From positions 4,353,361 through 4,417,360 of the forward strand of contig OX422190.1 of assembly GCA_949130485.1 (NCBI GenBank): DNA of 64,000 nucleotides. The letters run 5' to 3'. Position numbers and translations under genes: made by a program. Position 1 is the first letter of the stretch. Every line of letters starts with the position of its first letter. The DNA is from Agelas oroides. Taxonomy: Eukaryota; Porifera; Demospongiae; Agelasida; Agelasidae. Below are positions 1-64,000 of this stretch, one piece after another. The notes beneath the pieces were generated by a model. The model saw nothing but the letters and a program-made list of their open reading frames with translations, was not told where the DNA came from and did no database searches.

Positions 1-365
1 GTCGGCCATGTCAGCAAATCGGTTGAGGTCCATGGAAGCATCAGTGGAGGCGAGAACCATCCGGACGTTGGGGAGGGAGGCGTTGCAGAAACAGTTCACG
101 AAGGAAGGAGTTGGCGTCGGCAGATGTGGGGTTGCTGTATACGTCGAAGCAGCTGCGTTGGCTTGCGGTCGCCGAGCTCTTCTCCACTGATGAGCTGTTG
201 CAGCTTACGTTGTTCGGAGGCTGCCGTACGTTTGATGAGCTCGGCCTTGAGCGTATCGTAGGGGCTCTCGGCTGGCGGCTTGAGTAGAAGATCCCTTACT
301 TCCATGGAAAACTCGGGACTGAGGGAGCTGATCACATAGTCGAAGCGGGTCTTCTGGGCGGTCAC
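1..365 (-). pseudogene. Ty3/gypsy-type retrotransposon gag fragment, frameshifted and cut by the window edge
   Basis: On the minus strand, bases 365-96 read as a capsid-like gag segment, with features such as [12 protein letters not shown] and [14 protein letters not shown] that I recognise from gag polyproteins of animal Ty3/gypsy elements. The frame then breaks near 120-135. The recognisable gag sequence (for example FLQRLP and VRMVLAS) continues in another frame to base 1, so a few codons appear lost out of frame. No zinc knuckle, protease or polymerase lies inside the window; they would be expected beyond base 1. The copy is therefore a broken retrotransposon fragment and not a host gene. 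The short plus-strand frame over the same bases is a shadow. I see no LTR in the adjacent sequence. Confidence 0.75.
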
Positions 366-415
366 ACCTCTAGCTTGATGCTAACAGCGGCCACGGTGGG
401 GACGCCCGGTGTCAT

Positions 416-620
416 AGGGGATCCGGCACCCCCGAGCCAAATCCCCTAGGGATTTTGGAACCCCCTCAGTGCTTTTGGTATCCCCCACCGAACAGGGAAT
501 TTGGCGTCCCCATGCAAAATTCCCTAGAGAATTTGGCATCCCCTTGCACAATTCCCTAGAGAATTTGGCATCCCCATTCATAATTCCCTAGAGAATTTGG
601 CATCCCCATGCAAAAATTCC
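416..620. repeat. 32-bp minisatellite next to the gag fragment
   Basis: Units of the type AATTCCCTAGAGAATTTGGC start at 518, 550 and 582, giving a 32-bp period. More diverged units run back to about 416. The unit contains a small palindrome (TTCCCTAGAGAA). It directly abuts the gag fragment and may belong to the same retroelement's untranslated region. Confidence 0.8.
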
Positions 621-924
621 TGTCAGCAAAGTCGAGACCTTACTTCCTTTGCGCAGATCTGGCGTCACTTGTAGTTGCTGTAAGTGAAATGGCACCAGTT
701 TGACCTGTCAAAACTTCAGAACTCCTTTCCTTACTCTTAAGCGAAGGGAGGGCGCCTAGTCAAAACTGTGCAGACATAAATATCTGTGGTGGCCCGGTAG
801 TGTGGTGGCCCGGTAGTGTCAAAAACGACTTTCGCATGTCACATTGAATTCGGCTCCGCAATCGCTAAATTAGATATACGGCATTGCGTTATTCGTAAGT
901 ATACGGTAGCGCGATCGGTCAGTG

Positions 925-1440
925 ATCACCCTGTGCGGTCACCTATCGGAGTGGTGCGGTCTGTGATCTACCTGTGCGGTCACCGATCGGAGTGGTGCGG
1001 TCTGTGATCACCCCGTGCGGTCACCGATCGAGGTTGTGCGGTCTGTGATCACCCTGTGCGGTCACCGATCGGAGTGGTGCGGTCTGTGATCACCCCGTGC
1101 GGTCACCGATCGAGGTTGTGCGGTCTGTGATCACCCTGTGCGGTCACCGATCGGAGTGGTGCGGTCAGTGATCACCCTGTGCGGTCACCGATCGGAGTGG
1201 TGCGATCTGTGATCTACCTGTGCGGTCACCGATCGAGGTTGTGCGGTCTGTGATCACCTTGTTCGGTCACCGATCACTCAGTGCGCTCACCGATCTGCCC
1301 TGTGCGGTCACCGATCACTCAGTGCGGTCACCGATCTGCCCTGTGCGGTCACCGATCACTCTGTGCGGTCACCGAACAGGGTAGATCGGTGAGCGCACGC
1401 TAAGATCGGTGACCGCACAGGGCAGATCGGTGACCACACA
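925..1440. repeat. Left array of element 1: ~41-bp dimers of ~20-bp monomers
   Basis: Alternating monomers share the core GTGCGGTC, one followed by ACCGATCGGAG and the other by TGTGATCACC. Together they make a repeat of about 41 bp. After about 1270 a second monomer pair appears (ACCGATCACTCA and ACCGATCTGCCC), the same pair that dominates element 2. At about 1376 the orientation inverts. The unit holds the near-palindrome CGGTCACCG, which could be a protein-binding site. There is no convincing reading frame. Confidence 0.9.
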
Positions 1441-1949
1441 GGTAGGGTATCCAACCTGAAATATGAAAATGTGCGCATTGATTCCAAAACAGTGGTTTTT
1501 ATAAGAGCTAACCCAGGTAAGAAAAAAACTACAGAAGGATCGGGTTCGAATGTCAATTTTATTCGGAAACAGTGCACTTTTCCGGAAGTGGTAAGTCCCG
1601 CAAAATGGTACGTGACCAATATCAAACCATGGGCCTAGTTATCTCCCAAGAAACTTACCCTCACAGACCTAATGTATAACTCACTGCCATGTTTAAAGTA
1701 GCCTCGCTGGCAGTGGTCAGTGGTCTAGGAACGAAATAATTTTACCGGTTACGGCGAACTTAAAATTTTGGTCACGTGCCACTTTTCGGAATTTACCACT
1801 TCCGGAAAAGTGCACCGATCCCAAAAGAAATGACATGCGAACCCAATCCGTCTGTGGTTTCTTTCTTACCTGGGTTGGCTCTTATGAAAACCACTGTTTT
1901 GGAACCAATGCGCACACTTTCGTATTTCAGGTTGGACACCCTAACACAG
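1437..1949. mobile_element. Inner inverted-repeat element inserted in array 1
   Basis: Bases 1444-1625 and about 1755-1942 are imperfect inverted copies whose outer ends read TAGGGTATCCAACCTGAAAT and, on the opposite strand, TAGGGTGTCCAACCTGAAAT. The element is flanked on both sides by ACACAGG. Removing the element plus one copy of ACACAGG restores a normal array monomer, so this is a real insertion with a 7-bp target duplication. It is about 500 bp long with no transposase. The two open frames here, one on each strand, translate the two arms of the same palindrome and are not genes. Confidence 0.8.
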
Positions 1950-3480
1950 GGCAGATCGGTGACCGCACTGAGTGATCGGTGACCGCACAGGGCAAATCGG
2001 TGAGCGCACGCTAAGATCGGTGACCGCACAGGGCAGATCGGTGACCGCACAGGGTGATCACAGACCGCACAACCTCGATCGATGACCGCACAGGTAGATC
2101 ACTGACCGCACAACCTCGATCGGTGACCGCACAGGGTGATCACACACCGCACCACTCCGATCGGTGACCGCACAGGGTGATACTGACCGCACCACTCCGA
2201 TCGGTGACCGCACAGGTAGATCACTGACCGCACCACACCGATCGGTGACCGCACAGGGTGATCACAGACCGCACAACGTCGATCGGTGACCGCACAGGTA
2301 GATCACTGACCACACAACCTCGATCGGTGACCGCACAGGGTGATCACAGACAGCACACTCCGATCGGTGACCGCACAGGGTGATCACTGACCTCACCACT
2401 CCGATCGGTGACCGCACAGGTAGATCACTGACCGCACCAAACCGATCGGTGACCGCACAGGGTGATCACAGACCGCACAACCTCGATCGGTGACCGCACG
2501 GGGCGATCACAGACCGCACCACTCCGATCGGTGACCGCACAGGTAGATCACTGACCGCACCACACCGACCGGTGACCGCACAGGGTGATCACAGACCGCA
2601 CAACCTCGATCGATGACCGCACAGGTAGATCACTGACCGCACAACCTCGATCGGTGACCGCACAGGGTGATCACAGACCGCACCACTCCGATCGGTGACC
2701 GCACAGGTAGATCACAGACCGCACCACTCCGATCGGTGACCGCACGGGGTGATCACAGACCGCACCACTCCGATCGGTGACCGCACAGGGTGATCACAGA
2801 CCGCACCACTCCGATCGGTGACCGCACAGGTAGATCACTGACCGCACAACGCCGATCGGTGACCGCACAGGCTGATCACAGACCGCACAACCTCGATCGA
2901 TCACCGCACAGGTAGATCACTGACCGCACAACCTCGATCGGTGACCGCACAGGGTGATCACAGACCGCACCACTCCGATCGGTGACCGCACAGGTAGATC
3001 ACTGACCGCACCACACCGATCGGTGACCGCACAGGGTGATCACAGACCGCACAACCTCGATCGATGACCGCACAGGTAGATCACTGACCGCACAACCTCG
3101 ATCGGTGACCGCACAGGGTGATCACAGACCGCACAACCTCGATCGGTGACCGCACGGGGTGATCACAGACCGCACCACTCCGATCGGTGACCGCACAGGG
3201 TGATCACAGACCGCACAACCTCTATCGATGACCGCACAGGTACGGGGTGATCACAGACCGCACCACTCCGATCGGTGACCGCACAGGTAGATCACTGACC
3301 GCACCACACCGATCGGTGACCGCACAGGGTGATCACAGACCGCACAACCTCGATCGATGACCGCACAGGTAGATCACTGACCGCACAACCTCGATCGGTG
3401 ACCGCACAGGGTGATCACAGACCGCACAACCTCGATCGGTGACCGCACCACTCCGATCGGTGACCGCACAGGGTGATCAC
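1945..3480. repeat. Right array of element 1, reverse orientation
   Basis: About 1.5 kb of the same ~41-bp dimers in reverse orientation (GATCGGTGACCGCAC alternating with ACTGACCGCAC or ACAGACCGCAC), roughly 37 dimers. The array is three times longer than the left one, so the palindrome is lopsided. Variation between dimers (CCTCGATCG, CCACTCCGATCG and CCACACCGATCG types) occurs in a higher-order order suggestive of unequal exchange. Confidence 0.9.
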
Positions 3481-3600
3481 TGACCGATCGCGCTACCGTA
3501 TATTTACGAATAACGCAATGCCGTATATCTAATTTAGCGATTGAGGAGCCGAATTCAATGTGACATGCGAAAGTCGTTTTTGACACTACCGGGCCACCAC

Positions 3601-3728
3601 AAACATCAACTATTATCAAAAGCGACAGTACACTACCAGCATCTCAGCACTTGCACTATGCTGTGAGGCGTAACTCCTGCATGGCCTACTTGCGTGGGTG
3701 GCGGATGAAAAACGCGCGCGCAGGTGAT
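3601..3728. other. Spacer between the two palindromic elements
   Basis: About 130 bp separate the right end of element 1 from the left end of element 2. Apart from a CG-rich stretch near 3710-3722 I see nothing in it: no open frame, no repeat of either element and no obvious target duplication. Confidence 0.5.
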
Positions 3729-3831
3729 TGCCCAGAAGTACAAAAAACGCGTTTTTGAAATCCGGATTTGACGACTTTTCGTTTAATTCGACGTTCGCAA
3801 AAATGAAGTTTACAGTATTATTTACGGTCGC

Positions 3832-4235
3832 CTGGTGCGGTCACCGATCACTCTGTGCGGTCACCGATCTGCCCAGTGCGGTGACCGATCACTCAGTACG
3901 CTCACCGATCTGCCCAGTGCGGTGACCAATCACTCAGTGCGGTCACCGATCTGCTCTGTGCGGTCACCGATCACTCTGTGCGGACACCGATCTGCCTAGT
4001 GCAGTCACCGATCTCTCTGTGCGGTCACCGATCTGCTCTGTGCGGTCACCGATCTTAGGGTGCGCTCACCGATCTGCCTCGTGCGGTCACCGATCACTCT
4101 GTGCGGTCACCGATCTGCTCTGTGCGGTCACCGATCACTCTGTGCGGTCACCGATCTGCTCAGTGCGGTCACCGATCACTCAGTGCGCTCACCGATCTGC
4201 CCTGTGCCGTCACCGATCACTCTGTGCGGTCACCC
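3832..4235. repeat. Left array of element 2, 20-21-bp monomers
   Basis: Alternating 20-21-bp monomers GTGCGGTCACCGATCACTCT and GTGCGGTCACCGATCTGC-type, all in forward orientation, with occasional GTGCGCTC variants. The open frame running through the array is a by-product of its period. Confidence 0.9.
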
Positions 4236-5441
4236 ATAGATAATACAGTACGGACGTGGATATGAAACATTTCCGCATACCTATCTTGTACGTGATGCAT
4301 CATTGCAGCGCGTGTTACGGAGTAGTTTTACAGCTTCCGTATATTTCGAGCTTTGAACAGCATTCGCCATGTTTGAAGGACGAGCACGACGACTGTGTGC
4401 AGCTCTTCTAACGCAGACAGCATCGCTCGCTGGCAGTAGTAATGATGAAGAAATCTATACTGACGAACTAGTTAAAGATGAGGGAGGGAGTGAGCTCGTT
4501 TTAGTACTTAGTAGGGAGGTAAGAGTCATTGAATGGCATGGAGGGATCATCATAGGTCTTAGATACAGGAATTATGTTGTACTTGTATCTTCCAGAGCAG
4601 TGACCACGTGAATGAGGAAATAGATGAAGAGGTCCTGGGAGGTCTGGGATACAGAGACTTTTGTGGATGTTCAACAGTGCATGCGTGTCTGTACATGTGT
4701 ATTGAGAGCTGTGTACATGTATGTACAGTGCATGAATGTTTGTATGCTGAAGTTAATACATGGTTGATTATTATTATTCTTTCTTCTCTTATGGTGCCCT
4801 TGTCCACAAGGCTTGTTGAAGTTGTCATCCATCTGCAGTGATAATTATCACAAAATTGAGCAAAACGCCAAAAGGGCATTATTATTTGAAATTATGCTCA
4901 TCTATTTATAAAATGATTATTTTCCCCCACCACAACAGGCCATGGGCCACATATTTCTTTACAGCAATCAACCATGAGCTCAATAGCTTTGGAAATAATC
5001 TTACACAAAGCAAACGGACTCAAAACCAATTTTGACACATTTGATGACCCATATCTTGTTCATCTTAGTTACAGCACAGTTATCCTGATTTTCTCCTATT
5101 TTCTGATCACAAAATCTCCACAGCTTTTATTCAGAATATGAGCACACAGGCTAATAATCTTACACAAAGATGCCAAAGGTACCAAAATAGGCTATCTCAG
5201 CCTACCTACCCCAAATAGACCATTTCACAGCTATTTATAGGTTGTTCACTTCCTATGTGAGATAATAGTTCGTCGTCTCTCTCTTCTCTTGCAGCTGCCT
5301 GGCACTGTCTTTCGATCCAGATGAAGACAGGACCTCCGCACGTGTACGTTGCAATGATTGCTACAGCGATTCTCCGTATACTCTCCGCGCATCCCTACCG
5401 TTTCACATCCACTGCGTACTGTATTATCTATGGGTCACCGA
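4226..5441. mobile_element. Inner element inserted in array 2, 1.2 kb core
   Basis: The ends CATAGATAATACAGTACG at about 4234 and its inverse ending near 5433 are inverted repeats, followed by a second block of similarity (GTGGATATGAAAC and GTGGATGTGAAAC). GGTCACC flanks both ends, and removing the insert restores a GCGGTCACCGATC monomer, again a 7-bp target duplication. The core carries an ATG-initiated frame at 4369-4611 (starting MFEGRARRLC, acidic middle) and a good splice-acceptor-like tract TTCTCTTGCAG at about 5285. It may therefore hold a fragment of a captured or transposon gene. I do not recognise the peptide. Confidence 0.7.
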
Positions 5442-5790
5442 TCTTAGCGTGCGCTCACCGATCTGCCCTGTGCGGTCACCAATCTTAGCGTGCGCTCACC
5501 GATCTGCCCTGTGCGGTCACCAATCTTAGCGTGCGCTCACCGATCTGCCCTGTGCGGTCACCAATCTTAGCGTGCGCTCACCGATCTGCCCTGTGCGGTG
5601 ACCCACAACTCAGTGCGGTCACCGATCTGTGCGGTGACCGCACAGGGCAGATCGGTGACCGCACTGAGTGATGGTGACCGCACAGGGCAGATCGGTCACC
5701 GCACTGGGCAGATCGGTGAGCGCACTGAGTGATCGGTCACCGCACTGGGCAGATCGGTGAGCGCACCGAGTGATCGGTGACCGCACCAGG
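5435..5790. repeat. Right array of element 2 with orientation switch at about 5636
   Basis: Forward monomers (CACCGATCTTAGCGTGCGCT alternating with CACCGATCTGCCCTGTGCGG) run to about 5636. The sequence then inverts to GGTGACCGCACAGGGCAGATC monomers up to the right outer repeat. The switch point, not the inner element, is the true centre of symmetry. Confidence 0.85.
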
Positions 5791-5891
5791 CTACCGTAAA
5801 TAATACCGTAAACTTTATTTTTGTGAACGTCGAATTAAACGAAAAGTCGTCAAATCCGGATTTCAAAAACGCGTTTTTTGTACTTCTGGGC

Positions 5892-6470
5892 CACCGTACT
5901 AGGCAATTCCCGGCGTGAGTTTGGAAAAGCTAACTGTAGCTCAATGCCCCGTGGCAAGAAAAGGTTAACCCTGGCCCTAACATAACTCTAAACCTCTCGT
6001 GGGTATAGTACCCCTGGTAATTTCGCGGTGCCGTTAATCCGACTCAGTGATCGCTTAGCTGTCCCCAGGGATGCCTTATACTTGCAAACGTCGTAAAAAC
6101 GACGAACGAGCACCGCTATCATACTTTTCACCGTGTTCAGCATGACTATCAAAGGTGACCGGAAATACCCCATTAAATTTATTTTCTCATATTTAGAACA
6201 CAACTTTTTTTTTTCATGTACGTGAACCACCGATTGAAGCGAGTTGTTTGCAGCAAGTAGTACATACTTAGTAGTGTCAGCAACCACTGTTTAGCTAGCT
6301 CTTCATTGTGTACTTTTGGCACTGTGTTCGAGTAAAGTTGTAAGAGTCAAAGAGTGACCGGAATTACCCCGTTTTACCTTACAAAAAATGATGTAATGTA
6401 ATGATGTAAATGGATGATGTAATGATACAAAAGTGTGTCAAAAGTTCAGTTCACTACAAGCACCATAGTG
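5892..6470. other. Non-coding stretch with a short direct repeat
   Basis: No gene is seen. The phrase TGACCGGAAATACCCC near 6157 recurs as TGACCGGAATTACCCC near 6354, about 200 bp apart, and a T-run lies at about 6205. This may be a decayed small element. Confidence 0.4.
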
Positions 6471-6990
6471 TACTGTAGTACCTTTTCCTGTTCTGATACT
6501 TTTTAATCCTTCCTGAGCAGCGTTCAGCTACCACCTCTATAGGGCGCAATACAGTATATCCCACCAAGGGCAAGGCCAAAACAGCCAGATGTCACTATGA
6601 ATATCATCAAAAAGCTACAACTAAGGTCTATAGTAGTGCTGCCTCAATACCTACTGTCACATGTGCGTTTAAGTATTGGGTTATCCACATCAGCAGTTCC
6701 AGACGTGTACTAGTCTGGATCCCAGACCTTTCTGGATGCCAGAGGGGTCTGGGGTCCAGACTAGATACATGTACAACACCTTTGATTTTTTTCTACATAC
6801 TTCATTGTGCAGAGTTTAAATATTAAATGGTAACATACCAAATGTGAAGCAATGCACCCGCTCCCATAGATAGTATATAGCATGGGACTACATATAGATT
6901 ATCTATGCAGCTATACATAAGCCACACCCAACTACATGCAACCACCAACTAATTGTGCACCTCAACTATGCACCTGAGAGAATTCTCCAT
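6470..6990. pseudogene. Duplicate of FTSJ1 intron 1 / exon 1 border
   Basis: This segment is a diverged direct copy of about 26815-27236: shared landmarks are CCTGTTCTGATAC, CAGTATATCCCACCAAGG, GTCTGGATCCCAGACC and GCACCTGAGAGAATTC. In the true locus the last landmark spans the donor at the end of FTSJ1 coding exon 1. Only the very end of the exon is retained here, so this is a non-functional remnant. Confidence 0.75.
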
Positions 6991-7199
6991 AGTCTTCTGT
7001 GAGAAGAAAATCAGTTATAGTTTAGAAAAAAATACAGTTTTAGCCTGCAATTGCACTTTAATACCCGGCAAGTTTCAGTTAGTCTTTCGAGAGGTTAGCA
7101 TTTGGCAAAAATTTCTGAGCCAGACAATTTATAGGCAACACATACATATACTTCATACAGACTTTACATTTATAAGGTTTTTATTTTAGTTGTAGTAAA

Positions 7200-7400
7200 T
7201 TGGGACCAGATGAATTCAGTAAATTGAGGCCTGAAGAAGTCATTTTAGTTTAGTTTTAGTAAATTGAGACCAGAAGGAATCATTTTAGTTATAGTTATAG
7301 TTTTAGTTACTAGCTACTCACAAACTCAGTTTTGTTTTTACCAAAATGGTTTTTGTCTTTACATTTTAGTTATTGTTCTTAGTAAACCAAAACAACACTA
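7200..7400. repeat. TTTTAGTT-rich decayed repeat
   Basis: Imperfect repeats of TTTAGTTTTAGTAAATTGAG and a terminal motif AAACCAAAACAACACT. A similar stretch with ACTAAAACAACACTG lies at about 61640-61865, so this is a dispersed element. Confidence 0.5.
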
Positions 7401-7405
7401 GTCAT

Positions 7406-7557
7406 TTGTAAGTCTACAGTGTGGTTTGATGCATCTAGGAGGTTGGTCTTCTTCAGCTTACAAGCTGTCTCATAGGGTGGCTTGATAGGAGATTGGGTGG
7501 GAGTCAGAGGCTCATATATAGCTTCTCTGTAACCATGACAAAGTTATAGATTCTATT
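7406..7557 (-). pseudogene. Partial copy of FTSJ1 last coding exon
   Basis: About 150 bp closely match 12921-13070, covering part of the last FTSJ1 exon and the acceptor just upstream. The copy has lost the bases that encode DDKPYE and gained an in-frame interruption, so it cannot be spliced in normally. With the exon 1 copy at 6470-6990 it forms a scrambled remnant, as if a tandem duplicate of FTSJ1 had been deleted in its middle. Confidence 0.8.
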
Positions 7558-7655
7558 TAACTGTAAAAACAGATTAACCACAGAGTGGCTACCTGACAGT
7601 GATGGTAGACAAGCTGAAGAAACATGTGAGATTCATCTTGGTAGTAGAGCAGAAG

Positions 7656-8330
7656 CAATCTGAGAGGAAGCTTGCAACCAAAATCGCCTAACAATACATC
7701 TGTGATCTACAAGTGCACTTCAATCTGAGAGGAAGATTGCAACCAAAATCGCCTAACAATACATCTGTGATCTACAAGTGCACTTCAATCTGAGAGGAAA
7801 CTTGCAACCAAAATCGCCTAACAATACATCTGTGATCTACAAGTGCACTTCAATCTGAGAGGAAACTGGCCTGCAACCACAACGGTCCAACAAATTTGAC
7901 CCTCAAAACCTCAAATCAATACAAGTGCACTTCTATCTGAGAAGAAACAGGCCTGCAACCACAATGGTCTAACAAACTTGACCCTCAAAACCCCCCTGAG
8001 GGAGTCACTAAAAGTGCACTTTGCAACCTGGGACCTGGTCATCTTGTAACCACGATGGTCGAGTCACTCCAAACGCACTTCAAGCAACCCAAGAGGAAAC
8101 TGATCTGTAACCACAATGGTCTGACAATACCCTCAGAAGGAGTGCATGTAACACAACCTGAAAAGAAACTTTCTCCCCCTTGAATTGATCTTGCAAGTGG
8201 TTGCGACCCTCAGAACATTTGTGAAGGAGTTCACTACAATTTCCCATAATGATCTCATAAATCCTCAGAACATCTGTGAGGGTGTCACTACAAGTGCACT
8301 TCAAATTGATGAAGGAGCTTTTATGCACTT
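7656..8330. repeat. 65-bp minisatellite decaying rightwards
   Basis: Near-identical 65-bp units start at 7656, 7721 and 7786 (CAATCTGAGAGGAA, then GCAACCAAAATCGCC, then AAGTGCACTT). From 7851 onwards the copies diverge, with variants of AACCACAATGGTC and AAGTGCACTT continuing to about 8330. The open frames here are incidental. Confidence 0.85.
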
Positions 8331-8720
8331 GATACAGGTGGGTGATTTCCTCACAGGTGTTCAGTTGGTCATCATCTCCGGTATCATATTATTTCGTAAG
8401 ATGGTTGCCTTTCATGGTAACGTCCTATGCAAGTAGTGCAAAATACAACTCTCCTAACCACTGTCTCTTCAGCTTGTCTGCAAGTAACTACTCCATGGTT
8501 GTTGGTTTTCATTGTGTGTAACACAGCAAACTCTAGGGGCTATATTACATCAAGATGGTCAACTTGGTAATAGGCCGCTTTTATGAGAATATTCATAGAT
8601 TTTTGGTGATATTCATAGTGGTAATAGGCCGCTTCAGTCATGTCCCTTGGTGGGTAGAAATGTCTATGGTAATAGATCCTGCCTGTATACAAATAAATAT
8701 CCTGCCCGTACCAACTAAAC

Positions 8721-8850
8721 AATAAGTGCGGTCAAGAGTGGGCTACAGGCAGGATCCTGTAGCCCACTTTTGTACCAACAAGCCCAATAAGTGCGGTCAA
8801 GAGTGGGCTACAGGCAGGATCCTGTAGCCCACTTTTGTACCAACAAGCCC
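8721..8850. repeat. Tandem 65-bp duplication carrying a perfect hairpin
   Basis: Two identical 65-bp units (8721-8785 and 8786-8850) each contain the hairpin arms GTGGGCTACAGG and CCTGTAGCCCAC around CAGGAT. They lie just upstream of the beta-trefoil gene promoter. Confidence 0.9.
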
Positions 8851-8985
8851 ATTGAGTTAGTTACCGTGCTATTCTGTTGAAGATCCTGCCAATTGTAGGT
8901 AGCTACTGTTAAAACATCCTGTCTGCAGCTTCTAAGATGCACTTTTGAGTCTTGAAGTGTGTGTAGTTTTTCTAGCTAGTGTGGG

Positions 8986-8993
8986 TATTTAAA
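8986..8993 (+). promoter_or_regulatory. TATA box of the beta-trefoil gene
   Basis: TATTTAAA sits about 30 bp upstream of an AGCAATCACATCC-type region that would be the transcription start. It is followed by a short leader ending at a consensus donor (AAAAAG|GTAAAG at 9108/9109). The spacing fits a TATA-driven, highly regulated gene. Confidence 0.5.
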
Positions 8994-9014
8994 GGGACCC
9001 TGAGGGTCACAGCA

Positions 9015-9108
9015 ATCACATCCAGCTCAACAAACAGTGCTATCACAGACACAGCAGGGAGAAGCAGTAAGCTCCACTTCAGTTAGCCAATCTGATTTGC
9101 ACAAAAAG
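9015..9108 (+). other. Probable non-coding first exon of the beta-trefoil gene
   Basis: The sequence between the TATA box and the donor at 9109 has no long frame. It is inferred to splice to the acceptor at 9484-9485 (CTCACATCAG), two bases upstream of the predicted start codon. The exact start is not determinable by eye. Confidence 0.45.
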
Positions 9109-9486
9109 GTAAAGCTATCTGTATAACATGCATGCTCCATTACCTTATTTGGTTCATGATTGTCAATCTGTGAGTCAAGTGTGTATACTATAGATTTGTG
9201 TGTATGTGTGTCTCCAATGCACGTATCTCTAACATAGTATTCATGGATGCTACTACTGCATGCGTGCACATGCATACTATGGGCTTAGCTGATGGTGCAC
9301 TAGTGACTGCATGCATATTTCGACAATATCCCAAACCAGATGGGATCCTGTGACTGAATTCATGAGAAGACCATTATAGCAATATTATACTAGTTTTCTG
9401 TGGTACCTCAGCTGAATACTGTAGGGAGTAGAATAATAATGCATGGCTTCAATAGTTGGGTAACATTGCCTTTATCTCACATCAGT

Positions 9487-10666
9487 ATGGCAGCAAGATA
9501 TGTATACATCACTGCAACCAAGAAGGACAACATGGTCCTAGGGATTCAGGGTGGAAGTGACAATCCTGGGGCCAATTTGGATCTGAATCCATTCAGTGGA
9601 CAAGGTACACAGAATGTAGTCTACAGTCCACAGGTTTTGTGTGCACTAGAATGAACCATTGACTTGTCATCCACTATGAGTATTCAAATGCTTGTATGTG
9701 GAGATTATAGCCATGCAGACTATTGGCCATATATAAAAGAAGAGTCCATGGTGTCTGGCTACTTAAACAAGCAATCATAATGTCAGTAGCTTATAACTCT
9801 TTCTTTCAAACAATACCTAGACAATACAAATAACAGCTCCAGTTCTTACAGCTGCCCAAAAGTAATGATTTATAGTATAATATTATGTACGGATAAAGAA
9901 AGCTATAGGTGTGGTTTATGCAGACAGTCACAACAACTCACACTTAAACAAAATGGTCAGAATGAGCACAAATGCATGTGTATTTTTTCTGGCCCTTTTA
10001 CACTTGTTTCCCACTTGGCTTAAAGCACTAGAGTAGCTGAAGAAAGAAATTTGAGACTCAGTGAGGATTCAAATCTCCATGGGTCCTCTGAGTACCAGTG
10101 GGATGGCCTTCTTCACCACTGCCCAGTTCTTAATTGATTACATGCTGTAAGTGATCAAAAATTGCATGGTGGTGAAGGCCAGAAAACAAGGCTACTACAG
10201 GGATGATGTGACTGATGGATTGGAGTGGAGGGTGCCCTAGATGGTATCCCATAAGTACTTCTAAAGACCCTGCTGACTGGATCCAAACTGACGGCATGTA
10301 TAATCTTTTGTTGCCATATTCAATTTTACAGACTCCCAGCTGTGGACATTAGAGTCCACACCAATCCCTGGAGTGTTCTACATAAAGACAAAAATGTCTA
10401 CTGGCTATGTTCTAACGGTTCCTGATAATGCTGAAAGTCGCGACCTTCCAATGATGCAGCCCAAAGTGGAAAGTTATGTTGCAACACAGCTGTGGAAATT
10501 TGTCACTGCCAACAGTGATGCTGACCTCCTAATTCAGAATTACTCTAGGGTTTCGGGCGGGCTTACAATTGATTGCAAGAATGGCAGTTCAGTGGGCCAA
10601 GTGCCCCATTTGTGGGCTCGCCAGGATGGCAATGACAACCAGAAATTTTATGTGACAATTCAGTAG
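9487..10666 (+). CDS. Small beta-trefoil (ricin-B-lectin-like) protein, two coding exons
   Basis: Coding exons 9487-9604 and 10332-10666 join in phase (donor CAAG|GTAC, acceptor TTTTACAG|AC) to give 150 codons plus stop. The start at 9487 directly follows a splice acceptor. The protein opens MAARYVYITATKKDNMVLGI and shows the repeated beta-trefoil signature. GIQGGSDNPGANLDL leads into QLW just after the exon junction; LLIQNYSRVSGGLTIDCKNG leads into PHLW and NQKFYV near the end. Beta-trefoils of this class usually bind carbohydrate; that function is inferred from the fold. There is no signal peptide, so it looks cytosolic or non-classically secreted. About 150 residues equals one trefoil domain. 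The intron (9605-10331) holds a short hairpin but no other feature. Confidence 0.75.
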
Positions 10667-11131
10667 AAATGTTGGCATGACAGGAACCCGAACTTGTTGA
10701 TAGACTATTAATTTCATTATTATATATAACATCTAGTTTATGATCCTGCATTTTCTTTGATCATTACAATGAGATCCTATGCCATTACATAATATTAGTA
10801 TGATGGATATATATGACAGTACAGCATATTCATATTACTTACATGCCTGCACACCAGGACTGGGTATAGACTTTGAGGGAGAACACACAATGTTTATTTA
10901 TTGCTCAGTGGTGACCTAGCTCCAACCAATCAGATGAGCATTTTAGCTGCACATTGTAAACCTTGCAAGAAGTTATGGGGAACTTCATGAACTATCATAT
11001 TGTATACCATATGTACTACCAGTGGACATAAATACATATCTAATTATTATATTTATAGAGCAACAACCTCCATTCTCATTTTCATGGAAAGTTGAGCCTC
11101 AGTCCCATGCACTTGGGGCAGCTGATTTGGC
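10667..11131. other. Intergenic, nothing recognised
   Basis: AT-rich sequence after the beta-trefoil stop. No canonical AATAAA signal is obvious close to the stop, and no open frame with exon-like borders is seen. Confidence 0.4.
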
Positions 11132-11576
11132 TAGCCTCGCTCCCAGCTTCCCGCTCTAGAATGCGAACATGTGGGGAGAGCCTGATATAATTTCTCATGT
11201 GAGCATGACATAATATTGGAAAAGGACCATAACAAAAAGGCAACATTTGGCATGTTGTTCAACCAACTATACATCCAACACTTGGTGTGTATGCTAGTTG
11301 CCCCCGCTAGCTAGATACGTAGCGTTCTCACAGGAGGGTGGTAGAGAGGGTTTAAGTGTATGTGGACATACACAGGGTTCAGAACAGCTATTAGCTGTTG
11401 TGGACATACACTTAAACCCTCTCTACCCTTGACGTTGCTAGTTAGTTAAATTGATTTTATCCATAGGAATGGGTTACACAGGAGGTCATTCATGTGAGAA
11501 AGAAATACCAGGCTCTCCCCACCTTCATGATTGCCATGCTTGCATTCCAGAGTGGGGGAGCCTGGAAATGAGGCTA
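11132..11576. mobile_element. MITE of the TAGCCTCGTTCCCAG family, long form
   Basis: Begins TAGCCTCGCTCCCAG and ends in the inverse CTGGAAATGAGGCTA. The interior includes GAGGGTGGTAGAGAGGGTTTA and CAGAACAGC, shared with the copies at 15255-15648 and 57309-57705. Length 445 bp, no coding capacity. Confidence 0.75.
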
Positions 11577-12758
11577 TGATTTGGCTACACTTTTGTTCAA
11601 CTTCTTTGTAGCCAGAGATACAAGTTGAATACATGCATGAGCCTGCATGGGTTATGTATTCTCACAACTACCTGCGTATATGCAACTGAGACAGAGAACA
11701 GCCACATGTAGCTCAGTCCATGAAAGAAGGGGATCATAAAAGCAGTCTACTTCAATGGACTCTCTAAATGGAACACTTCCTCCAAGCTGGGATTCAACTG
11801 GCTGAGTTATAACTGAGAAAGCACTCAACTGCATCATAGCTCACAGTTAGCAGACTCTAGCTGTAGGTTTTTTTATGCTCTCGGCCATTTGGTGACTATC
11901 ACAACTTAATAATGCAACAGCTTTTTATGGCAAGCTAGAACAGAGCTTGCCACTCCTACATACTCACCGGGTAGCTCTAGCAGGTGATACACCTTTTGCT
12001 TTGTTTACCCTGCTTAAGTTTGTGCCTGTGCTTGTGCCATGTACCCAAGGATGTACCCTACACTTGAGAAAAGCTCCTACCTAAACAATTGGCACTTCAG
12101 GGCAGAAACCTACAGCAGGTTGTTCTGAGGGGGTCTGAGCACTAGTATTGCACCAGAACTCATAGTTATAAAACAAAACTATTATCAGCTGAGGTCATCT
12201 CTCTATACCATAATGCTACAATTTTATGTGTAAGCTACATTTACGCATAATACGTGAGCCGGCATCTGTGCGCATAAATTTGCACATGCACAATTTTGTG
12301 CATGTGTGTAAAACAGCTGGAGTGGTTGTAGTGAATTATCTGCTTACATTCATAACAAGTAGTCTACTCCCTTAGCCACAGACCCACAAGGTTGTATGCA
12401 TGTTTTAAGAAGGCCTAGAGAATGGACTCCCAGACACAGACACCACATATATAAATAAAAACTGCATAAAGAAGTTGTGAGGTTTGTTTGTTAATTCATT
12501 ACTTGCATACAATTGTACAATCATGTATAAGCATACGGTATTATTTTTGTGGCAGCAACCATGATGAGCTATGTCTAGAAGTGTCTTGTAGTCATTTAGT
12601 CCCTGAATGAAGGGTGTGTATTTTAATGGGTATAAGTATTAATGCAATGAAATACCCCTCTGATAAGTCCTGTTGGCTTGAAGTTGAGTGCTATTTTCAT
12701 ACATGTATATACCACAAAAATAGCTTCATTGTCTAGCCTTCGTTGCTACATGTAAAAT
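11577..12758. other. Intergenic stretch downstream of FTSJ1
   Basis: No supported gene. Contains short AT-rich segments and several small inverted motifs only. It holds the 3' end of the FTSJ1 transcript, whose polyadenylation site I cannot place. Confidence 0.4.
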
Positions 12759-13049
12759 CTATTGACTTTGCTCCTCCTCCTTCAAAGCTACCAAACTTGG
12801 CAACTCTTGCTGTTGCAGGCTTTTAATAGTCTCTCCTGATGTTCCAGTCAAGGGACCCACTGACGAGATCTCTTGGCTAGTACCTGCATTGTCTTCCCTT
12901 CTAGCCTCTTCACTTGTAGTTTGTAAGTCTACAGTGTGGCTTGATGCATCTAGGAGGTTGGTCTTCTTCAGCTTACAAGCTGTCTCGTAGGGTGGCTTGA
13001 TAGGAGATTGGGTGGGAGTCAGAGGCTCATACGGCTTATCATCACTACC
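12759..13049 (-). CDS. FTSJ1: FTSJ1 last coding exon
   Basis: 291 nt after GGTTACAG, encoding [20 protein letters not shown], then YETACKLKK and a low-complexity acidic tail rich in S, T, E and Q ending EEEQSQ. The proline-rich PPT/PTQ-P-I-PPY segment matches the FTSJ1 tail; the rest is lineage-specific. A partial copy lies at 7406-7557. Confidence 0.92.
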   Translation of the reverse strand, partial: GSDDKPYEPLTPTQSPIKPPYETACKLKKTNLLDASSHTVDLQTTSEEARREDNAGTSQEISSVGPLTGTSGETIKSLQQQELPSLVALKEEEQSQ

Positions 13050-16000
13050 CTGTAACCATGGAAACGAGTTATAAAGATGGCAACATAGCATGTGATAAGA
13101 AATGAGGGGCTATATGACACATCAAGGTGGTTAACTATATGTTGGATGGCAGAGGAGGATGTGCGTTTGTGTAGCTCATCACTTTATGTCAGTTGCCCAC
13201 CATTTTGGATGGTATCATGTACAGCTAGCACTTACCATTTTCTACATGTAGTTGGCTCCAGCATAGTGTTGTCTAACCACTGGATGGCACTGCTGGGCTT
13301 GAGTCCATTATTCCAGAATAATTTCTGGAATAATGAGGCTATTAATTTTGGCCAGCAAGATTAATGCAGTAGAAAGTGGGAATAATCTGCATAAGAGTGT
13401 GGCAAAGTGTATCACTCAATGAACAACGACATCACTCACTTCAGGTCCATGTTATGTTAAGGTATAACAAATGTGATAGGGATTTCTTGTCATTGTGTGT
13501 ATGTGATTTACTTGTTGGGTCATTCATGTCAGTGATACTGCTTAGTGGGGAGCATAACAGGAACAGAATCAGCTAGTATAATAGGATGAAATCGGAGAAA
13601 TTCGGATTAGAATAATGTTGGAAATTGTCCACAAGCCTAGACTGAACTGTTGGATTGAACTACTGGATTTGATTCATTCTTATAACCTCCACCCTGAATT
13701 GGTTACAGGCCTATTAACTGTTTCCATGCAACTTCGGTTGTTACATGCTACAATAGGTCGAAGGGACCCATGGGCAACCTCTAAAGAATTTGGATGCAAC
13801 ATAGTCTGCTACAAGCTACATTTGCTAGTTCACTGCATGTTTGCACATGTAGCACAAATAAAGTAAATGTAGTAGCCTATAGTACAGCACATGGAGACAT
13901 TTGGTAGATGCAGTAGCCTATAGTACAGCACATGGAGACATTTGGTAGATGCAGTAGCCTATAATACAGCACATAGAGACATTTGGTAGATGCAGTAGCC
14001 TATAATACAGCACATAGAGACATTTGGTAGATGCAGTAGCCTATAATACAGCACATAGAGACATTTGGTAGATGCAGTAGCCTATAATACAGCACAGGAG
14101 ACATTCGGTAAACCAGTCAGCACTAGTCTATTTCCAGGACTTTTTCCAAGGCTACATTTGTACTTCAGGACTACATGCAATTGTAGTACTCTTCACCCTG
14201 ACACTGGTATTCTGGACACACACCGTGACACTTCCTTGCTTCTACCTTTCACACTCGAAAACTGTCCCACACGCTGTTTACTATGAAGAACTGTTTTGCA
14301 GCCATCCAGCAGCCATCCAGCAGCCATACAGTGAGAAGCCTCAGACATGTGACCAATTTGGCACATCTGATTGGCTGGAGGTCATGTGACATGAGTAATT
14401 TAAGTTCAATGGTTACTCCAGTAATCTAGTCCAGCAGTCCAGATCCAGTCCATAATCCAGTCCAGTGATTAGACATGTCTGGCCTCATTCCCAGCCCTCT
14501 GCCAAGATTTTGCATTATGGAAATGTAATGGAAAGCTTCAACTTCAGATTATGCAGAGAGTATTCTTGTTCCAGCAACTATTTGAGTAGAGACTAGGGTG
14601 GGACTGTCTCCAGAAACGTTTCCAGAAACAGAACCTAACCTGACCCTAACCCTAACCCCGCAGAAACAATTAGAGGGTCGAGCTCCTGGGCCCTGTCCAG
14701 CATTTCGTTGTTTTTACCTGTACTGGATAGTTCATGTCTGAGTCAAATCCACTGAGATCTCCAGAAGCCAAGAAGGGAACAATAACCCTGTTGACTCCAG
14801 TCAAATCATTCAAGGCACCTACACAAGGACAGTAGGATAATCTGAAGTGAGGTATAATACTATAATATATGCACAAGCTACTTACCATGTTTTTGATCTA
14901 GGAGGGGATTGGCCATTGTGGGAGTGTAGCCAGGTGGAGGTTTGTAGTTCTGGCACACAACAAATGCCTCTGATGAAGAAACATCAAGTCAAATTAGCTT
15001 TCAGTGTGCTACACATACGAACAATCGATGAACCACGTTGCTAAGAGTCAGAAGTGACTGGAAAATGGAGATCACTACTTCACACAAAAAGATAGTGAGG
15101 TAGCTGGCCATGCATCCATACTGTGGGATTAGCAACTTTGATGTAGAGTCTTCATGCATCTGGGTTCCTGCTCCCAAAAAATTTTCACTGCAAAACTGTC
15201 TGTTTACCTGTTTATATATCACCACATGTCATCAATGGTAGAATCACCAATATTTAGCCTTGTACCCAGGCTCCCCTGCTCCAGAACGCAACTATTGAAG
15301 TTGTGTGGGTGGGGAGAGCTTGATATATTTTTTTTCACATGAGAACCGTCAAGGGTAGAAAAGGGGTAGAAAGACCTTAATTGTGCGTGGGTGTCCCTGA
15401 AGACTCAGAACAGCAGAAAGAGCAAAGGTAGTGGGTGACTTACTTCACATATCTAGCTAGTGAGGAGGAAATATCCTACACACCAAGCATTGAGTGTATA
15501 GTCTAGTTGGATCAATGGAGTGTAAACGTTACCTTCAGTTCTGAAAATTTAGTCTCCTTTTGATTATGTCATGCTCACGTGAGAGAAAAGATACCAGGCT
15601 CTCCCTGCATATTTGGGTTCCAGAGTGGGGGAGCCTGGAATGAGGCTAACCTATATTACGTATGTTCATGTGTAAGGGTCATCTCTGTGAATTCCATGCT
15701 GTAAGCAACAGCACATAAGCACATTTGAACTTGACCATACAAGTATACTATTCTGCAGGCTACGATTTTTGCTCCCAAAGTGTCTACATTAATAATTATT
15801 GGAGGCATTAATTCCACTGTGAACCTATGCAATGAACACACATTTTTATACCTATGCTGGAGTTTCTGCTGCTGCGTGGCTTGCAACAGGTGACCTTCTC
15901 AAAGAACAGTTTCAGTTGGGAGTAGAGTAGCTGCACATCCTTGCCTCGAAAAATCTTGGCGACAAAGTTTCCCCCTTCCCTCAGGACGTGAGTGGTAATA

Positions 16001-16729
16001 TTTAGTGCCTATGATATAATGGAGGAGAAGCAGAAGAATGTGGGACAAATTTTCGCAGCAAGCCAGTTCAATCTCACAAAATTTTGTGGTGATTCACCAA
16101 GCATGATAGGGAGCTAGATAGGGAGTTGTGTTGAATGCCTGCAGTGGACAACTTTGTCAGTGTGGTTCTGGGTGTATTGGTTTGTGGCACTAAAGCAGCA
16201 ACCTTGCAAGCCAGCAAAAGTATGCTGGCTGATGATTTGGCATGGACAGCAGCAGAGTGTGCTGGCTTGTGAGGCTGACTAGGCGTGGACAGCAGCAAGC
16301 TGAACCAAGAAAGACAGTGGGCCCTTGGGGGATGGTAGCTGTATTTCATGTGGTGGCTATTGTACTAGCAACATGGCTCACAGACACGCACATGGATCCA
16401 TAATTGGTATTGTCTATAGGCTAACTTGTCACAAATTTTACACAAATGTATTTGATTGTGAAAAATGCTAAAATTAACCCCCTACAAAAACCATACAGTT
16501 TGTGTAAATCTCGTACTCTCCCCCCCTCCCCCCCTCCCTCTCCCTTCCTTCCCCCATAGGCAATGCACTCACAGCCAACAGTAGCTGAGCTTGGATGTAC
16601 TCATCCATGTCGTGTAGCCCAGTCACATCTGGTGCACCATCACACACCACTAGGTCTGCCTTGCCCCCTTCAAAATGGCCCACAATCTCGTGAGCAGTTG
16701 ATTCCTGATTTTGATAAGGATGATGCATG

Positions 16730-16807
<78 letters not shown>

Positions 16808-17926
16808 CACGTGCGTGTGTGTGCGTGTGCATGCATGTATACGTGCAGTATGAGTTCTACCATAGAAGCCACTGAATGCTACAGTTTATGGACAAGGTTC
16901 ATTGGCTATGACAAAGTAAGTGTCTGCAATAGCTTCACAGTTCATACCCAGGTACAGTCAGTGTCTGGGTATGAAGCTAGTGTCTGCATTCTCAAATCAA
17001 GCAAGAAACAATAGTTACATCTAGTGGCATCACAAATGTCATTAGTGTGATTACAAACTGTTCATGGTGGGATAGCACTATATAGTCATTCTCACTTTGG
17101 TGATGTCTCCATGTATCTGAATCACTCCAGGGATAGGTGCCATTAACTGCAAGTCCACTGAAACAATCTTCACATCTGCATTCTCTGTGGGCCTGTACAC
17201 CAAGATATGCAGTAGAATGTAGTTTAATGACAGTTAAACTAAGTTAACATCCGGAGGTGGGGCAGGGTAGCCGGTTTGGCGCCAATCAAAGAGATAATCA
17301 AATTACGCATGCGTGAAACGTGATCTCGGTCCCGCAGCACTAGCTGGTCATCTAACAGCGTTATTCTGGTCGCTCCAGCACCCGGCTTTACTTCCTCTCC
17401 AGCGCTAGCTACATTGACTACGATGGCAACGGAGGCAGATCCGACCAAAGAGGGCGGCGAATCAAGCCATCCCATTCCCGACAACCTCCTCGAGGACCTG
17501 GCGGAGAGGGTTTTCCACCTCGTCCAACAACGACAACAGCCTCGCCAGGCAGGAGGCGGTGGCCAGACGCAGGAAGGTAGCGGGGACCAGTCCCGCCCAG
17601 AAAGCGGCGACCAAACCCAATCAACCAGTCGCGACCGGTCAGAGCCACGTAGCGGGGATCAACCCCCCTCGCAAGGTGAGCATAAGGGACAGGAGGGCCC
17701 TCTTCCGTGGCGCAGGCAAGGCATGTTGAATGTACAGCCCCCCCCCCCCCCCCCCATCCCTTCTCTCACCTGTGCGTGGGAGTCAGCAATGGAGTCCCGG
17801 AAACTGACAATGGTGTCAATCCCGCCGCCCCCCCCCCCCCCCCCCCCCTCCCCTTAGTAATATGCCTTCACAGGTGCATTCCTGTTCACTCAATACCAGC
17901 AGAACAGCCCCCCCCCCCCCCCCTCT

Positions 17927-17957
<31 letters not shown>

Positions 17958-20900
17958 CTCACCAATGCACAGTCACATGCCAACAGGGATCAGGTGGGCG
18001 TAGGCCCCTCCTCCTTCCACTCCAGGAAAGGGGTGTGATTCAGCAAGGGGGGAGGCTGCCACACCCACCCAACCCCACAGGCACACCTATACACTCACAC
18101 ACACACACAGGCACACACACAGACAGACAAGCACATGCATTAACATACTCCTACCTTCCCAGGACTGAAGGCGTGGCCACCTGCTGTATCATACAAGAGA
18201 CCAGCATGGCTCTAGGTAACCAGGTCTCATTACAGTGCCAACGCAGAGCAGCCCAGTCCAATCACTGTTGGACTTAAAAGCCAAGGCAGCAGATGAGGTG
18301 TACCATACCCAGGCAGCACGTCCGTTACACCAGTCGACCAGGAGCACAGTCTCCAGGTTACATTACAGTTAGGCCCATAGCCTGTAGCCAGGCGCATGGC
18401 CTCAGATTGCAACACAGGCCTGTTGACCAGGAGTATGGCCTCCAGGTCATAGTCCAGTTAGACCAGTAGACCAGGAGCACGGTCTCCAGGTCGCAATGCA
18501 GGGCAGCTGGTAGACCAGGAGTACAGTCTCCAGGTCACAATGCAGTTTAGCTGGCAGACCAGGAGTGCAGTCTCCAGGTCGCAATGCAGTTCGGCTGGTA
18601 GACCAGGAGTACAGTCTCCAGGTCGCAATGCAGTTCAGCTAGTAAACCAGAAGTACAGTCTCCAGGTTGCAATGGAGTTCAGCTGGTAGACCAGGAGTAC
18701 AGTCTCCAGGTCACAATGCAGTTAAACCTGTTGAGGGGGATGGCTTCCAGGTTGTAGTGCAGTTAGGCCAGAGACCAGAAGCACAGTGTCTGTGTCGCAA
18801 AAAAAGGAGCATGGTCTCCAGGTCGCAATGAAGTTCAGCTGGGAGACCAGGAGTGCAGTCTCCAGGTCGCAATGCAGTTAAGCCTGTTGACCAGGGGATG
18901 GCCACCAGGTTGTAGTGCAGTTAGGCCAGTAGACCAGGAGTCCAGTCTCCAGGTCACGAAGAAGTTCAGCCGGCAGACCAGGAGCATGGTCTCCAGGTCG
19001 CAACAAAGTTCAGCTGGTAGACCAGGAGTACAGTCTCCAGGTCACATGCAAGGCAATTAAACCTGTTGACTAGGACTATGGCCTCCAGGTCGTGGCACAG
19101 CAAGGCCAGTAGACAAGGAGCACAGTCTCCACGTTACAATGTGATTTGGCCAGTATAGACTGGGGGCACGGTCTCCAGGTTGCAATGCAACTAGGCAGGT
19201 AGATTATAGGAGCACAGTCTCCAGGTCCAACCAAGAGCAGGCTCTCTGGGTCACAAGGTAGCTAAACCAGCAGGCCAGGAGTATGGCCTCCAAGTGGCGG
19301 TGCAATTAAGCCGGTAGACCAGGAGCATGGTCTCCAGCCCAGCAGCTCACAAAAAAAAAAAAAAAAAAAAAAAGATAATTTATATATGTATATATAATAT
19401 AATTATATTTATTATCCAGTTCATATTTCTACAACAGTATTTTCCTATTCCCGTGCCGTGCAATATCACACGATATTGCACGGGTAGTTATTGCACGGGT
19501 AGTTATTGCACGGGCCCTGAGGCTATATACGCGCGATATCCTAGCAACCAGCGTGCGCTTTAATTAGAACCAGTGCGTTCGAACGGCGAGTTACTCGGGA
19601 CTTGGTGAGAAGAGACACGACGCTGTTGTGGTAATGGATAATAAATACTTTATTACACTCGTTAGCGTGCATATCGCGGTTATTGCACTCGTGGGCTGCA
19701 TTTTCACTCGCCTTCGGCTCGTGAAAATACCACGCCCACTCGTGCAATAACTCGCGATATTGCACGCTAACTCGTGTAATAAGGTATATATATACATAGG
19801 TATATACATATTACCTGTCAATAGGGCAGTGGTCCCCCGGGTAGGTAAGTGCTAGTTGGTCTCCATCGTTCATGAGCCGCCTTCCCCTCCCCTTCCCATT
19901 ATTGCAGGTGTTGTGTTTGGGGTAATACCCCAGCAATCTCTGTTGTCAGATGTGCCAATTTTTGCTGCGGGGGACAAGTCAGGGACTTCCTTGACACTCC
20001 CTAAGGAAGCAGTCCAGCCAATCATGGCGAATATCGCCACTCCACAAGAGTCAGGTTCTTTGGTGAATCTCTGGCTGCCCCAGGCTGTGCAAGGGGGTGC
20101 AGGCAAAACGCAGAAGGTGTGGGTGGGAGATGGCTTCCCCCCTATTCCAAAAAAGGTGCATGAGCGCATTATTGCATGGGAGTATGTTGACTTGGGTGAC
20201 CTGCATCAAGCTGGAACATGGGAAACACTGAATCCAGAGCCAGACCCACAGCAAGTCGTCATCCTGCAAGGGATTGAAGTGGCACGGGCAAAGCGTAGGC
20301 CAATCAAGGACATCTACACCTGGATCCAATGCTTTGCAATATATATGGCAGCCATGGCCAAACATGACCCAGGCTCAATCCCTGAAATGTTGGCCTTCAT
20401 GCTGACAATCATGAAGGCACAGAAAGAGTTCAAGGAGCCAGCCTGGAGGCTGTATGATGTCGCATATAGGGAGAAGGCAGCGGCCACTGGGAACAAAAAA
20501 TGGTCTCAAATAGACCCCTTCCTGTACAACCAGCTTTTTACAGGGAGGGCCAATGAGATAGCCTTCTGTCAACATTGCCACTCAACTACCCACACTTCGG
20601 ATACCTGCAAGGAGGCTCCGCCAAGGAAAAGACCAGCCATAGCCGGAGATAACTCACAGCATCGTGGATGGGACCCTCCACACCCACGTCCATCAGGCCC
20701 AGTATGCTGGCAGTACAACCAGGGCCACTGCTCCTTTCAGCCAAATTGTCGCTTTCGCCATGTTTGCTCAGCCTGCAAACGCCCTCACCCCCTTGTGTAC
20801 TGCCCTAGAGCATCTCGGGGAGGGCCCCAGACCTCAGGTCCAACAGCCCAGAAGGGAGAGAAAGCAAAGGACACAAGGGCCAATATATAATCGCAGCTGA

Positions 20901-23900
20901 TTAGTCACAACACTGGTACTAGGTCACACAAACAGATGTGTCAGTCTGGCAGCATCACTTTTGCTTGTTCGCATTCTATGGTCCAACCCATTGTCTATCC
21001 CATTGTGTTTGTGATCACTGATTGGCTATTCTCATAAAATTTATGACATAAATTGTACAATTGCAACTTGCCTGATCCCCCCCCCCCCCCCCCCCCCCCC
21101 CTCCCCCCCCCCTCCCCTCCTCCATCACCACCACCACACACTGATGGTACCAGTGGCCCAGGAGAAGGACGTGGTACTCCTCCGGCCATCCAAATGGCTC
21201 CCATTGGAAGTACCATGGTCAGCTGCCCTTCTGTCTAACCAAGTGACAGAGCAGGTACCCCAGCATACAGTAAATACTGCACACCTGCTAAAGCTAGAGG
21301 ACTGCTGTCGAACTACCCTGTGGGAGGTTCCAAGCATCCTATCTCAGGTGCACACCCCATTGGTGATAGGGGCGTGGGAGAAAGAGCTGGTCAGCCACCC
21401 AGACCAAGAGAGGGCATCATATCTACTGAACGGCCTGAGGAATGGATTTCGCATCGGGTACAACTACAAGGATAACACTTGCCAGCCTCGCAGACAAAAC
21501 ATGTCTTCAGCAGCCTTACACCCTCAGGTAGTTGAGGAATACCTCTCTAAGGAATGCAGCACAGGTAGGATAGTCGGCCCTCTCCCTCCGCAAGAGTTCC
21601 CTTTTGTGCAGATTAGCCCATTTGGAGTGATCCCCAAATCTACACCAGGAAAATGGAGGTTGATCCTAGATCTGTCATCACCACATGGCAAGAGTGTTAA
21701 TGATGGAATTGATAAGAGACTCTGTTCACTCACATACACCAAGGTGGATGAAGTTGCAAATTATGTCCTGCAGAAAGGAAGGGGTACTCGGCTGGCCAAA
21801 ATTGACATCCAGGAGGCATACAGGGTTGTCCCAGTTCACCCACAGGACCGACTGCTCTTAGGCATGATGTGGGATGACCATCTATATGTGGACACAGCCC
21901 TGCCCTTTGGCCTTCGCTCGGCCCCTAAGATTTTTGATGCACTATCCAGCACCTTCGAATGGGTGTTAAAGGAAAAGGGAGTGTCATTCGTGCGTCATTA
22001 TTTAGATGACTTCATCACGGCAGGACCTCCAGGTACAGAGGAGTGCCAACACAACTTGGCCCCATGCTGGAAGCATGCAACCAACTTGGGGTTCCAACAG
22101 TGGAACATAAGTGTGTGGGGCCTTCAACACAGTTGAAATGGCTAGGAATTTTAATCAATACTGATTCAATGGAGCTTAGCCTCCCACAAGACAAGCTAGA
22201 TCGGCTTTGTTCATTGCTAGACTCAGTAGCTGGCAAGAAATCAATGCCAGTGGAGAAGATGGAATCACTTGTAGGCCACCTCAGTCATGCGTCTGTGGTA
22301 GTAAGACCAGGGCGAAGGTTTATGCGAAATATGTATGGCCTCATGGCAAATGCTAAACGGGGTGGATGGCCTAGAGTCCGCCTCAACAGCGCATTTCAAG
22401 CAGACTTACAATGGTGGCGGGCTTTCATAGTAGCATGGAATGGCTCTTCAATCATTCTGAAGGCCCGTTCCCAAATGCCAGATATCAGGGTATGGTCAGA
22501 TGCTTCAGGGAAGTGTGGGTGCGGGGCGCTGTGGGGAGGCAGCTGGTTTCAGGTCACTTGGGAAAAATATCCCAAAGCCCAGCAGTGGGACATTGCAGCC
22601 AAAGAACTGCTTCCCATAATCCTGGCCGCAGCGATCTGGGGTAAAACCTGGAGCTGCTCCATCGTGCAGTTCAACTGTGACAATGCTGCAGTAGTGTCAG
22701 TAATTTCAGCAGGGAGTGCCAAGGATCCAACATTAATACACCTTCTTCGCTGCTTATTCTTTCTGGAGGCTAGGTACAAATTCCAGGCAGTAGCAGCCCA
22801 TGTACCAGGAGTCCAGAATACTTTGGCCGATGCCTTGTCGCGTGATAATGTGCCTCTCTTTTTCTGTCTGGCACCACAGGCATCCCGAACCCCATCTCCA
22901 ATACCAGAAGAACTGGTCAACACTCTGGTTACCCCCAGACACTGGACTCACGAAACATGGATCAGCTGGTTCAGCACTATCTCCGGTGCTCCCTGGCACC
23001 TTCCACCAAGCGAGCCTATGCCGCGGGCCAACGTAGGTACCTAGATTTTTGCACTAAGGCTGGCCTCTCCCCCTTCCCAACGGATGAGAAGAAATTGTGT
23101 AGCTTTGCAGCAACTCTTGGTCATGAGGGCTTGAAAGCCCAAACAATAAAAGGATATTTATCAGCAATTCGTAACAGGCAAATCATGCTACAATTAGGCA
23201 ATCCTTTCCAAGTCGGCATGCCAGTTTTGGAGTATGTCCTGAGGGGTATTAAAATGGATCAAGCCAAACATCACCCCTCGAAGGCCAAGGAACGCCTCCC
23301 CATTACTCCAGCCATTCTGCTGAGGCTAAGGGAGGTGTGGGAATCTAAGGCCACAGATCCCACCAACATTATGCTGTGGGCGGCTTGCTGCACTGCCTTT
23401 TTTGGATTTCTTCGATCAGGAGAAATCACCACACCCTCACTTAAAGAGTATGACACAAATGTGCACTTAAGCGTTGGTGACATCTCTCTTGATAGTACTC
23501 ACAACCCGACAGTGGCACAGGTGAGGATCAAGGCATCCAAAACAGATCCGTTCCGCCAAGGCATATCAATTTTCCTGGGACGAACTGATACCCCCTTATG
23601 CCCCATAGTGGCCTTGACAGCTTACATGGCAATTCGAGGTGGCTCTCGGGGTCCATTTTTCTGCTTCCCGGATCATCAGCCTCTTTCAAGGCAGCGGCTT
23701 GTGGAACACCTACGCAGAGCTCTTCAAGCAACTGGGCTGGACCCTATGAAGTTTGCGGGCCACAGCTTTAGGATAGGAGCGGCCACTACGGCAGCAGCTC
23801 ATGGCCTAGAGGATTCCCTCATCAGAACACTGGGAAGATGGCAGAGCTCTGCCTACCTGCGCTACCTCCAGATCCCTCGGGAACAACTCGCCAAAATTTC

Positions 23901-26900
23901 TCGGAATTTAAGTGCCTAATATCAGGCGGTCATTTCTGAAGTTTGTCAATTTAGATATTACCAGTCTAATGTTTGGTATATAGTGCCTGTATCTGTCGCA
24001 TGTACATGTGTACTTTGTGTCTAATAGGGTTTCTCTCAAGGGTTCATTATGACACGTCTGATTGCATCTCTAGTAAGAAGAGGAGCTGTGGGTGAGAATA
24101 AGGTTGCTTGGGAGGAAGTATTCCTTTGGCGGGTGCTGGGGCAAGGGGTGGCCCCAGCATGACCCATGCCAAGCAACCTCAATATTAGGGTTATTCTAGG
24201 GGAGAAGGGTTTTATACCCTTAGCTCTCGCTGTGCTACCCTAACCCATCCTCCCAGATCCATCAAACAAGTTGTTGAAAGGGTCTGGTAGTAATGGTGAC
24301 CTCCAAGAATGTTAATAGGTGAACAGGGTAGGAAAGGGTTTCCAGAGTTTGCCATTCTTAACACAAAAGACGGAAAGAGCAAGGAGGTAAACCAAGCTGG
24401 GAAACATGTTTGCATACTATGGAGTAACTTCACTTGATGCAACAGTATAGATGGTTTTCATGGGGCGTGGCTTCACTTCCGGAGGGCAAGAGTCGGGGTC
24501 TGTGTTCAGTGCATGCAGCTATGTGCAAAATAAAAAATATGGGCTAGTAAGCGCTACATCGAGTCCCATTAGTGCTGAAAGATAAAAGAAGCTGCTTCTC
24601 TCAAGGTAAAACGTCCACTGTACAGCTGCCTCTTGATCACGCGTTTGCCCTCCGGAAGTATATAGGATGCTTACTTGACATTTGGAAACCATCTATATCC
24701 TAAGCATACTAATGACTTGTGAGAGCTAGACTGCAACAAGAACCCTGAGGCATATAAAGAAGGTAACATTTTCTGAACAACTGGCCAATGAACAAATGTA
24801 GACAGTTTGTGGCAACAGCCATCACTGTTGTGTGCACACGGTTGAATTACTATAGCCAAAGATTGCAAGTTATGTGAACACATGCACATGTACATAATAG
24901 ACATTGGCAAGCAAGTATAACTCCAGATATTCACTTGAGTGAACAGGGCAGTGATAAATTTCTCGAATTTTAGGCAATCCTGTCATCTAGAATTTGGTTG
25001 ATCAGCAAAGTGCGACTGCACTGTTCTAGTGGCGAACTTGTGAGCAACATGTACTGTAGAAATGTCATACATCTTTAGCCTTGTTGCTAGGCCTCCCCAT
25101 TTTTTGTTCTTCGGTTTGCATTCATACACGGAAGCGGAAGAGCGCTCTTCCGCTTCCGTGTATTATACTGAATGCAAACCGAAGAACAAAAACCGGGGGA
25201 GGCCTGGGAACGAGGCTAATACATCTTATAGTCTGTCATTAGTAACTCACTTTAGCCTCTTGCTCAGCACCTGGCTCCAGCTCCCAGGAGCGGCACACAA
25301 GTCAACCACACGCTTTACACCTGATTACGATAAAGAACGCCTTAATCACAATCACTTTGGGCTTTAGCATTGCCAACACCTGTATATGATTATACACTAT
25401 ATATAGTCTTTAACCACACCCCCTTGCACAGAAGAGACGTGCTAGTTGTCACCATGAAATAAAATAACACGGGTTGCTCCATGCCTTACAAAATGACAAT
25501 CACCGTAAAATCAGGTGGGTAGGGGTTGACAACGTACAATTGATGAAGTGCTGACTGTATCTGTACTTCTAGAAAAGCTACAAACATGGGACAGGAATTA
25601 GCAGGCAAGAAAATAACACTAGGTCTAAAATATACCGCAACTAATATGTTCTCATACAACTGTATGCTAACAATATTACATGCATTTATTAGCACCCCAT
25701 GAATATAAGCACATCACGATTATAAGCACCCATTTTGTCTCAAGACTACTAACTTTGAAAATAGGCACCAGTGTTTAAGTGTTCGGAGTTTATGGTATAT
25801 GCAATATTGTATAGGGACTGTGTGAGTGGAAACGTGTGTTGTGTACATCATCAGTAACCACAGTGACCATATATACTGGTACAGTCACTTGCAAGCATCT
25901 CTAATTATATTCCAGTAAAATGTTTAAAAGAATCTGCCCCCATCAACAGCACAGTTTATGAAGCACAACTTGAGGAAGGAGAAACATAGACCTTTTATGT
26001 GGCAAATATTTCATGATATTCATAGCAATATATATCTGGCCCTATTGGCTACGCTCCTTGGTGGGATAGAGTTACACTGTGTTCTGTGGGAATAGGCAAG
26101 TTTGTAGTATACTCCAAAGAACTGGTGGCCCTCATGGAGTTCTCTCTGCTAACATACGGTACCTTAGCGTAATTGGGGCAAGCGTGAGCGAGCCCACACT
26201 AGTGAGTTGAATTGCGATTTTTCATATATTATTATTATTATTATTATTATTATCTGTCGTACGTCGTTCTGTATGTTTTTGACGCTGTGATTTAACGTGA
26301 TAGCCGTGGGCTGCATGCGGACAGTAAGTAAGATTTTCGTACAACTTGGCAGCCAGCTAGCTCCAAGGTGACTTTGAAGATGAAGCTTGTGAAGACAGCC
26401 AGGAAAAACAGCTGGAGCATGCGCACTTATTGAACAAAGGATAGCCTAGAAGTTGTGTTTGCAGTGACATTCAGGATAGGCAGCTGGAGCGTGAGTAACG
26501 CGGCAGAGATGCTCCTTCAATTCATGGCTGATGCATGGCAAATCCCATCTGCTATTTCTCTAAGATGCCTCAAGTAAGGACTATGCACAATAAACCAGGC
26601 TGTGTTCAGTCTTAGCCTACAGTTAGCCAGAGTTGCTGCTTAGGTATGGCTACTCCACGACAAGCTAGTCTCTGCTCTAAGCTATTGAGCACTTTTGTAG
26701 ACAGTAGAGTGACAACCCTTTGTTCAGCTACACGCCACGGCCTGTGTGCTGTGATCTGATACTTCACTGAAAAGCCTTAACTTGCTCATGCTTGCCCCTC
26801 AATGTTCTACATTCGCCTAGTATAGTACCTTCTCCTGTTCTGATATTTTTCGAGCCTTCCTGAGCAACGTTCAGATACTGCCTCCATAGAGCACAATACA

Positions 26901-27341
26901 GTATATCCCACCAAGGGGTGTGGCCAAATGGCCAGATGTTACCACGAGAAAAGCTACGAATATTCACATAAAAGGTCTATGCTTCAATATGTCCTACGTG
27001 GTGATCAACGCTGCATGAACAAGCTGAGGCTACACTACGTGGTGATCAACGCTACTGTCACGTTTAAGTATTGGTGTGCAAAATATCCACACAGCATTTC
27101 CAGACATGCACTAGTCTGGATCCCAGACCTTTCTGGATGCCAGACTGGGGTCCAGACTAGATACATGTACATGCTACATAAGCCACACCCACCTACATGC
27201 AACTACTGCACCTCATGCACCTGAAAGAATTCCATACTCTTCATCAACGTGGATGAGCTTGTAGGCGCTCCGCGCCCTCCATCCTTCCTCCTTAGCTAGT
27301 CTGTAGTAGATATCGCGTTTGTCCTTCGACGTACGGCCCAT
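12759..27341 (-). CDS. FTSJ1: tRNA (ribose-2'-O)-methyltransferase FTSJ1/TRM7, complete, eight coding exons
   Basis: Exons in transcript order: 27341-27221, 25320-25251, 17192-17096, 16704-16573, 16008-15852, 14969-14886, 14818-14718, 13049-12759. All borders are GT-AG, all phases agree, and the total is 1053 nt or 350 residues plus stop. The start [20 protein letters not shown] is the hallmark N-terminus of the TRM7 family. The SAM-binding loop [14 protein letters not shown] is at residues 46-59. The FtsJ catalytic tetrad is present as K28, D118 ([14 protein letters not shown]), K158 (FVAKIFRG) and E193 (RNSSIEAF). The family methylates ribose at positions 32 and 34 of the tRNA anticodon loop in the cytoplasm with THADA- and WDR6-type partners. 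The C-terminal tail ([23 protein letters not shown]) is FTSJ1-like. Intron 2 holds a retrotransposon in opposite orientation. It shares a divergent promoter with the C1orf43 homologue. Confidence 0.96.
13870..14105. repeat. 41-bp minisatellite in the last FTSJ1 intron
   Basis: About six units of 41 bp: TAGATGCAGTAGCCTATAAT then ACAGCACATAGAGACATTTGG. Confidence 0.9.
14641..14657. repeat. Short interstitial CCCTAA run
   Basis: Two to three CCCTAA units. A matching GGTTAGGGTTAGGGTT run is at 50774-50790. Both agree with the common animal telomere unit, but are far too short to be telomeric here. Confidence 0.5.
14718..14818 (-). CDS. FTSJ1: FTSJ1 coding exon 7
   Basis: 101 nt encoding [20 protein letters not shown] and [13 protein letters not shown]. 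The PF.(A/T).GDLS.(Y/F)DSD motif is specific to this family's C-terminal region. Confidence 0.95.
14886..14969 (-). CDS. FTSJ1: FTSJ1 coding exon 6
   Basis: 84 nt after TTCTTCATCAG, encoding [20 protein letters not shown] and onward to LLDQKH. The first codon, shared with exon 5, is catalytic E193. Confidence 0.95.
15255..15648. mobile_element. MITE of the TAGCCTCGTTCCCAG family, long form
   Basis: Starts TAGCCTTGTACCCAGGC and ends GGAGCCTGGAATGAGGCTA. About 90-bp subterminal inverted repeats include CCCCTGCTCCAGAACGC and its inverse. The interior CAGAACAGCAGAAAGAGCAA is shared with 57309-57705. It sits in an FTSJ1 intron. Confidence 0.8.
15852..16008 (-). CDS. FTSJ1: FTSJ1 coding exon 5
   Basis: Encodes [20 protein letters not shown] through [12 protein letters not shown], with catalytic K158 in VAKIFRG. 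The donor ATAG|GTATAA joins in phase to exon 6, which completes the catalytic glutamate codon. Confidence 0.95.
16573..16704 (-). CDS. FTSJ1: FTSJ1 coding exon 4
   Basis: A 44-codon exon, [14 protein letters not shown] to [10 protein letters not shown], containing the catalytic aspartate region [17 protein letters not shown]. Both ends are phase 0 (donor GCT|GTGAGT). A (TG)n tract lies just upstream in the intron. Confidence 0.95.
16733..16845. repeat. (TG)n microsatellite
   Basis: Long TG/CA tract with GTGCGTGC interruptions. The Cys-Val and His-Thr frames over it are artefacts; the exon 4 frame ends before it. Confidence 0.98.
17096..17192 (-). CDS. FTSJ1: FTSJ1 coding exon 3
   Basis: A 97-nt exon after GGTGTACAG, encoding [20 protein letters not shown] and onward to HGDITK, the second beta-strand region with the SAM-contacting VDLQ motif. 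The retrotransposon lies immediately upstream in the intron. Confidence 0.93.
17423..20890 (+). CDS. Gag-like protein of the Ngaro-like element, apparently spliced
   Basis: Exon 1 (17423-17675) starts [20 protein letters not shown], is rich in G, Q and S, and ends at donor GCAAG|GTGAGC. Exon 2 (19908-20890) follows a strong pyrimidine tract and ATTGCAG. The join is phase 1 to phase 1 and gives about 411 residues. Near the C-terminus there is a retroviral-type zinc knuckle C-x2-C-x4-H-x4-C ([14 protein letters not shown]), then a C-x7-C-x5-C-x3-H finger ([15 protein letters not shown] and RFRH), then [13 protein letters not shown]. These suggest RNA binding. Alternatively exon 2 alone could be translated from an upstream ATG, and exon 1 could be unrelated. 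The frame coordinates of exon 2 are certain; the splice is inferred. Confidence 0.65.
18320..19345. repeat. 44-bp minisatellite (about 23 diverged copies)
   Basis: Units of the form GACCAGGAGTACAGTCTCCA then GGTCGCAATGCAGTTCAGCTGGTA, quite diverged from each other. The frames across it on both strands are by-products. Confidence 0.9.
19350..19372. repeat. Poly(A) tract followed by AT-rich run
   Basis: 23 A residues followed by GATAATTTATATATG. It directly follows the 44-bp minisatellite and could mark the end of a retroposed segment, but no partner sequence is evident. Confidence 0.6.
19455..19795. mobile_element. Palindromic MITE with CG-rich hairpin
   Basis: Arms at about 19650-19712 and 19727-19788 are inverted copies: TATTACACTCGTTAGCGTGC and GCACGCTAACTCGTGTAATA. 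The loop lies around CTCGCCTTCGGCTCG. Shorter direct repeats of GTAGTTATTGCACGG lie on the left. It resembles fold-back elements and has no coding capacity. Confidence 0.75.
21076..21120. repeat. Poly(C) / pyrimidine tract before the RT frame
   Basis: About 40 bases almost all C with a few T. It precedes CCACACACTGATG, where the RT frame begins. Such a tract upstream of an AG (GGTACCAG at 21146-21153) could serve as a splice-acceptor region joining gag to RT, but no matching donor is certain. Confidence 0.7.
21144..22136 (+). CDS. Reverse transcriptase part of the Ngaro-like element (frameshifted)
   Basis: The RT palm motifs are in order: [56 protein letters not shown] and the catalytic box HYLDDF (YLDD). 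The frame then departs from the family about 20 residues after YLDD, near 22055-22075, and the expected sequence resumes in the -1 frame. One lost base would explain this. The frame starts at 21144 with MVPVAQEKD. Without correction the product is a truncated RT that lacks the thumb and RNase H. Confidence 0.9.
   Translation: MVPVAQEKDVVLLRPSKWLPLEVPWSAALLSNQVTEQVPQHTVNTAHLLKLEDCCRTTLWEVPSILSQVHTPLVIGAWEKELVSHPDQERASYLLNGLRNGFRIGYNYKDNTCQPRRQNMSSAALHPQVVEEYLSKECSTGRIVGPLPPQEFPFVQISPFGVIPKSTPGKWRLILDLSSPHGKSVNDGIDKRLCSLTYTKVDEVANYVLQKGRGTRLAKIDIQEAYRVVPVHPQDRLLLGMMWDDHLYVDTALPFGLRSAPKIFDALSSTFEWVLKEKGVSFVRHYLDDFITAGPPGTEECQHNLAPCWKHATNLGFQQWNISVWGLQHS
22043..23044 (+). CDS. RT C-terminal part and RNase H of the Ngaro-like element
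   Basis: Continues the polymerase in the next frame ([10 protein letters not shown]). It holds an RNase H domain with acidic residues in [17 protein letters not shown], the glutamate in [22 protein letters not shown], and the terminal [15 protein letters not shown] motif. The tail beyond it is short (about 75 residues) and shows no methyltransferase domain. The last 88 bp overlap the recombinase frame, as is usual in this element class. Original initiation would have been as part of the upstream RT frame. Confidence 0.88.
   Translation: MPTQLGPMLEACNQLGVPTVEHKCVGPSTQLKWLGILINTDSMELSLPQDKLDRLCSLLDSVAGKKSMPVEKMESLVGHLSHASVVVRPGRRFMRNMYGLMANAKRGGWPRVRLNSAFQADLQWWRAFIVAWNGSSIILKARSQMPDIRVWSDASGKCGCGALWGGSWFQVTWEKYPKAQQWDIAAKELLPIILAAAIWGKTWSCSIVQFNCDNAAVVSVISAGSAKDPTLIHLLRCLFFLEARYKFQAVAAHVPGVQNTLADALSRDNVPLFFCLAPQASRTPSPIPEELVNTLVTPRHWTHETWISWFSTISGAPWHLPPSEPMPRANVGT
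22957..23919 (+). CDS. Tyrosine recombinase (phage-integrase fold) of the Ngaro-like element
   Basis: 320 residues. The N-terminal SAM-like core-binding region starts about residue 7 ([20 protein letters not shown]). The catalytic domain shows R153 in [11 protein letters not shown], a beta-hairpin lysine around K195, H269-x-x-R272 in [18 protein letters not shown]295 in [12 protein letters not shown], and the nucleophile Y303 (or Y300). All catalytic residues are intact. It is a cut-and-join enzyme expected to insert a circular cDNA. It overlaps the RNase H frame by 88 bp in the -1 frame. Note that the frame may begin a little upstream of the first ATG through overlap. Confidence 0.92.
   Translation: MDQLVQHYLRCSLAPSTKRAYAAGQRRYLDFCTKAGLSPFPTDEKKLCSFAATLGHEGLKAQTIKGYLSAIRNRQIMLQLGNPFQVGMPVLEYVLRGIKMDQAKHHPSKAKERLPITPAILLRLREVWESKATDPTNIMLWAACCTAFFGFLRSGEITTPSLKEYDTNVHLSVGDISLDSTHNPTVAQVRIKASKTDPFRQGISIFLGRTDTPLCPIVALTAYMAIRGGSRGPFFCFPDHQPLSRQRLVEHLRRALQATGLDPMKFAGHSFRIGAATTAAAHGLEDSLIRTLGRWQSSAYLRYLQIPREQLAKISRNLSA
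23920..24447. other. 3' region of the retrotransposon
   Basis: Non-coding. Holds nested hairpins: GGTTGCTTGGG (about 24102) with CCAAGCAACC (24170), and CTGGGGC with GGCCCCAG around 24136-24157. These structures could relate to the terminal repeats of the element. No match to the left end was visible. Confidence 0.45.
24448..24695. mobile_element. MITE with ATAGATGGTTT ends, copy 1
   Basis: About 248 bp with inverted ends TAGATGGTTTTCA and TAGATGGTTTCCA. The interior GGCGTGGCTTCACTTCCGGA and AAAGATAAAA...GCTGCTTCTCTC is shared with 33001-33215 and 42013-42234. No coding capacity. Confidence 0.8.
25076..25218. mobile_element. Near-perfect hairpin MITE (TAGCC family, short form)
   Basis: 143 bp: TAGCCTTGTTGCTAGG...CTTCGGTTTGCATTCATAC at left, and the inverse ending GGAACGAGGCTA at right, around the centre GAGCGCTC. 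It lies 32 bp from FTSJ1 exon 2. A relative with the same CTTCGGTTTGCATTCA arm is at 38269-38387. Confidence 0.88.
25251..25320 (-). CDS. FTSJ1: FTSJ1 coding exon 2 (SAM motif)
   Basis: A 70-nt exon, acceptor CGTAATCAG|GTG and donor GCTAAA|GTGAGT, encoding [20 protein letters not shown], which contains motif I of the methyltransferase fold. It is too short to show as an ordinary open frame. Confidence 0.95.
25321..26810. other. FTSJ1 intron 1, nothing else recognised
   Basis: Aside from a (TTA)n run at about 26229-26253 I see no exon, structured RNA or clear transposon. Confidence 0.5.
27221..27341 (-). CDS. FTSJ1: FTSJ1 coding exon 1
   Basis: Encodes residues 1-40 plus one base. Holds the start codon at 27341 and catalytic K28 in RARSAYKLI. 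Ends CTTTCAG|GTGCAT. The 3' end of this exon is present again in the remnant near 6980. Confidence 0.95.
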
Positions 27342-27516
27342 GGTTGCCAACCGATGTCACTGCTGTCAGTATTGAACAGCCTGCTGTTATACTGTCTCAT
27401 TCCCAGACTGGGTAGCCTGGGAACGAGCTAACCGTAAAAAAGCAACATCTCCAATCAAAGAGCACCTATCTTCGAGAGCTTAAAACCATTTTCTGCCTGC
27501 CATTCCGTCTGCAGCC
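27342..27516. promoter_or_regulatory. Bidirectional promoter between FTSJ1 and the C1orf43 homologue
   Basis: Only 175 bp separate the two divergent start codons. There is no TATA box. A decayed hairpin of the TAGCC family (CATTCCCAGACTGGGTAGCC and CTGGGAACGAGC, about 27399-27432) sits in the middle. Compact head-to-head pairing is typical of housekeeping genes. Confidence 0.65.
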
Positions 27517-55199
<27,683 letters not shown>

Positions 55200-55374
55200 T
55201 GTAGAAGTTATACAAAACAATATGAAATAGATCGGAAAGAATGTGCTACATGTACTGAATAATAAAGTTCTTTGTTAGTTTTGAGAATTTTTGATTGTCT
55301 TGGAATGTGTGTTCCAGTTTTGCGCTCCGCTGTGTTGAAAGATTTTCTGTACAACTCAGTCTTGTGCATGTTTA

Positions 55375-55755
55375 GGAAGAGCTTGAGCTGGCCGCATGTA
55401 CCGACTGTTCCAGGCTGCTGTCTGAACAGTGGCTGTAGAGGAAGAGCTTGAGCTGGCTGCATGTTCCAGGCTGCTGTCTGAACAGTGGCTGTAGAGGAAG
55501 AGCTTGAGCTGGCCACATGTACCGACTGTTCCAGGCTGCTGTCTGAACAGCGGCTGTAGAGGAAGAGCTTGAGCTGGCCACATGTACCGACTGTTCCAGG
55601 CTGCTGTCTGAACAGCGGCTGTAGAGGAAGAGCTTGAGCTGGCCGCATGTACCGACTGTTCCAGGCAGCTGTCTGAACAGTGGCTGTAGAGGAAGAGCTT
55701 GAGCTGGCCGCATGTACCAACTGTTCCAGGCAGCTGTCTGAACAGCGGCTATAGA
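55375..55755. repeat. 65-bp minisatellite, six copies
   Basis: Units at 55375, 55440 (9-bp deletion), 55496, 55561, 55626 and 55691: GGAAGAGCTTGAGCTGGCCG, CATGTACCGACTGTTCCAGG, CTGCTGTCTGAACAG. The period is not a multiple of three, yet several minus-strand frames stay open. They are repeat artefacts (SSSSSTATVQTAAWN-type). Confidence 0.95.
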
Positions 55756-55759
55756 TACT

Positions 55760-56600
55760 TTGGAGCAGCTTCATGTACACATCGATGTCCAGCTCTCAGC
55801 TGTTGTAGAGCTCTTCGAGTTACGACCACCAGACAACCACCAGCCCCCACAATCCTCTCTACCTTACACAAGGTGGCACTGAATGTTCCTGTGTCATGTC
55901 TAACACCCACTCAACGTGTGTCGTCAAGGTTTTGTTAGCCGGCAACACGGCAACACGTGAGAAACCATACTGAGAGGGTTCTCTTACTCTAAACGTTTTA
56001 GGGCATCTTGCCTCAACTTTAAATAAACACATTTGGCATAAGGTGGATAATTAGTCTTGTGCCTAGACCCCACCCTCTCATGATGAAAACGGTCTGGTAA
56101 ACCAAAGTCAAATTTCTTAGGCTAGTGCATGCTTTTGGAACTTGTGTAACTTAGCAACGATCAAGATATTTTACAACACGCCTACTCAAAAATATCCTTA
56201 CACGCTGTAAGGGAAGTACTACATAGTAATTACCGATTGCACAATCTCATTGGTCCTTACCCCATTTTGGTAATAGGCCCAAGAAATTCGACTTCATTCA
56301 CCAGACTGTTTCTCACAGGGAGGTGCAGATGGGCACGAGACTAGTGGCTAGTAAGGGAGTGAAACACATTCCACTGTGGCTAAGAGTAGTGCTCTTTCTA
56401 GAGTCTTCTCACTTTGTTTTTAGGTTGTAAACTTATCTTGATGTGACGAGAAGGTTATCTATTACCAACTTGATCTCGGAAAATAACTTGCTGATGTCTC
56501 GACTGAATGCTCCAGTTGTCATCAGGGCGAAAGCATTCAGTTGAAACGTTGGCCAGTTATTTTCTGAGCTCAAGTTGGTAACAGATAACCTTCTCTTCAT
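55760..56600. other. Non-coding stretch after the C1orf43 homologue
   Basis: Contains an inverted pair near 56440-56600: GAAGGTTATCTATTACCAAC and, inverted, GAAGGTTATCTGTTACCAAC, flanking a hairpin with GAATGCTCCAG and CGAAAGCATTCAG. This is a MITE-like structure of about 150 bp. No gene. Confidence 0.5.
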
Positions 56601-56608
56601 TTATGCAG

Positions 56609-56751
56609 AAGCCAACTGAGAAGACACTGAAAGTTTATCTTGATGTTTTTTTTCCAAAACTCATACACACACACATCCATGTACTCATCAAGACCTTTGA
56701 TAAGGAACAATTTGAAAAATTCAGCAACCTCATTGAACAAGTGCAGCAGTT
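56609..56751 (+). CDS. Probable exon of an unidentified gene
   Basis: Acceptor TTTATGCAG and donor CAGTT|GTAAGT bound KPTEKTLKVYLDVFFPKLIH, then THIHVLIKTFDKEQFEKF and SNLIEQVQQ. Amphipathic and helix-rich. Its end phase (2) matches the start of the exon at 61093. The family is not recognised. Confidence 0.5.
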
Positions 56752-56792
56752 GTAAGTGGATCTTAATTCCTCCATTCCTTTCATGTGTAGCA

Positions 56793-56841
56793 ACCTAGCC
56801 TCATTCCCAGGCTCTCCCCTCAAGCCTGGGAATGAGGTTAG
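56793..56841. mobile_element. Short hairpin of the TAGCC family
   Basis: TAGCCTCATTCCCAGGCTCT, then CAAGCCTGGGAATGAGGTTA. About 45 bp. Confidence 0.8.
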
Positions 56842-57308
56842 TAGCAACCATACAGAACTGCCACTAATTGGGTGCTTTAGTATTGCAATTTCAGTTGTGT
56901 TCGGAAAGTCCCTAGAAAGTGAAGTTTGTGAAGACAGGGTCAGTGCAGTTTTGTGCAACCAAGGAAATGCTTCCTCAAGGAAGCCAAATGCTTAGTCACC
57001 ATCATTACAGCATGTGGAGTTATATTAATAGTGCAGGTAATTGGGTACGTACTACAGAAGAGGGAGAGCGCGTGTGTGTATATATACAAAGCACTGAAGG
57101 AACAGTTTCGTTCTACCAGCTAGTTGCTCTGTGTCTGATTATGTTTGTACTGGAAGGAGTCTTACAATGACTGGACAGCCTTGGTTATGACTGTTTATTC
57201 AGCAGAACACGATTATATTTGTGTTTGCTCTCTCGACATCATACAAGTCATAGGATTAACAAACATCCATATACAGACAACCATCACATTGACTGTACCC
57301 CAAGATAC

Positions 57309-57705
57309 TAGCCTTGTTCCCAGGCCCCGCCCAGCTTTTTGGCGCTTGCAGTATGGGAAAAGCGAGAGAGGGCCTGGTATCTTTTCTCACATGAATGACG
57401 TCAGGATAGAAAGGATGGTAGAAAGGGTTTAATTGTGTGTGGGCGCACTGGGCCCAGAACAGCAAAAAGAGCCAAGGTACCGGGTAAATTACCACACGTA
57501 TCTAGCTAGTGGGGGCCGACTGTCATACGCACCAAGCTTTGAGTGTGTAGTTGGTTGAACAATACGCAAAACGTAGCCTGTTAGCTCTGCAAATTTTTGC
57601 CATTTTCCAATTACGTCATGCTCACGTAAGAAAAGATAACAGGCTCTCCCCGCTTTTCCGTACTGCAAGTGACGGAAAGCTGGGCGGGGCCTGGGAACGA
57701 GGCTA
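57309..57705. mobile_element. Best-preserved long MITE of the TAGCC family
   Basis: 397 bp with ends TAGCCTTGTTCCCAGGCCCC and, inverted, TAGCCTCGTTCCCAGGCCCC. Inner inverted GCCCAGCTTT blocks. The interior is shared with 11132, 15255 and 46432 copies. Confidence 0.88.
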
Positions 57706-57823
57706 CCAAGATACCCAAACAGTACATATTACCTCAGCTTTAAGCATATTCATAGTGGCCTCAGGGTTGTATTAACAATTTACTTGCATGTTGGTACTTG
57801 ACACTTCACTTTAAGTGAACTGT

Positions 57824-57912
57824 CAAGTCTAGAGTATACTAGAGTATACTAGAGTACACGGAGGTTTACTAAGAGGTCTAGAGTATACTAGAGTACACGG
57901 AGGTTTACTAAG
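57824..57912. repeat. Direct duplication of about 37 bp
   Basis: GTCTAGAGTATACTAGAGTA and CACGGAGGTTTACTAAG occur twice, with an extra AGAGTATACT. Confidence 0.85.
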
Positions 57913-60900
57913 GGTTTTTCCACCCACCGTGAACAAGACTTTCATTCATGTTGTAGGTGTACTGCAGTATTAAATTGTATTATAGTATTATATTGGGTCT
58001 TTATTTTGCATCTTGGGGTGTAATATGATTCTTCTGTACATTGGAAATGCAATATGTAACCCAACAGGATCAACACAGCTTTGAAACACAGAGCTTGTGG
58101 TCGGCTAGCATGTGTTTCAACAGGAAGTGTTTACAACTGTGGTGAACCTTGAAGCCTTGTTATGTGTGAAGAGGGATTCTCTTTGTTGGTGTAGAGGAAG
58201 TCCCCCTAGAAATGGTATTTTACTCATTTTGTCCCCAGTGTAGCTCAACACCCCAGACCACACATCTTGCTATTAAGAATACATCACCTAGGCAACACCG
58301 TTATACAAGAGCAATATGGCAGCATTCTTACGTATACCCAGCTGAGGACGTAACAGATCACAGTTAAGCTTTGAACTCTGTTCAGTAATCTGCTTTGAAT
58401 TTCAACTTTTTGTTGCATGAATTTGTTGAACCATATGATTCAGCAAATACTACAACTTGAGCCAGCATACCTTTCCCACTGAGTACTTGGTAAAGATTGA
58501 TGACATTGCAGTCACTAGCTCCTGTGTCAGTCTGTTTATCCCAGATATCTAACTGCTTCTTTTGATTGCAAAGCAAATACTATAAATTTGCAAGCTTTTT
58601 GATTGCAAAGCAAATAATAGTTACATCCCCCCGCATGAGCCCAAAGGGTGAACGCTGTTCTGTCTGGGGAAGGTAACTGATTTGTTAGATGTTACCCCTA
58701 GCAACCCACTGCCACACCCATTCCACTTCATGTTATTCAAGTTCAAAGATTTAGTTGCTAAGGAACATCCAACAATTGTGTTTTTGATTGCAAATCAAGT
58801 ATGACTTGCTAGCTTACATAATTATGTGCATGTATGTTAAATTTAACCCATAAAGGTGTAGGTTGGTTAGTAGCTGTTTAACTGATAGCTTTGTTCCTAG
58901 CTCCTCACCTTTCTTCCATTCTGTAGAACGTTTACAAAAATTGGATAGTTGGGAATGACATGTATAAATAATTTATAAATGTTATCCAATCATTGATTTA
59001 ATGTGTATACAAATTGTTATTAATATTAATCTTGTGGACCTTTTGTGTCTTGTGTGTATGGCAGTTGACAAACGCTGCCATTTATCCAAACTTTCTGCGG
59101 TGACTTTAGTCGTGCATACACACAAAAGTTTTGAGTTTGCAGTTGGTTATGATGTTCTGTGGCTAGGTTGCCATGGTTCTGTATGACCACCTCCACCAGT
59201 TGTGTGTTGTGGTAAAAGTCCCAGGGGCAAACGTCAGCACTCATACATAGTTATGGATTTGCATACAATAGGGTGTTAGAAAAAAAACTACGTACTTTAA
59301 TCATACCTGGGCAACTTAGGTGGTAGAGAATTTACACAAGTACACACATACGTGGTTGTATCTGAGTTACTGTAACTGTGTTTTTTGATAACAAGGAATG
59401 AAGATTTGCTTTTATGAAAGTAAGATAGCATTTCTCTGTTGCTATGGTATCTAGACATACAGTGTGAGCTTGTATGTGTACAAGATAATGTTAATTGATG
59501 TTGATATTAGAATTCTGTGTATGGACAAGAACACGCCTGTGAGCACAACTATGTACACAGTCTTAATGTGTAGTTTTGATGTGTGCAAGTCTAAGACCAC
59601 ATTACTCATCCATCTGGGTTTCTGTTCCTGAAGCAGTGGTGGGTATTTGTAATAATTATCAGCTTTTCATGATTGTACCACATTACATCACTTTCTAAGT
59701 ATCTCATTGGATGAACAGCAGAGTATAATGAGTCATATACTCCTGTTATGTACAAATTGTACAATAATAGTTTGCACAAAACTTGCATGATGTACAGAAT
59801 AGTTTACACAAAACTGAGTTATGGTTTACTGTCTCAGTGTGGATATACCACCTATACTTGGGAGTATAAACACAATATACTCCTTGTATAGGTAGTATAC
59901 CCAATACTTGTATGCTTTTTATGATTGTATATGCATAATTTGTTAGTGGCAATGTCTGTATGCTTAGGTTACTTAGCATCAATCATGATTCAGTTGCCAT
60001 GACATTTAGCAGGTTTGCATGCACCATGTATCAGTATATTTTCTCGTGACTTGCACAGCTTTCTTCACAGCCGTGCTACAGCTACACAAACTTGCCTGCT
60101 GTTACTGAATCTACCCGCATTGTACCTTGCCTGTACTTCAACGTTTTGCTAGGTTGTGGTGTTAGCAATCTGAGAACGCAAAATTACCAATGTGCTATAT
60201 AGCACTTCCCATAATGGGCCCGCATGGTCTTGACTGCATCAAACCTAGCAGACCAGCTCCCCAAAAATGTTTGGGTTAGGTGGGGGGGGTGAGAATGTAA
60301 GAATTAAATTTATGTAGCCTAATTGTACAAGATGGTATTTGCTAATGGTGGTAATATCCGGTCTAGACAACCTCCTTATGCACAACCTGGTGCATCATCA
60401 AGCATATGTGACCGACTCTGAAAAAAGGGTGCACTTTTATGTCCAAAAATCCACAAGAGCCAGCAACCAAGTGTGGATCATGACTCAATCTGTGCCGGGG
60501 GGGGGGGAGGAGTCTGATCATTGCAGAGTAGCATACTGTATAAACCTTGCTATGAAGGGTTGCTATGCAGGGTTGCTATGCAGGGTTTTACACAGGAATT
60601 TTTCCTGGAAGGGTGAAATGTACATGCGTGTAAAGGATGCATGCGTGTGTTGGTGCACCCGCTAGGTTTTGTGGATTTTTAATGAAATTCTGGACATATT
60701 TAAGGACAAGAATCGTCAGATTCAGCTATAGTACATTAAGCCTATACTTATGCTGTACTTTGTTATTGTGTTGTATACTCTATTGTACCTGTTAAAGGCA
60801 ATTATGACATCATAATTTTCAAATTTCTGGGGGGAATCCCAGTGCCCCCCTCTCTGTATGAAACCCTTCTATGTCCTGTTTGCCATTAACAACTTCACTG

Positions 60901-61090
60901 TGCTGTCACGGAAAAGTGCTCAAAGGAACAAGTGTATCCTTCTCTCCACCTGTTGTAAGCCTCATTCCCATGCTCTCGTGCATGGAACGAGGCCAGCATA
61001 CTGGATGTTTGGAGTAAACTTATCAATCTACAACCACACTGTCCTATATATGGCATTAGTGTATGTGAGGTGTTCCTTTTCTCTCTGTAC
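57913..61090. other. Long stretch without a recognised gene
   Basis: Short frames only. TTGATTGCAAAGCAAATA repeats at 58563 and 58600. AGTTCAAAGATTTAGTTGCTA at 58739 matches AGTTCAAGATTTGGTTGCTA at 53962, a dispersed repeat. A minimal TAGCC hairpin lies at about 60957-60994. A frame at 60858 (starting MKPFYVLFAINNF) could be an exon but lacks clear borders. Confidence 0.4.
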
Positions 61091-61092
61091 AG

Positions 61093-61243
61093 CTTATCTC
61101 TTGAGGTGAGCAGGAAGAGTCCGCCGGTGACACAGTCCCCCTACTCGTCACCATCACACTCAGTAGGAACTGGACATCATCCATTATCACTGGAATCACA
61201 AGACTCTCATGAATTACTCATCAGTGAGGACTCAATATTCTAG
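61093..61243 (+). CDS. Probable last exon of an unidentified gene
   Basis: After CTCTGTACAG the frame reads LSLEVSRKSPPVTQSPYSSP, then SHSVGTGHHPLSLESQDSHE and LLISEDSIF followed by a stop. Serine/proline-rich with possible phospho-sites and an acidic dileucine-like ELLI near the end. Phase fits the exon at 56609-56751. The gene is not recognised. Confidence 0.5.
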
Positions 61244-61879
61244 TTACACTTCTTCACTATTGTGTTAACAGTGTGGATTTTATTCGCATTCTTCCCCCGT
61301 TTTCACTGGCCATGACAAACTACTGTATGGCTTATCTGGTTCTCAAGTCTGTGGCTACTCGAAGATGGCATTCCTGTGGGGTCTAATTAGTGTGCACCAT
61401 ACACTGCACAATCTACGAGTATGGAGCGGCTAGTTCCAGCTTCTATGAGAAAAGAAAACGTGTCTTTTTTTTAAATGCAGAGCAAACTACATCATTTGAA
61501 GGGAAGAGTTATGAGCATGCAAAGATGTCGGGATTTCAACCAGGTTTTGATCGCTTGCATACTGCAAGTGATCAAAAGTCAGTGTTGTTTTAGTTCAATG
61601 TTTGGACTAGTAGTATAGCTTCAGTTTAATTAGGCTACAGATTCAAATTGTTGGTTTGGTAGTAGTGTTATTAACTAAATCTAGTATCGATAGTTTTAGT
61701 TGGAGTTAACTACTATTTTGGTGATTTTAAAGTAGTTTAGTTGTGTAGTTTTTAATTAGTGGACTAAGGCAGCAATAATTCAACCTTTAGTTTTAATTAC
61801 TAAAATGTAAAATGTCTTACTAAAATGCATTTTAGTTTTACGTTTTGTTAACTAAAACAACACTGTCAAAAGCTGAAGT

Positions 61880-62172
61880 CAGAGAAGGCCTTGGTGTGAG
61901 GCTAGAGCTAGAGAAGGCCTTGGTGTGAGGCTAGAGCTAGAGAAGGCCTTGGTGTGAGGCTAGAGCTAGAGAAGGCCTTGGTGTGAGGCTAGAGCTAGAA
62001 GAAGGCCTTGGTGTGAGGCTAGAGCTAGAGAAGGCCTTGGTGTGAGGCTAGAGCTAGAGAAGGCCTTGGTGTGAGGCTAGAGCTAGAAGGCCTTGGTGTG
62101 AGGCTAGAGCTAGAGAAGGCCTTGGTGTGAGGCTAGAGCTAGAGAAGGCCTTGGTGTGAGGCTAGAGCTAGT
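61880..62172. repeat. 29-bp minisatellite, about ten copies
   Basis: GAGCTAGAGAAGGCCTTGGT then GTGAGGCTA repeated almost perfectly, with one 1-bp and one 3-bp length variant. Confidence 0.97.
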
Positions 62173-62684
62173 CAGCCATGAGAGCCAAGGTTTGTTTGTT
62201 GAGTTTGCATAGCACAATGTTGAAAAAGAAATTTCAGTGTTATGTGGGTTATGTGTCACCAATTGCCTCTTACTCAAGCCGCCTGTTCTTATGCGCTCTT
62301 GCTTTGCCTGATCCTGGTGTGATCAATTTCTTTGCATACACGAACCCAATACTGTTTGGTGGGAGAAGTCCTGAAGCCATCGTAACAAACAAAACAACTA
62401 CTCAGACTACAAGGCTAGTAAACAACGACCCCCTGATTGCTAAGGGTGCTTCATTTTGATGCATTTCCTGGTTGTTAAGAGTGGGTGAAATATTACTGAT
62501 CCCACTCAACGGCATCGGGGAATTTCAGTAGCAAAAAAACCCACTTCCCTTCGCCGATAATTATGACTGTACTCCCCCTTGGCATAACATAATAATGGTC
62601 CCTACTGGTAAGTGAGGGTTCCCACGGCTAAGAGATCCTGTGAACCATTCAGGGTAGAGACATGAATAGGTCAAGATATACATC
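62173..62684. other. Intergenic, nothing but a MITE fragment
   Basis: CCTGTTCTTATGCGCTCTTG at about 62281 is a piece of the 28599-28858 MITE. No gene. Confidence 0.4.
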
Positions 62685-63235
62685 TCTTCCTATTTTAAAA
62701 CACAATGGCTAGTAGTATTTCCTATCTACTTCCTGGGCTGTAGTGTACGAGAAATAGAGTGAACTTTGTAAGCTAAAAACCCTAATCCATGATCATAATG
62801 GCATACTACAAAACAGACGTCACATTTTCCTATTTTAAAACACAATGGCTAGTAGTATTTCCTATCTACTTCCTGGCTGTAGTGTACGAGAAATAGAGTG
62901 AACTTCATAAGCTAAAAACCCTAATCCATGATCATAATGGCATACTACAAAACAGACGTCACATTTTCCCATTTTAAACACACAATGGCAAGGAGTATTT
63001 CCTATCTACTTCCTGGGCTGTGGTGTACGAGAAATAGAGTGAACTTTGTAAGCTAAAAACCCTAATCCATGATAATGGCGTACTACAAAACAGACGTTTG
63101 AATACACACATTTTCCCATTTTTAACACACAATGGCAAGGAGTATTTCCTATCTTCTTCCTGGCTGTGGTGTACAGTGAACTTCATAAGCTAAAACTCTA
63201 ATTCACGATAATGGTGTATTACAAAACAGATGTTT
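62685..63235. repeat. About 141-bp tandem repeat, four copies
   Basis: Units begin TTTTCCTATTTTAAAACACA and include AGTAGTATTTCCTATCTACT, GAGAAATAGAGTGAACTT and CTACAAAACAGACGT. They diverge toward the right. Confidence 0.95.
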
Positions 63236-63361
63236 ATCTGGCATGGAGTAACTATGGCAATAATGTTGTAACCACAAGCTGTAAAGATTTTTTTTACTTG
63301 AATGATGATATAGTAACAGACTTTTAACAGTGATGTATAAAGTTTGCCCTGATTTTATAAA

Positions 63362-63465
63362 ACACACACACACATGCATGCACACACACACACACACACA
63401 CACACATACTCACACACACACATGCATGCACACACATACACACACACACACACACACATGCACAG
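63362..63465. repeat. (CA)n microsatellite
   Basis: CA tract with CATGCATGCA interruptions; it doubles as the pyrimidine-poor end of an intron before the next exon. Confidence 0.97.
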
Positions 63466-63719
63466 GAAGCAGTGTAGCTGATACCCCAGTGGAAGCACCA
63501 GAAAAGCAGCTCCTGTTGCCAACACCAGGCGATACCACAACTACAAAGAGCTCTTCCTCTCACCGGAGACAAAGCAAGCCCCCTAAACTAGAACTATCAC
63601 CCCTGGTGGACCCAGAAAGGGGTGAAGAGTCCCTGAGTTCTCTGTCAGAGAGAGATGTGGGTGTTGGAATACTGGGCAGCAAATCGTCAATTGCTGCAAT
63701 CCCTGAGACCCCAGTTTGA
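63466..63719 (+). CDS. Probable C-terminal exon of an unidentified gene
   Basis: After CATGCACAG the frame reads SSVADTPVEAPEKQLLLPTP, then KSSSSHRRQSKPPKLELSPL and VDPERGEESLSSLSERDVG, ending AAIPETPV and stop. Disordered, Ser/Pro-rich, with RRQS and LSPL phospho-site-like motifs. The phase (needs one base) does not fit the exon at 61093, so it is an alternative end or another gene. Family not recognised. Confidence 0.5.
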
Positions 63720-64000
63720 AGCTATGAATATACACGTAGAGAAGAGTCTACAATCAAGATGTTCAAATTGTTCGCATTGACTCCAACAAGTACATGTACA
63801 CTTTTGTACATTCTGAAACACCGTGTCAGTTGTGAATTTGATGTTACTTTTTCTTATTTTGGTGTGTTTGACAACATTCTGGTCATCATATACTTAGCAA
63901 CAGCATGAGTGGAGAAGCAGCTCAAGTCGTGTGTGAAAATATGTATGGCTTATTAACGGGCACATGTTGTATGGCTGTTGGGAGGGTTTTTGAAGTGCTG
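63720..64000. other. 3' untranslated or intergenic end of window
   Basis: AT-rich sequence after the stop codon. No further frame or repeat is evident. Confidence 0.4.

Follow-up and report, generated by a model that had tools for sequence, protein, structure and literature searches.

Foldback transposons such as FB and the sea urchin element TU possess large inverted repeats composed of short tandem units. FB is grouped with the Mutator-like NOF and generates 9-bp target duplications. The P superfamily, which includes Galileo, has CA..TG ends and leaves target duplications of 7 or 8 bp. In Drosophila, Galileo is described as having long, internally repetitive inverted repeats with several transposase-binding sites, and the same account states that transposase binding to the tandem repeats of Foldback and Phantom was untested (PMC3688188). 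The foldback element Tetris of Drosophila virilis is reported to have common ends with the MITE DAIBAM, and both presumably depend on one transposase (PMC4079207). IS3EU elements are described as having TA..TA termini and usually 6-bp duplications, and GingerRoot elements as having 6-bp duplications with mostly TA..TA and occasionally TG..CA termini; in this description, neither has an HHCC zinc finger preceding the core (PMC10045372). The IS3EU end reported from rust fungi is TAYGG..CCRTA, with 6-bp duplications (PMC12730594). Sequences resembling IS3EU have also been reported in repeats of other kinds, including two oyster satellites of 690 and 129 bp annotated as DNA/IS3EU (PMC8268682) and the beetle repeat TCAST10, in which one half matches an IS3EU transposon at 86% similarity (PMC5844308). 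Our literature search recognized no earlier foldback or inverted-array form of IS3EU or of an integrase-type superfamily.

The window analyzed here is a stretch of 64,000 nucleotides from the sponge Agelas oroides. It contains two elements that are likely non-autonomous foldback transposons of the IS3EU/GingerRoot type, with arrays that are putative binding sites for a transposase or helper protein. Counted over both strands, the window contains 111 exact copies of the motif GTGCGGTC, compared with an expected 0.70 and a maximum of 3 in 100 shuffles, and 108 of these copies (35 forward and 73 reverse) were located between positions 785 and 5891. Thus, the two adjacent palindromic elements built from arrays of monomers of about 20 bp that had been proposed in a sequence-only reading of this DNA are real. 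Of the 130 monomer intervals of 15 to 26 bp in the window, 122 measured 20 or 21 bp, a count that omits six shorter intervals (5, 7, and 13 bp), and the single orientation flip per element claimed by that reading was located at approximately 1370 to 1391 and at approximately 5632. Across the family, the 20- and 21-bp lengths alternated in 1,183 of 1,275 neighboring pairs. The same reading had placed every core on one helical face. This is unsupported, since with a mean period of 20.5 bp the cores go out of phase on a helix of 10.5 bp per turn; the claim is valid only at a helical repeat of about 10.25 bp, for which phase coherence was 0.98 and 0.99 in two arrays and 0.61 in the longest array, and at 10.5 bp coherence dropped to 0.08 to 0.12 over an array.

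Element 1 extends from 785 to 3601 and has the tips TGTGG..CCACA. Its left tip starts with two copies of the outermost 16 bp (785 to 800 and 801 to 816), and when the extra outer copy at 785 to 800 (forward) is used, a target-site duplication is apparent: AATATC at 779 to 784 differs by one mismatch from AACATC at 3602 to 3607. The terminal inverted repeats, at 801 to 925 (forward, tip TGTGGTGGCCCGGTAGT) and 3477 to 3601 (reverse), are identical in 122 of 125 aligned columns. Inward of the left repeat lies an array of 22 forward monomers (933 to 1370), type I followed by type II. The inverted right array begins with three type II monomers (1391 to 1439, reverse) and, beyond an insertion, continues as the main right array of 74 inverted monomers (1961 to 3469, reverse). 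The same doubled tip was observed in another copy (L071), in which the duplication CTTACT lies outside the doubling.

Element 2 has the tips TACGG..CCGTA and inverted repeats (3728 to 3836 and 5784 to 5891) that are identical in 103 of 110 aligned columns. The inverted repeats of the sequence-only reading were confirmed for both elements, but its end for element 2, at 5891, was wrong; the right terminal inverted repeat (5784 to 5898, reverse) runs to 5898, with the tip TACGGTGGCCCAGAAGT. On the left, the terminal repeat (3728 to 3836 in the alignment and 3730 to 3834 as annotated, forward) has a degenerate outermost tip near 3730, and no target duplication was found for this element. The left array consists of 20 forward type II monomers (3835 to 4231) and, after an insertion, 10 more (5435 to 5636, forward), followed by the inverted right array of eight monomers (5636 to 5786, reverse). 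The two elements are built from partly different monomers (types I and II), a feature overlooked at first reading, and monomer order is layered within arrays.

The unique DNA of both window elements also was overlooked and consists of nested insertions foreign to the elements. In element 1, this is an unrelated MITE (1445 to 1941) flanked by a TA duplication (1443 to 1444 and 1942 to 1943), with 40 scored genome places, including its own, that are 95 to 100% identical. In element 2, it is a transposon with CA..TG ends (4235 to 5432) flanked by the 7-bp duplication GGTCACC (4228 to 4234 and 5433 to 5439). Since the same DNA recurs in other surroundings, the idea that it represents the elements' own gene content was abandoned. 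Six open frames taken from unique DNA within or next to copies were scanned against Pfam and revealed no transposase.

A genome search with the outer ends, as the sequence-only reading had suggested, yielded 36 matches for the element 1 end and 30 for the element 2 end, and manual pairing of coordinates placed paired ends at 29 places. The common tip T(A/G)(T/C)GGTGGCCC(A/G)G(A/T)AGT occurred 161 times in the genome, compared with 0 for the reversed pattern, and its GGTGGCCC(A/G)G(A/T)AGT portion is common to families 1 and 2 (those of elements 1 and 2) and to a third family (TATGG..CCATA). Among 25 copies with both tips, 16 had an exact 6-bp target duplication (controls, 4/600) and 18 had one with no more than one mismatch (controls, 10/600); exact duplications of 4, 5, 7, and 8 bp were found in 0, 0, 1, and 0 copies, respectively. 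The automatic count left seven copies without a 6-bp duplication, among them the one with 7 bp and element 2. Two of the seven, L071 and element 1, show a 6-bp duplication once the doubled outer tip is used. Flanks differed among 30 scripted copies, save for two same-flank pairs, and array lengths varied widely; L095 and L096, with identical flanks, differ by one 41-bp gap and three substitutions. Three widely spaced tip pairs, at C3:4223590-4232243, C7:7655923-7663789, and C1:7859846-7865816, are candidate autonomous copies; the C7 pair contains a third-family copy.

Candidate transposase genes were found beside similar ends. At L100, a third-family end (TATGGTGGCCCAGTAGT) adjoins an array of TCCGC units, most of them 11 bp apart, and exons of the rva_4 type (Pfam) are located 0.8 to 1.4 kb inside the end (E value of joined exons, 3.3e-14). 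L086 together with L101 has one family 1 end with its array, upstream of an rva_4 gene split into exons (E value of joined exons, 1.2e-27), in which the acidic residues D, D, and E, located by eye, are at what we take to be the integrase positions. We also take IS3EU transposases to be rva_4 proteins. L086 has a single family 1 end and about 3.9 kb between the array and the first recognized transposase exon, so that array and gene could be two neighboring insertions. Comparison of 100 of the 161 tip places with 112 of the 153 rva_4 matches revealed one pair within 2 kb, which indicates that most of the rva_4 genes in the comparison are from other families, and no rva_4 gene was found within the ends of family 2 in this set. 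At tip C2:12065683, the rva_4 exons located 0.2 to 1.3 kb inward are out of order and lie on the opposite strand. A TGCGG core is perhaps common to all three families; its orientation relative to the tip in families 1 and 2 is opposite to that in the third.

Taken together, recurring ends and target duplications indicate that both elements are transposon insertions and not assembly fold-backs. Near-perfect palindromes are a known form of that artefact, but paired ends at 29 places, the differing flanks, the duplications, and nested insertions on one arm only leave this explanation with a negligible probability. The two outcomes that the sequence-only reading had named as refuting it, ends found nowhere else and a fold-back, are both excluded, and its proposal of a non-autonomous family with giant subterminal arrays is supported by the dispersed copies, the duplications, and the nearby transposase genes. 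That reading could assign no named superfamily. The elements have the foldback structure, with tandem repeats inside long inverted repeats that are separated by little else, and their termini, TACGG in family 2, TATGG in family 3, and TGTGG in family 1, match published IS3EU/GingerRoot ends, as do the 6-bp duplications (16/25 exact, 18/25 with at most one mismatch). TA..TA or TG..CA ends combined with 6-bp duplications and an integrase-type gene point to IS3EU/GingerRoot, and the dispersed family probably owes its movement to an IS3EU transposase of the integrase type. Galileo and the P superfamily do not fit, with an exact 7-bp duplication in 1 of 25 copies, an 8-bp duplication in none, and tips of TG or TA; neither does the Mutator-like FB-NOF, for which the best 9-bp match was 7/9, in one copy. 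As IS256 and MuDR together are described as having duplications of 4 to 10 bp (PMC10045372), duplication length alone cannot exclude every Mutator-like element, and it is the rva_4 gene that argues against them. Mobilization by another superfamily with 6-bp duplications, such as hAT6 (PMC12730594) or Polinton (PMC10045372), for which such duplications are reported, is very improbable given that the TA..TA or TG..CA tips, with TAYGG, agree with IS3EU and that the gene beside the ends is of the integrase type.

Over 1,190 monomer sites, the bipartite GTGCGGTC-N3-GATC is better conserved than the linker: core and GATC positions are 94 to 100% conserved in family 1, compared with 37 to 74% for the linker, and the contrast is weaker in family 2 (core, 66 to 99%; linker, 49 to 71%). 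Part of the linker diversity may stem from monomer-type history and not from an absence of constraint. Of 639 occurrences of the array word GTGCGGTCACCGATC in the 259-Mb genome, 638 are inside the window and the 36 counted loci. Most likely, the repeats are docking sites for the transposase. A possible, less probable alternative is that the arrays, though joined to IS3EU ends, contribute nothing to transposition and grew like satellites, by slippage and unequal exchange, in a tolerant MITE. The widely varying array lengths and the small difference between L095 and L096 are consistent with this, and there are precedents in the seeded satellite arrays proposed for the 220-bp repeats of Tetris (PMC4079207) and in the oyster satellites resembling IS3EU elements (PMC8268682). 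The near confinement of GTGCGGTCACCGATC to the elements, the conservation of the family 1 core and GATC, and the arrays adjoining transposase-bearing ends at L086 and L100 argue against it. A conserved bipartite site at regular spacing would fit any sequence-specific protein, including a host transcription factor or chromatin protein that shelters or silences the element or gives it a promoter; we consider this unlikely, since with 1 of 639 exact GTGCGGTCACCGATC words outside the counted loci such a protein would need other sites.

Under the preferred reading, in which the arrays are sites for a transposase or helper, an integrase-type transposase supplied from another locus would cut at the common tip and join it to the target, where the cuts would be staggered by 6 bp. 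The arrays, with one bipartite motif per 20 or 21 bp running inward from both ends, would offer multiple sites that gather the transposase or a helper protein and aid pairing of the two ends. Loss of the body between the arrays would bring them head to head, and array length could then shift, the one observed case being a two-monomer (41-bp) step. We infer that an IS3EU-type transposase mobilizes families 1 and 2 and that the monomers are bound either by this enzyme or by a partner; the origin suggested for the palindrome and the arrays' effect on mobility are likewise predictions. More speculatively, and with a low probability in our estimation, the transposase or helper might form a long ordered array on dozens of sites, so that ends are recognized through a filament or phased platform, and elements reduced almost to the platform might have outcompeted longer ones and come to predominate in families 1 and 2 of this genome. 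Site spacing in such an array would be two turns (20.5 bp), and in the third family it is about one turn (11 bp).

These elements resemble IS3EU/GingerRoot transposons in their 6-bp duplications, TA..TA or TG..CA termini, TAYGG tips, and integrase-type gene beside similar ends, but inverted arrays make up nearly all of the window copies, which themselves carry no genes. They resemble FB and TU in the construction of their repeats and differ from FB in the length of the duplication (6 bp rather than 9 bp). Like Galileo, they have long, internally repetitive inverted repeats; unlike Galileo, which has a P-type transposase with a THAP domain, they are associated with an integrase-type enzyme, 6-bp duplications, and 20- to 21-bp monomers by the dozen. 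Tandem repeats within inverted repeats also are reported for Tetris/DAIBAM (PMC4079207), although the Tetris repeats are described as 220 bp long and as occurring in satellite-like arrays too, whereas the 20- to 21-bp monomers are almost absent outside the elements. The accounts of the oyster and beetle IS3EU-like satellites concern long monomers and do not describe short phased arrays in foldback elements. Because a single genome offers the tips, the duplications, candidate genes for the transposase, and a conserved bipartite motif, the binding hypothesis is directly testable here, and the foldback form is extended to an integrase-type superfamily.

Both window elements are transposons. The window corresponds to C8:4353361-4417360 in a 259-Mb genome of 141 contigs that is evidently a eukaryote's, and the elements stand side by side in it. 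Element 1 (785-3601) has a 125-bp inverted repeat at each end (122/125 aligned columns identical) and inward-pointing arrays, the left one with 22 monomers and the right one with 3 + 74; element 2 (about 3730-5898) has inverted repeats of about 108 bp (103/110 columns identical) and arrays of 20 + 10 and 8 monomers. The window contains 111 copies of GTGCGGTC, where 0.70 would be expected, and 108 of the 111 fall within 785-5891. With nested insertions removed, both elements reduce to inverted repeat, array, flipped array and inverted repeat. By our own reading of the arrays, this plain form also is present in 13 of 17 other family-1 stretches (L071-L087) and 9 of 10 other family-2 stretches (L089-L098), the stretches without it being L076, L083, L086, L087, and L092. 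A 32-bp tandem repeat (GAATTTGGCATCCCCATGCAAAATTCCCTAGA) at 497-620 lies immediately left of element 1.

The non-array DNA of both window elements is foreign. Within element 1, a MITE at 1445-1941 has tips that are GGGTGTCCAACCTG or near it and a TA duplication; it was found at at least 40 places, including its own, and the 95 to 100% identity among the places scored indicates that the family is a recent burst. Within element 2, a transposon at 4235-5432 ends in CA..TG and is flanked by the 7-bp duplication GGTCACC. Its copies elsewhere (L062-L068) lack the arrays; a 7-bp duplication was seen in three copies read (exact in two, with one mismatch in L064), and copy L062 had none when read. The same 4235-5432 segment matches a gene-like cluster (C1:2388429-2561215) in separate blocks, about 14-429, 427-541, and 540-629 of the query, which are hundreds of bases apart on C1 and contiguous in the nested transposon, as though it had taken up spliced gene sequence. 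In an element-2 copy, L092:310-1100 is a second foldback-like insertion, an unrelated one that carries GTCAATTCCCACTTT arrays; we take one of its frames to resemble a Mutator-like transposase, and the Pfam scan gave no match. A nested element with inverted ends GCCTCGTACCCAGGCCACGTGG occupies L087:820-1420 in a family-1 stretch; one frame presumably resembles a RecQ helicase, again with no match in the Pfam scan. Elsewhere in the window, 19856-23919 looks like a DIRS-type retroelement: a reverse transcriptase (RVT_1, E 4.5e-9) comes first, and after it a tyrosine-recombinase frame with phage integrase domains.

By our own pairing, the 36 genome matches to the element 1 end comprise 17 pairs, an unpaired end, and a relic at 73%, and the 30 matches to the element 2 end comprise 12 pairs and 6 unpaired ends. 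We took 28 stretches by place, 18 of family 1 (including the relic, L088) and 10 of family 2. Target duplications were counted by script in 30 copies, namely 27 of these stretches (all but L088) together with both window copies and a third-family copy; L083, L086, L087, L092, and L098, with no recognizable tip at one end, were excluded, leaving 25. A 6-bp duplication was exact in 16/25 and had at most one mismatch in 18/25, compared with 4/600 and 10/600, respectively, when left flanks were set against other copies' right flanks. Exact duplications of 4, 5, 7, and 8 bp numbered 0, 0, 1, and 0 of 25. L084/L085 and L095/L096 are same-flank pairs; therefore, the independent count is 14/23. The left tip is doubled in window element 1 and L071, and read from the outer tip the duplications are AATATC/AACATC and CTTACT/CTTACT, respectively. 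The scripted count gave no 6-bp duplication for L072, L079, L082, or window element 2, the left tip of which is degenerate. The relic (L088:2940-3120, C7:1787653) is old and array free, with a family-1-like end at 73% identity. In L087, the left inverted repeat has no tip; a family-1 tip is present 584 bp farther out (C6:1822854 and C6:1823438), as if something had inserted between tip and repeat.

The tips of families 1 and 2 are TGTGGTGGCCCGGTAGT and TACGGTGGCCCAGAAGT. The tip pattern GGTGGCCCRGWAGT occurs 161 times in the genome and its reverse 0 times; 68 of the 100 tip places listed (of 161) have the spelling GGTGGCCCAGTAGT, including L086, which is a family-1 end, and L088, the relic. 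A third-family element with this spelling, L099, has the tip TATGGTGGCCCAGTAGTGCAC and the duplication CGAGAG. Its subterminal TCCGCA repeats are spaced mostly 11 or 22 bp apart, and its inner DNA measures about 1.1 kb; no stop-to-stop frame in it is longer than 98 amino acids, and a genome search with L099 returned 171 candidate places, 40 of which were scored. In the literature, IS3EU is described with TA..TA termini and usually 6-bp duplications, GingerRoot with mostly TA..TA, occasionally TG..CA, and 6 bp (PMC10045372), and rust-fungus IS3EU with TAYGG..CCRTA and 6 bp (PMC12730594). The tips and 6-bp duplications seen here match these descriptions closely, which corrects the sequence-only reading that the elements cannot be assigned to a named superfamily.

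The Pfam model rva_4 (integrase core domain) gave 153 reported genome matches, with 150 of 223 candidates scored. When 112 rva_4 places were compared with the 100 tip places listed, one pair lay within 2 kb. At this pair (L100), a third-family end is followed by an array and inward-reading exons 0.8 to 1.4 kb from the tip, which when joined match rva_4 (E 3.3e-14). A search with these exons also matched C2:17729412, 4.9 kb inside the single family-1 end (C2:17724524). In L086 and L101, a family-1 end leads into a type I array whose last monomers are degenerate. Next come about 3.9 kb of other DNA and then a gene split into exons, which when joined match rva_4 (E 1.2e-27); D, D, and E can be read in it by eye, and it has the same polarity relative to the end as in L100. 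At a further tip, C2:12065683, the exon matches 0.2 to 1.3 kb inward are out of order and lie on the opposite strand. We infer that the rva_4 proteins are IS3EU transposases. Against the reading of a transposase beside an end, L086 and L100 are each known from one end, and in L086 a long distance separates gene and array.

The genome contains 639 copies of GTGCGGTCACCGATC and 0 of its reverse, with 638/639 in the window and the 36 loci counted. Neighboring 20- and 21-bp spacings alternate in 1,183 of 1,275 cases (duplicate L085 included). Conservation was assessed at 1,190 sites, each lying between a pair of cores spaced by 41 bp, the core being scored where GATC was in place (1,129 sites) and the remainder where the core was in place (1,181). 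Across all sites, it was 89 to 100% for the core, 98 to 100% for GATC, and 34 to 62% for the linker. The corresponding values were 94 to 100, 98 to 100, and 37 to 74% for family 1 alone and 66 to 99, 92 to 100, and 49 to 71% for family 2 alone, where the contrast is weaker. Family-1 arms run from type I to type II monomers; of the 26 arms with both types, 24 switch after the same kind of monomer (by eye; L086 left out). Family-2 arrays are type II except for stray calls at the flip or nested junctions. This layout suggests a single palindromic ancestor that then underwent expansion and loss. Between L095 and L096 (C12:4173049 and C12:3912000), which have the same flanks, there are three substitutions and one 41-bp gap; the two read as a duplicated stretch whose array gained or lost two monomers.

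With a helical repeat of 10.25 bp, two arrays have their cores in phase (0.98 and 0.99) and the longest does so in part (0.61); with 10.5 bp, phase is lost in all arrays (0.08 to 0.12). Adjacent sites thus face nearly the same way, and for a whole array this requires a helical repeat of about 10.25 bp. Third-family repeats preferred 10.6 to 11.4 bp, with best values of 0.78, 0.80, and 0.92; the 99% random levels for similar repeat counts were 0.77 and 0.68.

A search of open-licence papers, itself limited evidence, recognized no foldback or short-array IS3EU, and the text of PMC11136912, searched for the same terms, does not mention IS3EU. Two satellites from oyster, 690 and 129 bp long, are annotated DNA/IS3EU (PMC8268682), and half of the beetle repeat TCAST10 is linked with IS3EU (PMC5844308). 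The main rival account of the arrays is neutral amplification, as described for Tetris (PMC4079207). On the best reading, the arrays would be a set of transposase-binding sites. A model for such putative binding is Galileo, for which THAP-domain binding to comparable repeats is reported (PMC3688188).
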